Source: a virus. Taken from it: a stretch of DNA of 50,252 nt. Below, in pieces: positions 1 through 50,252 of the stretch (positions are counted from its first letter, which is position 1; the number at the start of each line of letters is the position of its first letter). Both the position numbers and the translations under genes were made by a program. The stretch lies in IMG/VR virus record IMGVR_UViG_3300027985_000559, positions 1 through 50,252 of that record; one strand, 5' to 3'. The notes beneath the pieces were generated by a model, which was not told the DNA's origin, ran no database searches, and saw nothing but the letters and a program-made list of their open reading frames with translations.

Positions 1-546
1 GTGTGCCGGATCGTCGGCATGGACGCCGTCCTCGCCAGCTGGGACATGGCGTTCAAGGACACCGACGCGTCCGACTACGTCGTGGGCCAGGTGTGGGCCC
101 AGCAGGGAGCCGACATCTACCTGCTCGATCAGGTGCGTGGCCGGTGGGACTTCCCCGAAACCCTGCGGCAGGTCCGCCAGCTCGCCGTGAAATGGCCCGA
201 CGCCCTGCTGAAGATCGTGGAGGACAAGGCGAACGGCACCGCTGTCCTCGCCCAGTTGCGCCACACCGTGCCCGGCCTGGTCGCGGAGACCCCGACCGAA
301 TCCAAACCGGCAAGGGCGCAGGCCGTCGCGCCGCTGGTGGAGGCCCGGAACGTGCACCTGCCGAGCCCCGAACTGGCGCCGTGGGTGGGCGCGTTCATCG
401 ACGAGTGCGCAGCGTTCGACAACGGCGCCCACGACGACCAGGTCGACGCCATGAGCCAGGCACTGAAACGCATGGTGATCCTGCCGCTGTTCGCAGACGA
501 CGAAGAGGACGACGAGCCGGCCTACACAGACATCAGTCCGTGGTAG
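1..546 (+). CDS. Terminase large subunit, C-terminal nuclease domain (5' truncated by window edge)
   Basis: Only the C-terminal 181 residues of the packaging motor's large subunit are present. They match the RNase H-fold nuclease domain of phage terminases, which cuts concatemeric DNA into the procapsid. The acidic residues are placed as in the family: SWD at residues 13-15, VEDK around 73-76, and the closing HDDQVDA at 144-150. The ATPase domain with Walker A and B should lie upstream of the window. Portal follows after 13 nt, the usual order. The first in-window GTG at base 1 is not a credible start. High confidence in identity. Confidence 0.9.
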   Translation: MCRIVGMDAVLASWDMAFKDTDASDYVVGQVWAQQGADIYLLDQVRGRWDFPETLRQVRQLAVKWPDALLKIVEDKANGTAVLAQLRHTVPGLVAETPTESKPARAQAVAPLVEARNVHLPSPELAPWVGAFIDECAAFDNGAHDDQVDAMSQALKRMVILPLFADDEEDDEPAYTDISPW

Positions 547-559
547 CTGAGGGGGTGTT

Positions 560-2032
560 GTGGGACGCAAGCGTGAGAGGGTGATGGCGGCCGCACTGGT
601 CCAGCTCGACGAAGCCCTCACCGACCTCCAACAGCTGATGGTCGCCGAAGAGCGCGGCTGGGACCTGGTCGGCGACGACAAGCTCGAACCGTCCCCGAAG
701 ATCCGCCGCGCCCGCGCCATCGAAGCCAAGCTGGCGATCGCCGGGAACCCGCTCATCAAGCGGGGCGTGAACCTGAACATCGCCTACATCTGGGGCCAGG
801 GTGTGACGGTCACGATCCGCGACGAGGCCTCCACCGGGCAGGACCTGCAAGGCGTCCTCACCGCGTTCATGGACGACCCGATGAACGAACCCCTGTGGTC
901 GCTCGAGGGCCAGATCGACCGAGAGAACGAACTCGCGGCGGGCGGCGAGGTGTGGCTGGCGTTGCCCACCACCCCCAGGGGCAGGGTCAGGGTCCGGCCT
1001 TTGGATCACGGCGAGATCACCGCGATCATCACCGACCCGGAGGACCGGTTCACCGACTGGTTCTACCTGCGCGAGTACACGCTGCGCAGGAAGACGGTAC
1101 GGGTGCTGTACCCGGCACTCGGCTACTGGCCGGCAGTCCGGCCCGAAGTACTCGACCACGACGCCGCCGCCTATCTGGACCGTCCCGAGCTGGCCGGCAC
1201 CCTGATCCGGTGGGACTCCCCAGTCCGCAAGGTCATCGTGAACAAGCTGGGCCGGCGCGGTGTCGGGGACGTGTTCGCCGCCCTGCCGCCGGCGGAGGCG
1301 TACCGGCAGTTCCTGGGCGCCTGGCACAAGATCATGATGAGCCTCGCCCGGTACGTGTGGCGGGCGAAAGCGAAGGGCGACAAGGCGCAGCAGCTCGCCC
1401 AGAAGATCCTCGACACTGAGGGCCAGCTCGGCCGCACCACCATCTCGGATCCGTCCACGTCGATGGAGGCGATCAACAAGTCGGGCGCCACGTTCGACGC
1501 CGACAGTGGCCGTCCGCTCGCCGGCATGGTCGCCGCGGCGTTGGGTCTGCCGATCACGATGCTCCTCACCGACCCGGGCGTGACGGGGGCACGCGCGACC
1601 GCGGAGACGCTGGACGAGCCGACCCAGCTCGACAAGGGTGTGCGCCGCAAGGTGTGGTCCCGCGTCTTCACCGACGTCGTCGGGTATGTGATCGACGCCC
1701 AAGTTCGCGCCGGCAGGCTGCGCGGCACGATCACCCGTGACGGCGACCGTGAGATCGTCACCCTCCCGGAGGGAGACAACCGGACTGTCGTGGTCGACTG
1801 GCCGCCGTTCGACTCGACCCCGCTCGAGACGCTGGTGAAGGCGATCGTCGAAGCCCAGTCCACGATGGTGCTGGACGACTTGACGATCCTGCGGCTCCTC
1901 CTGAAAGCCCTCGAAGTCGAGGACGCCGACGAAATCCTGACCGCGGCGACCGACGATCAGGGCCAGTTCATTCCGCTCGACGTCCGCGACATGGCCGCCC
2001 GGCAGAAAGCCGAGGACCGTGGCGGTCAGTAG
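560..2032 (+). CDS. Portal protein
   Basis: 490 residues, the usual size of siphovirus portals (SPP1 gp6/HK97-like). It would form the dodecameric ring at the capsid vertex through which DNA enters and to which the connector binds. The N-terminal half has the portal-like run INPLIKRGVNLNIAYIWG-type helix and strand, and the C-terminal part carries the long helical stem region. Position between terminase and MuF supports the call. The GTG start has a GAGGGGG ribosome site 5 nt upstream; GTG at 581 and ATG at 584 are alternatives. Its 3' end overlaps the next gene by 14 nt. Confidence 0.88.
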   Translation: MGRKRERVMAAALVQLDEALTDLQQLMVAEERGWDLVGDDKLEPSPKIRRARAIEAKLAIAGNPLIKRGVNLNIAYIWGQGVTVTIRDEASTGQDLQGVLTAFMDDPMNEPLWSLEGQIDRENELAAGGEVWLALPTTPRGRVRVRPLDHGEITAIITDPEDRFTDWFYLREYTLRRKTVRVLYPALGYWPAVRPEVLDHDAAAYLDRPELAGTLIRWDSPVRKVIVNKLGRRGVGDVFAALPPAEAYRQFLGAWHKIMMSLARYVWRAKAKGDKAQQLAQKILDTEGQLGRTTISDPSTSMEAINKSGATFDADSGRPLAGMVAAALGLPITMLLTDPGVTGARATAETLDEPTQLDKGVRRKVWSRVFTDVVGYVIDAQVRAGRLRGTITRDGDREIVTLPEGDNRTVVVDWPPFDSTPLETLVKAIVEAQSTMVLDDLTILRLLLKALEVEDADEILTAATDDQGQFIPLDVRDMAARQKAEDRGGQ

Positions 2033-3056
2033 GGCTACCCTGCGCCGGGCCCGCGCGATCCGGATCCTGATTGACGACCAGGTGGAGGCTGCCCTGCGGG
2101 ACCTGGTTGAGGCGTGGGGGTTGGCGTGGGACACCGTCGTCGACGAATGGAAGGCTGCCGCGCTCGAGCTCGCCGCGACACGGCCGGACGGCGGCTGGCA
2201 TGCCCGCTCGGTGGTGCTGCGGAACGTCCGCGCCCAGCGGGCCCTTCAGCAGACCGCGCAGGCGCTGGACGAGCTCGCCAGGCATGCGGGTGTCCGGATC
2301 GTGCGGGACGTCCCGGAGCTCCTCGCCGCACAGGAGGACCTGCTGGCCCTGCTGATCGACACCCAGTTGCCGTCCGGGGTCGATGTGGGCTGGTCGCGGG
2401 TGTCGGCGGAACAGCTCGACGCGATCGTGAAACGCTCAGCCGGCCACATCGAGTCGACGCTGCACCCGCTGCCCGGGCATGTGCAGGCGCAGATGAAGCA
2501 GGAGTTGATCCGGGGTGTGATCACCGGGTCGAACCCGAACCAGGTCGCGTCCATTCTCGTGGGCCGGCTGGGGGCACGGTTCGACGGCGGCCTGTGGCGG
2601 GCACGCACCATCGCCCGGACCGAGATGCTTCAGGCTGCGAGAGATGCCGCGTTGCAGTCGAGGATCGCGAACAGTGACATCGTCGGTGGCTGGCGGTGGA
2701 TGTGCTCGCTGTCCTCACGTACATGCCCGTCCTGCCTGGCGATGAACGGCCAGATCTTCCCGGCTGACGAGCCAGGCCCCGACGACCACCCCAGCGGCCG
2801 GTGCACCGCCGTGCCCGTGACGAAGACGTGGAAGGAACTAGGCATCGACGGCGTCGACGAGCCTGCGAGCATCTTCCCAGACGCTAAGGCCTGGTTCGCT
2901 CAGCAGACACCGAAGGTGCAGAAGGACATCATGGGCCAAGCGCGGCTAGACGCCCTGAACCAGGGAAAGATCTCGTGGTCCGACATGTCGGTGAAGCAGC
3001 ACAATCCGGGATGGCGCGACTCATACGTCACTCCGCCGCTCAATCGGCGCAGGTGA
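2019..3056 (+). CDS. MuF-like minor capsid protein
   Basis: 345 residues. The C-terminal half fits the phage Mu gpF/SPP1 gp7 head morphogenesis domain: RARTIARTEM helix (about residues 193-202), then a cysteine/histidine cluster (C228, CPSC near 235-238, a His near 258 and SGRC near 260-263) that probably binds zinc. These proteins sit inside the head on the portal and are needed for head assembly or DNA ejection. The N-terminus is helical. It overlaps portal by 14 nt and starts at GTG. No toxin domain is fused to it. Confidence 0.85.
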   Translation: MAVSRATLRRARAIRILIDDQVEAALRDLVEAWGLAWDTVVDEWKAAALELAATRPDGGWHARSVVLRNVRAQRALQQTAQALDELARHAGVRIVRDVPELLAAQEDLLALLIDTQLPSGVDVGWSRVSAEQLDAIVKRSAGHIESTLHPLPGHVQAQMKQELIRGVITGSNPNQVASILVGRLGARFDGGLWRARTIARTEMLQAARDAALQSRIANSDIVGGWRWMCSLSSRTCPSCLAMNGQIFPADEPGPDDHPSGRCTAVPVTKTWKELGIDGVDEPASIFPDAKAWFAQQTPKVQKDIMGQARLDALNQGKISWSDMSVKQHNPGWRDSYVTPPLNRRR

Positions 3057-3122
3057 GATAATGGTGACCCCGGCGACCGCTGCGAACGGCCCCGGGGCGT
3101 GGCCGACTGGATTGGAGTCGAC

Positions 3123-3659
3123 GTGGCCCAGAGTATCTGCACTGTTGCTGAATGCGACCGTGTCGCGAAGAAGCGCGGCTGGTGCGAAAAGCACTACAAC
3201 CGGTGGCTTCGGATCGGGACGACAGACATCGAGCATGAGTACGGCGCCCCCAAACCGTCGTGTGTCGTGGACGGCTGCGAGCTTCCCGGGACGCCTCGCG
3301 GCACCGGCTACTGCTACAAGCACTACCGGCGCTACTACCGCCACGGAGACCCCACCGTGACGAGCAGGATCGTCGGTGACGACATCGCCCGGTTCGAGTC
3401 CTACCTTGCGTCAGGCCCAGACGGATGCTGGAACTGGACCGGACTCCTGAACGCTGACGGCTACGCCGTGATGCTGGTGGGTGATCTGCCGACAGCTTCG
3501 GCTCACCGCTGGGCATACCGCCACTTCGTGGGCGACCTGGTCGAGGGTTTAGAGATCGACCACCTGTGCAACAACCGGCGCTGCGTGAACCCGTGGCACC
3601 TGGAGCAGGTCACGCACGAGGAGAACCTCCGCCGGATGCGGGAACGCGCCGCCGCGTAG
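3123..3659 (+). CDS. HNH endonuclease (probable homing type) inserted between head genes
   Basis: 178 residues from a GTG preceded by GGAG at 5 nt spacing; an upstream in-frame GTG at 3099 lacks that spacing. The N-terminus has two zinc-knuckle-like repeats (C-x4-C then GWCEKHY; CVVDGCE then GYCYKHY). The nuclease core follows: GCWNWTG, AHRWAYR, then LEIDHLCNNRRCVNP and HLEQVTHEENLRR, the HNH ββα-metal signature. It breaks the usual MuF-protease adjacency, as mobile endonuclease genes do. Three further HNH genes occur at 30.6, 33.9 and 34.4 kb. Cutting target is unknown. Confidence 0.85.
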   Translation: MAQSICTVAECDRVAKKRGWCEKHYNRWLRIGTTDIEHEYGAPKPSCVVDGCELPGTPRGTGYCYKHYRRYYRHGDPTVTSRIVGDDIARFESYLASGPDGCWNWTGLLNADGYAVMLVGDLPTASAHRWAYRHFVGDLVEGLEIDHLCNNRRCVNPWHLEQVTHEENLRRMRERAAA

Positions 3660-3801
3660 GCGGATCGTCCTCCGGCTTCCTGGACCCTTCCGGGCGACGC
3701 GCCACGAGCGCGTCACACCATCGGCATTCCCACTGTTCGAGCGTGCCGTTTTCCAGATCTAGCACCAGCTCCACGAGTTGCCACTCGTGCCTGTGTTCCA
3801 C
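3610..3801 (-). CDS. Possible small zinc-ribbon-like protein on the opposite strand
   Basis: 63 codons, GTG start at 3801, reading against the late operon. The first half looks protein-like: HEWQLVELVLDL, then EQWECRWCDALVARRP, with a CxxC pair and the aromatic spacing seen in small actinophage zinc-ribbon proteins. The last part overlaps the 3' end of the HNH gene by 50 nt and is of low complexity. It fills the 120-nt gap between the HNH gene and the protease gene. No good ribosome site is visible, so this is a tentative call; a chance antisense frame is the main alternative. Confidence 0.4.
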   Translation of the reverse strand: MEHRHEWQLVELVLDLENGTLEQWECRWCDALVARRPEGSRKPEDDPPTRRRVPASGGGSPRA

Positions 3802-3831
3802 CCGCGAAACCTATCCGAGAAGGAGGCCGCG

Positions 3832-5055
3832 ATGCACCTGTGCTTGGAGAAGGCGTCCGGCGCTGCCCTGCTGTCCGAGACGTGGCGGCTCATCGAATCA
3901 CCCACCCCGTCGGGGAAGCGGTACAAGGCCCGCCTGATCGACGCCGGCGAAGGCTCCTCAGGTATCTACACGCCGGAGGCGCTGCAGCAGGCCGCGACGG
4001 ACCGCATCTTCGCGAAGGGCACCCGGATCCATCTGGATCACCCGCGCCGCAGCGACGACCGTGATCTGCCGGAACGGTCGGTGAAGGACTGGTGTGGTGT
4101 TCTCGACGAGGACGCCGTCTACAACCCGGACGCGCAAGCGCTCGAGGCCGCGATCCGGATCTTCTCCCCGTACCAGCAGATGATCGCCGAGATGTGGGAT
4201 CAGGTCGGCATGTCGATCCGGGCGTGGGCCGACACCGAACCCACCCCGTCGGGGAAGCCGAAGATTACCCGTTTCACCGAAGCCGGAAGTGTCGATTTCG
4301 TCACCCAGGCTGGCCGCGGCGGCCGGCTGCTGCAGGTCCTGGAGTCGCGGATCGACGAGGCGACGTACCGGGACCGGCGCGAACAGATCGAGACGGCGGT
4401 CCGGGACCGCTACCAGACCGACCAGCACTACGTGTGGGTCCGGGACTTCGACGACACCACGGTGTGGTTCGAGACCGACGACAACCACTGCTGGCAGCAG
4501 GCCTACACAGTGGCCGCGGACGACTTGTCCGTGGCGCTTTCGGGTGACGCGGTCGAGGTCCGGCCCGTCACCCAATACGTACCCGTCCAGCCCACTCCCA
4601 ACGAGTCGGGCACCAACAGCGAGTCCACTGACGAAGGAGATCCCATGGACCCCAAGGAACTGGAAGCCCAGATCGAGGCTCTCCAGAAGCAGCTCGACGC
4701 CGTGACCGCCGAGCGTGACCAGCTGAAGACCGAGAAGCGTGCCCGCGCGAACAGCGACAAGGCCCTGGCCGCGCTGCCGACCGTCGAGGGCTACGACAGG
4801 CTGCCCGAGCTCGCTCAGGCCCGTGTCGCCGAGACCGTGGCCCGCCAGATCCCGACCACGGAGGCCGGAGACCTGGACACCGAGAAGTTCAACGAGGCCG
4901 CGGCCGCCGCGATCAAGGCCGAGGCCGACTACCTCGCGAAGGTCGCCCCCACCAGCGAGCGGCTCGCCGGCTTCGGCGACACCCGGCCCGCCACCGAATC
5001 CACCCAGCCGAAGCGCACCCACGACGCGTGGGGCGACAAGACCAAGGAGAAGTGA
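3832..5055 (+). CDS. Capsid maturation protease fused to scaffold
   Basis: 407 residues. ATG at 3832 is chosen because AAGGAGG lies 5 nt upstream; an in-frame start at 3778 would add 18 unconvincing residues. The N-terminal ~190 residues resemble phage prohead proteases of actinophages: WRLIE, SGIYTPEAL, HLDHP (probable catalytic His near residue 70) and VGMSIRAWA (probable catalytic Ser near 128), then SVDFVTQAGRGGRLLQ. The C-terminal ~130 residues form a charged coiled coil (DPKELEAQIEALQKQLDAV and onward) typical of scaffolds. The protease would remove scaffold during head maturation. An internal start at 4645 probably gives scaffold alone. Confidence 0.82.
   Translation: MHLCLEKASGAALLSETWRLIESPTPSGKRYKARLIDAGEGSSGIYTPEALQQAATDRIFAKGTRIHLDHPRRSDDRDLPERSVKDWCGVLDEDAVYNPDAQALEAAIRIFSPYQQMIAEMWDQVGMSIRAWADTEPTPSGKPKITRFTEAGSVDFVTQAGRGGRLLQVLESRIDEATYRDRREQIETAVRDRYQTDQHYVWVRDFDDTTVWFETDDNHCWQQAYTVAADDLSVALSGDAVEVRPVTQYVPVQPTPNESGTNSESTDEGDPMDPKELEAQIEALQKQLDAVTAERDQLKTEKRARANSDKALAALPTVEGYDRLPELAQARVAETVARQIPTTEAGDLDTEKFNEAAAAAIKAEADYLAKVAPTSERLAGFGDTRPATESTQPKRTHDAWGDKTKEK
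4645..5055 (+). CDS. Probable nested scaffold protein (internal start within the protease gene)
   Basis: In frame with the protease gene, ATG at 4645 is preceded by GAAGGAG with 5 nt spacing, as good a ribosome site as that of the full gene. It would give a 136-residue, highly charged, helical protein beginning MDPKELEAQ and consisting of just the scaffold-like coiled coil. The arrangement parallels lambda C/Nu3, where the scaffold is made from an internal start of the protease gene so that it outnumbers the protease. Inference from the start site and domain boundary; no expression evidence. Confidence 0.6.
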   Translation: MDPKELEAQIEALQKQLDAVTAERDQLKTEKRARANSDKALAALPTVEGYDRLPELAQARVAETVARQIPTTEAGDLDTEKFNEAAAAAIKAEADYLAKVAPTSERLAGFGDTRPATESTQPKRTHDAWGDKTKEK

Positions 5056-5058
5056 CCC

Positions 5059-5451
5059 ATGTCCGAAGGCATGAACCTGTCGGTGCTGATCCCCTCGGGG
5101 CTCCTCGACACCATCAAGAAGGCGGACCCGGTCCGCATCGGCGGCGCGACCGGCTTCAACGCCGTCCTGACCACCGACCCGAAGCCCACCAGCGAGACGA
5201 CCACCGACACGCAGGGCCCGGTGTTCGCAGGCGGCAACCCTGCCGGCTACGCCTCGGTGACCCGTGAGGGCATCCACCCGTTCACCGTCGCGTTCGCGGT
5301 CGCGAACCTGTACGACCCGATCTACATCGTGACCGCGACCGGCGCCCTCACCGACGACGACAACAGCGCCGCGAACCCCCTGTTCGGGTGGGCGATGAAC
5401 ACCAAGGCAGCCACCTCCGGGGAGCTGCTCGTCCTGATCAAGAGCAACTGA
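5059..5451 (+). CDS. Head decoration (capsid cement) protein, DUF2190-like
   Basis: 130 residues, 3 nt after the protease-scaffold gene and just before the capsid gene, the standard place for a decoration protein. The sequence is β-rich and glycine-rich: DPVRIGGATGFNAV near the start, VTREGIHPFTV in the middle, and GWAMNTKAATSGELLVLIKS at the end, the last matching the closing strands of DUF2190-type cement proteins. It would bind the outside of the mature capsid and stabilise it against DNA pressure. Confidence 0.75.
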   Translation: MSEGMNLSVLIPSGLLDTIKKADPVRIGGATGFNAVLTTDPKPTSETTTDTQGPVFAGGNPAGYASVTREGIHPFTVAFAVANLYDPIYIVTATGALTDDDNSAANPLFGWAMNTKAATSGELLVLIKSN

Positions 5452-5468
5452 ACGGAGCCCTGAGCATC

Positions 5469-6629
5469 ATGTCCCTGAACCTGATCAACGGCGCCGCCAC
5501 CGAGGCGGCCAACGACGACGCCGGCAGCTTCTTCGCCGGCACCATCGCCCCCCGCCGGTACCGCATCTCCGAAGCCCTCGCCGACAAGGCGCAGGACTTC
5601 CTGGAGGCCATGTTCGCCGGCCGCAAGTCCCGCCACCAGATCGCTGAGGCGTTCAGCACCGACAGCTTCACGCTGGCCGTGTTCGCCGCGATCGACACGA
5701 AGGTGATGGACACCTACCAGGAGCTGCCGTCGGTGTGGCGCCAGTACACCGACGTCATGACGGTGCCGGACTTCCGCCCGACCCGGCTCCTGACGAAGTG
5801 GTTCGAGACCCTCGGCCTCAAGCTCGTCCCCGAACTCACCGAGTACCCGACCGGCGGCGGTGTCGACCACTCCCTGAACTGGATCAACGTCGCGAAGTAT
5901 GGCCTGCGTGACGCCGTGTCGTGGGAGTCGACCATCAACGACACCGCGATCGACGAGATCGAGTCGATGCCGACGAAGTATGCCAACGCGGCGGCGGAGA
6001 CGGAGTCGATCAACGCGCTCGCGAACCTGCTGAACGTCGACCCGAAGACGAACCTCGCGTCCGGCTTCAACACCGCCTTCTTCAAGGCCGCGAACGGCAA
6101 CGCCCCGGTCACCACGCCGCTGACCGCGGACAACCTGGACGCCGTCCTCGACGAGATGTCGCGGCGGGTCCCGGCGAACAAGAAGAAGATCGTCGTTCCG
6201 CCCGACATGCAGGTCGTGATCCCGAAGGCGCTCGAGCGCCAGATGAAGCGGATCCTGAACCTGCGGGAGATCCGCAAGGCGAACGGCACCGGCACCGACG
6301 TCTACGACAACTACCTGCAGGCGTCGGACTACGTGGTGGAGCCGATGCTCGACGCGATCCTGACGTCGGCGAACAAGGCGACCACCTGGTTCGTTCTGCC
6401 GAAGACCGGATCCCGCCAGCCCGCCAGCTTCGCGGCGTTCCTGCGCGGCTACGAGTCCCCGGACATGCGGTACAAGTCGGCGGCCGGGCAGCGGCTCGGT
6501 GGGGGCGACATCTCCCCCCTCGAGGGCAGCTTCGACATCGACGACATCCAGACCCGGGTGCGTCACATCGTCGGCCACCAGACCGGTGACCCGACGTTCA
6601 CGTTCGCCTCGGACGGCTCCGGGGCCTGA
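5469..6629 (+). CDS. Major capsid protein (HK97 fold)
   Basis: 386 residues from ATG 5469, with GGAG 11 nt upstream; an in-frame start at 5388 lies inside the decoration gene and is less likely. Features fit actinophage major capsid proteins: TVPDFRPTRLL in the N-terminal third, KKKIVVPPDMQVVIP and a C-terminal RVRHIVGHQTGDPTF. It would self-assemble around scaffold into the T=7-type procapsid. No separate delta domain is obvious, consistent with the free-standing scaffold. Position after the cement gene and before connector genes supports the call. Confidence 0.88.
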   Translation: MSLNLINGAATEAANDDAGSFFAGTIAPRRYRISEALADKAQDFLEAMFAGRKSRHQIAEAFSTDSFTLAVFAAIDTKVMDTYQELPSVWRQYTDVMTVPDFRPTRLLTKWFETLGLKLVPELTEYPTGGGVDHSLNWINVAKYGLRDAVSWESTINDTAIDEIESMPTKYANAAAETESINALANLLNVDPKTNLASGFNTAFFKAANGNAPVTTPLTADNLDAVLDEMSRRVPANKKKIVVPPDMQVVIPKALERQMKRILNLREIRKANGTGTDVYDNYLQASDYVVEPMLDAILTSANKATTWFVLPKTGSRQPASFAAFLRGYESPDMRYKSAAGQRLGGGDISPLEGSFDIDDIQTRVRHIVGHQTGDPTFTFASDGSGA

Positions 6630-6644
6630 CCGGGAGAGCTGGCT

Positions 6645-6950
6645 GTGACCAAGACTGAGGCTGCGCAGGAGCTCGTCCTGCTGCTCGGCTCCGCCGTGCA
6701 CAGCCAGCTCACCAACGAGGAACAGGACTGGTGCCTGGAGAAGGCCAATAGCGGCGGCGACTACGACGCGTGGATCGCCGCCGCTGAGGCTGCTGAACTG
6801 TTGGGCCGCCGTGCCCTCGCCGGCGGGCTGAAGCAGTTCACCGCGGACGGCGCGACGTTCGTCAAGCAGCCGGCCGACTGGTTCACGATGGCGGCCACGT
6901 TCAGGGCGAAGAGCCCCCGCGACACCACCTTCTACTTCGACATCGTGTGA
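6645..6950 (+). CDS. Head-tail connector (adaptor) protein
   Basis: 101 residues, GTG start with GGGAGAG upstream. It lies directly after the capsid gene, the place of the adaptor that extends the portal ring (HK97 gp6/SPP1 gp15 role). Mostly helical in its first 65 residues (TEAAQELVLLLGSAVHSQLT), with a short β C-terminus. Sequence alone is not diagnostic; the assignment rests on position and size. Confidence 0.6.
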   Translation: MTKTEAAQELVLLLGSAVHSQLTNEEQDWCLEKANSGGDYDAWIAAAEAAELLGRRALAGGLKQFTADGATFVKQPADWFTMAATFRAKSPRDTTFYFDIV

Positions 6951-7372
6951 TGCTGTCGACCGCCGAACTCATCGAGGCGCAGGAGTTGCAGCTGGCCGCG
7001 ATGCCGGACCAGTGCGAGATCCGCTGGCACGACACCGTGCAGACCGTGAACGGCGCCGAGGTCGACGTCGAGGGCGAGGTCGCCGTCCGCTACCAGGGTG
7101 CCGACACGATCCCGTGCCGGGTCGGCGCTGTCGGCGGGGATCTGGCGAACACTCGGATCCCGACCGTCGGGGAGCAGCGGGTCCCGACCGGCACCGTGGT
7201 CGTCACCATCCCCACCGCTGTGGCCGGCGTGGTGCGGGACCGGATGCTCGTGAAGGTCCTCACCTCGGCCGACCCGGACATGGTGGGCCGCAGGTTCCCG
7301 ATCATCGGCGTCACCCATTCGACGTTCCCGACCGCCCGCCGCCTGGTGTGCCTCGACCCGGAGGAGGCGTAG
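6950..7372 (+). CDS. Head-tail connector (stopper-like) protein, DUF6093-like
   Basis: 140 residues. ATG at 6950 overlaps the previous stop by one base (TGATG); GTG 6947 is an alternative. β-rich, with CEIRWHDTVQ near the N-terminus, VPTGTVVVTIP in the middle and the closing FPIIGVTHSTFPTARRLV. This pattern is common in the second connector gene of actinophages (annotated DUF6093 or head-tail stopper), which would close the head channel after packaging. Role inferred from order. Confidence 0.65.
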   Translation: MLSTAELIEAQELQLAAMPDQCEIRWHDTVQTVNGAEVDVEGEVAVRYQGADTIPCRVGAVGGDLANTRIPTVGEQRVPTGTVVVTIPTAVAGVVRDRMLVKVLTSADPDMVGRRFPIIGVTHSTFPTARRLVCLDPEEA

Positions 7373-7723
7373 ATGTGGACGGTTGACACCAGCCAGCTGA
7401 ACCGGCTCTCGGTCGACCTGTCTCACGCCTCAGCCAGGGTCCAGCTGCAGTCGGCCCGGATCGTCCGGAAGACAGCGTTCGACTGTGAGGCGATCGCGAA
7501 GCAGTTCTGCCCGGTGGATACCGGCGCCACCATGAACAGCATCGGGGTCGACATGGAGACCGCGACCCGTGCCGTGGTCGGACCTACCACCGAGTACGCG
7601 CCGTACCTCGAGTTCGGCACCTACAAGATGGCGCCGCGCGCGTTCATGGGGCCGGCGCAGGACCGTGTCGCGCCGGCGTTCTTCACCGCCCTCGAGCGGT
7701 CCGCGCGGGAGCCGTTCCAGTGA
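7373..7723 (+). CDS. HK97 gp10-like head-tail/tail completion protein
   Basis: 116 residues. The motifs CPVDTGATMNSIGV (about residues 46-59) and YAPYLEFGTYKMAPRAFM (about 80-97) are the hallmark of the HK97 gp10-like family, which joins the finished tail to the connector. ATG lies one base after the previous stop TAG. The 3' end overlaps the next GTG start by 4 nt, so translation is probably coupled. Confidence 0.82.
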   Translation: MWTVDTSQLNRLSVDLSHASARVQLQSARIVRKTAFDCEAIAKQFCPVDTGATMNSIGVDMETATRAVVGPTTEYAPYLEFGTYKMAPRAFMGPAQDRVAPAFFTALERSAREPFQ

Positions 7724-8115
7724 ACGCTGCGGACGCGGACGCGGTCCGTGCCCGCGTCACAGCTGCCACACCGACGGTGGCCTGCTACGACGCCGAACCG
7801 ACGACCCCGCCGAACCAGTACGCCGTCCTGTACGACGGCGCCCCTGTGGCGCCGCTGGCCCGTCTGGCCGCCCGTCCCGTCGACGACACGGTGACGTTCC
7901 GGCTCGTCGTGATCGCCCGAACCACGGACGGGCTCCGTGCCGCCGTCGACGCGGTCCGTGCCCAACTCGTCGGGTGGCGCGTCAAGAACGACCGCAACTT
8001 CACCCCGCTCGCCCAGGTGCAGGCGGGCGACCTTCTTCCCACCGGAGAGTCGGGCGACCGCCGCATCTCCCAAACCCTCGTGTTCCGCTACACCCGACCC
8101 TTTGGAGGCAACTGA
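7720..8115 (+). CDS. Tail terminator protein
   Basis: 131 residues, GTG start overlapping the previous stop by 4 nt (GTGA). Composition and order fit tail terminators (lambda gpU role), which cap the growing tail tube at its head-proximal end: NQYAVLYDGAP, DTVTFRLVVIARTTDGLRAAVDAVR, then a C-terminal TLVFRYTRPF strand. The next gene's ATG overlaps its stop by one base. Assignment from pattern and position between gp10-like and tail tube genes. Confidence 0.7.
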   Translation: MNAADADAVRARVTAATPTVACYDAEPTTPPNQYAVLYDGAPVAPLARLAARPVDDTVTFRLVVIARTTDGLRAAVDAVRAQLVGWRVKNDRNFTPLAQVQAGDLLPTGESGDRRISQTLVFRYTRPFGGN

Positions 8116-8357
8116 TGTCCAGCCAGATGGTGACCGTCAAGCGCACTGACCCTGACGGCACCGTGCACACCTACGCGTGGCCGAAGAGCCTCGCCGCAGC
8201 CGACGACACGCTGACGATCGTCAAGGACGATCCGGCGACCACGGACGGCTACCGCAAGCCCGTCGTCGAGCCCGCCGAGTCCAAGACCGACGCGCCTGTC
8301 GTCGAGCCCGGCAAGCCCGCAGGCAAGCCCGTGACCGAACCCAAGAAGGAGAACTGA
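8115..8357 (+). CDS. Small protein of the tail module, unknown function
   Basis: 80 residues, ATG 8115 with GGAGG 6 nt upstream. The N-terminal half is a compact β-rich stretch (VTVKRTDPDGTVHTYAW); the C-terminal half is a Pro/Lys/Glu-rich tail with repeats of VVEP and GKP. It sits between terminator and tube genes. I do not recognise a family. The low-complexity tail suggests a flexible linker or decoration. Confidence 0.65.
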   Translation: MSSQMVTVKRTDPDGTVHTYAWPKSLAAADDTLTIVKDDPATTDGYRKPVVEPAESKTDAPVVEPGKPAGKPVTEPKKEN

Positions 8358-8358
8358 C

Positions 8359-8877
8359 ATGACCGCAGTGTTCCCCGACGGCGTGTCCGTCCTCGGCAAC
8401 GAAGGCCTCTGGTACGTGCCGTCGATCGCGAACCCCGCCACCGGCGTCACGGTCGCCGAGATGACCGCCGGTGTCGCGGTACAGACCGCGATCCGCGGCT
8501 TCAACCCGCAGGGCACCCAGAACAGCAGCCAGGACGTCCGCCTGTCCAGCGTGGACCAGTACGAGAACCCGGGCCGCAACCAGGTGTCGATCGACCCGAT
8601 CGAGGTCGTGTACGACCCGCAGGACCCCGACAACGCCACCAAGTACAAGGCGTACACCGTCCTCGTTCCGAACAGCTCCGGTTTCCTCGTCGACCGCCGC
8701 GGCCTCGCCGAGGGCGACGCCGTCGTCGCAGCGCAGATCGTCGACATCTACACGATCAAGCTGGGTGCCCGGAACCGCGTCAGCGTGGATCCGACGCAGG
8801 AAGGCGGCAAGTTCGCTTCGACGATCAAGCCGTTCGTGTCCGGACCCACCTACCAGGACGTGCCCGTCCTTGCCTGA
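8359..8877 (+). CDS. Major tail (tube) protein
   Basis: 172 residues. It is located just before the chaperone frameshift pair, the standard position of the tube protein. The β-rich sequence has EGLWYVPSIANP near the N-terminus and RRGLAEGDAVVAAQIVDIYTIK in the middle, followed by a short C-terminal strand region, as in actinophage tube proteins. It would stack as hexamers around the tape measure. Strong ribosome site AAGGAG precedes the ATG. A 14-bp perfect hairpin follows the gene, probably limiting downstream expression. Confidence 0.82.
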   Translation: MTAVFPDGVSVLGNEGLWYVPSIANPATGVTVAEMTAGVAVQTAIRGFNPQGTQNSSQDVRLSSVDQYENPGRNQVSIDPIEVVYDPQDPDNATKYKAYTVLVPNSSGFLVDRRGLAEGDAVVAAQIVDIYTIKLGARNRVSVDPTQEGGKFASTIKPFVSGPTYQDVPVLA

Positions 8878-8880
8878 TGC

Positions 8881-8923
8881 CTGGCGCCGGTGTGTGTCTG
8901 GGGTGAGCGCACACCGGCGCCAG
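8881..8923 (+). terminator. Strong hairpin after the tail tube gene (attenuator or partial terminator)
   Basis: CTGGCGCCGGTGTG at 8881-8894 pairs perfectly with CACACCGGCGCCAG at 8910-8923, a 14-bp stem with a 15-nt loop. It lies in the 93-nt gap between the tube gene and the chaperone gene. There is no T tract after it, so it may slow rather than stop transcription or protect the upstream mRNA end. A role in lowering expression of chaperones relative to tube protein is inference. Confidence 0.7.
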
Positions 8924-8970
8924 CCGCCACCCTTCACCCCTACCCGCTTTCTCACCCGAGGGGGAACCTG

Positions 8971-9555
8971 ATGTCGCTTTCCGACCTCCGCGAGCGCGCC
9001 CTGCGCCGCACCGAGGACTCGATCCTGCGCGAGGCGCTGTGCCTCGACGAGGACCTCGCCGAACAGATCACCAGCCTCGCGGTGCGGCTCGACCAGCTCC
9101 GCAGCCGACGCGAAGCTGTCCTGGCCGAAATGAAGGACAACCCGGGAGACCGCCGGCTGTCCTCGAACCCGGTCGCCGACGTCGACGCCGACATTCGCGC
9201 GTGCGACGCCGAACTGCAGAAGGCCCGCGACCGGGCTGACGAGGCGACGATCGTGGTCGTGTTCCGCCGGCTCGTCCCGACCCGCTACGAGCAGATCATC
9301 CAGTCGTGCCGCGGCGACGACGGGCAGGTCGACACCCAGCAGGCGCTGCCCGCGCTGTGCAGCGAGGCCTACATTCGCACCACCACCATCGGCGGCGAAG
9401 ACCTCGAACTGACCTGGCCCGACCTGGTGGAGAAGGTCCTTTCGCACGGCGACCGGGACATGCTCGAGACTGCCGTCCTCAACCACAACCGGTCCTCGGT
9501 GGTGCTTCCTTTCTCGCCGAGGCGCTCCGAGAGCCGGGGACGCGCCAAGAGGTAG
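8971..9555 (+). CDS. Tail assembly chaperone, upstream product (lambda gpG-like)
   Basis: 194 residues from ATG 8971 after a GAGGGGG ribosome site; an in-frame upstream start at 8890 lies in the hairpin region and is rejected. The protein is helical and charged, with a coiled coil around residues 30-90 and LVPTRYEQIIQSC near 105-117. Position between tube and tape measure identifies it as the first chaperone, which coats the tape measure during tail assembly. The C-terminal 15 residues after VVLPF look random, consistent with ribosomes normally leaving this frame by a -1 shift near 9508-9513. Confidence 0.8.
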   Translation: MSLSDLRERALRRTEDSILREALCLDEDLAEQITSLAVRLDQLRSRREAVLAEMKDNPGDRRLSSNPVADVDADIRACDAELQKARDRADEATIVVVFRRLVPTRYEQIIQSCRGDDGQVDTQQALPALCSEAYIRTTTIGGEDLELTWPDLVEKVLSHGDRDMLETAVLNHNRSSVVLPFSPRRSESRGRAKR

Positions 9556-9908
9556 AGGCCTGTATCCGGCTCGGGATCCCGCCACGCCGCTGGCTGGGCT
9601 GGGAACCCACCTGGCATTCCACACCTGACGGGTGGCGTCCCACCCCCGAGTGGGACCCCGTCGACCGGGCCATCATCCTGGCCCACCTCCACAACGAAGA
9701 AGTCCGCTGCACCGGCTGCGGAGGCTATCTCGACGTCACCACCAGCCACGACCAGGCCTACATGGTCGACGAGCAGGTGTGCGGCCAGTGCAAGGCCGTC
9801 GAAATGTGGCGCGAGCAGCACAAGGACACCGACCGGCCGTACCGGCGGGTCGTCGCGTGGGCTGTAACCCGCGCCGAAGCGCTGAAGGCGGCCCGCCGCA
9901 TCACCTGA
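9513..9908 (+). CDS. Tail assembly chaperone, -1 frameshift extension (lambda gpGT-like)
   Basis: This frame is -1 relative to the upstream chaperone and has no start of its own with a ribosome site. Protein-like sequence begins about FLAEALREPGTR at 9510-9513 and ends at 9908. The junction CTT CCT TTC TCG allows tRNA-Phe to slip from TTC to TTT. The ~132-residue extension carries CTGC and CGQC pairs (a probable zinc site) and a C-terminal basic helix. In the family, the fused minor product recruits tube protein while the extension contacts the tape measure. Exact slip site is inference. Confidence 0.7.
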   Translation, partial: LAEALREPGTRQEVEACIRLGIPPRRWLGWEPTWHSTPDGWRPTPEWDPVDRAIILAHLHNEEVRCTGCGGYLDVTTSHDQAYMVDEQVCGQCKAVEMWREQHKDTDRPYRRVVAWAVTRAEALKAARRIT

Positions 9909-9930
9909 ACCGCCGAAGGGGGTGTTGTCT

Positions 9931-12900
9931 GTGACGTCCCGCACCGTCGCCGCGATCTTCGACGCCGACAACAACCGCTACATCGCGAAGGTCCTGCAGA
10001 TGGCGAAAGCCACCCGCGACATGTCCGCCGAAGTGTCGAAGGCTGCGGTGAAGAACCGGCAGGACTGGGACCGGGTCGGGTCCGGGATGCTCCGCACCGG
10101 CACCCTGATCGCCGGCGGCCTCGCACTGGTCACGACAGCCGCGATCCAGTGGCAGTCCGACTTCGCCGGCGTCGCGAAGACAGTGTCGGGGACCCGGGAC
10201 CAGATCGACGCGCTCGAAGGCCAGCTGCGCGGCCTGGCACGCACCATGTCCGCGAGCCACACCGAGATCGCGAGTGTGGCGGCGAACGCTGGCCAGCTGG
10301 GTGTCGCAACGCAGGACATCGCGAAGTTCACCCGGACGATGATCATGCTGGGCGAGTCGACGAACCTGTCCGCGGACGAGGCGTCGACGGCGATCGCCCA
10401 GCTGATGATCATCATGGGCACCGCGCCCGACAAGGTCGACAAGTTGGGCGCTGTCCTGGTCCGGCTCGGCAACAACGGCGCCTCGACCGAATCGCAGATC
10501 GTCGAACTGTCGCAGCGGCTCGCGGGCGCCGGCAGGGCGATCGGCCTGACCGAGGCGCAGCTGATGGGCTACGCGTCCGCGATCGCCTCGACGGGCATGA
10601 ACGTGGAGGCGGGCGGCACCGCCATGTCGCGGACGTTCATCACGCTGGACCGGATCGTGTCCGGGTCGGGATCGAAACTGAAGGCGCTCACCGCCCTGAT
10701 GGGTGACGAGTGGCCGCAGGCGTTCCGGGACGACGCGTCCGGTGCCGTGCAGGCGTTCATCGAGAAGCTCGCCTCGGTGCAGCAGTCCGGCGGGTCGGTC
10801 ACGAAGGTTCTCGACCAGCTGGGCATCAAGAGCATCTACCAGACCGATGTGCTTCGCCGTCTCGCCGGCGCCGCGAACAGTGCCGGCCAGTCCGGGAAGC
10901 TGCTGGCCGAGCAGCTCGGCTACGCGAACGACGAGATGGGTAAGGGCACCGCGCTCCTCATCGAGTACCAGAAGCGGCAGCAGACCGCGGCCGCCAGGGT
11001 CGAGATCGCGTGGAACAACATCAAGGATGCTGCGATCGACATGGGCGCCTCGCTGCTTCCGGTGGTTGCGCAGGGCGCCGATCAGCTCGCCCGGTTCGCC
11101 CATTCGTGGGAGTCGCTGCCCGGGCCGGTGAAGAACGGGGCTGTTCAGCTGGCGGCCGCGGCAGCCGCAACCCTGCTCGTCGGCGGGGCCACCATGAAGG
11201 CGATCGGTGTCGTGTCGAACCTGGCCGCGTCGTACGCGAACCTGGCGGCCGACGCACCGAAGGCGGCCGCTGCGCTCCGCGGACTCGGCGTGGCCGGGCT
11301 GGCTGTGGGAGCCGTGACCGTCGCCCTCCACGCCTACGGCGCCGCGCTGGAGGATGCCGCGTCGAAGACCCAACAGAAGGCCTCCGACATCTCCAAGGGA
11401 ATCCTCGAGGCATTCAACCAGGGCAAGACGTACCAGATCCAGATCGACGTGCCCGAGGTGACGTTCCCGGGATCGGGAAGCACCGACCGGATCTCGTCCC
11501 TGGAAGAGGCGTTCCGGCAGATGTACGGCGACAACAACCGGTGGAACATCGACTCGGCCGAGTGGGCGTCGAACCTGCTGACCGGCACCGGGTCGCTGAA
11601 GCTGATCCAGCAGCAGCTCGACCAGTACGACCGGGGCCTGGCCGATCTCGCCGCGTCCGGTAACGCGGAAGCGGCGGCCGCCGGGTTCCGCAGCATCGCT
11701 GACGCCGCCGCCGCGGCCGGCGTGCCGATGGAGAAAGTCCTGCCCACCTTCGACGACTACCGCCAGCAGCTCGACCTGGTCGCCCAAGGGCTCGGCCTGC
11801 AAGGCCAGATCTCCGAGCAGGAGTACGTCGACTGGATGGGCGGCAAGATCCCCGCCGCCGTGCAGAAGGCGACCGCGGCCGGAGGCAGCATGGTCGACAG
11901 CCTCACCGACCAGCAGAAGGCGTTCGCCGGAGTGTCCGACTCGGCACTCGACGCGGTGAAGGCCATCGAGAACTTCCATGCGAAAGCGCTCGCGCTGCGC
12001 GGCAACGAGCTGGGTGTGGTGCAGACCTTCCAGGCGGCGTTCGACCCGTACAAGGAAGGCGGAATGAAGAAGGGCGGCGGGTTCAGCCTGAAGAGCGCCG
12101 GCGGGCAGCGGAACAACACGCAGGTGTTGGGCATCGCATCCCAGGCGAACACCTACCTGGACTCGCTGAAGGCTGCCGGGGCGGAGACCGTCACGATCGA
12201 GCGGGCCACGCAGAAGTGGCGCGACAAGCTCGCCGACGCCTACGTGTACGGCGGGAAGACCCGCGACGAGGCTGAGGCTCTCGCGAACATCTACGTCGGG
12301 CTGTCGGACGAGTCAGGGCCGACGTTCGGAGCGCCCGGCCTGACGACCACGAAGAAGGAGGCGGAGGAGCTCGACAACATCTTGAAGGACTTCCCCGACC
12401 AGGTGGATGTGCCGATCCTCGCCCCGGGGGCGCGGCCGTCGAAGAAGGACGTCGACGACTTCATGACGAGCGTGAAGGGCGCCCCCAAGTCGGTGCAGAC
12501 CGAGATCCGCACGATCGCCGAGCTGGGCGGCATCGACAAGGCGCGGGCGGCGTGGAAGGCGTGGAAGCCGGCCCCGAAGCCTCTGCCGGCCAAGCCGTAC
12601 CTGACGAAGTCGACGTTGACGGTGACGGTGCTGGCGAAGGTCCGGTACCGGATCAACGGCGGCCCGGCGTTCTCCGCTGACGGCGCCGACGGCATGATCC
12701 TGACCCGGTCCGGTAACGCCGTCATCAAGTCCTTCGAGTCCGGCGGGTTCTTCAAGCCGTCGATCGGGTCGCAGCAGCCCCGCATCGAAACGAACCGTGG
12801 CGGCGGCATCCGCTGGTCGGAGTGGGGCGCCGGCCCGTGGGAGGCGTTCGTGTCGGGCCATCCGGCGAAGCGGGACCGGTCCCGCGAGATCGCAACCGAA

Positions 12901-13104
12901 ACCGTCGGCCGGCTCGGCGGGACCGTGGAGTGGCGTAACGCCGACGGCGGTCTGCGGGACTACCAGCAGTACGCCCGGACCCCGTCGCAGGGCCCGTCCG
13001 TGACGGTGCAGGTGACGACGGTGAACCCGGTCGCAGAGCCTGCCTCCATCACCACGAACCGGGCGTTGCAGACCGCCGCAGCGGTGGGAAGGTTCGGCAA
13101 CTGA
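9931..13104 (+). CDS. Tape measure protein
   Basis: 1,057 residues from GTG 9931, chosen because AAGGGGG is 8 nt upstream; GTG 9922 overlaps that site. The N-terminal ~250 residues match the TP901-type tape measure core: VSGTRDQIDALEGQLRGLAR, NLSADEASTAIAQL and GMNVEAGGTAMSRTFI. Hydrophobic segments near residues 410-460 (AAAAATLLVGGATMKAIGVV and a second after it) could be membrane-inserting. The C-terminus ends in Thr/Val-rich sequence. It sets tail length and is ejected with DNA. By the usual 0.15 nm per residue, tail length would be about 155-160 nm. Confidence 0.92.
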   Translation: MTSRTVAAIFDADNNRYIAKVLQMAKATRDMSAEVSKAAVKNRQDWDRVGSGMLRTGTLIAGGLALVTTAAIQWQSDFAGVAKTVSGTRDQIDALEGQLRGLARTMSASHTEIASVAANAGQLGVATQDIAKFTRTMIMLGESTNLSADEASTAIAQLMIIMGTAPDKVDKLGAVLVRLGNNGASTESQIVELSQRLAGAGRAIGLTEAQLMGYASAIASTGMNVEAGGTAMSRTFITLDRIVSGSGSKLKALTALMGDEWPQAFRDDASGAVQAFIEKLASVQQSGGSVTKVLDQLGIKSIYQTDVLRRLAGAANSAGQSGKLLAEQLGYANDEMGKGTALLIEYQKRQQTAAARVEIAWNNIKDAAIDMGASLLPVVAQGADQLARFAHSWESLPGPVKNGAVQLAAAAAATLLVGGATMKAIGVVSNLAASYANLAADAPKAAAALRGLGVAGLAVGAVTVALHAYGAALEDAASKTQQKASDISKGILEAFNQGKTYQIQIDVPEVTFPGSGSTDRISSLEEAFRQMYGDNNRWNIDSAEWASNLLTGTGSLKLIQQQLDQYDRGLADLAASGNAEAAAAGFRSIADAAAAAGVPMEKVLPTFDDYRQQLDLVAQGLGLQGQISEQEYVDWMGGKIPAAVQKATAAGGSMVDSLTDQQKAFAGVSDSALDAVKAIENFHAKALALRGNELGVVQTFQAAFDPYKEGGMKKGGGFSLKSAGGQRNNTQVLGIASQANTYLDSLKAAGAETVTIERATQKWRDKLADAYVYGGKTRDEAEALANIYVGLSDESGPTFGAPGLTTTKKEAEELDNILKDFPDQVDVPILAPGARPSKKDVDDFMTSVKGAPKSVQTEIRTIAELGGIDKARAAWKAWKPAPKPLPAKPYLTKSTLTVTVLAKVRYRINGGPAFSADGADGMILTRSGNAVIKSFESGGFFKPSIGSQQPRIETNRGGGIRWSEWGAGPWEAFVSGHPAKRDRSREIATETVGRLGGTVEWRNADGGLRDYQQYARTPSQGPSVTVQVTTVNPVAEPASITTNRALQTAAAVGRFGN

Positions 13105-13934
13105 TGGGTGACATCACGTGGAAGCTCAACAGCTACGACCTCGACGAAGCGCTCGGCGCCTTCCTCACCGACATCTCGGTGTGGCGGCCCAACGTGACGA
13201 CCCGCCGCTCCCCCATCACCATCCCGGGAGTCCACGGCACCACCAGCCCGGCCCGTGTCGTGTTCGACGAGCCGCAGGTCACGATCAGCCCGAAATGGAA
13301 CTGCGCAGACCAGGCGGAGTTGGAGGAGAAGACGAACCAGGCGCGGGCCCTGTTCACCCAGCCCACGCTGCTGCTGGGCAGGGTGTCGGGAGGGTTGGAG
13401 ACCGCCGCGAAAGCCGACCTGGTGTCCATCAGCGAAAGCGACTTCATCGTCGGCCAGACCGCAACCTGCACGGTCCTTCTCGCCATCCCCGGCGTGTTCT
13501 TCCGCTCCCCCGTCGTGACCGGCGACGACATCGACTTCTCCACTGACCTGGCCAGCGTCGAGATCCCCGGCCTGTCCGGATCCACCGGTCCTGTTCCGGA
13601 CGCGACGATCCGCATCACCGGGCCCTGCACCAACCCGTACGTGACCGATCCGTTGAGCGGCACCGGCATGTCGTGGCCCGGCAGCATCGACGCCGGCCAG
13701 TACCTGTTCCTGCGCCCGCGCCCGCTCACCGGCCGAGTGTCCACCGACCCCGACAGTTGGGTTGCTGGCGGAACCGACGTGTCGGCCGCGGTCAGCTTCC
13801 CGGCGGCCGGCCGGCTGCAGATGTGGCCCGTCGTGCAGACAGCGACGACCCGGAAGGTGCTGCTGTCCGCGTCCGGCAGCGCGAAGACCGCCGCAACGAA
13901 GCTTGCCGTCCGCGCGCAGGGGAGCTACCTGTGA
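13104..13934 (+). CDS. Distal tail protein (Dit-like minor tail protein)
   Basis: 276 residues, ATG overlapping the tape measure stop by one base. It follows the tape measure, the usual place of the distal tail protein that caps the tube and holds the hub. The N-terminal half has the Dit-type RRSPITIPGVHG and TISPKWNC run; the C-terminal half is a β-sandwich-like domain (DATIRITGPCTNP, PGSIDAGQYLFLR). It ends in a 4-nt GTGA overlap with the next gene, indicating coupled translation. Confidence 0.8.
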   Translation: MGDITWKLNSYDLDEALGAFLTDISVWRPNVTTRRSPITIPGVHGTTSPARVVFDEPQVTISPKWNCADQAELEEKTNQARALFTQPTLLLGRVSGGLETAAKADLVSISESDFIVGQTATCTVLLAIPGVFFRSPVVTGDDIDFSTDLASVEIPGLSGSTGPVPDATIRITGPCTNPYVTDPLSGTGMSWPGSIDAGQYLFLRPRPLTGRVSTDPDSWVAGGTDVSAAVSFPAAGRLQMWPVVQTATTRKVLLSASGSAKTAATKLAVRAQGSYL

Positions 13935-16900
13935 GCTACGACCTGCGCCTGCGCGCCTACAACCCCGGCACCGACACGCCGCTGGGCCTGCTCCCCGAAG
14001 CGCTGTCGTGGCAGGCGTCGATCGTCCACAACGACGACGGCGCCCTCAACCTGAAGTACTCCGAGATCGCCGAGAACGGCGCGATCGCCGCCCGCGGCCT
14101 GGACGCCGGCCTCGACGTGGCCCTCGAAGTCAACTGGGGCGACGACCCGGACGGCTGGGTCGAGCCGGACAATGCCCGGTTCCTGATGGTGGGCGACGAC
14201 TACGACCGGACCGATCCGGCGCTGGCCCGCGACCTGAACCTGCCGTCGTGGTCGTGGCTGCTGAACAAGATCTGCGACCTGAACCTGGCCGAGTTGAAGG
14301 GCTCGAAGAGCAAGTACGCCGGCATGCGCGTCTTCTGGTCCACCTCCGACGTCGGGGACGTCGTGAAGCGGCTCCTGGACGAGCACGACGCCCGCCCTGG
14401 CCCCGCGGTGCCTGTGCTGCGGGACTCGTGGACGTCGACGACGGACTCGGCTGGCGAGGTGTGGGCGAAACAGCTGGGCAAGGATGTGGACGGCCGCGCG
14501 TTCCCGGCCGGGCAGCCGCTCCGCGACCGGCTCGCGACGTTCGCGAAGAACGAGCTGTGCGACTGGCGGACCCGCGGCCGCGGCCTGCGGATCTACAACC
14601 CGAACAGCGGGTTCGTCGACCGGTCCGCGACGGTGCACCTGAGGTACGGCTCGGAGCTGTCGGATGCCCCGTCGAAGACGTCGCAAGCTGACAGGGTCGC
14701 GCGGCTCCTCGTCCGCGGCGACGGCAAGCACAAGGTCACCGAGACCGACCCTGCGGTGCCGGAGCACTACGGCCGGTGGGAGGCGATGCTCGACTGTGCT
14801 GGTGTCACCGACGAGGACGACCTCGAGGATGCCGGGCAGGCTGAGCTTGCCGACCGGAACCGGATCAAGGGCCAGTACACCCGCACCCTGACGATGAGCG
14901 ACGAGGAAGGCTGCTTCCTGCCGTTCCGCGACTACCAGGTCGGGGATTGGGTGACCGCGCCCGGCGCGTCAGCCGATGAGGTGCTGCGGGTGATGCAGAT
15001 CACGATCACAAGGGACGAACAGGGCGGCCTGTCGGGGAATGTGGTGCTGGGTGACCGGTTCACCAGCGCAGACCTTGCGCTGGCCGGCCGCGTGTCGGCG
15101 ATCACCGACGGCACGAGCGGCGTGTCCGGGAACGGCGCCACCCCGAAGGTTCTGATCGACACCCGGCAGCCTGCCGCGCCGACCGGTCTCACCCTCGACC
15201 AGTCGCTGTACCTGGACGTGTGGGGCCACCATCAGGGGCGCCTGTCGGCATCCTGGGATGAGGTGACGACCGCGACCGACGGCACCCAGCTGGATGTTCA
15301 GGGCTACGAACTGTGGGGGCAGCCGCAAACCACGCCCGCGTCGACGTGGCGTCGCGTGACCCAGGCGACAGGCGTGTCGGTAGTCACGGAGCCGTTCGAG
15401 GTCGGCTCGACGTGGCTGTTCGCGGTGCAGGCGGTCGGTGTGACCACCACCGAGACCGGACTCCAGTCGGCGCAGGTCGAGATCTCGTTCGGTGTCGACT
15501 CCGACTCCCCCAACACGCCGTCCACACCAACCGTGTACCCCTACCTCGGGACTCTCGTGGTGGGCTGGGACGGCCAGGACAGTGCCGGTGACGGGATGCC
15601 TCCCGACTTCGCGCTGTGCCGGGTCGAGATCTCCACCGACGGGGTGTCGTGGAGCATCAAGGACCGGTTCCTCGGCGCCGGCACAGTGTCGCTATCCGGC
15701 CTCTCCTATGGCGTGGAACACTTCGCCCGGCTGGTTGCGCTCGACCTGTCAGGGAACGCGTCCGGGCCGTCTCTGGTCGCGTCCGGGACGCCGGAGTCGG
15801 CCGGGCAGATCCTGACCGGCGAACTGGACGCCGGCGAAACCGTCAGGGTCGGGCCCGCCGCCGGGAACCATGTGGAGCTGAAGTACAACGGCTTCTTCGC
15901 CTACGCCCTCACCGCTGCCGGTGTGGTGCCGGTCATCAAGTTGGGCACCGGCGACAGCGACGTGTTCACCCTCACCGACGGGGACGGGAACCGTCTGGCT
16001 TCAATCCTCGGGACTGGCGCTGCCAGCTTCCAAGCACTCGACACGGAGGTACTGATGGTGGCCGGTGATGAGCTCGACGACATCCTGGCGGCGCTGCCGC
16101 AGGGCCTGATCGGCAGGGCGGCGAAGACGACCGACTCGGCCAGCATCGGGTCGACCGAGACCGCCTACATGGAGTTCCGGGCAGTGCTGCCGAAGGGCCG
16201 CCAGATCCGGTTCGAACTGCCGTCGTTCTACGCGGTGGCGTCCGCGTCTGGGTGCATCACGCACTACAACGTGAGGGTCGCCTACGACGGCACGGCGGTG
16301 TCCACGACGAGCGACCTGTTCGCTTCCACGCGCGCCTACCACGCGACGACGTACCAGACGAAGGTCGAGCCGATCGCGATCGAGTTCGACACCGCCGACC
16401 AGGTGGCGGATCTGCGGGAGGTCCGGTTCCTGCTCACCGCCTACCGGGCGAGCGGGTCGGGCACGTTCGTGATCAAGTCCCAGGTCGAGGCGACGACCCC
16501 GGTGCAGATGCTGCTGTACGACTCTGGTCTGCCGGTCGGGAACGCGGGCGTCGACAACACGGTGATCCGCAGGGTGTCGACGTGGAACCCGTCGAGTGTG
16601 CTGCTGAACGGCGCCGTCCCGATCGGTGCCGGGGACCATCTCGGGTGGGGTTCCTCCGGGGCGCAGTGGGCGCAGGCGTTGTTCCTCGACACGGCGGTGC
16701 TGGGTGAGACGGACAAGTCGATCCCGTCCGCGTTGGCGGGCGCCACGATCGAGAAGGTTGAAGCGATCCTGTACCTCGACCCGTTCGAGGACAACGCGTG
16801 GATCATGGGCGCGATCCGCGCGAACGACCTTGTGGCTGCCGACACCACGGTGCCGTCTGGTACCGCGGTCGAGTTCGAGAAGAACACGACGTCCCGGTGG

Positions 16901-17038
16901 AAGGTGACGGTCGACATCACCTCGATCTTCGCCGGGACGGCGAGGGGCCTGTGGATCGGCTATCCGGTGTCTGACCCGGGTGGGTGCTGGACGGACGCTG
17001 CGACCCCGCTGCAGCTGCGGATCACCTACAAGCGGTGA
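13931..17038 (+). CDS. Large tail hub/tip protein with fibronectin type III-like domains
   Basis: 1,035 residues from GTG 13931. The first ~400 residues have the pattern of actinophage second minor tail proteins that form the hub under the distal tail ring (LRAYNPGTDTPLG, RFLMVGDDYDRTDP). Residues about 415-620 contain two fibronectin III-like units (APTGLTLD, VQGYELWGQP, TWLFAVQAVGV; then a second with RVEISTDGVSW and FARLVALDLSGN). The C-terminal ~330 residues are β-rich and probably surface-exposed. No lytic enzyme motif was seen. Host-surface contact is likely. Confidence 0.8.
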   Translation: MSYDLRLRAYNPGTDTPLGLLPEALSWQASIVHNDDGALNLKYSEIAENGAIAARGLDAGLDVALEVNWGDDPDGWVEPDNARFLMVGDDYDRTDPALARDLNLPSWSWLLNKICDLNLAELKGSKSKYAGMRVFWSTSDVGDVVKRLLDEHDARPGPAVPVLRDSWTSTTDSAGEVWAKQLGKDVDGRAFPAGQPLRDRLATFAKNELCDWRTRGRGLRIYNPNSGFVDRSATVHLRYGSELSDAPSKTSQADRVARLLVRGDGKHKVTETDPAVPEHYGRWEAMLDCAGVTDEDDLEDAGQAELADRNRIKGQYTRTLTMSDEEGCFLPFRDYQVGDWVTAPGASADEVLRVMQITITRDEQGGLSGNVVLGDRFTSADLALAGRVSAITDGTSGVSGNGATPKVLIDTRQPAAPTGLTLDQSLYLDVWGHHQGRLSASWDEVTTATDGTQLDVQGYELWGQPQTTPASTWRRVTQATGVSVVTEPFEVGSTWLFAVQAVGVTTTETGLQSAQVEISFGVDSDSPNTPSTPTVYPYLGTLVVGWDGQDSAGDGMPPDFALCRVEISTDGVSWSIKDRFLGAGTVSLSGLSYGVEHFARLVALDLSGNASGPSLVASGTPESAGQILTGELDAGETVRVGPAAGNHVELKYNGFFAYALTAAGVVPVIKLGTGDSDVFTLTDGDGNRLASILGTGAASFQALDTEVLMVAGDELDDILAALPQGLIGRAAKTTDSASIGSTETAYMEFRAVLPKGRQIRFELPSFYAVASASGCITHYNVRVAYDGTAVSTTSDLFASTRAYHATTYQTKVEPIAIEFDTADQVADLREVRFLLTAYRASGSGTFVIKSQVEATTPVQMLLYDSGLPVGNAGVDNTVIRRVSTWNPSSVLLNGAVPIGAGDHLGWGSSGAQWAQALFLDTAVLGETDKSIPSALAGATIEKVEAILYLDPFEDNAWIMGAIRANDLVAADTTVPSGTAVEFEKNTTSRWKVTVDITSIFAGTARGLWIGYPVSDPGGCWTDAATPLQLRITYKR

Positions 17039-17042
17039 CGCG

Positions 17043-17459
17043 ATGACCAAGATCAAGCTGATCCTGACCGCCCGCCCCCTCTGGGTACTTCCAGTCCTCG
17101 TCATCGTCGCCCTGATCGCCGGCATCGCCGCAGGCGTGCAAATCCCCCTGCCGCCCAACATCCGCGGCCCGCTGGTCGACATCAACGACGGCATCCTGAT
17201 CGCGTTCATCGTCGCCCTCGGCGGCATCCTCGCCCAGCTCTACTCCCGGGTAGGGAAGCTCGAAGAGCGCATCGGAGCCGTGGAGGCCGCGAAGGATGAG
17301 GCGCTGGACAAGCTGACCGCTGCGGCGTCGTTCATCAACCGGATCGGCCTGTGGCTGGCGAAGGACCAGCGGGGAGAGATGCCGCAGCCGCCCGAGCAGA
17401 TCCTGCCCCACCTCGACGCTGAACTCTGGCCGCAAGACGCTGTCGGCGGCACCGACTGA
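17043..17459 (+). CDS. Two-helix membrane protein of the lysis region (possible holin partner)
   Basis: 138 residues from ATG 17043. Two hydrophobic segments (WVLPVLVIVALIAGIAAGV near residues 13-32 and GILIAFIVALGGILAQLY near 49-67) are followed by a long charged coiled coil (KLEERIGAVEAAKDEALDKL) and a Pro-rich C-terminus. It sits between the tail hub gene and the endolysin. A two-helix protein before an endolysin is often a holin or antiholin, but a clearer r1t-type holin lies at 19159. It could also anchor the tail or regulate lysis. Function uncertain. Confidence 0.7.
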   Translation: MTKIKLILTARPLWVLPVLVIVALIAGIAAGVQIPLPPNIRGPLVDINDGILIAFIVALGGILAQLYSRVGKLEERIGAVEAAKDEALDKLTAAASFINRIGLWLAKDQRGEMPQPPEQILPHLDAELWPQDAVGGTD

Positions 17460-17496
17460 CCCATCACCACCAACCCCGAGAGAGGGGCGCTTCACC

Positions 17497-17613
17497 ATGC
17501 CTGAATCCGATGCGGATCTGATCGCCCAGCGCGAGGAGCAGGACACCGAACTCGACGGCTGGACCCCACCCATCGATGAGCCCGAGGACGGAACCGACGA
17601 GGAGGTGCAGTGA
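17497..17613 (+). CDS. Very small acidic protein before the endolysin
   Basis: 38 residues, ATG 17497 preceded by GAGAGGGG. The sequence is strongly acidic (DEPEDGTDEEV at the end). Its stop overlaps the endolysin ATG by one base (TGATG), so its translation probably feeds the endolysin. Function unknown; it may mainly be a translational leader. Confidence 0.55.
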   Translation: MPESDADLIAQREEQDTELDGWTPPIDEPEDGTDEEVQ

Positions 17614-18878
17614 TGGTCGCTGGCGCGACTTCGATCGGAGGCAAGTTCTGGCTTGCCGGTGATGCTGCAGCGTCGTACCTGCGCATGGTCGCCGACAGCG
17701 GCAACCTGCCGGGGCTGGTGGCTGCTGGGCGAACGAGGGCGCAGCAGGCGGCACTCTACGACGCCTACCTCCACCACGGCGGCAACCTCGCTGCGAAGCC
17801 GGGCCACAGCCTGCACGAGTCCGGCCTGGCGATCGACGTGACCCGCAAGAGCCCGCTGCAGGTGTGGATGGTCGCTGGCGGCTCGACGATGAGCGTCCGC
17901 GGTGGCGAGGGGATCCGCGCGCAGGAGTACGGCTGGTTCCGGACCGTGCCGTCGGAGGCGTGGCACTTCCGGTACTACCGGGCCAAGGACAAGCACCGTG
18001 CGGCCGCCCTGGCTGCCCGTCTCGCCGAGCTTGGCTACTCCAACGTGAAGGCCTTCCAGAAGGCGCACGGCCTTGTCCCTGACGGCGTGGACGGGCCGTT
18101 GACATGGCACGCACTGGTCACCGCGACCACTCCCGCCCCGACGCCCGACCCCACTCCGACGCCTCCCACGGTGCTTGCTCTGCGGGTCGCGACGTTCAAC
18201 ACGATGGATCCCGCGCTGACCGGCTCGAAGCCGCTCACCGCCTCCCGTGCTACCGCGCTCGGCAAGACGGCAGCGAAGGCGAAGGCGGACGTCTACCTGC
18301 TCAACGAGTGCCCGGAGGCGATCCGCGACGTGCTGCGGGCCGCCATGCCGGGCGGTGGCGCTCGCTGGCTGGTTCGTCCCCGTGGCGCGCAGGCGATCAT
18401 GTGGGACTCCGACCGGCTCACCGAGACCGCAGAGACCGAGGTTGACTTCAAGGGCATCAGCTACCAAGGCGGCCAGATCTGCGTGCTGAAGGACGGGAAG
18501 ACGGGGCAGCAGGTCGTGTTCGGCTCCTATCACCTGACGCCCAACAGCCGCTCGACAGACGCCCAGCAGCGCTCGCAGATGTCGCAGATGATCGCGGCGA
18601 TCCGGAAGTTCAGTCAGGGCCCGCGCATCCTTGGCGGAGACGGTGTGAACGACAACGCCTGGCTGCCCGGCTGGGACGACGCGCGCGAGAAGGCAGCGAA
18701 CAGCAGCACCCGCGACGCCAAGACCTACCAGGGCAAGGCGATCACCGACCGCATCCACTCCGACCACCTGACTCCGGTCGACTGGCGCGGCTACAACGTG
18801 AGGCCGTCCAGCGGCTCCGACCACGCGCTGGTCATCACCGCCGTCAACATCCCCATCCAGACCAACAGCACGCTCTAG
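17613..18878 (+). CDS. Endolysin: VanY-type peptidase + peptidoglycan-binding domain + C-terminal EEP nuclease-like domain
   Basis: 421 residues from ATG 17613 (GAGGAGG upstream). Residues ~10-135 are a VanY/peptidase M15 domain: zinc motif SLHESGLAID (S66, H68, D75) and WHF (H118). It would cut D-Ala-D-Ala or a similar cell-wall bond. Residues ~138-175 match a PG_binding_1 domain (VKAFQKAHGLVPDGVDGP). A Pro/Thr linker leads to residues ~189-418, which fit the endonuclease/exonuclease/phosphatase fold: ATFN near 195, LLNE near 232, SYHL near 307, GGDGVND near 342 and SDH near 403-405. All core catalytic positions appear kept. A nuclease-like domain on an endolysin is unusual; its substrate is unknown. 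Confidence 0.85.
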   Translation: MVAGATSIGGKFWLAGDAAASYLRMVADSGNLPGLVAAGRTRAQQAALYDAYLHHGGNLAAKPGHSLHESGLAIDVTRKSPLQVWMVAGGSTMSVRGGEGIRAQEYGWFRTVPSEAWHFRYYRAKDKHRAAALAARLAELGYSNVKAFQKAHGLVPDGVDGPLTWHALVTATTPAPTPDPTPTPPTVLALRVATFNTMDPALTGSKPLTASRATALGKTAAKAKADVYLLNECPEAIRDVLRAAMPGGGARWLVRPRGAQAIMWDSDRLTETAETEVDFKGISYQGGQICVLKDGKTGQQVVFGSYHLTPNSRSTDAQQRSQMSQMIAAIRKFSQGPRILGGDGVNDNAWLPGWDDAREKAANSSTRDAKTYQGKAITDRIHSDHLTPVDWRGYNVRPSSGSDHALVITAVNIPIQTNSTL

Positions 18879-18886
18879 GAGGAGCC

Positions 18887-19156
18887 ATGATCCCGACCAT
18901 CGGACGCATCGTCCACTACACCCTGACCGAACAAGACGCCGCGCAGATCAACACCCTCCGCGGTCCGATGACCCATCAGGCCAACCCGGCCTACGAGGGC
19001 GACGTCTACCCGATGATGATCGTCCGCGTCTGGGGCAGCAGCCCTGACTCGGCCGTCCAGGGCCAGGTATTCATCGACGGCAACTTCACCCTGTGGGCCA
19101 CCTCGGTGCCCCACGGCGAGGGCCCGCACACCTACGCATGGCCCGAGAGGAGCTGA
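18887..19156 (+). CDS. Small conserved-type lysis-module protein, unknown function
   Basis: 89 residues, ATG 18887 with TAGGAGGAG upstream. Soluble, β-rich, starting MIPTIGRIVHYTLTEQDA and ending with FTLWATSVPHGEGPHTYAWP. Small proteins of this kind often sit between endolysin and holin in actinophages, but I know of no assigned role. No signal peptide or membrane segment. Confidence 0.75.
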   Translation: MIPTIGRIVHYTLTEQDAAQINTLRGPMTHQANPAYEGDVYPMMIVRVWGSSPDSAVQGQVFIDGNFTLWATSVPHGEGPHTYAWPERS

Positions 19157-19158
19157 CC

Positions 19159-19566
19159 GTGTCCGACATCTTCAAGGCCGCGTTCTGGCGGTCGATCGCG
19201 TGGATGCTGCTGCGTACCGCCGGCGCCGCTCTGGTACCGGTCATCCCCAGCCTGTTCGCTGACCCGGCCTCGGCGTGGCTGCCGGCGCTGCTGTCGGTCG
19301 GGTTCGTGGTCGTGGTCGCCGCGGCGTCCGCGCTCGCCGGCCTCCCGGACGGCACCGGGCCCTGGTGGCAGGTCGCGCTGCAGCGCGCCGTCCGCCAGTA
19401 CGGCCAGTACGTCGTCGGCGCCACCGCCGGCCTGGCCCTGCTCTCCGACGTCCACTGGGGCACCATCCTGGCCGCCGCGGCCGCCTCGGCCGTGTCGACG
19501 TTCATCCTGGCTGCGCTCTCCCTGACCCCGGTCCCGGTCCTGCCGAAAGCCGACGCCGGCTCGTGA
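19159..19566 (+). CDS. Holin, r1t-type
   Basis: 135 residues from GTG 19159 (AGAGGAG 6 nt upstream; ATG 19138 is an alternative). Three or four hydrophobic segments: IAWMLLRTAGAALVPVIPSL, LLSVGFVVVVAAASALAGL, YVVGATAGLALLS and TILAAAAASAVSTFILAAL. The run QVALQRAVRQYGQYVV before the last two helices matches the r1t holin pattern. It would form pores in the cell membrane to release the endolysin, which has no signal peptide. It overlaps the next GTG by 4 nt. Confidence 0.8.
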   Translation: MSDIFKAAFWRSIAWMLLRTAGAALVPVIPSLFADPASAWLPALLSVGFVVVVAAASALAGLPDGTGPWWQVALQRAVRQYGQYVVGATAGLALLSDVHWGTILAAAAASAVSTFILAALSLTPVPVLPKADAGS

Positions 19567-19943
19567 TCGCGAAGAAGGCTGTCTCCTCGGACGGCGTGCA
19601 CTACTTGGGGCTGTGGTGCCCGGGCTGCGACGAGCCGCACATGGTCGTCGTCGGCCGCGACCCGGGCGCCCCGCCCGGCCCCACCTGGGAGTGGGACGGG
19701 AACCTCGACGCGCCGACGCTCAGCCCGTCCGTCAAGGTGCGCGGCGTCCAGTGGAGGCCCGGGGAGGGCTTCCACAAGCCCAGCCACCAGATCGAGCCGG
19801 GCGGCCAGACCATCTGCCACAGCTTCGTCCGCGCCGGCGTCTGGGAGTACCTCAGTGACTGCACCCACACCCTCGCCGGAAAGCACATCCCCCTCCCCGA
19901 CCGGAACGATGGCGAACCTTCCACTGACCCGGCCGACGCCTGA
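19563..19943 (+). CDS. DUF6527-like small metal-site protein
   Basis: 126 residues from GTG 19563. Pattern of the DUF6527 family: WCPGCDEPH near the N-terminus, WEWDGNLDAPTLSPSV in the middle, CHSFVRAGVWEYLSDCTHTL and HIPLPD at the end. Conserved Cys and His suggest a metal site. The family occurs in phages and bacteria and has been mislabelled as ammonia monooxygenase; no role is established. Its position between holin and tail fibre gives no clear clue. Confidence 0.72.
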   Translation: MIAKKAVSSDGVHYLGLWCPGCDEPHMVVVGRDPGAPPGPTWEWDGNLDAPTLSPSVKVRGVQWRPGEGFHKPSHQIEPGGQTICHSFVRAGVWEYLSDCTHTLAGKHIPLPDRNDGEPSTDPADA

Positions 19944-20076
19944 CCGGTCCCGCACCATCGCCGGACTCGCACAGGCAGAGCACCTGATCCGGACAGCCTT
20001 CCCCGGCCATCCCTGGGTCGCGGACGCCTGCCGCGACGCCGCCCACCTCATCCAGACATCCCGACCCTCGCCGTAG
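19909..20076 (+). CDS. Small protein overlapping the DUF6527-like gene
   Basis: 55 residues, ATG 19909, overlapping the preceding gene by 35 nt. The sequence has a plausible helical part (GLAQAEHLIRTAFPGHPWVADACRDA would span residues 18-43) with no family recognised. The ribosome site is weak. It fills the space up to the tail fibre gene and could be real or an incidental frame. Confidence 0.5.
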   Translation: MANLPLTRPTPDRSRTIAGLAQAEHLIRTAFPGHPWVADACRDAAHLIQTSRPSP

Positions 20077-20085
20077 GAGGCACCG

Positions 20086-21459
20086 ATGGCCAACCCGTCC
20101 AGCCGCTGGGACTTCATCCCCGTGTGGGGCATCTACCTGAACCCGGTCACGAACCAGCCCACCCCGGGCGTCGTGTCCTTCTCGGTGTCGTCCCGGATCA
20201 CCCGCGTCGATGGCCGCATCATCTACCCCGAGGGCGCCACCGTCGCCGTCACGGTCGGAAGCACCGGCGACCAGGACAGCACGGTCCGGGAGTCGATCCG
20301 GGCCGCGTGGCGCGCCTACGACGAGGCGAACGAGCCCAGTTTCGACGGCTCCGCCTGGGATGTGTGGTGGTCCGACACCATCGTGCCGGCCCTGATCTGC
20401 ACCCGGTTCCCCGCCTCGGACGATCCGGACATCGTGCAGACCGGCTACAGCGTCACAGTGAAGGAGGCGTTGGCGTCGGGGGCCGGGAAGCAGTACGCGA
20501 TCACGCCGCTGCTGTCCCATCTCGACACGGCGATCCCGGGTATCAATCTGGGCACGATCGAGGTGCCGCCGGGTAGCCCAACAGTGCCGGCACCGATGTA
20601 CGCGAAGGGTGTCGCGGGCGGGGTGGCGTCGCTGGACGCCGCGGCGAAGGTTCCGCTCGAGCAGATCCCTGACGGGGTGGTTGGGGCGTCGACGGTCGCT
20701 GAGCTGACTGATGCGGGTACGGCGGGTAAGGCGGTTGTGCAGGCGGAGACGGCTGCGGATGCGCGGGACGTGATCGGGGCGCAGCCGGCCGGTTCGTATG
20801 CCACGGCGGCGCAGGGCGCGCTCGCGGAGACTGCTGCTCAACTGGCCGAGATCGACGCCGTGATGGCCGCCCAGATCACCATGCCCACCACGGAGACCTC
20901 GGCGGCCCTTTCGTCCACCTATGCAGCGCTGTCCAACCATCGGCGCGGATCAGGGTCGCCGGTCGGCGTCGTCACCCCCACGGCCCTCGGGCAGGTGTAC
21001 GCAGACACCGCACAGACCCTCGGCGCCCGCCTGTGGATCAGTACCGGCACCACGAGCGCGGACTGGAAGATCCTCGACGGTGACACCGGCTGGCGCAACA
21101 TCGCCGCCAGCATCGGGTCGGACTGGACGGTCTCCGACTATCTGGAAATTCGCCGGGTCAATCAGACGGTGTGGATGCGAGGAAAGATCCTTCGGGCCGC
21201 GGCGTCGGGGACTCGGGTCAGTCCACTCACAGTCTACGCGACGCCGACCGGATTCAAGGCGACGAGGTATGTCAGCTACGGTCCCTGCTACTGCACCACG
21301 GCTGGATCGGTAGGCGTCTTGGGCAACATGTCGTCGGTCTCCAATATGGAGACCAGGGGCATGGCGGGTAACTGGGCACTGAATGATGCTGTCGTCTTCG
21401 GCGTGTCGTGGACGACGGCAGAGGCTTGGCCCACAAGCCTGCCCGGATCAGCGGCGTGA
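20086..21459 (+). CDS. Tail fibre protein (probable receptor binding)
   Basis: 457 residues, ATG with GTAGGAGG upstream. The N-terminal ~150 residues form a β-sandwich-like attachment domain beginning with SSRWDFIPVWGIY and VTNQPTPGVVSFSV. An Ala/Thr-rich middle (AGTAGKAVVQAETAADARDV, then TTETSAALSSTYAAL) looks like a fibre shaft. The C-terminal ~150 residues are Gly/Trp-rich and probably the tip, with DWTVSDYLEIRRVNQ and MRGKILRAA. It lies after the lysis genes, separate from the main tail block, as adsorption genes often do. Confidence 0.78.
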   Translation: MANPSSRWDFIPVWGIYLNPVTNQPTPGVVSFSVSSRITRVDGRIIYPEGATVAVTVGSTGDQDSTVRESIRAAWRAYDEANEPSFDGSAWDVWWSDTIVPALICTRFPASDDPDIVQTGYSVTVKEALASGAGKQYAITPLLSHLDTAIPGINLGTIEVPPGSPTVPAPMYAKGVAGGVASLDAAAKVPLEQIPDGVVGASTVAELTDAGTAGKAVVQAETAADARDVIGAQPAGSYATAAQGALAETAAQLAEIDAVMAAQITMPTTETSAALSSTYAALSNHRRGSGSPVGVVTPTALGQVYADTAQTLGARLWISTGTTSADWKILDGDTGWRNIAASIGSDWTVSDYLEIRRVNQTVWMRGKILRAAASGTRVSPLTVYATPTGFKATRYVSYGPCYCTTAGSVGVLGNMSSVSNMETRGMAGNWALNDAVVFGVSWTTAEAWPTSLPGSAA

Positions 21460-22367
21460 CCGCGATAGGCGACGGAGTAACGGACGACACTACCGAACTC
21501 CGGGCATCCCTCGCCTCCGGCGGTATTGCCAGTGCGTCCGGTGCCGACTACCTCGTCAACGACACGATCACCCTCGCCAGCGGCTTCTACGACTTCGCCG
21601 GGGCCACGATCAAGGCCGGTCCCGGGCTGGCCGGGAAGCCGCTCATGGCGGCTGCGAACACGGCTGTCCTGCGGCTGGCTAACCTTCGCCTCGACTGCGC
21701 CGGCATCGCTCTCCGCGGCATCTACGGGTCCCACCTGAACACGCCCGGCGTCTCCTTCGACAACGTGTGGGTGTCCGGCGCCACCGGCGATGGGTTCTAC
21801 CTCGACGGGTGCCAAGCCGCCCGACTGAGCGGACTCACCGCCCGATATTGCGGCGGGCACGGCATACATGCGCTGTCATGCAACGCCACCATCGTGCGGG
21901 ACTCCCTGAGCGAACTCAACACGGGAGACGGCGTGCATGTGGAGCCCGGCTCGACCGGCTATTCGTCCGGCATGAGCGTCATCGACTCCACCATCCAGAA
22001 CAACACCGGCAACGGCATCTCCGTGGGGGCTGCGGTCCTCTCGCCAGTGAAGATCCGGGGCAACTGGATCGAGGCGAACGGGGCAAACGGAATCCTCTCG
22101 TCCGGCAAGGCGTATGCGACGCACAACTACATCCTGACCGCCCACGTCACCGACAACTGGGCCATCAACATCACCAACACCGGGCGCGGCGTCTACGTCC
22201 AGAACAACCTCGGCGGCGCCGACAACGGCGGCAGGGTCTACTGCGACAACACCGACATCGCAGACATGGCGATAGCGGGACTCGTCATCGAGCCCAACTA
22301 CACCGCCTACACCGGAGCACAGTCGGCATACACGCGCACGGTCGGCGGGACGATCTTCCCGGCCTGA
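21456..22367 (+). CDS. Tail spike with right-handed β-helix (pectate-lyase-like)
   Basis: 303 residues from GTG 21456, which overlaps the fibre stop by 4 nt; an earlier in-frame start at 21408 is less likely. The N-terminus has the classic spike opening IGDGVTDDTTELRASL. Residues ~70-250 show repeated β-helix turns rich in Asn/Gly (VIDSTIQNNTGNGISVG, IRGNWIEANGANGILSS). Such spikes bind or degrade surface polysaccharides. It is shorter than typical depolymerases and the catalytic residues cannot be named, so enzyme activity is not certain. Confidence 0.8.
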   Translation: MTAIGDGVTDDTTELRASLASGGIASASGADYLVNDTITLASGFYDFAGATIKAGPGLAGKPLMAAANTAVLRLANLRLDCAGIALRGIYGSHLNTPGVSFDNVWVSGATGDGFYLDGCQAARLSGLTARYCGGHGIHALSCNATIVRDSLSELNTGDGVHVEPGSTGYSSGMSVIDSTIQNNTGNGISVGAAVLSPVKIRGNWIEANGANGILSSGKAYATHNYILTAHVTDNWAINITNTGRGVYVQNNLGGADNGGRVYCDNTDIADMAIAGLVIEPNYTAYTGAQSAYTRTVGGTIFPA

Positions 22368-22400
22368 CCCTTTCGTCCCGGTATAGGGACCCCGAACCGG

Positions 22401-22446
22401 CCCCGCGCCAGCCAATCCCCCCGGCTGGCGCGGGGCACCCTTTTTC
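22401..22446 (+). terminator. Rho-independent terminator of the late operon
   Basis: CCCCGCGCCAGCC at 22401-22413 pairs perfectly with GGCTGGCGCGGGG at 22423-22435 (13 bp, 9-nt loop), followed by CACCC and TTTTT at 22441-22445. It closes the structural operon just after the tail spike gene and separates it from the recombinase gene. Confidence 0.9.
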
Positions 22447-22561
22447 GTGCCCAGCCGCCGGCGTACAGTGAGACGTCCACAACGAGGACGGGCCCGCCCA
22501 GTGCTGCGAACACCGGACAGGCCCTGACGTCCCCGCTCAGACCTAACCTGAGGAGCACGCT

Positions 22562-23470
22562 GTGCCGAACCCTACCCTGACCATCGTCACCACCACACCC
22601 ACCGCGGCCGAGCTCGCCGCGCTTGGGTTCCTGACCCAGTATCGCGGGAACACCCTTGCCCTGTACCGGTGCCACATCCGCGTGCTGTACACCTGGTGCG
22701 CCCAACACGGCTTCGACCCGCTGCAGCTGACCCGGACCCACCTCGAACTGTTCCGGCACTACCTCGAGCAAGAACGCCACAACGGCACCGGCACCGTCAA
22801 CGCCCGCCTCACCATGCTGCGGACCTTCTACCGGTACTGCGCCGCCGAAGGCTACGTCGACCGGTCCCCGGCCGAACGGCTCAACGTCCCGAGGATCCAG
22901 CGCGACGAGTCCCGCCTGGTCGGCCTGTCCCGCCTCGAACTCGCCACGCTCCTCCAGACCGCCAAGGCCGCCAGCCCGGACCGGTGGGCGCTGATCTCCC
23001 TGCTCGGCCTGCTCGGGCTGCGGGTCTCAGAGGCCTGCTCGATCGACATCGGCGACACCCACGGCGAGCAGCGCGGCTACCGCACCCTCACCATCGTCGG
23101 GAAAGGAGCCAAGCCCGCCACGATGCCGATCACGGTGCCGGTGGGCCGCGCGATCGACACCGCCGCCGGCGACCGCACCACCGGTCCGCTCCTGCTCCGC
23201 GCCGACGGGCAGCGGCTCGACCGCCGCGGCGCGTACAGGTGGGTGCAGCAGCTCGCCCGCAAGGCCGGGATCGACAAGCCGATCCACCCGCACACCCTGC
23301 GCCACACCTTCGTCACGCTCTCCCTGGACGCCGGGGTGCCGCTGCGCGACGTCCAGTCTGCCGCCCGCCATGCCGATCCCCGCATGACCGAGCGGTACGA
23401 CCGCGCGAGGGGTGCCCTGGACCGGCACGCGGCGCACTACCTGACCGCGTACGTGGCGGGGGCTGCGTAG
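22562..23470 (+). CDS. Tyrosine recombinase (XerC/D-like), first of two in this window
   Basis: 302 residues, the size of XerC/XerD-type enzymes. The N-terminal ~100 residues are a SAM-like core-binding domain (YRGNTLALYRCHIRVLYTW). All catalytic residues are visible: R154 (LGLRVSEA), K181 (GKGAKP), H244 and R247 (HTLRHTF), H270 and nucleophile Y279 (ERYDR). GTG start with GAGGAG upstream. It has its own position after the late terminator; a TACAGT -10-like element at 22464-22469 could drive it. attP lies 1.3 kb away beside another integrase, so this one may resolve multimers or have been acquired separately. Confidence 0.88.
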   Translation: MPNPTLTIVTTTPTAAELAALGFLTQYRGNTLALYRCHIRVLYTWCAQHGFDPLQLTRTHLELFRHYLEQERHNGTGTVNARLTMLRTFYRYCAAEGYVDRSPAERLNVPRIQRDESRLVGLSRLELATLLQTAKAASPDRWALISLLGLLGLRVSEACSIDIGDTHGEQRGYRTLTIVGKGAKPATMPITVPVGRAIDTAAGDRTTGPLLLRADGQRLDRRGAYRWVQQLARKAGIDKPIHPHTLRHTFVTLSLDAGVPLRDVQSAARHADPRMTERYDRARGALDRHAAHYLTAYVAGAA

Positions 23471-23471
23471 G

Positions 23472-23699
23472 TCAGGACCACTCCGGGCGCCATCCGGGCC
23501 GGTCCCGCCATCTGCTGGCCAGCGTGCGGATCTCGCTGCATGGCCACAGCTCACCGCACGCCTGGCAGCCCCGCCCCAACGGCACGTGCCGGTCGATCAC
23601 ATCCCACTCCTCGACCGTCTCCCGGTTCGCACGAAGGAACGCGCCCAACTCCGAGTTCGCTACCGCCCACGCGGGCGGCTCACGACGAGGCCTGGCCAT
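23472..23699 (-). CDS. Small DUF6221-like protein
   Basis: 75 residues from ATG 23699, convergent with the recombinase gene (1 nt between stops). The C-terminus CQACGELWPCSEIRTLASRW followed by RDRPGWRPEW matches the end of DUF6221 proteins found in Streptomyces and its phages; the N-terminus ELGAFLRANRETVEEWDVID fits their start. The CxxC-WPC pattern may bind metal. It is shorter than full-length family members. Function unknown. A start at 23711 is also possible. Confidence 0.65.
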   Translation of the reverse strand: MARPRREPPAWAVANSELGAFLRANRETVEEWDVIDRHVPLGRGCQACGELWPCSEIRTLASRWRDRPGWRPEWS

Positions 23700-23776
23700 G
23701 GACGAGACCATAGGTGGTCGAGCCGACAGAGCGCCCCCGCCCGACATGGGCGGGGGCGCTCTTCTGCGTCCCGGGG

Positions 23777-24190
23777 CTACTCGACGGCCGCGGCCGGCAC
23801 AGCCCACGTCTGCCCGACCCGGACCGCGGGCAGAGTCCCCGTGTCGATCCGACGCTGCACCGCAGCCCTGGTCAACCCCAACCGTTCGGCGACCTCCGTC
23901 ACCGACATCAGCGGCGGCACCTCGGCCGCACTACGCCGATCGAAGTCGGTCGACGTCTCGACCTGCACCCGGGTCACGGGAAGATCCCGGAACAGGGCCC
24001 GCGCGGTCGTGGCCGCCTGCCACACATCTTCGGCCGGAAGCGACACGATAAGCTCGGCACGGCCCAGGCTCGAGCTGGTGACCACCGGGTGATAGTCGCC
24101 GAACTGCTCCACGAGGCGGCGGCCGAAGTCGCCGGCCGCGTCGTCCCTGCTGGCGTCGAGCTCGACGGTTAGGTTGTGCATCTCCACCAT
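23777..24190 (-). CDS. HTH DNA-binding partner of the HicA-like protein (possible antitoxin)
   Basis: 137 residues from ATG 24190, with AGAGGAG upstream. The N-terminal ~90 residues are an α/β domain (HNLTVELDASRDDAAGDFG, ELIVSLPAEDVWQAATTARA). The C-terminal ~45 residues are an excisionase/MerR-like HTH: MSVTEVAERLGLTRAAVQRR then VGQTWAVPAAAVE. It is the second gene of a leftward pair behind a HicA-like gene and a clear promoter. The fold order (α/β then DNA binding) is like HicB antitoxins, but sequence similarity to HicB is not obvious. It may repress its own promoter. Confidence 0.65.
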   Translation of the reverse strand: MVEMHNLTVELDASRDDAAGDFGRRLVEQFGDYHPVVTSSSLGRAELIVSLPAEDVWQAATTARALFRDLPVTRVQVETSTDFDRRSAAEVPPLMSVTEVAERLGLTRAAVQRRIDTGTLPAVRVGQTWAVPAAAVE

Positions 24191-24267
24191 GTTCTCCTCT
24201 CTGATGTTGGGGGGTAATCTGCGGAGGCAGGTGGGGGGCACTTGGTTTGCTCCCCACCTGCCCGGTG

Positions 24268-24471
24268 TCACCTTTGTGGAGGCCACTTGAATCCGTAGCG
24301 CCTGAGCGCTGCGATCAGGTTCTTCTGTCCTCGCCGGTCGCTGGGACTGGTCGCTGACTGGGTTACGAACTCGCCGTTGCGGTACACCATCGGGTGTCCG
24401 TCGCTGGTGTGTCGTACCTCGAAGCCCTGCTTCTCGGCCTCCTTGAGGATCTTCCGCAGATCCTTGTCCAA
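24268..24471 (-). CDS. HicA-like small protein (probable mRNA interferase toxin)
   Basis: 67 residues, TTG start at 24471 with a purine-rich GAGAGGGGGTGAG upstream. The layout fits HicA: N-terminal helix (KDLRKILKEAEKQGFEV), then DGHPMVYRNGEFV containing the GH-x-x-Y that in HicA carries the catalytic His, and a closing helix NLIAALRRYGFKW. HicA toxins cut mRNA and are blocked by a partner encoded beside them; here the partner would be the HTH protein downstream. Size (67 aa) is typical. Toxicity is inference. Confidence 0.6.
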   Translation of the reverse strand: MDKDLRKILKEAEKQGFEVRHTSDGHPMVYRNGEFVTQSATSPSDRRGQKNLIAALRRYGFKWPPQR

Positions 24472-24503
24472 GGTCTCACCCCCTCTCTTAAGTTGTTACG
24501 TAG

Positions 24504-24532
24504 ATACTATCCCGGCCTGCACATGTTGTCAA
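24504..24532 (-). promoter_or_regulatory. SigA-type promoter of the HicA-like gene pair
   Basis: On the minus strand, TTGACA (24532-24527), a 17-bp spacer and TAGTAT (24509-24504), about 33 nt upstream of the TTG start of the HicA-like gene. The -35 is a perfect consensus, rare in this G+C-rich window. The -35 sequence is part of GTTGTCAA, which is repeated in inverted form at 24571-24578 and could be an operator. Confidence 0.75.
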
Positions 24533-24734
24533 GTGGTCGGAAAGGTGAAGTAGGCCCCGAACTATCTAGTTGACAACTGGCAGCAGGCGCATCGGTACGA
24601 TTCGGGTACACGCGCGCCGGCGCCCTCGTAGCCCCCGCCCTAGCCGCAGGCGTACCGGGTAACGGCTGAGAATCACGCACAGTCCGCCACATTCCGGCAC
24701 ACGGAAGCGCACTCCACGACCCAGAAACACGGAA

Positions 24735-24757
24735 TGGCTAGGCAAAATGCCTAGCCA
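24735..24757. repeat. 10-bp perfect inverted repeat beside attP
   Basis: TGGCTAGGCA (24735-24744) and TGCCTAGCCA (24748-24757) with AAA between them, 5 bp from the attP core. There is no T tract, so it could be an arm-type integrase or Xis site, or a bidirectional terminator at the end of the integrase gene. Confidence 0.65.
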
Positions 24758-24762
24758 CTAGA

Positions 24763-24810
24763 TGGTGGGCGACACTGGGATCGAACCAGTGACCTCTTCC
24801 GTGTCAGGGA
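24763..24810 (-). other. attP: attP core: 3' half of a tRNA-Val(GAC) gene
   Basis: Read on the minus strand, the segment contains the tRNA 3' half in order: anticodon loop CTGACAC (anticodon GAC) with its 3' stem, the T arm CTGGTTCGATCCCAG, the acceptor 3' strand GTCGCCC and ACCA. The 5' half of a tRNA (D arm, acceptor 5' strand) is absent, so this is not a tRNA gene. Phages that integrate in tRNA genes carry exactly such a 3' segment to restore the gene. It lies 15 bp from the integrase stop codon. The match to an actual host gene is from recall of actinobacterial tRNA-Val sequence. Confidence 0.85.
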
Positions 24811-24824
24811 CGCATAACCCCAAG

Positions 24825-25907
24825 TCAGACCCGGGGCGGTACGTTCTGGGTAAGAACGGGTTGGAGCGCCGCCTCCATCCGATCCGCCACGTCGTCGATC
24901 GAGTCATCCCACCAGTGGCCGTACAGGTCGAGCGTCATCTTCGCGGACGCGTGCCCGAGCTGGTTCTGCACGTCCTTCACCGTCGCCCCCGACCTGATCA
25001 TCAGCGACGCCGCCGTGTGCCGCAGGTCGTGCGGCACCATGTCCGGCAAGCCCGCGCTCACCTTGCCCGGATCGAACACCCGCGCCCGCCAGTTGTCCTT
25101 CTGCACCCGCCTGCCGCGGGGCGTCACGAACAGCGGAGCAGCCGGGTCCCGGTTCAGGCTCAGCATCGCCACCACCGACAGCGGAACCGACACCGACCTG
25201 GGCCGGCCGCTCTTCGTCCTCGCCACCCACAGCCGCCACTTCACTCCGCGTGCGCTCACACTGGCCACGTTCAGGCTGCAGCACTCCCCCAGCCTCACCC
25301 CGGTGGTCGCCAACAGCCACACCATCGACTCGTAGGGATGGCAGGCGGCGGCGAGCCGCGCGACCTGCTCGAGTGTCGCGAACGACGCGGGCCTGGTCTC
25401 GGTTCGGCCCGGCTTCGCCCCCGCTGCTGGGTTGGCTTCGATCTGGCCTGTCGACTGGGCGATCGCCAACGCGCCGCGGAGCGCCGCGAGCGCCTTCGAC
25501 CTGGACGCCTGCGATGCCGGCACTCGCACCAGGATGCCGTCGACCTTCTTGGTGAGGGTCATGGCGGCCGTCCACGCCTGTACCTCGTGCGGCAGCACGT
25601 CCGCGGCAGGGGTGTCGCCCCACCGCTCGCGGGCGTGCATGGCGCCGGCGCGGGCCGCGTCCCTGCCGCCTTTCGAGAGTCCCTCTTTCCCGCGTAGCCA
25701 CAGGTCGAGTAGTTCTCCGACCTTCACGTCGGCGGGGTGCTTGGCCGGACCGGTGGTGAGCAGCAGCGCCTCGTGTGCCTTGGCCTCAGGTTTGGTGCGG
25801 AATGCCTCGGACGGGTGGCCGGGGACGGTGACCCGGTAGCGGAGGCCGCGGCCGTGGCGTTTCGACGGGGTCTTGTCGCGCCGGTACCAGAGATCGGTGA
25901 CGGCCAT
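24825..25907 (-). CDS. int: Tyrosine integrase adjacent to attP
   Basis: 360 residues, phage integrase size. N-terminal arm-type binding region (basic, residues 1-50: KTPSKRHGRGLRYRVTVPG), core-binding domain (~60-165), and catalytic domain with R205 (TGVRLGE), K232 (RTKSGR), H293/R296 (HDLRHTA), H319 (LGHAS) and Y329 (DLYGHWW). It lies 15 bp from the attP core, as expected for the enzyme that inserts the phage into tRNA-Val. The ATG overlaps the stop of the small membrane protein gene upstream by one base, so it is expressed in the repressor operon. Confidence 0.92.
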   Translation of the reverse strand: MAVTDLWYRRDKTPSKRHGRGLRYRVTVPGHPSEAFRTKPEAKAHEALLLTTGPAKHPADVKVGELLDLWLRGKEGLSKGGRDAARAGAMHARERWGDTPAADVLPHEVQAWTAAMTLTKKVDGILVRVPASQASRSKALAALRGALAIAQSTGQIEANPAAGAKPGRTETRPASFATLEQVARLAAACHPYESMVWLLATTGVRLGECCSLNVASVSARGVKWRLWVARTKSGRPRSVSVPLSVVAMLSLNRDPAAPLFVTPRGRRVQKDNWRARVFDPGKVSAGLPDMVPHDLRHTAASLMIRSGATVKDVQNQLGHASAKMTLDLYGHWWDDSIDDVADRMEAALQPVLTQNVPPRV

Positions 25908-26074
25908 CAGGCAGCGCCGAGGAACATCCTGATCGCGATGATGATGGCGAGGATCACGCCTAGCCCGATCAGGATGCCCTGGGGGCCCTTCGACGGGAAT
26001 GGCTTGGGGGTGGTGTTGGCGGCGATGATCGCGAGCAGCACGACGATGAGCAGCAGGATCAGGGTGATGGTCAT
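25907..26074 (-). CDS. Small two-helix membrane protein in the integrase operon
   Basis: 55 residues: ITLILLLIVVLLAIIAAN, a short Pro/Lys loop, and ILIGLGVILAIIIAIRMFL, two clear transmembrane helices. Start overlaps the preceding gene by 4 nt (ATGA) and its stop overlaps the integrase ATG by one base. Expressed in the lysogen if the repressor operon is on; a role in superinfection exclusion is possible but unproven. Confidence 0.7.
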   Translation of the reverse strand: MTITLILLLIVVLLAIIAANTTPKPFPSKGPQGILIGLGVILAIIIAIRMFLGAA

Positions 26075-26319
26075 GACGGTCCGTTCTGTGGGGATGTGGT
26101 GGTCCGTGTCCGGCGTCGCCGGGCGGCGTCTCTCCGGGCGGCGAGTTGGCGGCATTCCGCCGGGTAGGCCGCGATCACGTCAGGGTTCTGGATGGCCCGG
26201 AGCATCTGCTGGGCGAGCCTCGGGGCACTCAGCCCGGTATCGGCAGCCAGCGCAGACAGCGAGTTGTTCAGGGCGGCCTGCAGCAGCTGCCTTACGTCCG
26301 GTGCAGTGGTCGGGTCCAT
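26071..26319 (-). CDS. Small helical protein of the lysogeny operon, unknown
   Basis: 82 residues from ATG 26319. Helix-rich (VRQLLQAALNNSLSALAADT, APRLAQQMLRAIQN) with a very basic C-terminal tail (RRDAARRRRTRT), which may bind nucleic acid. Third codon positions are mostly G or C, as in real genes here. It overlaps the 3' end of the ImmA-like gene by 140 nt; of the two frames in the overlap this one has the better codon pattern. Confidence 0.6.
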   Translation of the reverse strand: MDPTTAPDVRQLLQAALNNSLSALAADTGLSAPRLAQQMLRAIQNPDVIAAYPAECRQLAARRDAARRRRTRTTTSPQNGPS

Positions 26320-26734
26320 GTCGTGAGGTGTCCAGTCGTCGTCGGAGGTAGTGGCGTTCGGATGGGTGTAGGTGGTCGAGCCGGGCCTGCAGGGTTGGTC
26401 GGTCCACCCAGAGCTCTGCGGCCGCTTCGTCGAGGTTCGCTGCCCAGGCGAGCGCTTCGCCGAGGGCGTCGAGGTGGATCAGACGTCGCGCTACGGCGGC
26501 GTCAACTTGGGTCTCTTCACGTGCCGCAAGTACTGGGTCGTCGGGGACGGGGCCGCGGCGGATGTGTTCGACTTCGTGGGCGATGGTGCAGCGCCGTTCG
26601 GCTTGCAGGAGTCTGCGGTCGATGGTGACGGTCTTGTCGTCGAAGTCGGTGAGCCCTACCAGATCGAGCGGTAGCAGCGTGGAGACCAACGTCCAGTCTT
26701 TGAGTGCTCGGAACTCGCGCCAGGGGTGATGCAC
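26180..26734 (-). CDS. ImmA/IrrE-like metallopeptidase
   Basis: 184 residues from GTG 26734 (AGGA just upstream; TTG 26764 is an alternative). The zinc motif HEVEH occurs in TIAHEVEHIRRG near residue 55, preceded by TIDRRLLQAERRC, a typical ImmA layout. In ICEBs1 and phages, ImmA cleaves the neighbouring repressor to allow induction. It lies directly downstream of the repressor gene. The recognisable domain ends at LRRRLDTS, just where the next gene begins; the remaining ~47 codons have poor third-position G+C and may be read-through after loss of a stop. Confidence 0.8.
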   Translation of the reverse strand: MHHPWREFRALKDWTLVSTLLPLDLVGLTDFDDKTVTIDRRLLQAERRCTIAHEVEHIRRGPVPDDPVLAAREETQVDAAVARRLIHLDALGEALAWAANLDEAAAELWVDRPTLQARLDHLHPSERHYLRRRLDTSRHGPDHCTGRKAAAAGRPEQLAVCAGCRYRAECPEARPADAPGHPEP

Positions 26735-26815
26735 GGTCCTGATCAAACACGGCAGCTCTGACAAGTCACTGGGCGGCCGGCGCCCCGCCTGTCTCCTGAT
26801 GCTGGCCGGGTTCGG

Positions 26816-27319
26816 TCATTCGGCGTCTCCCGGGTCTTGGGATTCTTCACCGATCTGGTTGAGGCGCTCGTCTTGGGCGGCCCCTTCGGATGTGGTTCGA
26901 CGCGCCGCTCGGCGGGTGTTCCGGCCAGGATTGAGCGGCACCACCTCACCGCCCCCGTCGGACGGGTTGGGATCTTCTGAGCTTCCGGTCGCCGACCATC
27001 CTGCGTCTCCTTCGGTGATGGCCCGGATCAGCTCTTCCACAGCAGCCCGGGTCCGCGGACTCATCCTGTGCGCTGACGCCGGCGGATCCCACGGCCCCCA
27101 TTCGGACAGCTCGATACCTGCCCACTCGTAGATCGTGGCCTGCTCGACTCCCAGCGCGTCTGCGATTTTCCTGACCGTTGAGACGGTGGTTCGTCCCTCG
27201 ACGATCAGTCGTCGCACCGTGACGTGCGAGAGGCCTGCTCGTTCTCCGATGCCGCGGTACGTCTGCCTGACGCCTGCTTGTTCGGCTGCCGTGTTCCACG
27301 GCTCGGGTAGCTCTCGCAT
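26816..27319 (-). CDS. Immunity repressor (HTH, XRE-like)
   Basis: 167 residues from ATG 27319 (GTG 27325 is in frame and possible). The N-terminal ~65 residues are an HTH domain: YRGIGERAGLSHVTVRRLIV then TVSTVRKIADALGVEQATIY. The C-terminal half is acidic then basic, low complexity, without the Ser-Lys peptidase residues of LexA/CI repressors. It is divergent from the Cro-like gene, with repeated TGTCCA half-sites between them. Lack of a self-cleavage domain together with an ImmA-like neighbour suggests induction by proteolysis. Confidence 0.8.
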   Translation of the reverse strand: MRELPEPWNTAAEQAGVRQTYRGIGERAGLSHVTVRRLIVEGRTTVSTVRKIADALGVEQATIYEWAGIELSEWGPWDPPASAHRMSPRTRAAVEELIRAITEGDAGWSATGSSEDPNPSDGGGEVVPLNPGRNTRRAARRTTSEGAAQDERLNQIGEESQDPGDAE

Positions 27320-27491
27320 GTCCACACCTACTGTCCACGTCGGCTGAGTGAGCGGCAAGCGCGCCGTTGGACGCACTGTCCACAAACTACACGCTTGTGA
27401 GTGTGCGACGGAGCGCAAACTGCCTGTCTCTGTTGGACAACCGTGTCCAAAACGGTTGCGTTCGGTTCGTGGTTCGGGTACCGTTGTCCAC
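27319..27491. promoter_or_regulatory. Genetic switch: repeated TGTCCA/TGGACA operator half-sites
   Basis: The intergenic region between repressor and Cro-like gene has TGTCCA at 27319, 27332, 27377, 27444 and 27485 and the inverse TGGAC(A/G) at 27368 and 27434. Two form dyads: TTGGACAACCGTGTCCAA at 27433-27450 (6-bp spacer between TGGAC arms) and TGGAC-GCACT-GTCCA at 27368-27382 (5-bp spacer). They flank the rightward promoter and overlap the repressor start, as expected of operators for repressor and Cro. Confidence 0.7.
27456..27484 (+). promoter_or_regulatory. Probable rightward early promoter
   Basis: TTGCGT (27456-27461), a 17-bp spacer and TACCGT (27479-27484), fitting the TTGnnn/TAnnnT pattern of actinobacterial SigA promoters. 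An 18-bp operator-like dyad ends 5 bp upstream of the -35, and a TGTCCA half-site begins at the end of the -10, so repressor binding would block it. It would drive the whole early operon. Confidence 0.6.
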
Positions 27492-27527
27492 ATGAAGTCA
27501 GCACCGCTCTACGAAGGGAGGCTGGAC

Positions 27528-27770
27528 GTGCGTCTCATCTCAGCCCAGGCGCTGAAGCAGTACATGGACTTCCGTGGACACTCGGTTCGTTCCTTGGCGG
27601 CGAAGGTCGGCGTCTCGCACGGCACCATCGGATGGCTCACCTCCGGCCAGCGCACGACCACCAAGCCTGAGACGGCGAAACGCATCGCGAAGGCGCTCGA
27701 CTGCCCCGTCCAGTCCCTCTTCGTGCCCGTCGTGGTTCGCGGTTCCCGAACCAGGGAGACCGCAGCATGA
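27528..27770 (+). CDS. Cro-like XRE-family regulator
   Basis: 80 residues from GTG 27528, which has GAAGGGAGG 6 nt upstream; ATG 27492 in frame is an alternative that would add 12 residues. Helix-turn-helix: HSVRSLAAKVGVSHGTIGWL then PETAKRIAKALDCPVQSLF. First gene of the rightward early operon and divergent from the repressor, hence Cro-like. The next gene overlaps it by 4 nt (ATGA). Confidence 0.8.
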   Translation: MRLISAQALKQYMDFRGHSVRSLAAKVGVSHGTIGWLTSGQRTTTKPETAKRIAKALDCPVQSLFVPVVVRGSRTRETAA

Positions 27771-27970
27771 CCGAGGTGTTCGTGTCGACGGCCGAGGCTG
27801 CCAGGCAGTTGGGGATCTGCACGAAGTCGGTGCTGGCCCTGATCCACGCCGGCGAGTTGGCCGGCTACGCGCACACCACCGCGATCTCTGGCCGGGTGCA
27901 CGCGTGGAAGGTCGAGCAGTCCTCGATCACCGCGTATGTGGCTCGGCAACGCAGGCGGATTCCCGCCTGA
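27767..27970 (+). CDS. Excisionase-like HTH protein
   Basis: 67 residues, ATG overlapping the Cro-like stop. MerR/excisionase-type winged helix: VSTAEAARQLGICTKSVLAL then HAGELAGYAH and a wing SGRVHAWKVEQSSI. Size and domain fit Xis proteins that bind attL/attR and steer the integrase to excision, or an early transcription regulator. Being in the lytic operon fits Xis. Confidence 0.7.
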   Translation: MTEVFVSTAEAARQLGICTKSVLALIHAGELAGYAHTTAISGRVHAWKVEQSSITAYVARQRRRIPA

Positions 27971-27988
27971 CCCCCACTGAACAAAACC

Positions 27989-28030
27989 GGGTCTCCCCCA
28001 CCAACCGATCAGAGCAAGCGGGAGAGACCC
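27989..28030 (+). other. Stem-loop in the leader of the next early genes
   Basis: GGGTCTC (27989-27995) pairs with GAGACCC (28024-28030), with CCC and GGG partly extending the stem and a loop of about 28 nt. It lies between the Xis-like gene and a tiny membrane protein gene. No T tract. Could be an antitermination or attenuation element; function unknown. Confidence 0.4.
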
Positions 28031-28050
28031 AAGTCGGAAGGAAGTATCGC

Positions 28051-28164
28051 ATGTACCCCCTGAATCTGCCGGACCCCGAGGTGGCACGTTCCGTGTTCAT
28101 CTCCGGCGCGGTGTTCGTTGCCGCGTTCTGCCTGATCTTCCGCATCGTGATGAGGGGCCTGTGA
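28051..28164 (+). CDS. Tiny single-helix membrane protein
   Basis: 37 residues, ATG 28051 with CGGAAGGAAG upstream. One transmembrane helix near the C-terminus (FISGAVFVAAFCLIFRIV). Its stop overlaps the next ATG by one base. Unknown role. Confidence 0.6.
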   Translation: MYPLNLPDPEVARSVFISGAVFVAAFCLIFRIVMRGL

Positions 28165-28595
28165 TGGCCAGCCACGCGACGAGGGTGGAGGACCTGCGTC
28201 CGTCCTGCGGTAACTGCCGCGACACCGGAACGGTGCGGGTCCTGGACAACCCGGGCGGGGTCACGTCGCCGGCGTTCGTCCACGACGTGTGTGCGTCGTG
28301 TGAGGACTGGCCGCGGCATTCGTGCCCGGTGTGCCATGGCCGCGCCCGGGTGGGTGTGGCGTGCAGCAACTGCCGCCGGGGCTGGGTGTGGTGGACGGAT
28401 TGCGGATGCACCGCCACCCGGGTGTCGGAGCGGTGCGCGCGGGTGCGTCGTGAGGCGGCTGAGGCTACCCGGCGCTACGAGCAGACGGACGCCGAGGTCA
28501 GGGAAGCCCGGGCCGGCCTCGTTGAGCGGTTTGGCGTCGACCACCCGATCACCGCCGCCTACACGGATGCCATGAGCCAGAGGAGCGCGTCGTGA
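28164..28595 (+). CDS. Zinc-finger protein with several CxxC pairs
   Basis: 143 residues from ATG 28164 (GTG 28161 possible). Cys pairs at CGNC, CASC, CPVC, CSNC and CGC in the first ~80 residues resemble DnaJ-type zinc fingers; the rest is a charged helix. Early-operon proteins of this type are common in actinophages without known function; a nucleic-acid or protein-binding role is likely. Confidence 0.7.
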   Translation: MASHATRVEDLRPSCGNCRDTGTVRVLDNPGGVTSPAFVHDVCASCEDWPRHSCPVCHGRARVGVACSNCRRGWVWWTDCGCTATRVSERCARVRREAAEATRRYEQTDAEVREARAGLVERFGVDHPITAAYTDAMSQRSAS

Positions 28596-28849
28596 TCGTC
28601 GTCAAGCCCACCACTCTGACCGCTGCCGAGAAGCACGCCATGATCCAGGCCGCCGCCGACCGGTTCCGCGCCGCCCATCCGCACACGTTCGTGAACTGCC
28701 CTTCCTGTGAGGGGGTCGGCTACCACGAGCAGCCGTTCGCGCACGGCTCCCCCAACGACCAGGTTGCGTGCCCGTGCTGTGACGGGTCGGGTCTGGTGTT
28801 GCCGGAGGAGCGGGATGCCTGGTTCGAGTTCGAGGAGGCCCTGCGGTGA
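28592..28849 (+). CDS. Small zinc-finger protein (CxxC x2)
   Basis: 85 residues, GTG overlapping the previous stop by 4 nt. CPSCEGVGYHE and CPCCDGSGLV make a DnaJ-like CxxCxGxG pair, a single zinc site. Coupled to the ERF gene by a further 4-nt overlap. Function unknown. Confidence 0.7.
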   Translation: MIVVKPTTLTAAEKHAMIQAAADRFRAAHPHTFVNCPSCEGVGYHEQPFAHGSPNDQVACPCCDGSGLVLPEERDAWFEFEEALR

Positions 28850-29499
28850 CCGAGAAGCTGACCGTGTTCGAGGCATGGTCCAAGGTGATGGAGGACGTGC
28901 AGGCCATCAAGAAGAGCCAGCGCAACAACGCCCCGAACGCGAACTACAACTTCCGCGGCATCGACGCGGTGATGAACGCTGTGGGGCCGGTGCTCCGCAA
29001 GCACGGTGTGTTCGTGGTTCCGGAGACGGCAACTGCGTCGTACCGGGACGTGCTCACCTCGACCGGGAAGCCGTCGCGTGAGGCGACGGTGATGGTGCAC
29101 TACCGGGTCTACGGGCCGGCCGGGGATTCGTTCCCGATGTGCTCGCCTGGTGAGGCGATGGACTCGGGCGACAAGGGCACCCCGAAGGCCATGTCGGTGG
29201 CGTACCGGACGGTGCTGTTGCAGGCGCTGACGATCCCTACCGACGAGCCGGACCCGGACTCCCAGACGTACGAGCGGGCGCAGGGCACTCCCCCGCAGCA
29301 CGCGCCGGTGGACGACCACCAGGTGCAGCTGACCGCGGTGAAGCGGCGGCTCATGAAGGCTGCCCGGACGCTCGACGGGGTGAATGACGACGACGACGCG
29401 AAGCAGTGGATCTTCGCCGAGATGAACACGCGGGGCCTGGACAAGGACTCCGTCGCTGACGTGATGAAGCTCGCTGAGGAAGTCGAGGCCCGGCCATGA
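28846..29499 (+). CDS. ERF-family single-strand annealing protein
   Basis: 217 residues. The N-terminal ~130 residues match the ERF superfamily: NANYNFRGIDAVMNAVGPVL, KHGVFVVPE, then a DSGDKGTPKAMSVAYRTVL helix. ERF proteins bind single-stranded DNA and anneal homologous strands, serving phage recombination and circularisation. The C-terminus is a charged tail. It lies with an unknown companion gene, a RecF-like ATPase and SSB in the same early operon. Confidence 0.85.
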   Translation: MTEKLTVFEAWSKVMEDVQAIKKSQRNNAPNANYNFRGIDAVMNAVGPVLRKHGVFVVPETATASYRDVLTSTGKPSREATVMVHYRVYGPAGDSFPMCSPGEAMDSGDKGTPKAMSVAYRTVLLQALTIPTDEPDPDSQTYERAQGTPPQHAPVDDHQVQLTAVKRRLMKAARTLDGVNDDDDAKQWIFAEMNTRGLDKDSVADVMKLAEEVEARP

Positions 29500-29954
29500 A
29501 CACGGCGGAGCAGTTGATGGTGGTGAAGGCCTACATCTGGAGCCTACAGCGCATCGAGGCCCAGATGAAGGCCCGGATCCTCGCCATGAAGGCCGAGGTG
29601 GGCGCGTCGCAGTTCCGGACTCCGCTCGGGCCGGTGTCGGTCGCCGAACCGAAGCCGAAGCCGGTCATCACCCGCCCGGACGCGTTCCTGGCGTGGGTGT
29701 TGGAGAACCGCCCGGACGAGGTCGTGACCCAGGTCCGGGAGTCGTTCGCGAAGGCGTTCGTGGATTCGCTCGTGATCGATGGTCACGAGGTGTTCACCAA
29801 GGACGGCGAGCTCGTCGAGTTCGCCGGTGTGGACCAGCGCGACGAGTACGTGACGGCGACGCTGTCGGCGCCGGTGAAGGCTGAGGCTGAGGTGCAGGTC
29901 GCGGGCGCGTTGGATCGGCTGCTCGGCCTCGTCCAGATCGAAGCCGGATCGTGA
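29496..29954 (+). CDS. Unknown protein next to the annealing protein
   Basis: 152 residues, ATG overlapping the ERF stop by 4 nt. Helical N-terminus (LQRIEAQMKARILAMKAEV), a Pro-rich linker, then a mixed α/β part with VLENRPDEVVTQVRESFAKA. Position and coiled N-terminus recall Gam- or Gp157-like recombination helpers, but no diagnostic motif is present. Function not assigned. Confidence 0.7.
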   Translation: MNTAEQLMVVKAYIWSLQRIEAQMKARILAMKAEVGASQFRTPLGPVSVAEPKPKPVITRPDAFLAWVLENRPDEVVTQVRESFAKAFVDSLVIDGHEVFTKDGELVEFAGVDQRDEYVTATLSAPVKAEAEVQVAGALDRLLGLVQIEAGS

Positions 29955-30475
29955 CTGCCTACGCCGAGGCTGTCGAGCGCCGCAACGATCTGCGTCAGCA
30001 GCGTGAAGCCCTCGTTGAGCAGCACCGGATAGCGCTGCGGAATCTGGACCGGCACATCGAGTCTCAGCAGCACGTGATCGATGTCGCCGAGGCCGGCGGC
30101 CCAGCGGAGGCGTTCCTCGTGGCTCGCGAGGTTCTGTCCATCGGGTGGGCCCGAGGGCGCGACTGGGTAGGCGGCCACCTGCAGGAAGTCGGGCCCCGAC
30201 GCCAGACCAGCGAGGTGCGCCGCCAGTTCGACGCCGCGATCGAGGACCTGCAGGCGGGCTGCCCGGTGATGCGCCGCGAGTACTTCGGCGTGAAGTCGTA
30301 CGACCAGTGGCCTTCGCAGGAGTCGAACCACACGTACGGGTTCGGCCCGAAGCACGGCTCGATCTGGTTCTCGATCGGCCTGCGGAATCCGACGGCCGAT
30401 CTGTCCGACGAGCAGCGGATCGCCTGCGTCCAGTGGCTGCGGGCGATCCGCGACAATCCGGAGTTGCTGCCATGA
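29951..30475 (+). CDS. Unknown early protein with coiled-coil N-terminus
   Basis: 174 residues, GTG overlapping the previous stop. Residues ~5-45 form a coiled coil (ERRNDLRQQREALVEQHRIA). The second half is compact and aromatic: REYFGVKSYDQWPSQESNH, YGFGPKHGSIWFSIGL. No family recognised. Confidence 0.7.
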   Translation: MTAYAEAVERRNDLRQQREALVEQHRIALRNLDRHIESQQHVIDVAEAGGPAEAFLVAREVLSIGWARGRDWVGGHLQEVGPRRQTSEVRRQFDAAIEDLQAGCPVMRREYFGVKSYDQWPSQESNHTYGFGPKHGSIWFSIGLRNPTADLSDEQRIACVQWLRAIRDNPELLP

Positions 30476-30615
30476 CCGGCCTCGAAGCGGCCTCGCTCAA
30501 GCTGCACCGGATCGACATCACCGCAGCGATCGACCGCGGCTCTCTGCGGCTCGCCGAGCACATGCTGGCCGACTACCCCGACCGGGTTCTGCGCACCCTC
30601 AGGAGGGCAGCGTGA
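30472..30615 (+). CDS. Small helical protein, unknown
   Basis: 47 residues, ATG 30472 within a 4-nt overlap with the previous gene, and overlapping the next GTG likewise. Helical (SLKLHRIDITAAIDRGSLRL). No function assigned. Confidence 0.6.
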   Translation: MTGLEAASLKLHRIDITAAIDRGSLRLAEHMLADYPDRVLRTLRRAA

Positions 30616-31160
30616 GCACCGACATCATCACCCCGGCCCGGTGCGCCGCATCTGAGTGCGACCGCCCCGGAGAGGTGCGCGGGCTGTGCCGGAAGCACTA
30701 CCAGCGGATCCGCCGGCACGGCGCACTCGTCAACCCTGACGCGCTCGACCGTGCGATCGCCAAGCTCAGGTTCGACGACAGTGGGTGCTGGGTGTGGACT
30801 GGCTACCGCAACGAGAACGGGTACGGGCAGATCGGCGCGGACAGTGTCGTGGTACTCGCGCACCGCTGGTTCTATGAGCAGCTGGTCGAGCCAATCCCTG
30901 AGGGTCTCACGCTCGACCACCTGTGTCGGGTGAAGGCGTGTGTGAATCCTGAGCACCTGGAGCCGGTCACGCTCGCGGAGAACATCCGCAGATCGGCACC
31001 GTTCCGCGAGTACGTCGATACCCGCGTGGTATGCGCGAACGGCCACCCACTGTCGGGCAGCAACGCCTACCCCAGGTCCGGTCGCCGCAGCTCGCTGGGC
31101 TGCCGGGCATGCGATCGCGAGAAGTCGCGGCGCTACCGGAAGAACCGGAGCGCGGCATGA
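30612..31160 (+). CDS. HNH endonuclease (zinc-knuckle + HNH core)
   Basis: 182 residues, GTG overlapping the previous stop. N-terminal zinc knuckle CAASECDRPGEVRGLCRKHY; HNH core with GCWVWTGYRNENGYGQ, AHRWFYEQL, then LDHLCRVKACVNPEHLEPVT; a C-terminal second Cys cluster (CANGHPLSG, CRACDREKSRRY). Same architecture as the genes at 3123 and 33904. Likely a mobile homing endonuclease that entered the early operon while keeping translational coupling. Confidence 0.85.
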   Translation: MSTDIITPARCAASECDRPGEVRGLCRKHYQRIRRHGALVNPDALDRAIAKLRFDDSGCWVWTGYRNENGYGQIGADSVVVLAHRWFYEQLVEPIPEGLTLDHLCRVKACVNPEHLEPVTLAENIRRSAPFREYVDTRVVCANGHPLSGSNAYPRSGRRSSLGCRACDREKSRRYRKNRSAA

Positions 31161-31513
31161 ACGAGATCATCAGCCCGGCGCAGGTCGAGGAGGCCATCCG
31201 GCAGGTCGCGAACCGCATCGCCAACAGCGTGAAGGTGTGCGACGAGCGATACCGGGCGTTCCTCACCGCCGACCGCGACTACGAGCAGGCCTACGCGCAC
31301 GCCTACCTCGACCATTCGGGCCCGGCGCACGAGAAGCGCTATGCGGCCGAGGTGTCCACCAACCAGGAGCGGGAAGTCCGGGATGTCGCTGATGCGGCCT
31401 ACCGGTACGCGGACCGCTTGTCGAAGGCGCTGCAGGACGAGCTGCGCGCCTACCAGTCCGTCGGCGCGTCCGTGCGGGCCCAATACCAAGTCGCAGGGAG
31501 AGGCGAGTTCTGA
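31157..31513 (+). CDS. Conserved-type early protein, unknown
   Basis: 118 residues, ATG overlapping the HNH stop by 4 nt. Almost wholly helical, with VEEAIRQVANRIANSVKVCD at the start and REVRDVADAAYRYADRLSKA in the middle. Proteins of this pattern are recurrent in actinophage early operons; no function is known. May be a small structural or binding protein. Confidence 0.7.
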   Translation: MNEIISPAQVEEAIRQVANRIANSVKVCDERYRAFLTADRDYEQAYAHAYLDHSGPAHEKRYAAEVSTNQEREVRDVADAAYRYADRLSKALQDELRAYQSVGASVRAQYQVAGRGEF

Positions 31514-31514
31514 C

Positions 31515-32015
31515 ATGAAGCTGAACATCGAGATTGACATGGCCACCCTCGGATTCGAGCAGGATCCGGAGACCGGAGACCTGTACCCGACGAGCGACCT
31601 TGTGGGGCGGGTCGCTGAACTGCTCGCGAACCGGCTCGTCATCAGTGGCGATCTGCGCGGCACGGTCGAGTCCGAGATCCGAAACCAGGCGCGGGAGGGC
31701 GCGCGCGGAGTCATCACCGAGGTTCTCGCTGGCCCGATCCAGCGCACGGACGGTTACGGCAACCACCGCGGCGAACCGACGACCGTCCGGGAGATGGTGC
31801 TCGCGGAGGTGGACCGCTGGATGCGGCTCCCCAAGAGCGACTATGGCAGCCGCGGCGAGACGATGGGCGACTCGCTGCAGAAGATCGTCGACGAGATCCT
31901 GCGGAAGGAGCTCAAGCCGACGGTCGAGGCGGCGAAGAAGAAGGTCAGCGAGGAGGTCCTGCGGCTCGCCGTCGAGGGCGCCGCGCAGGCCCTGGCCAGT
32001 GCGCGGGTGATCTGA
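31515..32015 (+). CDS. Unknown early protein
   Basis: 166 residues from ATG 31515, one base after the previous stop. Starts with a β-strand and LIVISGDL-like segment (VAELLANRLVISGDLRGTVE), then long charged helices to the C-terminus (DEILRKELKPTVEAAKKKVS). No family recognised. Not overlapping its neighbours, unlike most of this operon. Confidence 0.7.
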   Translation: MKLNIEIDMATLGFEQDPETGDLYPTSDLVGRVAELLANRLVISGDLRGTVESEIRNQAREGARGVITEVLAGPIQRTDGYGNHRGEPTTVREMVLAEVDRWMRLPKSDYGSRGETMGDSLQKIVDEILRKELKPTVEAAKKKVSEEVLRLAVEGAAQALASARVI

Positions 32016-32017
32016 CC

Positions 32018-32224
32018 ATGCAGATCATCGAGAAGACGGTGGCCGACCTCACCGCAGGCGAGCTGCGGCGTGTGGTCACCACGAACGGCTACCAGGGCCA
32101 GCTGCAGTCGATGGCTGTCGCGGAGGATCCCCGCTACGTCGAACTCGTGTTCGGCGACGGCGTCGACGGTGCCCGCACCTGGGTACGTCCCGACGCCCCG
32201 GTGAAGGTCCAGGTGCCGGCATGA
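32018..32224 (+). CDS. Small unknown protein before the RecF-like ATPase
   Basis: 68 residues, 2 nt after the previous gene and overlapping the ATPase start by 4 nt. β-rich: QLQSMAVAEDPRYVELVFGD, TWVRPDAPVKVQV. No function assigned. Confidence 0.65.
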   Translation: MQIIEKTVADLTAGELRRVVTTNGYQGQLQSMAVAEDPRYVELVFGDGVDGARTWVRPDAPVKVQVPA

Positions 32225-33438
32225 AGATCATCCGGCTGACCGTCGAGAACGTGAAGCGGCTCCGCGCTGTCCAGATCACCCCGGACGGCACCGTGCAGGT
32301 CATCACCGGCCGCAACGCCCAAGGCAAGACCAGCGTGTTGGATGCGATCTGGCTCGCGCTGGGTGGGGGTGCGGCGTCCCGCGAAACCACAGTGCCGATC
32401 CGTCACGGTGAGGACCACGCGCAGGTCACGCTCGACCTGGGCGACCTGAAGGTGGTGCGCCGCTGGACCGCGTCTGGTTCGACGCTGACCGTCACCAACA
32501 GCGACGGCGCGAAGTACCCATCCCCGCAGGCGATGCTGGACGCCCTCGTGGGACGGTTGTCGTTCGACCCGCTCGCGTTCACCCGCCTGTCCCCCAGGGA
32601 TCAGCGGCAGGCGCTGCTGGACCTCGTCGACATCGAGCAGGACCTCGCCGACCTCGACAGCCGCCGCCAGCGGCTCTACTCGGAGCGGACCGAGGTCGGC
32701 CGGCAGGGCAAGGCGTACGGCGATGTGCCGCCGCTCGAGCCCGGCGTTCCCGACGTGGAGGTGTCCGCGCAGGAGATGGTCGGCCGGATCCGCGAAGCGC
32801 AGAACGTGGCCCGCCGCATCGACAGCGAGATGGCGTCGCTGGCCAAGTTGCAGTCGCAGACGGAGTACTGGCAGCAGCAGGTGGAGGAGGCGCAGGCCGG
32901 CCTGGCGAAGGCGGCGGAGCAGTACGCGGCGCAGCAGAAGCTGGTGAAGGGCCTGCCGAAGTATCCGGACCTGGCGGCGATGGAGGCCGAGCTGGGCCAG
33001 GTCGAGCAGGTGAATCGGCGGGTGCGGGACAACCAGGCCCGCCGCCGTGCGGCTGCTGAGCTCGCCGAGTTGCACCGCCGCTACGACGCGCTGACCGAGC
33101 AGATCGCGGAGTTGGATCACGCGAAGTCGACGCTGCTCGCCGAGGCCGCATTCCCGGTCGATGGGTTGGGGTTCGACGAGTCGGGTGTCACCTACCAGGG
33201 TGTGCCGTTCGGCCAGGCGTCGAGCGCGGAGCAGATCCGGGTGTCGTTGGGCATGGCGATGGCGGCGAACCCGAAGTTGCGGGTTATCCGGATCCTCGAC
33301 GGGTCGTTGTTGGATGCGGACAGCATGCGGCAGATCGCCGAGCTGGCCAGGGCGCGCGACTACCAGGTGTGGGTGGAGAGGGTTGAGGACGACTCTGAGT
33401 CGGCTGTGGTGATCGAGGACGGGAAGGTGGCCCGATGA
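32221..33438 (+). CDS. RecF/SbcC-like AAA ATPase
   Basis: 405 residues. N-terminal ABC-type ATPase half with VENVKRLRAVQITPDG and Walker A GRNAQGKTS (residues 30-38); a coiled-coil middle (~130-320) shorter than in SbcC; a C-terminal half with the signature-like QASSAEQIRVSLGMAMA and a Walker B-like VIRILDGSLLD. Proteins of this kind bind DNA ends or single-strand gaps in recombination. No nuclease subunit gene (SbcD-like) was found, so its partner may be the annealing protein or host enzymes. Confidence 0.83.
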   Translation: MKIIRLTVENVKRLRAVQITPDGTVQVITGRNAQGKTSVLDAIWLALGGGAASRETTVPIRHGEDHAQVTLDLGDLKVVRRWTASGSTLTVTNSDGAKYPSPQAMLDALVGRLSFDPLAFTRLSPRDQRQALLDLVDIEQDLADLDSRRQRLYSERTEVGRQGKAYGDVPPLEPGVPDVEVSAQEMVGRIREAQNVARRIDSEMASLAKLQSQTEYWQQQVEEAQAGLAKAAEQYAAQQKLVKGLPKYPDLAAMEAELGQVEQVNRRVRDNQARRRAAAELAELHRRYDALTEQIAELDHAKSTLLAEAAFPVDGLGFDESGVTYQGVPFGQASSAEQIRVSLGMAMAANPKLRVIRILDGSLLDADSMRQIAELARARDYQVWVERVEDDSESAVVIEDGKVAR

Positions 33439-33716
33439 CCCGCAGCATCTACCGCTTCGTAGTCCCGATCGACGACCACCCGTCCACGTTCGAAGGCCAG
33501 TTCGCGAGCGCGACAGTCACAGCTCTGCCGAGCCGTGAAGCGTTCGACCAGGTCGACATCTGGCTAGAGGTAGCCGGTGACGCTCCCGAGTCCCGACGGA
33601 CTTTCCTGATCGTCGGCACCGGGCATGAGGTTCCCGACGGCTACCGATGGGTGGCGACCGTTCCAGGCGCGATGGGCCTGATCTGGCATGTGCTCGAAGG
33701 CGTGGTGCCCGAATGA
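33435..33716 (+). CDS. Small unknown protein (DUF7352-like pattern)
   Basis: 93 residues, ATG overlapping the ATPase stop by 4 nt. The pattern IYRFVVPIDDHPS, then FLIVGTGHEVPD and IWHVLEG resembles a small β protein family (DUF7352-type) found in phages and actinobacteria. The family name is from memory and should be checked. Function unknown. Confidence 0.65.
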   Translation: MTRSIYRFVVPIDDHPSTFEGQFASATVTALPSREAFDQVDIWLEVAGDAPESRRTFLIVGTGHEVPDGYRWVATVPGAMGLIWHVLEGVVPE

Positions 33717-33907
33717 TCGTCGCGAAGTGGTCGGTCGACTGCACCGGATGCCCCCGGAGGATCGAGCCGGGCGAGCTGATGGAACGCTCCGGGCAGGGCT
33801 GGGTCCACGTCTACTGCGACCCGGCCACCGAAGCCGCGTTGGAGGCTTGGCAGCGGGATGCTGCCGACCTCGTGCTCGCCGGCGCACCGGGCGGGTGGGA
33901 CCGGTGA
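33713..33907 (+). CDS. Small zinc-binding-like protein
   Basis: 64 residues, ATG overlapping the previous stop by 4 nt. CTGCPRRIEPGELMER followed by GWVHVYC is a treble-clef-like Cys pattern seen in small phage proteins. Function unknown. Confidence 0.65.
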   Translation: MIVAKWSVDCTGCPRRIEPGELMERSGQGWVHVYCDPATEAALEAWQRDAADLVLAGAPGGWDR

Positions 33908-34440
33908 GCGTTCAGTGCAAGGTGCCTGACTGCGTGCTCTCCACCCACGCACACGGCTATTGCTCGATGCATGCGGCGCGCGTAAGGCGCCACGGTGACC
34001 CTGCGATAAGCCGGTTCGGGACCGCACTGGACTGGCAGTCGTTCGCGGCTCGTACCCGCGTTCTGGAATCCGGATGCCGGATCGTGCTCAGCATCTACAC
34101 GGGTGAGCCGAAGGCGCTGAAGCAGTCCACGGGATACGGGGAGCTCAACGTCGATGGCGTGTCGCGGCCTGCGCATCGCGTCGCCTACGAACTCGCGGTT
34201 GGCCCGATTCCCGATGGAATGCAACTCGACCATCTGTGCCGGAACCGGGCGTGCTGCGAACCTACTCACCTTGAACCGGTCACGCCGTCTGAAAACGCCC
34301 GGCGCGCAGCTGCTATCCGAACCTCTTGTCGTCGTGGCCATGAGCTCGTCGGCGACAACCTCTACGTGAACCCTCGCGGGCACCGAGAGTGCCGCACATG
34401 CCGGAGAGAGTCATCACGACGTGCCAGGAGGGCCGCATGA
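33904..34440 (+). CDS. HNH endonuclease (zinc-knuckle + HNH core)
   Basis: 178 residues, GTG overlapping the previous stop by 4 nt. N-terminal knuckle CKVPDCVLSTHAHGYCSMH; core with GELNVDGVSRPAHRVAYEL then LDHLCRNRACCEPTHLEPVT; C-terminal Cys cluster (CRRGHEL, CRTCRRESSRRARR). Same family as the genes at 3123 and 30612. It overlaps another, shorter HNH gene by 4 nt, so two endonucleases stand in tandem. Confidence 0.83.
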   Translation: MSVQCKVPDCVLSTHAHGYCSMHAARVRRHGDPAISRFGTALDWQSFAARTRVLESGCRIVLSIYTGEPKALKQSTGYGELNVDGVSRPAHRVAYELAVGPIPDGMQLDHLCRNRACCEPTHLEPVTPSENARRAAAIRTSCRRGHELVGDNLYVNPRGHRECRTCRRESSRRARRAA

Positions 34441-34832
34441 GTTCGCAGGTCCCGAAGCGTGTCCGTGCTGCCGTGTTGGAGCGTGACGGCGGCTGCCTCC
34501 GGTGCGGCGTGCACCCGTCGGTGCGGGGCTACAGCCTGCACCACCGGAAGGGCCGCAGGGCACTCCCTGGCATGCCGGATCCGCACACCCCGGCGAACCT
34601 CGTCACGCTGTGCGGCGACGGCGTCCGCGGCTGTCATGGCTGGGCGCATGCCCACCCGGAAGAGGCGTACCGGGCGGGCTGGATGATCCGCCGCGGCGGC
34701 GGCGACGACCCGGCTGAGGTTCCCGTGCTGGACCTGCTGGGCCACCGGTGGCTCGTCGGCGCCCGCCTCTCCCCCTTTGTCTCGCCCACCACCGGTGGGT
34801 GCAGCAGCGCCGAACAGGAAGGAACCGCATGA
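34437..34832 (+). CDS. Short HNH endonuclease of a different type
   Basis: 131 residues from ATG 34437 (GGAGGG upstream); an in-frame start at 34389 lies inside the previous gene. Classic McrA-like HNH: RVRAAVLERDGGCLRCG, LHHRKGR, PANLVTLCG, GCHGWAH. Unlike the three zinc-knuckle HNH proteins it has no N-terminal repeat. In many phages such HNH proteins assist terminase or DNA processing, but here it sits in the early operon. Role unknown. Confidence 0.82.
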   Translation: MSSQVPKRVRAAVLERDGGCLRCGVHPSVRGYSLHHRKGRRALPGMPDPHTPANLVTLCGDGVRGCHGWAHAHPEEAYRAGWMIRRGGGDDPAEVPVLDLLGHRWLVGARLSPFVSPTTGGCSSAEQEGTA

Positions 34833-35212
34833 GCGACAGGCGCTACACGAACCCCCGTACGGGGGAAGTGGTTGAAGACCCCGAGATCAGACCGTTCGAC
34901 CAGGTCCTGCGGGAGCTGGGTGAGGGGGCCACTCTCTCGGAGCTGTCGGAGACGTTCTACGACGTGGTGCAGAGGGTCCAGGAGACCTCGAAGCCAGGCC
35001 ACGTCACCCTCGTCCTCAACGTCGGGTTCGACGGGCAGGGACGGATCGAAGTCAAGGAAGAGATCAAGCACAAGCTGCCTGAGTTCTCCCGACCCACCAC
35101 CCGGTTCTTCGTCGACAAGCAGGGCAACGCCTCTCGGCGTGACCCGAACCAGCCTGCGCTGCCGTCGCTCGACGACAAGCGCTCCCAGAGAGAAGGGACC
35201 AGCAACTCATGA
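34829..35212 (+). CDS. Unknown protein coupled to the DUF2303 gene
   Basis: 127 residues from ATG 34829, overlapping the HNH stop by 4 nt. Contains DQVLRELGEGATLSELSE and GHVTLVLNVGFDGQGRIEV, then a flexible C-terminus. It commonly precedes DUF2303 genes in phages, so the two may act together. Function not known. Confidence 0.7.
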   Translation: MSDRRYTNPRTGEVVEDPEIRPFDQVLRELGEGATLSELSETFYDVVQRVQETSKPGHVTLVLNVGFDGQGRIEVKEEIKHKLPEFSRPTTRFFVDKQGNASRRDPNQPALPSLDDKRSQREGTSNS

Positions 35213-36120
35213 TTCAGGACACCACCGAACTGTTGGCCGAGACGTCACCGGCGGAGTTCGACGAGCGTGGCTACCAGACGCTGACTGCGGTCGCGCAGCA
35301 GGCGGTCCTGCCCCGCAAGATCGACGAGGGCGTGTACGCGATCCTCAACCCGAACGGCGGCATCGACATCCGGGAAACCGACGGCTACCGGATCCAGCGG
35401 GAACACGACTGGGAACGGGCCCATTCCGACACCGTCGAGTTCGTGCACCGCCAGGTGACACTCCTCGACGTCGACAGCTTCATCGACTACCTCGCGCGCA
35501 ACACCAGGGAGGAGCCGAAGGACGTCGGCGAGGACTACCTGTACTGCTCAGGCGGCCTCGAACTGTGGGCCAGCATCGACGACCGGAACATCAAGGCGAT
35601 CCTCGACGGGATGGATGGTCTGCGGAAGCACACCGCCACCTTGGCGTTGCGGAAGTCCCGCGAGTGGGACGAGTGGACCGGCATCGACGGGAAGCTTCTG
35701 CCGCAGGTCGACTTCGCCGAGTTCATCGACTCCCACCTGTCGACGATCGCGCAGCCGGACGGGGCGCTGCTGCTGGACATCTGCCAGACGTTGGAGGCGC
35801 ACAAGACGGCCCAGTTCAAGCAGCAGAACATCCTGGCGAATGGGCAGCGGCAGTTCCGGTGGGAGGAGCAGGTCGAGGCGACTGCCGGAGCGAAGGGCGA
35901 CCTGACGATCCCGGGCGAGCTGCAGCTGGTGCTGCGGCCGTTCCAGGGCGCCGCGGGTGTGCCGGTGACTGCCCGGTTCCGGTACCGGATCAACGAGGGC
36001 GTCCTGAAGATCGGCATCAAGCTCGTCGAGCCGGACGTGGTGCTCGAGCAGGCGTTCGACCTGGTCGTCACCCAGGTGCAGGACCTGGTGCCTGTGCATG
36101 TGAACCACGGGCGCCCGTAG
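35209..36120 (+). CDS. DUF2303 (YfdQ-like) protein
   Basis: 303 residues. The DUF2303 pattern is clear: VHRQVTLLDVDSFIDYLAR, HTATLALRKSREWDEWTGID, DFAEFIDSHLSTI, and ILANGQRQFRWEE. The family is widespread in phages and prophages near recombination genes; no biochemical role is established. It overlaps the previous gene by 4 nt and ends the tightly packed block; a 117-nt gap with a stem-loop follows. Confidence 0.8.
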   Translation: MIQDTTELLAETSPAEFDERGYQTLTAVAQQAVLPRKIDEGVYAILNPNGGIDIRETDGYRIQREHDWERAHSDTVEFVHRQVTLLDVDSFIDYLARNTREEPKDVGEDYLYCSGGLELWASIDDRNIKAILDGMDGLRKHTATLALRKSREWDEWTGIDGKLLPQVDFAEFIDSHLSTIAQPDGALLLDICQTLEAHKTAQFKQQNILANGQRQFRWEEQVEATAGAKGDLTIPGELQLVLRPFQGAAGVPVTARFRYRINEGVLKIGIKLVEPDVVLEQAFDLVVTQVQDLVPVHVNHGRP

Positions 36121-36174
36121 CCCGTTCCCCGAAGTGTGCGCGCTCCGGGCTCGGGGGTGTCCGGGGTGCGCATG

Positions 36175-36213
36175 GGGGTCGGCCCGTTGTCCGGGGGGTG
36201 GCGGGCCGGCCCC
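36175..36213 (+). other. GC-rich stem-loop in the gap after the DUF2303 gene
   Basis: GGGGTCGGCCCG (36175-36186) pairs with CGGGCCGGCCCC (36202-36213), 12 bp with one G-T pair and a 15-nt loop. It lies in the only sizeable gap (117 nt) of this operon. No T tract follows. It may be a partial terminator or mRNA stabiliser. Confidence 0.5.
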
Positions 36214-36237
36214 AACCCAAGTCGTGAGGAGGAGATC

Positions 36238-36381
36238 GTGATTCCTGAGCCTGTTCCTGAGCGTACGGATCCGTCGGGCACGTTCCGCGGCGTCTGGTAC
36301 GCGTCCCTGCCGGTCCTGTTGCTGATCGTGGCGGGTGTGGTGCTGGTGTTGGCCCACTACTGGCCGTGGGGTGCGCGATGA
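36238..36381 (+). CDS. Small single-helix membrane protein
   Basis: 47 residues from GTG 36238, with GAGGAGGAG upstream. One transmembrane helix (YASLPVLLLIVAGVVLVLAH). Overlaps the next ATG by 4 nt. Unknown role; a host-takeover or exclusion function is possible. Confidence 0.6.
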   Translation: MIPEPVPERTDPSGTFRGVWYASLPVLLLIVAGVVLVLAHYWPWGAR

Positions 36382-36941
36382 GCCGCATTTACGTCGCATC
36401 GTCCTGGCGCTGCTCCGAGCAGCCCGCCGTAGTTCAGGCTCTTCGCGCCGCTGGCCACGAGGTCTACGACTTCCGCAACCCGCCCGACAAGTCAGGATTC
36501 GGCTGGTCGCAGATCGATCCGGCGTGGCTCGGCTGGACGATCGACGAGTACCGGAACGAGATGCTCGACCACCCGCTGGCCGTGGGTGGGTTCGCCTCTG
36601 ACTTCGCCGCGATGCAGTGGGCGGACACGTTCGTACTCGTTCTGCCGTGTGGCCGGTCGGCGCACCTCGAGCTCGGTTGGGCTGTGGGAGCTGGGAAGCG
36701 GACCGCGATCCTGCTGAGCCAAGACAAGTTCGAGCCGGAGCTGATGTACCGGATGGTCGACATGCTGGCCACGTCGCTGGATGAGGTGGTCGAGTGGGCC
36801 GGCCGACCAGAGCCGACTGACGCGGAAGTGCGGCAGAACCTGCTCTACGAGGCCGCCGGGGCGTTGCGCGACAACAACTGGCCAGAGGCCGCCCAGCTCG
36901 TCGAGGAACTCGCTGACGCCGCGAGGGGTGAGCAGCCGTGA
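36378..36941 (+). CDS. Nucleoside 2-deoxyribosyltransferase-like protein
   Basis: 187 residues from ATG 36378. The fold pattern is that of the nucleoside deoxyribosyltransferase superfamily: SRIYVASSWRCSEQPAVVQA, GHEVYDFRNP, then DFAAMQWADTFVLVLPCGRS and AHLELGWAVGAGK, where HLELG holds the likely catalytic Glu. Family members swap bases on deoxynucleosides or cut related N-glycosidic bonds. It stands shortly before two DNA methyltransferase genes, so a part in nucleotide metabolism or base modification is possible. Substrate unknown. Confidence 0.75.
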   Translation: MSRIYVASSWRCSEQPAVVQALRAAGHEVYDFRNPPDKSGFGWSQIDPAWLGWTIDEYRNEMLDHPLAVGGFASDFAAMQWADTFVLVLPCGRSAHLELGWAVGAGKRTAILLSQDKFEPELMYRMVDMLATSLDEVVEWAGRPEPTDAEVRQNLLYEAAGALRDNNWPEAAQLVEELADAARGEQP

Positions 36942-37294
36942 CGACCACCGAAGTGACTGCCCACACCGTCTACCCGACCGGCTACGACGCCATGGTGCAC
37001 TCCGACAAGTCCATGTGGGCGATCATCGTCCGCCGAGTCAGCCGAGACCGCGACCTATGGATGGTCGAATCCGGTGGATCAGCGCTGAACCGCAAGGGTG
37101 AGCGCGACTACGTCCCGATGAACTCGAGCCGTACGAAGCGGTGGGAGAGATCGCACTGGTTCCCGCTCGCGGAAGCACTGGAGCTCGCCGAACGCTTGGT
37201 CGACGGGTTGCGGTGGAACTACCACACCGCTCAGGAGGCGTCCGACTGGGTCGCTGCCCGGCTGGCTGCCGACGCCGCGAGGGCCGACTCGTGA
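36938..37294 (+). CDS. Unknown early protein
   Basis: 118 residues, GTG overlapping the previous stop by 4 nt. β then α: DKSMWAIIVRRVSRDRDLWM, then FPLAEALELAERLVDGLRWN. No family recognised. Coupled by a 4-nt overlap to a 21-residue reading frame. Confidence 0.65.
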   Translation: MTTTEVTAHTVYPTGYDAMVHSDKSMWAIIVRRVSRDRDLWMVESGGSALNRKGERDYVPMNSSRTKRWERSHWFPLAEALELAERLVDGLRWNYHTAQEASDWVAARLAADAARADS

Positions 37295-37356
37295 TCCGTC
37301 TTCGGTACCGGTTCGCCCACTGGTTCTTCCGTCAGATCGCCAGGTGGGACCGATGA
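37291..37356 (+). CDS. Tiny amphipathic peptide, possible leader of the helicase-methyltransferase gene
   Basis: 21 residues starting MIRLRYRFAHWFFRQ, GTG 37291. Very basic and aromatic. It links the preceding gene to the helicase-methyltransferase gene by 4-nt overlaps on both sides. A similar RFRHWLF stretch starts the small frame at 39863 on the other side of that gene. May be a translational coupler or a real membrane-active peptide. Confidence 0.4.
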   Translation: MIRLRYRFAHWFFRQIARWDR

Positions 37357-39866
37357 CCACCACACTCCACGGCGACCTCGCCGCCTACCAGGCGTTCCTC
37401 CAAGGCAAGGCCGACTTCCACCGCACCTACGGCCAGCCCGTCACCCCGGACCAGGTCAACCCGCTCCTGAAGCCCCACCAGCGCGCCATTGTGCAGTGGG
37501 CCGTCGAAGGCGGACGCCGCGCCATCTTCGCCGCGTTCGGACTCGGCAAGACCCTGATCCAGCTCGAAGTACTCCGACTCACCCTCGCCGGCCACGGACG
37601 GGCCCTGATCGTGCTCCCGCTCGGCGTCCGACAGGAGTTCACCCACGACGCCGCCATGCTCAACATCCCCGTCCGGTTCATCCGCCGCACCGAGGAGATC
37701 GCAGGCGACGGCATCTACCTGACGAACTACGAGTCCGTCCGCGACGGCCGTCTCGACCCGAACGAGTTCCAAGCCGCCAGCCTCGACGAGGCGTCCGTGC
37801 TCCGCAGCTACGGATCGAAGACCTACCAGGAGTTCCTGACCCTGTTCGACCAGGTGCCGCACCGGTTCGTCGCCACCGCAACGCCGTCACCGAACCGCTA
37901 CAAGGAACTGATCCACTACGCCGGCTTCCTCGGCGTCATGGACACCGGCCAGGCACTCACCCGGTTCTTCCAGCGCGACTCCACGAAGGCAAACCACCTC
38001 ACCCTCTACCCGCACAAGGAACGCGAGTTCTTCCTGTGGCTCAACACGTGGGCGGTGTTCGTCCAGAAGCCGTCCGACCTCGGCTTCCCCGACGACGGCT
38101 ACATCCTGCCGCCCCTCGACGTGCGCTGGCACGAAATCCCGGTCGACCACATGGCGGCCGTCGAATACGACCGTGACGGGCAGGGCCACCTGATCCGCGG
38201 AGGAGTACTCGGCGTCACCCAGGCCGCCCGCGAGAAGCGCGACACCATGACCGCCCGTATCGCCGCCATGCGCAGGCTCGTCGACGAAGCACCCGAGGAC
38301 CACTTCATCCTGTGGCACGACCTCGAGGATGAGCGCCGCGCGATCGCGAAAGCCCTGCCGGAGGCGGTCGAGGTGTACGGGTCGCTCGACCTGGACGTGC
38401 GGGAGCAGCGGATCATCGACTTCTCCCAGGGCCGTTCCCGGCTGCTCGCGACGAAACCCGAACTGTCAGGTTCAGGGTGCAACTTCCAGCGGCACTGCCA
38501 CCGCGCGATCTTCGTCGGCGTCGGGTTCAAGTTCAACGACTTCATCCAGGCGGTCCACCGGATCCACCGGTTCCTCCAGACCGAGCAGGTCCGCATCGAC
38601 ATCATCTACGCCGAGTCGGAGACGGAGGTGGTCCGTACGCTGCGGGAGAAGTGGGCCCAGCACGACGAGCTCACCGGCCGCATGTCGGAGATCATCCGCA
38701 CCCACGGCCTGAACCACCTCTCCATCACCGACGAGCTGGTCCGTTCGATCGGCGTCGCCCGCGAAGAAGCGAAAGGTGAGGGCTGGCTGGCCGCACACAA
38801 TGACTGCGTTCCGGAGACGATGGCGATGGAGTCGGAGTCGGTCGACCTGGTGGTGACGAGCATCCCGTTCGCGAACCACTACGAGTACACGCCCAGCTAC
38901 AACGACTTCGGCCACACCGACGACAACGCCCACTTCTGGGCGCAGATGGACTTCCTCACGCCGCAGCTGCACCGGGTGCTGCGGCCGGGCCGGATCTACG
39001 CCTGCCACGTGAAGGACCGGATCCTGTTCGGGAACGTGACCGGCGCCGGCATCCCGACCGTGTCCCCGTTCCACGCCGAGGCGCTGTTCCACGGCCGCCG
39101 GCACGGCTTCGACTACATGGGCATGATCACGATCGTCACCGACGTGGTCCGGGAGAACAACCAGACGTACCGGTTGGGCTGGTCGGAGATGGCCAAGGAC
39201 GGCACGAAGATGGGCGTCGGCTCACCGGAGTACGTGCTGCTGTTCCACAAGCCGCAGACTGACCGGTCGAAGGGGTACGCCGACATCCCGGTCACCCACG
39301 ACAAGACGGTGTACACCCGGGCGCGCTGGCAGGTCGACGCGCACGCGTTCTGGCGTTCCTCCGGAGATCGGCACCTCACCCCTGAGGAGCTGATCGCGTT
39401 GCCGGTCGAGGACCGGTCGCGCCTGTTCACCGAGCAGACGCTGCGGGAGATCTACGACCACACCGAGCACGTCCAGGTGGGCGAGGAGTTGGACGAGAAG
39501 GGCGCCCTGCCGGCCACGTTCATGAGTCTCGCGCCGGGCTCGTGGTCGCCGTGGGTGTGGCACGACGTGAACCGGATGCTCACCCTGAACACGGAGCAGT
39601 CGCAGAAGGCGCAGGCGCTGCACGTGTGCCCGTTGCAGTTCGACATCGTGGACCGGCTGATCGAGCGGTACAGCAACCCGGGCGAGCTGGTCTATGACCC
39701 GTTCGGCGGTTTGTCGACGGTGGCGCTGCGGGCGCTGCGGCTGGGCCGCCGGGGACGCACATCGGAGCTGAACGCGGACTACTGGCGTGACGGTGTCGCC
39801 TACCTGAGAGCTGAGGAGCGGGCGCAGAACGTGCCGACCTTGTTCGACATGGGTGGTGCGGCATGA
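37353..39866 (+). CDS. Fused SF2 helicase and DNA N4/N6-methyltransferase
   Basis: 837 residues from ATG 37353 (ATGA overlap). Residues ~35-450 are a superfamily 2 helicase: Walker A GLGKT (63-67), motif II LDEAS (144-148), ATATPSPNR (174-182) and motif VI-like QAVHRIHRFLQ near 400. Residues ~480-830 are an amino-methyltransferase of β-like order, with catalytic SIPF (near 502-505; the DPPY/SPPF position) first and the SAM motif DPFGGLST (near 782-789) later. It would methylate A or C in DNA while tracking or loading on it. Methylation could protect phage DNA from host restriction. No endonuclease domain was seen. Confidence 0.85.
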   Translation: MTTTLHGDLAAYQAFLQGKADFHRTYGQPVTPDQVNPLLKPHQRAIVQWAVEGGRRAIFAAFGLGKTLIQLEVLRLTLAGHGRALIVLPLGVRQEFTHDAAMLNIPVRFIRRTEEIAGDGIYLTNYESVRDGRLDPNEFQAASLDEASVLRSYGSKTYQEFLTLFDQVPHRFVATATPSPNRYKELIHYAGFLGVMDTGQALTRFFQRDSTKANHLTLYPHKEREFFLWLNTWAVFVQKPSDLGFPDDGYILPPLDVRWHEIPVDHMAAVEYDRDGQGHLIRGGVLGVTQAAREKRDTMTARIAAMRRLVDEAPEDHFILWHDLEDERRAIAKALPEAVEVYGSLDLDVREQRIIDFSQGRSRLLATKPELSGSGCNFQRHCHRAIFVGVGFKFNDFIQAVHRIHRFLQTEQVRIDIIYAESETEVVRTLREKWAQHDELTGRMSEIIRTHGLNHLSITDELVRSIGVAREEAKGEGWLAAHNDCVPETMAMESESVDLVVTSIPFANHYEYTPSYNDFGHTDDNAHFWAQMDFLTPQLHRVLRPGRIYACHVKDRILFGNVTGAGIPTVSPFHAEALFHGRRHGFDYMGMITIVTDVVRENNQTYRLGWSEMAKDGTKMGVGSPEYVLLFHKPQTDRSKGYADIPVTHDKTVYTRARWQVDAHAFWRSSGDRHLTPEELIALPVEDRSRLFTEQTLREIYDHTEHVQVGEELDEKGALPATFMSLAPGSWSPWVWHDVNRMLTLNTEQSQKAQALHVCPLQFDIVDRLIERYSNPGELVYDPFGGLSTVALRALRLGRRGRTSELNADYWRDGVAYLRAEERAQNVPTLFDMGGAA

Positions 39867-39991
39867 GGCGCCTACTCGACCGCTTCCGGCACTGGCTGTT
39901 CTGGCTGGCCCTCAGCGACATCCACCCGAACCGGGATCACCGCCGTCACGGCTGGGGACCCACCCACATCACTCGAAAGGACTACCGATGA
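39863..39991 (+). CDS. Small basic/aromatic peptide after the helicase-methyltransferase
   Basis: 42 residues, ATG overlapping the previous stop by 4 nt. RLLDRFRHWLFWLALSDIH is an amphipathic helix like the RYRFAHWFFRQ of the 21-residue frame at 37291; the C-terminus is His/Arg-rich. Unknown role. Confidence 0.5.
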   Translation: MRRLLDRFRHWLFWLALSDIHPNRDHRRHGWGPTHITRKDYR

Positions 39992-40491
39992 GCGTGTGCT
40001 CGTTCCCTGACTGCGGCTACCCCCACTACGGGCATGGCCTGTGCCGTGCCCACCTGTGGCAGCAGAACCACGGCATCCCGCTCCGACCCGTCCGCCGCCA
40101 GACCCGCGGCCAGCAGTGTGGCGTTGAGGGCTGCGACCGCAAGCACAAGGCGCACGGCTGGTGCGCCACCCACCTGTCGCAGTGGCAGAAGGGCTACACG
40201 CCTGGCCAGCCCCGTCCCCGGCGCCGCAAGCAGACCCCCGCAGCCCCGAAGCCCATGCCTGCCACGTGGGACCAGACCGCCACCCGCCAGAAGGCGACCA
40301 AGGCTCAGCCGACCGCGTTGATGCGGACCGTGGTGTTCGTGCCGCCCACCCAGCCGGTCACCCTGGCCGCGGTCCTGCAGGGCCTGATCGACCGCGGCGC
40401 CGAGGATCTCGCTGAGGCGCTCGGTGTGGCTCCGGACCAGATCCGCGCCGAGGCGCAGCGGTGGCAGTGGTGGGAAGGCACGGCCGCCTGA
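39988..40491 (+). CDS. Double zinc-knuckle protein without a nuclease core
   Basis: 167 residues from ATG 39988. Two repeats CSFPDCGYPHYGHGLCRAH and CGVEGCDRKHKAHGWCATH are the same zinc knuckles that begin the HNH proteins at 3123, 30612 and 33904, but the HNH core is missing. In its place are a basic linker and a helical C-terminal domain with LAAVLQGLIDRGAEDLAEAL and GVAPDQIRAEAQ. It looks like the DNA-binding part of a homing endonuclease reused as a regulator. Inference. Confidence 0.7.
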   Translation: MSVCSFPDCGYPHYGHGLCRAHLWQQNHGIPLRPVRRQTRGQQCGVEGCDRKHKAHGWCATHLSQWQKGYTPGQPRPRRRKQTPAAPKPMPATWDQTATRQKATKAQPTALMRTVVFVPPTQPVTLAAVLQGLIDRGAEDLAEALGVAPDQIRAEAQRWQWWEGTAA

Positions 40492-40697
40492 TGCTCACCC
40501 TCACCGACATCTACGACTCCAGCCACGACCCGGCCACAGCGGCCCTTCCGCCGATGCTCGACATCCGACATCTCGACCGACAGGACGTCGCGCACGCCAC
40601 GTGCCCGCCCGATATCGATCCCGCGTTGTGGTGTGCCCTCATGCTCGAACCCCTTCCGCCCTGCACGAACCACAGCATGGCTGGGAGGCGGCGATGA
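40491..40697 (+). CDS. Small unknown protein
   Basis: 68 residues, ATG overlapping the previous stop by one base and overlapping the methyltransferase ATG by 4 nt. LTLTDIYDSSHDPATAALPP near the N-terminus; one CxxH-like end (CTNHSMAGRRR). No family recognised. Confidence 0.55.
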   Translation: MLTLTDIYDSSHDPATAALPPMLDIRHLDRQDVAHATCPPDIDPALWCALMLEPLPPCTNHSMAGRRR

Positions 40698-42370
40698 GCG
40701 TCGACGTGTTCCGCCGGCCAGGCGCCGAACTCGACTGCACGGACTTCTTCTGCGGAATCGGCGGGTCGTCCACCGGCCTCGTGAACGCTGGCTGGCAGGT
40801 CAAACTCGCGGCGAACCACGACCAGACCGCGATCAACACCCACTCGGCGAACCACCCCGGTACCGAGCACATCTGCGCTGACCTGCAGACCGTCGATTAC
40901 CGCTACCTGCCCAAGACCCGGGCGCTGTGGGCGTCCCCGATCTGCACCGAGGTCAGCCCGGCCGGCGGGAAAGCGAAGCGCCGCACCGATCAGCCTTCGC
41001 TGTGGGAGGAACACGGCCACGTCCCCCAAGCAGCGTTCGAACGCACCCGCGTCACGTTCTGGGAGGTACTCCGGGCCGCCGAGGTCCACCGGTACGAGGT
41101 CATCATGCTGGAGAACGTCCTGGAGTCGTTCGACTGGGAACTCCTCCCCGTGTTCCTCGCTGGGTTGAAGACCCTCGGCTATGAGATCCAGACCGTCAAC
41201 GTGTCCGCGGCGCACGTCGGGGACGAGGGCAACGACCCGGCCGCGCAACTGCGGGACCGGGTGTACTGGGTGGCCAGGCTCGCCAGCATCCCCGCGTTTG
41301 ACCTGGATCCGCGGCCGCCCGCCTGGTGCGACCGGTGCGACGCGATCGTGACCGCTGTCCAGATGTGGAAGCCGCTCACCGTGAAGTCCCGGCAGTGGGA
41401 GGGGCAGCGCGCCGGGAAGTACAACCAACAGTATGTGTGGGGATGCCCGACTCACGGGACCCGCTGCGAGCCGCTGATCATGCCCGCCGCGACAGCGATC
41501 GACTGGACGGATATCGGCACCCGTATCGGTGACCGTGCCGAGCTCGGCATGCGCGACCTCGCCCTGCGGACGATGCGCCGGATCGAGATGGGGCTGGAGA
41601 TGATCGCGGACCCTGTGCTCATCGCCGCGGCGGGCAACACGTGGGACGCCGCAGCCGGGAAGGGCGGCAACTATCTGCGGGCTGTGGACCCGTACGGCTG
41701 GCCCATAGCCTCCGAGCAGGGCACCGCCACCCAAGGTGTCGCGATGAGCTTCACGATGGCGCACGGCGGACGCGCGACGCCCTACGACGTGACCGCCGAA
41801 CCGATGCGGACGTGGACCACCGCACAGACCGAGGCGCTCGCCGTGACGGAGCCGTTCGTCACCATGCTGCGACGCAACGGCAAGCCCAGCCGCGTCAGCG
41901 AACCCATGGCGACCTTCACAGGGGGTGGCTTCCACCACGGCCTGACGGTCCCGCCCGGCGCGTTCATCAGCAAGCACCATGGCGGCTACGCAGACGGCGA
42001 CCCGAGCATGAACAGCCCAGTCACCCGGCCGCTACCCACCATGACCGCCCGCGGTTCCCGCAGCCTGGTCGTCCCGTTCCGGAAGGGTGAACGGCCACAC
42101 AGTCCCGGCGCGCCGTTCTCGACCCTCGCGACCCGGCAGCAGCACGGGCTAGCTGTCGCTGGTGCCGGACGGATCTCCGTTGAGGACTGCTATTTCCGCA
42201 TGCTCTCGCCGCGCGAGGCCGCGAACGGGCAGCGGTTCCCGCGCGACTACATCCTGACCGGCACGCTCGGTGAGCAGCAGTTGGGTGCGGGGAATGCGGT
42301 GGCGTGCAACGTGGCGCAGTTCATCGGCCGGCGGGTCGCTGAAGGCCTCGATTCGAGGAGCGCAGCATGA
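40694..42370 (+). CDS. DNA (cytosine-5) methyltransferase with variant motif IV
   Basis: 558 residues from ATG 40694. C5-methyltransferase motifs in order: FCGIGG (19-24, motif I), SPICTEVSPAGG (81-92, motif IV with catalytic Cys 84 but PIC in place of PC), MLENV (near 137-141, motif VI), RDRVYW (near 188, motif VIII) and GNAV (near 532, motif X). A long segment of ~340 residues between VIII and X, with CDRCDAIV and CPTHGTRC Cys pairs, may be a target-recognition domain with a zinc site. It would methylate cytosine in phage DNA, probably against host restriction. No cognate nuclease is present. Confidence 0.85.
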   Translation: MSVDVFRRPGAELDCTDFFCGIGGSSTGLVNAGWQVKLAANHDQTAINTHSANHPGTEHICADLQTVDYRYLPKTRALWASPICTEVSPAGGKAKRRTDQPSLWEEHGHVPQAAFERTRVTFWEVLRAAEVHRYEVIMLENVLESFDWELLPVFLAGLKTLGYEIQTVNVSAAHVGDEGNDPAAQLRDRVYWVARLASIPAFDLDPRPPAWCDRCDAIVTAVQMWKPLTVKSRQWEGQRAGKYNQQYVWGCPTHGTRCEPLIMPAATAIDWTDIGTRIGDRAELGMRDLALRTMRRIEMGLEMIADPVLIAAAGNTWDAAAGKGGNYLRAVDPYGWPIASEQGTATQGVAMSFTMAHGGRATPYDVTAEPMRTWTTAQTEALAVTEPFVTMLRRNGKPSRVSEPMATFTGGGFHHGLTVPPGAFISKHHGGYADGDPSMNSPVTRPLPTMTARGSRSLVVPFRKGERPHSPGAPFSTLATRQQHGLAVAGAGRISVEDCYFRMLSPREAANGQRFPRDYILTGTLGEQQLGAGNAVACNVAQFIGRRVAEGLDSRSAA

Positions 42371-42525
42371 GCCGCTACGACCAGCTGCTGCATGCTCTCG
42401 CCGCCGGCGACCTCGAGTCGGCGAAGGCGTTCTGGCGGTCGAAGCAGTGGACCTACCCTGAGCGTCGCCGCGCGACCCGCCTCCTGATCACCGCCACCAC
42501 CCTGCGAACCGAGGTGCTGCCATGA
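42367..42525 (+). CDS. Small unknown protein after the methyltransferase
   Basis: 52 residues, ATG overlapping the methyltransferase stop by 4 nt. Helical and basic: YDQLLHALAAGDLESAKAFW, ERRRATRLLITATT. No family recognised. Confidence 0.6.
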   Translation: MSRYDQLLHALAAGDLESAKAFWRSKQWTYPERRRATRLLITATTLRTEVLP

Positions 42526-42722
42526 GTCGGAATCCGAACGCGACGGTGCGCGCCGCGAAGCAGGCCCGGCAGGTCCGCGACTGGCAGGCGGTAGCCGCCG
42601 CTCAGCCAGTGGCGCGGGCGAAGTCGGGCTGGTGCTCCACGGGCCAGTGCGCGGGCTGCCAGCGCCGTCCAGCGGTCGCCCTGACGTGCGGCTGCGACTG
42701 CCACAGGAAGGATCCACGATGA
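42522..42722 (+). CDS. Small Cys-rich protein
   Basis: 66 residues, 4-nt overlaps at both ends. Basic N-terminal helix (TVRAAKQARQVRDWQAVAAA), then CSTGQCAGC and CGCDCHRK, a likely zinc cluster. Unknown function. Confidence 0.6.
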   Translation: MSRNPNATVRAAKQARQVRDWQAVAAAQPVARAKSGWCSTGQCAGCQRRPAVALTCGCDCHRKDPR

Positions 42723-43195
42723 AAGCCATCACTCTCCGGCCCCCGTGGGGCTGGGCCGTCCTGAACGGCAAGAGTCCGGAGAATCGCACCCGGAACATTG
42801 CTGGCAGCTACCGCGGCCCGCTGGTGATCCACCAGGGCAAGCGGCCGATACCTGCCGACGATCCGGGCCGTGACCTGATCCTGCGCCTCACGGGCCGTCT
42901 GCTGCTCGCGGAGCATCCTCGCACCTTGGGCGCCGCGCTGGGGATCGCCGATCTCGTGGACGTGCATGTGTGCCGCCGCTCCACCACCCACGGGCACCAG
43001 GGACAGCCGGTCTGCTTCGACGACCACACCCCGATCGGTCTGTTGTGCTCGCCGTGGGCGCAGTACGACGACGTGGGCGAGATCCACCATCTCGTCTTGC
43101 GCAATCCGCGCTGGTTCGCCGATCCGATCCCGTACCGCGGCCAGCTCGGCCTGTGGGAGTTCCCTGACGACCTTCTCCCCGAGGAGTTCCGGTGA
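42719..43195 (+). CDS. ASCH/PUA-like domain protein
   Basis: 158 residues from ATG 42719. The start MKAITLRPPWGWAVLNGKS, with RNIAGSYRGPLVIHQGKR after it, is typical of ASCH domains, which bind RNA or modified nucleosides and are frequent in phages. The end (YRGQLGLWEFP) also fits. It may read modified bases or RNA. It follows the two methyltransferase genes. Confidence 0.75.
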   Translation: MKAITLRPPWGWAVLNGKSPENRTRNIAGSYRGPLVIHQGKRPIPADDPGRDLILRLTGRLLLAEHPRTLGAALGIADLVDVHVCRRSTTHGHQGQPVCFDDHTPIGLLCSPWAQYDDVGEIHHLVLRNPRWFADPIPYRGQLGLWEFPDDLLPEEFR

Positions 43196-43368
43196 ACACT
43201 CTCCCGATCCCTCTCCCCCACCGAGTCAAGATCCGCAAGCGGGGCGGTGTCCGGCCGTGGTGCGCCGAATGCTCCTGCGGCAAGTGGGGATGGCGGTCCC
43301 GCCACTGGCACCTCGCGATGGTGATGACCGAGGGCCACCTGATCAACCAGTCCGGGAAGGAAGCCTGA
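43192..43368 (+). CDS. Small Cys/Trp-rich protein
   Basis: 58 residues, GTG overlapping the previous stop by 4 nt. RPWCAECSCGKWGWRSRHWH suggests a zinc knuckle. Its stop overlaps the initiator ATG by one base. Unknown. Confidence 0.6.
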   Translation: MNTLPIPLPHRVKIRKRGGVRPWCAECSCGKWGWRSRHWHLAMVMTEGHLINQSGKEA

Positions 43369-44261
43369 TGCGGATCAGATCCACCAAGCCCGAGTTTTGG
43401 TCCTCCCGCACCGTCTGCGAGGTCGACTGGGAACACCGGTTCGTCCTGAAAGGCCTGGAGTCGTACGTCGACGACAACGGTGTCGGGAAGGACGACCTCG
43501 AGCTGATCTGTGGCGACGTGTGGAAACGGGACCTGGCTCGCGAGGGCTCGCGAACCCTCGCGAGGGTGTCCGAAGCGTTGACCGCCCTCCACCAGGCCGG
43601 TCTGATCTGGCGATACGAGGTAGATGGCGAGCGTCTGCTGTACGTGTCGTGCTGGGAGAGCATCCAGAAGATCGACAAGCCGAGTGCGGGACGTTTCCCC
43701 AGGCCAGACGGCACTTTCGGCTACAAGGAGTCCCAGATTCGCGAGTGTATCGCGAGCCCTCGCGAGCCCTCGCGAGCCCTCGCGACTGGAACAGGGGAAC
43801 AGGGGAACAGGGGAACAGGGGAACAGACTTCTTCGTCGGAGATCGCAAGCGATCCCGACCTTGCCCACGAAGACGTCGACGACCATCCCCGCCCGGAGAT
43901 CGTCGAACTCTGCGAGCACCTCGCTGAACGGGTCAGAACGAACGGGCACAAGGCCCAGCCGGGAAAGCGCTGGCATCGCGCGTGCCGGCTCCTGCTCGAT
44001 GTCGACGGCCACGACCCCGATCAGGTCAGGAGGGCGATCGACTGGGCGACCGCGGATCCGTTCTGGTCGGCGAACATCCGGTCCATGCAGACCCTCCGCG
44101 AGAAGTACTCCACCCTGCAGGCCCAGGCGCAGCGGCGCGGCAAGGCCGAACCGGAACGCCCGAAGTATCTCGACGCCGAACCGCCGAACTACGACATCCC
44201 GGACGCCGTGAAGGTGACCCGTGAGCAGTTCCAGCAGATGATGGCGGCCGCTCGTGAGTGA
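43368..44261 (+). CDS. Replication initiator (replisome organiser-like)
   Basis: 297 residues. The N-terminal ~120 residues are a winged-helix domain of the type starting phage replication initiators: RIRSTKPEFWSSRTVCEVD, FVLKGLESYVDDNGVGKDD. The C-terminal ~130 residues are helical (DPDQVRRAIDWATADPFWS) and end just before the helicase gene. The linker between (residues ~125-155) is low complexity because it is encoded by tandem DNA repeats. Gene order initiator-DnaB-SSB supports replication. The C-terminus probably loads the helicase, like lambda O/P or DnaD. Confidence 0.78.
   Translation: MRIRSTKPEFWSSRTVCEVDWEHRFVLKGLESYVDDNGVGKDDLELICGDVWKRDLAREGSRTLARVSEALTALHQAGLIWRYEVDGERLLYVSCWESIQKIDKPSAGRFPRPDGTFGYKESQIRECIASPREPSRALATGTGEQGNRGTGEQTSSSEIASDPDLAHEDVDDHPRPEIVELCEHLAERVRTNGHKAQPGKRWHRACRLLLDVDGHDPDQVRRAIDWATADPFWSANIRSMQTLREKYSTLQAQAQRRGKAEPERPKYLDAEPPNYDIPDAVKVTREQFQQMMAAARE
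43538..43825. repeat. Iteron-like array inside the initiator gene, probable replication origin
   Basis: The palindrome TCGCGA occurs at 43538, 43548 and 43558 (exact 10-bp period), and again at 43739, 43750, 43760, 43770 and 43780, the last four again 10 bp apart as CCCTCGCGAG units. It is followed at once by four copies of GGGGAACA at 43794-43825. Ten-bp spacing puts all sites on one face of the helix. Origins with iterons inside the initiator gene are known from lambda O. Origin function is inference. Confidence 0.7.
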
Positions 44262-45516
44262 CGACACCGCAACCCAGGTCGAACAGGCGCTCCTCGGCTG
44301 CATCCTCACCGGCTTCCCGATGGACACTCTGACGATCAGTGGCGGCGACTTCTATCAGCCGCGGCACGAACTGATCTGGGACGCGTGTGCGAAGATCACG
44401 GCCGAGGGCAAGAAGCCCGACCCGATGCTCGTCGCCGCGAAACTCGGCACGGACGTCCAGCGGGCCGGCGGCCACGTGTACCTGTCCGACCTGATCGCGG
44501 CCCCGTCCGTCGGGTCGAACGCGACGTGGTACGCCGAACAGGTCGCAGAGCAGGCGGACCGACGGCGCATGCGGGACGCTGCACAGCAGGTCGCCCAGCT
44601 CGCCGACCAGCCGGGCCGGGTCGAGGACCTGATGGAGTCGTGCCGCGCACTGTTCGATCAGCGACGTGGCCAGTCGAATCTGAGCAGTCTCGCGACGATT
44701 GTGCCCCGCCTCGTCGATCTGGTGCAGGACGGGAAGACCGCTGGCCTGTCGACTCCGTGGCCGGACCTGGACCGGTGGATCCGTGGCCTGCACCCTGGCT
44801 TGCTGTACGTGATCGGTGCCCGGCCCGGTGTCGGGAAGTCGCTGATCGGGCAGAACCTCGCCGCGCACTTCTCCCGGGTCCACGACCTGTCGGCGTTCGT
44901 GGCGTCGCTGGAGATGCCTGAGGACGAGTTGGGCACCCGGTTCCTCGCCGCCGATTCGGGGGTCGACATGGGGGCGATGGAGACGGGGAACCTGTCGCCG
45001 CGGCAGTGGGAGTTGCTGGCGCAGGGCACGAGCCGGCTGATGCAGTCGAAGGTCGCGATCTGTGACGACTCGTGGCAGTCGATGGCAACGATCCGTGCCG
45101 CCGTCCGGGACGTCGCCAGGCGGGGTGATCTGGGCCTGATCGTCATCGACTACATGCAGCTCGTGAAACCACATGACTCCCGGGTGCCGCGGGAGCAGCA
45201 GGTGGCGGAGATCTCGCGGGACTGCAAGCGGATCGCGAAGGAGTTCGGGGTGCCGCTGGTGGCGTTGGCGCAGCTGAACCGGGCGTCTGCGTCCCGGTCG
45301 GACAAGACCCCGACGCTGACCGACCTGCGGGAATCGGGCGCGATCGAGGCCGACGCGGACGTGGTCGCTTTGCTGCACCGCGAGGAGCCGACGGACGAGG
45401 CCTGCCAGGTCCACATCGCGAAGAACCGTTCCGGCCCGCTGGGCCGGTGCGAACTGATCATCCAGGGCGCGTTCGCCCGGGTCGTTTCATCCATCAACCA
45501 TTCGAGGGAGTACTGA
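44254..45516 (+). CDS. dnaB: DnaB-type replicative helicase
   Basis: 420 residues, GTG overlapping the initiator by 8 nt. N-terminal DnaB domain ([29 protein letters not shown]), then a RecA-like ATPase domain with Walker [10 protein letters not shown] (near 188-196), [12 protein letters not shown], Walker B VIDYMQL (near 297) and [21 protein letters not shown] motifs of the family. It unwinds the phage origin and fork as a hexamer. Slightly shorter than bacterial DnaB (about 450-470), as usual for phage forms. Confidence 0.9.
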
Positions 45517-45518
45517 GC

Positions 45519-45983
45519 ATGTCCGGAGAAACCATCATCACTGTCGTCGGGAACCTGACCGCCGATCCGGAGTTGAGATTCACCCCACAGGGGGCGCCGG
45601 TCGCGAACTTCACGGTCGCGTCGACGCCGCGCGTGTTCGACAAGCAGGCGAACGAGTGGCGGGACGGGGACGTGATGTTCCTGAACTGCCAGGTGTGGCG
45701 GAACTCTGCCGAGAACGCGGCCGAGTCCCTCACGAAGGGCATGCGGGTGATCGTGCAGGGCCAGTTGAGATCCCGCAGTTTCGAGACCCGGGAGGGCGAG
45801 AAGCGGACCGTGTTCGAGGTCGTGGTGGAAGAGGTGGGTCCGTCGCTGCGGTACGCGACGGCGACCGTGACTCGTTCGCAGCAGGGCCAGCAGGGTGCGG
45901 GCTGGTCGAAGGACAGGGCTGAGGCGAAGGCCGGCCGAGACCCGTGGGCCACCGCCGGTGATGACCAGGCCCCGCCGTTCTGA
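45519..45983 (+). CDS. ssb: Single-stranded DNA-binding protein
   Basis: 154 residues, ATG 45519. OB-fold SSB pattern: [70 protein letters not shown]. The C-terminus ends DDQAPPF, the acidic tip that binds partner enzymes. Starts two bases after the helicase gene. It supports phage replication and ERF-mediated annealing. Confidence 0.93.
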
Positions 45984-46000
45984 CGAGGAAGGGGATCGAA

Positions 46001-46414
46001 ATGAAGGTCTGGATGTGGATGGCCGCCGTGGTGCTGGCTGTGGCCGGTGTGGTCGCTCCTGCTGTTCCGGCTGGCGCGGCCCCGGCTGTGTCGGTGCATT
46101 GCGGTGTGCCGGCGGTGTGGACTCGCACGGACGCGAAGGCTGCCGGGGTGAAGGTCAGCCTGTGGGTGGCTCCGATGCCGGAGCAGGGTCTCGAGATCTG
46201 CGCGAAGGCGTGGGACACGAGGCATCGTCGTGGCCCGATCAGGATGTCGATCTACGTCGATGGTGTGGAGGACCAGGAGGTGTATCGGGCGTCGGGCGGG
46301 AACGTGGTGCGGCGTGGCGCGGGTTCGGGTCTGACGGTGCGTTCGGTGCGGGTGCGGGTTCAGACGTCGTTCGTGATGTTCCTGGTGTGGTCGTCGGGGG
46401 TGGATCGTGGCTGA
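46001..46414 (+). CDS. Secreted protein with signal peptide, unknown function
   Basis: 137 residues, ATG 46001 with GAGGAAGGGG upstream. Signal peptide: MKVWMWMAAVVLAVAGVVAP followed by AVPAGAAPA, with likely cleavage after AGA near residue 26. The mature part is a small β protein with two Cys (HCGVPA and EICAKAW) that could form a disulfide. An exported protein in the replication operon is unexpected; it could alter the cell envelope or block superinfection. Confidence 0.75.
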   Translation: MKVWMWMAAVVLAVAGVVAPAVPAGAAPAVSVHCGVPAVWTRTDAKAAGVKVSLWVAPMPEQGLEICAKAWDTRHRRGPIRMSIYVDGVEDQEVYRASGGNVVRRGAGSGLTVRSVRVRVQTSFVMFLVWSSGVDRG

Positions 46415-46964
46415 TCTGGATCTGGGGCCGGTGATGGCCCGGTACAGCCGGGCGTTGGACGCGAAGCCCAGCAAGGGCCCGTGGACGGATGAGCGGGTCG
46501 CGTGGATCACGGACAGTGTGTGCGACATTCCGCAACTGCTGGCCGAGGTCGAGCGGCTGGCCGAGTGGAAGGCGTCGGCGCTGGCCATCATGGACGGCCT
46601 GCAGGAGTTGGGGCAGGCTCTCGGGTTGCCGCTCGGCGTCCGCATCACCGGACCAGAGGCTGTCGCTGAGGTGCAGCGGTTGAGGGACACTCTCGCGGCG
46701 AGCTACTGCGAGCATGGCTCGTCGGGCAGCTACCTGTGCGAGCTGATCCACATGGACGAGTCCAGCCTCAGTGCTCGCGCGGACGCTGCAGAGGCAGTGC
46801 TGCGCGACTTCGCCAGCCACGGCGTGCGGGCCGATCTGACGCCCACCCTGAACGGGGCGAGCACGGAAGTTCTCTACGCAGGCATCTACGCCTACTTGGA
46901 ACGGATCGATGGGTCAGTGAGGGAGCGTGCCCGCCGCGCGCTGGAGGAGGTGGATCGTGGCTGA
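46407..46964 (+). CDS. Unknown protein with coiled-coil parts
   Basis: 185 residues, GTG 46407 inside an 8-nt overlap (GTGGCTGA) with the previous stop. Helical: QLLAEVERLAEWKASALAIM and LSARADAAEAVLRDFASH. The layout (leading helix, repeated heptads, variable middle) recalls phage Ea22/ead-type early proteins but this is weak. The gene is bounded on both sides by the identical 15-bp sequence GTGGATCGTGGCTGA (46400-46414 and 46950-46964). Confidence 0.7.
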   Translation: MADLDLGPVMARYSRALDAKPSKGPWTDERVAWITDSVCDIPQLLAEVERLAEWKASALAIMDGLQELGQALGLPLGVRITGPEAVAEVQRLRDTLAASYCEHGSSGSYLCELIHMDESSLSARADAAEAVLRDFASHGVRADLTPTLNGASTEVLYAGIYAYLERIDGSVRERARRALEEVDRG

Positions 46965-47247
46965 CGGTGCGGAGTTGGATGCGGTATGGCGGCAGACGGT
47001 CGCCGAGTTCGACCGCGGCCTCGCCCTCGCGCGGGGCCTGCTGAAGCGTGGCCAGTTCGCCCAGTCGATGCAGGCGATCGAGCAGTGCCAGGCGCTGCTG
47101 GGTGTGATGGACGGCCCGCAGCAGCGGGCCTACCTCGTCCCGGTCGACGAGCTGGCACGGAAGGCCCGGTTGGCGTTCGACATGCCGGACTCTCCTGAAG
47201 AGGTCGAGCAGGCCGTCGACGTCGAGATGGGCGGCCGTGATGGTTGA
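46957..47247 (+). CDS. Small helical protein, unknown
   Basis: 96 residues, GTG 46957, again with an 8-nt GTGGCTGA overlap. Helical: VAEFDRGLALARGLLKRGQF, QSMQAIEQCQALLGVM, with an acidic C-terminus. No family recognised. Confidence 0.7.
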   Translation: MADGAELDAVWRQTVAEFDRGLALARGLLKRGQFAQSMQAIEQCQALLGVMDGPQQRAYLVPVDELARKARLAFDMPDSPEEVEQAVDVEMGGRDG

Positions 47248-47542
47248 CTTCGGCCGGCGCATCCTCGCGCGCAGGATCGCATCCCAGCTGACCGAGGAGC
47301 AGACGATCCTGACCCGGATCCGGGCACTGTCGTCGAGCCAGGACGAGTACTTGCTCCGACTCAGGCAGGCTCTCTCGATCGCGCAGGTCGGCGGGGTTGA
47401 CGACGCCACCATGGACGAGCTGCTGAGGGCTGCGGTGATGCGCGGCACCCCGTACCGGGTGATCGCCGGGGATCCAGCCGGCCGCCACACGCACCTGACC
47501 TCATCAGGTGTCGTTGATCACTGGGGGCCGTGCGATGGCTGA
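47240..47542 (+). CDS. Small unknown protein
   Basis: 100 residues from ATG 47240, which shares an 8-nt overlap ATGGTTGA with the previous stop (GTG 47237 also in frame). Helical N-terminal half (RRILARRIASQLTEEQTILT, EYLLRLRQALSIAQ), then a short C-terminal part ending DHWGPCDG. Unknown. Confidence 0.65.
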   Translation: MVDFGRRILARRIASQLTEEQTILTRIRALSSSQDEYLLRLRQALSIAQVGGVDDATMDELLRAAVMRGTPYRVIAGDPAGRHTHLTSSGVVDHWGPCDG

Positions 47543-47747
47543 CCTGATTGGCGGCGGGCTGGTCCGCCATTCGGTGCGCGCGGTCCGCTTCGCGGGGACG
47601 TGGGTGCGTCCGGACGCGGTCGACGCGATCGAGAACCACCCGGCGGGTCCAAAGCTCCACCTGCGCGGAGGAGGCGCGGTGTTCCTGAGCACGAAGTTCG
47701 ACGCGGACTCTGTCGCCGAGCGCCTGTGGAGTGTCACCGATGGCTGA
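47535..47747 (+). CDS. Small β-rich unknown protein
   Basis: 70 residues from ATG 47535, with an 8-nt ATGGCTGA overlap. VRAVRFAGTWVRPDAVDAIE and GAVFLSTKFDADSVAERLW look like a small PH-like or LytTR-like β fold, but not recognised as a family. Confidence 0.65.
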   Translation: MADLIGGGLVRHSVRAVRFAGTWVRPDAVDAIENHPAGPKLHLRGGGAVFLSTKFDADSVAERLWSVTDG

Positions 47748-47919
47748 CTGCCCTACCCCGTACAAGCAGAAGCACTCAAAAGCGGAGGCCGTCGCGCACC
47801 TGGTCAGCCTCCGCCGAAAAGACGGCGCGTTCACAGTCCAGGCATACCGCTGCGTGTGCGGATCCTGGCACGTCGGCCACCGACCCACCCCACCCCGCAG
47901 ACGAAGGAGACACCGATGA
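47740..47919 (+). CDS. Small zinc-ribbon-like protein
   Basis: 59 residues from ATG 47740, again ATGGCTGA overlap. QKHSKAEAVAHLVSLRRKDG then YRCVCGSWHVGH and an Arg-rich tail: a compact RNA- or DNA-binding candidate. Similar small proteins occur throughout actinobacteria. Unknown role. Confidence 0.65.
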   Translation: MADCPTPYKQKHSKAEAVAHLVSLRRKDGAFTVQAYRCVCGSWHVGHRPTPPRRRRRHR

Positions 47920-48899
47920 TGACACTGGCCGAGGCCGCATGGCAGCACTACGCCGACCACCGCCCCAGATGCCCGATCAGCGACCTCCCAACAGACGAGT
48001 GCGGATGCCCCCGCCACCACCACCACCTGCCCACCGTCATCTCCGCGGAGGCGCTCGAGCGGCTCGCCGGCCACCCCATCCCCGCGGTACGCATGCTGCG
48101 CCGGCGGGAATGGAACGTGCCCGAACCCACACGAACCGTCTGCACCCACCGGAAGGACGACCTGTGCGGGCCGTGCGCGAAGCTCCTCCAAGGTCTGCTG
48201 GATGATCTTCCTGAGCTCGTCGAGCAGCTGACGATCACGCTCCGGAAGGGCCACCGGTTCGCACCCAAGGGTGTGATGCAGGGCGACACCACGAGGACCG
48301 AGGAGGCGCCGATCCCGTGGAACCCGCCCGCCGTCCGCTGCCTGGCCGACATCCACCGCTTCCAGCTCGCGGCGCCCCTGAACGAACGGCACTGGGTCCT
48401 CACCGAACTCTCCCAGCTGGCCAGACGGGCGCACCGGATCATCGACCGGCCCGTGGACCGGGAGGTGACGATGTGCCCAGCTTGCCGCGCCGAGATCACT
48501 GTGAAGGACCGCAGCCTCGCTGTCACGTGCCGCGCGTTGATCGTGGAGGACGACCCCGACAGCCCAGAGCCCGAGGAGGGTGAGCAGCGGCGCCAGCGGG
48601 AACGGGTTTGCACCTACGCCGCCGACTGGGAGCAGCACCGACGGGACCTGCTGCAGGTGAACCAGGACGCAATGTTGACGATGAACCAGCTGATCCTGGT
48701 GTTCTCCGAACCGGGCACTCCGGAGACGCGGGTGCGGAACCGGATCAACTACCTGATCCGCCGGCACGGCCTCCCACGGGAGGAGATCGAGTATCCGCGG
48801 TGGCGGGATGGGAAGATCGTGACGGAGCCGCAGTGGGTGTACCGGCTGGGCGATGTGCAAGACCTGCAGACCCAACTGACCCGAGGGAAGGCCGGATGA
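47916..48899 (+). CDS. Large unknown protein with Cys clusters and C-terminal HTH-like region
   Basis: 327 residues from ATG 47916 (AAGGAG 6 nt upstream; ATG 47919 possible). N-terminal CPISDLPTDECGCPRHHHH, CTHRKDDLCGPC, and MCPACRAEITVKDRSLAVTC are three Cys clusters, at least one of treble-clef type. The C-terminal ~80 residues look like an HTH: MLTMNQLILVFSEPGTPETR, RNRINYLIRRHGLPREEIEY. Last gene of the long early operon apart from one small gene; a late-gene activator is a reasonable guess, not shown. Confidence 0.7.
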   Translation: MMTLAEAAWQHYADHRPRCPISDLPTDECGCPRHHHHLPTVISAEALERLAGHPIPAVRMLRRREWNVPEPTRTVCTHRKDDLCGPCAKLLQGLLDDLPELVEQLTITLRKGHRFAPKGVMQGDTTRTEEAPIPWNPPAVRCLADIHRFQLAAPLNERHWVLTELSQLARRAHRIIDRPVDREVTMCPACRAEITVKDRSLAVTCRALIVEDDPDSPEPEEGEQRRQRERVCTYAADWEQHRRDLLQVNQDAMLTMNQLILVFSEPGTPETRVRNRINYLIRRHGLPREEIEYPRWRDGKIVTEPQWVYRLGDVQDLQTQLTRGKAG

Positions 48900-48944
48900 C
48901 AATCGGCGATTGTCAGTGGCTAGCGCCACACTGACTCCGTGGGC
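48897..48944. promoter_or_regulatory. Paired inverted repeats after the early operon (operator or terminator)
   Basis: TGACAATCG-G-CGATTGTCA (48897-48915) is a perfect 9-bp dyad starting on the stop codon of the preceding gene. Directly after it, GTGGC-TAGC-GCCAC forms a second stem within GTCAGTGGC and GCCACACTGAC (2-nt bulge). No T tract and no good -10 element are visible. They could bind a regulator controlling the following gene. Confidence 0.55.
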
Positions 48945-48979
48945 AGCCGCCCACAACTCACCGAAAGGAAATCACCCCC

Positions 48980-49216
48980 ATGGGCTATGTCGTCCAGACT
49001 GGAACCAACGCCATGGGAGCGGTCATGGTGGATCGTATTCCGAAGGCGACGAACGCCGTCGTCGAGGACGGTCACCTGCTGCTCAAGCTGGACACCAGGA
49101 ACATCGCGATCTACTCGCCCCAGCAGTGGCAGCGAGTCTTCCGCGACTCCGAGGTGACATCCGGCTACCACGCGTCCGAGGACGCGTTCACGTCAGAAAC
49201 GCCGCAGAAGGAATGA
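48980..49216 (+). CDS. Small unknown protein at the end of the early region
   Basis: 78 residues, ATG 48980 with AAAGGAAA upstream. β then helix: TGTNAMGAVMVDRIPKATNA, GHLLLKLDTRNIAIYSPQQW. Separated from the operon by a palindrome-rich 80-nt gap, so it may be expressed on its own. No family recognised. Confidence 0.7.
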   Translation: MGYVVQTGTNAMGAVMVDRIPKATNAVVEDGHLLLKLDTRNIAIYSPQQWQRVFRDSEVTSGYHASEDAFTSETPQKE

Positions 49217-49241
49217 CAGCGACGTGATTCCTCGGTAGGCT
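49213..49241 (+). promoter_or_regulatory. Probable late promoter upstream of the terminase genes
   Basis: ATGACA (49213-49218), a 17-bp spacer and TAGGCT (49236-49241), fitting SigA-type TTGACA/TAnnnT. It is overlapped by the 3' end of the preceding small gene and points toward the small terminase gene 640 nt downstream. It could start the late transcript. Confidence 0.55.
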
Positions 49242-49280
49242 GGATTCAACATCGTGAGGGACGTTCAGCACGCCCCCACA

Positions 49281-49312
49281 CGGCCCCGACCGACTCATAC
49301 CGGCCGGGGCCG
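49281..49312 (+). other. Stem-loop in the late leader
   Basis: CGGCCCCGACCG (49281-49292) and CGGCCGGGGCCG (49301-49312) form a 12-bp stem with one mismatch and an 8-nt loop, 40 nt after the promoter-like element. No T run. Could act as a terminator overcome by antitermination, or only as leader structure. Confidence 0.5.
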
Positions 49313-49321
49313 TCGCATGTT

Positions 49322-49879
49322 CGCAGGCTGATCCGGTCGCATGGCCGGGGTAGGCATGCAACCGCCAGCCCCGATCCTCAGGCTCGACAGGCTGGCCTCA
49401 CTGCACCGGACGTACGGGCCGGGACGACTCGGGCGTATCCCGGGACCAACGGACGGTCACGCTGCCCATGGGGCTGCGAGGTGCACCACCGTCCCGCACA
49501 GCGCGAGCGAGACGACCACCGCCGGGAACCACGCCGGACCCGCCAACACGGGTCACCAGGCCAGATGTGAGCCTGGGTAACGCGCCCGGGGCGGCCGTCC
49601 GCTCGGCACCCTGCTTCACCGCCAGACACCCGGGATCGGCTCCGGGCACGGCCATGGCCCACCGTGACACGCAACGGGCCCACCATCGTCTGGTTGCGGG
49701 GGTCAACGTCAGCGAAGCCCTGCCGGGGTGCCGCACCCCATTGATACGCAGCGAAGGCGGGCTGGGTGGTCCGTGGCGGGAAACGCCAGCCATGGCAGGG
49801 CGTGCTTCCTTTCGCCACCTATGCAACCCGACCTGCCCCCGCAACCCCATGGGCACCCACCAGGAGGGAGGCACCCCAC
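49322..49879. other. Long region without a convincing gene; candidate packaging (cos/pac) site
   Basis: About 560 nt with no frame that looks protein-coding on either strand: the open frames are Arg/Pro/Ala-rich, low complexity and lack ribosome sites. It precedes the small terminase gene, the usual place of cos or pac. A perfect dyad GGGGTGC-C-GCACCCC lies at 49725-49739, and CAGCGAAG is repeated at about 49710 and 49750, flanking it. These are candidate terminase sites; the ends of the phage genome are not determined. Confidence 0.5.
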
Positions 49880-50252
49880 GTGAGCCTCCCCAACGACCCG
49901 GCCCGCCGCTGCACCGCCCGCAACCGGCAAGGCCGACAGTGCGGCAACCCCGCCGTTCCCGGCGCCCTGGTCTGCACGAAGCATGGTGGCGCGGCGCCGC
50001 AGGTCCGTGAGGCCGGGCAGCGCCGCATCGCGCTCGCCGAAGCCAAGCTGGCCGCCGAGACTCTCGGTCTGCTGATCGACATCAGCCCGGAGCAGGCCCT
50101 GCTGGACGAGGTGCAGCGGGCCGCCGGCATGGTGGCGTTCTACCAGGCCCGTGTCGAGGAGCTGGCGGACGTGTCCACGAACAACCTGGTGTACGGGTTG
50201 ACGAAGGCCAAGTTCGGCGGCGAGGACCAGGGCGAGACGTACGAGGCGGCGC
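49880..50252 (+). CDS. Terminase small subunit-like protein (3' truncated by window edge)
   Basis: The first 124 residues are visible, GTG 49880 with GGAGGGAGG upstream. The N-terminus has the zinc-finger-like CTARNRQGRQCGNPAV and VCTKHGG typical of actinophage terminase small subunits, then helices (QRRIALAEAKLAAETLGLLI, DEVQRAAGMVAFYQARVEEL). The small subunit recognises the packaging site and feeds DNA to the large subunit, whose C-terminus is at the left edge of the window. Confidence 0.78.
   Translation, partial: MSLPNDPARRCTARNRQGRQCGNPAVPGALVCTKHGGAAPQVREAGQRRIALAEAKLAAETLGLLIDISPEQALLDEVQRAAGMVAFYQARVEELADVSTNNLVYGLTKAKFGGEDQGETYEAA

Follow-up and report, generated by a model that had tools for sequence, protein, structure and literature searches.

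Helically phased palindromes in a viral initiator gene as a probable replication origin

To our knowledge, replication origins have yet to be mapped in most actinophages and many prophages. A virus record from IMG/VR (IMGVR_UViG_3300027985_000559; all 50,252 nucleotides analyzed here, hereafter the window) raises the question of whether such an origin might be read from a gene itself. The gene matching a replication-initiator profile contains eight copies of the palindrome TCGCGA in two groups, which the initial annotation had proposed to be an origin overlying a plain low-complexity linker. We asked whether these sites are a by-product of the encoded peptide or act as DNA, and, if the latter, in what role.

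The initiator gene and its phased palindromes

The 297-residue product matched the phrog_2149 'replication initiation protein' profile over residues 1–260 (E = 1.5e-85). Its C-terminal part, residues 169–262, matched phrog_391 'replication initiation O-like' (E = 2e-13), and residues 62–266 matched phrog_2514 'DnaD-like helicase loader' (E = 6e-19); a Pfam search of the protein gave no match. AlphaFold2 confidently predicted a winged helix for residues 1–120 (mean pLDDT 95.6, pTM 0.87), for which the best Foldseek matches were winged-helix DNA-binding proteins, including the initiator 4pt7, none of them at E < 1e-3, and a search for a sequence-related solved structure of the initiator found none. 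The next gene encodes a DnaB-like replicative helicase, presumably the one that would be loaded at the origin, and the single-strand DNA-binding protein ORF beyond it probably starts later than listed, because the match to the family does not begin until after residue 24. A large ORF at 40424–42370, upstream of the replication genes, looks by eye like a DNA cytosine methyltransferase; many Gordonia and Mycobacterium relatives likewise have methylase genes on the upstream side of the initiator.

Table 1. Features of the candidate origin region (window coordinates).
Feature	Position	Strand	Basis or remark
Replication initiation protein gene (297 aa), candidate origin host	43368..44261	+	phrog_2149
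N-terminal winged-helix DNA-binding domain (aa 1–120), predicted	43368..43727	+	AlphaFold2 and Foldseek
Iteron cluster 1, TCGCGA x3, 10-bp phase	43538..43563	.	Within winged-helix coding region
Codon of Asp103 (IDKP motif), candidate specificity residue for half-site base 3	43674..43676	+	
Iteron cluster 2, TCGCGA x5 (11, 10, 10, 10 bp)	43739..43785	.	Kept at gene positions ~340–456 in homologs
Purine-rich repeat tract, GGAACA plus (GGGGAACA)x4, candidate strand-opening or helicase-loading element	43788..43826	+	TRF
DnaB-like replicative helicase, next gene	44254..45516	+	PF03796, E = 4.7e-72; PF00772, E = 4.2e-14
Single-strand DNA-binding protein ORF	45447..45983	+	PF00436, E = 1.3e-31

The eight sites begin at 43538, 43548 and 43558 and at 43739, 43750, 43760, 43770 and 43780, all at the annotated places. 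The claimed ten-bp phasing holds for most gaps (10 and 10 bp in the first cluster; 10, 10 and 10 bp in the second), but one gap, the first of the second cluster, is 11 bp. The clusters are separated by ~180 bp, and both lie 170–420 bp into the coding region. Although the whole record contains 50 copies of TCGCGA, no phased pair was found in the window outside the initiator gene. Shuffling the synonymous codons of the gene left a mean of 0.83 copies (maximum 5 in 5000 shuffles) versus the 8 observed, and 0.016 phased pairs (maximum 2) versus the 6 observed; the eight-site array is therefore real, and the peptide is not its source. The 'plain linker' of the initial annotation did not stand: the peptide over the array (SPREPSRALA and GTGEQGNRGTGEQ) is for the most part imposed by the DNA, and the first cluster lies not in a linker but in the code for the DNA-binding domain. 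The repeats annotated downstream of the second cluster are indeed present, as four exact copies of GGGGAACA at 43794–43825 preceded by a partial copy, GGAACA, at 43788 (TRF: period 8, 4.9 copies, 100%). The last TCGCGA is 2 bp from the partial copy and 8 bp from the first full one.

Conservation of the sites and the adjoining tract

Replication initiation proteins of Gordonia and Mycobacterium phages (phrog_2149 and phrog_1408) are direct homologs, several with identical TCGCGA positions, and the records of those examined here carry no origin annotation. TCGCGA occurs at gene positions 171, 181, 191, 372, 383, 393 and 403 in the Gordonia phages Lucky10, Sidious, Malisha, EMsquaredA and Agueybana; the window gene shares all seven and has one more at 413. 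Purky, Ksquared and Xavia carry it at 159, 170 and 180 and at 372, 383 and 393, and Panchino, with 11-bp spacing, at 189, 200 and 211 and at 378, 389, 400 and 411. When the whole records of the window and 19 phages were scanned, all phased pairs fell within the initiator gene, except at Agueybana 2166.

For a broader comparison we used 110 non-redundant homologous genes from IMG/VR and GTDB genomes (N-domains <85% identical), selected as proteins through the peptide pattern RIR[ST][IT]KPE(F) alone, with a query alignment that included some loci initially found by DNA pattern. These genes contained 391 copies of TCGCGA versus 77.2 ± 7.4 under synonymous shuffling (z = 42.6, with the runner-up palindrome at about 4), and 201 pairs at 10/11 bp versus 1.8 expected. 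Distances within 60 bp were almost exclusively 10/11, 20–22, 30–33 and 41–44 bp, with almost none of 4–9 or 12–19 bp. Because phased copies occurred in all three reading frames (79/117/139), the peptide does not explain them. Across the family the clusters occupied gene positions ~159–214, in the winged-helix code, and ~340–456, in the linker. Helical phase between them was coherent, but confounded by common ancestry. Homologs retaining the peptide without TCGCGA or its spacing would have told against the origin proposal; the opposite was observed, with the 10/11-bp spacing kept while peptide and frame varied. On these comparisons the phased sites are conserved at the DNA level, evidently under selection as DNA, and the proposal of a candidate origin gains strong support.

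Scans of IMG/VR by DNA pattern tied the sites to the same gene family. Three TCGCGA at 10/11 bp were found at no fewer than 119 loci; of the arrays at those 119, 101 were in initiator-family ORFs and two more in truncated family members; for the off-phase control at 12/13 bp, 3 of 48 were in such ORFs. The scoring HMM had been extended with members from the first scan; the original HMM, built from the window and the 19 phages, accounted for 69 of the first 80 loci. Triples of TCGWCGA fell in initiator-family ORFs in 104 of 120 cases and TCCSGGA in 31 of 78, and a scan for three perfect TCASTGA gave 25 loci, none in the family, most members with Asn at residue 103 having only pairs of perfect sites in each cluster. 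In a per-gene test of 192 candidate palindromes, 78 of the 110 genes exceeded the 99% null, the best motif being TCGCGA in 57, TCGNCGA in 12, TCASTGA in 6, and TCCSGGA, TCCGGA and AGASTCT in one each; 8 further genes were at the threshold with TCASTGA. Genes with fewer than two TCGCGA had 56 phased TC(N2-3)GA triples versus 0.7 expected, and no off-phase triples at 8/9, 12/13 or 14/15 bp. In relatives without TCGCGA, the two cluster positions were occupied by other TC(N2-3)GA sites, and some family members (for example, L242, L348 and L353) had no recognizable array.

The scans also returned phased TCGCGA arrays in two genes for non-family proteins (L136:2256-3275 and L144:13032-13721), one protein having a Lin1244_N domain (PF14297, a different replication-initiator family) and the other being HTH-like with no family match; convergence is possible. 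Seven loci (L148, L149, L152, L162, L169, L171 and L184) have TTCGCGAA arrays with 12-bp spacing beside rather than inside initiator-family genes, in AT-rich stretches adjoining GC-rich sequence. The initiator N-domain also has relatives in plasmid records of Klebsiella, Escherichia, Salmonella and Enterobacter (H123-H148), where they are labelled DnaT-like or hypothetical proteins; some of these records may be phage-plasmids.

The purine-rich tract was also conserved. The best tandem repeat (period 5, 7 or 8) outscored all 20 codon shuffles in 100 of 110 homologs, and it mostly began 12–14 or 23–24 nt past the last recognized iteron core; in the window, which has one extra exact core, it begins 2 nt past the last. 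Tracts were 86% purine versus 52% gene-wide, with units that were chiefly GGGGAACA but included GGGGAGCA, GGGAACA, GGGAA, GGAAA and TGGAG. This conserved adjacent element is GC-rich, not AT-rich as looked for in a strand-opening element. Motifs of G3+ were present in 36 genes versus 12 expected, the 5-bp tracts of Proteobacteria being less G-rich, and a G-quadruplex role is no more than a possibility. Otherwise different initiators have swapped C-terminal halves (Ksquared, Xavia, Panchino, Donovan and Xeno have LTLVEGGVGGDP... in common; L008-L026 genes), and because the swap junction is at the GEQGNRGT tract, recombination may join the genes at the tandem tract.

Residue 103 and the sequence of the sites

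Residue 103 lies in the IDKP motif after the wing. Its identity tracked the third base of the half-site: all 75 genes with D, E or S there (69, 5 and 1, respectively) had TCG..CGA sites, and all 14 with N had TCA..TGA sites. Family-wide it was the sole aligned column that fully separated the site types, with mutual information equal to the full entropy (D/E/S versus N), and because its codon is outside both clusters, the covariation is not a coding echo. Among 20 held-out homologs, D103 accompanied TCGCGA arrays in 14 of 16 (two had no recognized array), N103 accompanied TCASTGA in 2 of 2, and the single E103 accompanied TCCSGGA, as in L201 of another branch. Three homologs that are 72–76% identical (L383, L411 and L413) have N, E and D together with TCASTGA, TCCSGGA and TCGCGA, respectively, and the same kind of tract downstream. 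The 104 family members from the TCGWCGA scan had D (91) or E (13).

The relationship is less tidy elsewhere. Family members from the TCCSGGA scan had H (14), D (8), N (3), E (2), S (2), K (1) or a gap (one), and given this mixture (H, S, E, N and D) no simple one-residue rule applies outside the main clade. One D103 member (L476) mixes TCGCGA and TCCSGGA, and in the SYVDD clade two further columns also separate the site types perfectly. In a subfamily (L460, L481, L496, L500 and others) HQGLHKR replaces HQRIDKP and the sites are TCCSGGA triples, which suggests that a His at the specificity position pairs with TCC sites. An independent-contrast test placed 8 motif switches on the best tree, with 1 supported independent pair and 9 starred branches, so that tree support for independent switches is weak. 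The code we propose from these alignments would pair D103 with TCG, N103 with TCA and, often, E103 or S103 with TCC. The covariation lends indirect support to the view that the sites are bound by the encoded winged-helix protein.

The origin reading and its alternatives

The explanation that the repeats are just a consequence of a low-complexity peptide or of codon bias has next to no probability left: the stretch does encode Ser/Arg/Ala/Glu-rich and Gly/Glu/Gln-rich peptide, but synonymous shuffling preserves that peptide and loses the sites, phased copies use three frames, and cluster 1 is within a folded domain. Shuffling and three-frame use rule out this origin of the repeats. Short direct-repeat arrays can have other duties, as in the parS loci of mycobacteriophages (PMC7157519), and the sites might serve partition, incompatibility, packaging or a host factor unrelated to the encoded protein; we consider this very unlikely, as the sites covary with initiator residue 103 across phyla and the arrays follow the initiator gene family whatever the host.

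Somewhat less remote, yet still improbable, is that the arrays, although cognate to the initiator, serve chiefly as an autoregulatory operator or a transcription roadblock and that the origin lies somewhere else. Many HTH proteins repress themselves, the sites are in the initiator's own gene and covary with residue 103, and some relatives have the 12-bp-spaced arrays beside the gene. Both clusters, however, lie well within coding sequence and not at a promoter, repression needs no purine-rich tandem tract at a set distance, the record has no other phased pairs, and the origins of lambda and SPP1 sit at exactly such a place. Autoregulation may accompany an origin role.

In lambda, the origin is inside the initiator gene O, with iterons bound by O and an adjoining strand-opening region (PMC7466680); in SPP1, gp38 binds direct repeats in gene 38 beside an unwinding element, gp39 being the loader and gp40 the DnaB-like helicase (PMC6316719). 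As in lambda and lambdoid Stx phages, repeated sites lie mid-gene beside a candidate strand-opening tract. The iterons of lambda are imperfect and longer, about 19 bp, whereas the sites here are 6–7-bp palindromes at one-turn spacing in two separated clusters, one of them within DNA-binding-domain code. The DNA-binding domain showed no sequence homology to lambda O; only the C-terminal part matched O-like profiles. As in SPP1 oriL, the repeats are inside the initiator gene and a DnaB-like helicase gene is adjacent, and here the own-gene repeats are conserved as DNA; SPP1 has a second origin, oriR, about 13 kb away, whereas no second array was found in the window. The unwinding elements of lambda and SPP1 are AT-rich, unlike the GC-rich purine tract, although its constant place beside the iterons resembles theirs. 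For the extrachromosomal cluster A mycobacteriophages Miko, Rachaly and Jeeves, in which a small repA segment supports replication, the origin was suspected to lie within repA or a short way upstream, but no repeats were found and the origin was left open (PMC7157519). Miko RepA is likewise an HTH initiator, but it belongs to another family (phrog_35571); it gave no match to the HMM, so that a link is rejected, and the Miko repA gene has no TCGCGA-type phased arrays.

We consider it highly probable that the locus as a whole is a replication origin lying inside the gene for its own initiator, and the eight sites very probably serve as that origin, as first proposed. We infer a course of binding, cooperative assembly, tract opening, helicase loading and origin use in which the N-terminal winged helix would bind TC(N2-3)GA palindromes, here TCGCGA, whose 10–11-bp spacing would set neighboring protomers on one helix face. 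A nucleoprotein complex built over both clusters would then open the adjoining tandem tract, with recruitment of the DnaB-type helicase encoded next door falling to the O/DnaD-like C-terminal part. GC skew had no extremum at 43.6 kb and a minimum near 25.6 kb; in a phage genome with strand bias this is not informative.

Origins inside initiator genes are already known as a kind (lambda O, SPP1 gene 38). Our search of the open-access literature found no paper on TCGCGA phage origins or these arrays, and as far as those papers show, the variant, its breadth and the covariation of site and residue appear new. We think it reasonably likely that they mark a widespread class of origin, defined by own-gene TC(N2-3)GA sites at one turn, two clusters, a tract and a residue-103 code, in which origins and their specificity are readable from sequence across phyla and have changed in concert. 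In phages and prophages of Actinobacteria, Proteobacteria, Planctomycetes and others, such origins could be located from the gene sequence, which would supply hundreds of natural initiator–site pairs for probing a protein–DNA recognition code. The arrays are also a clear instance of a protein shaped by function at the DNA level, its linker and part of its folded domain being written around the phased sites.
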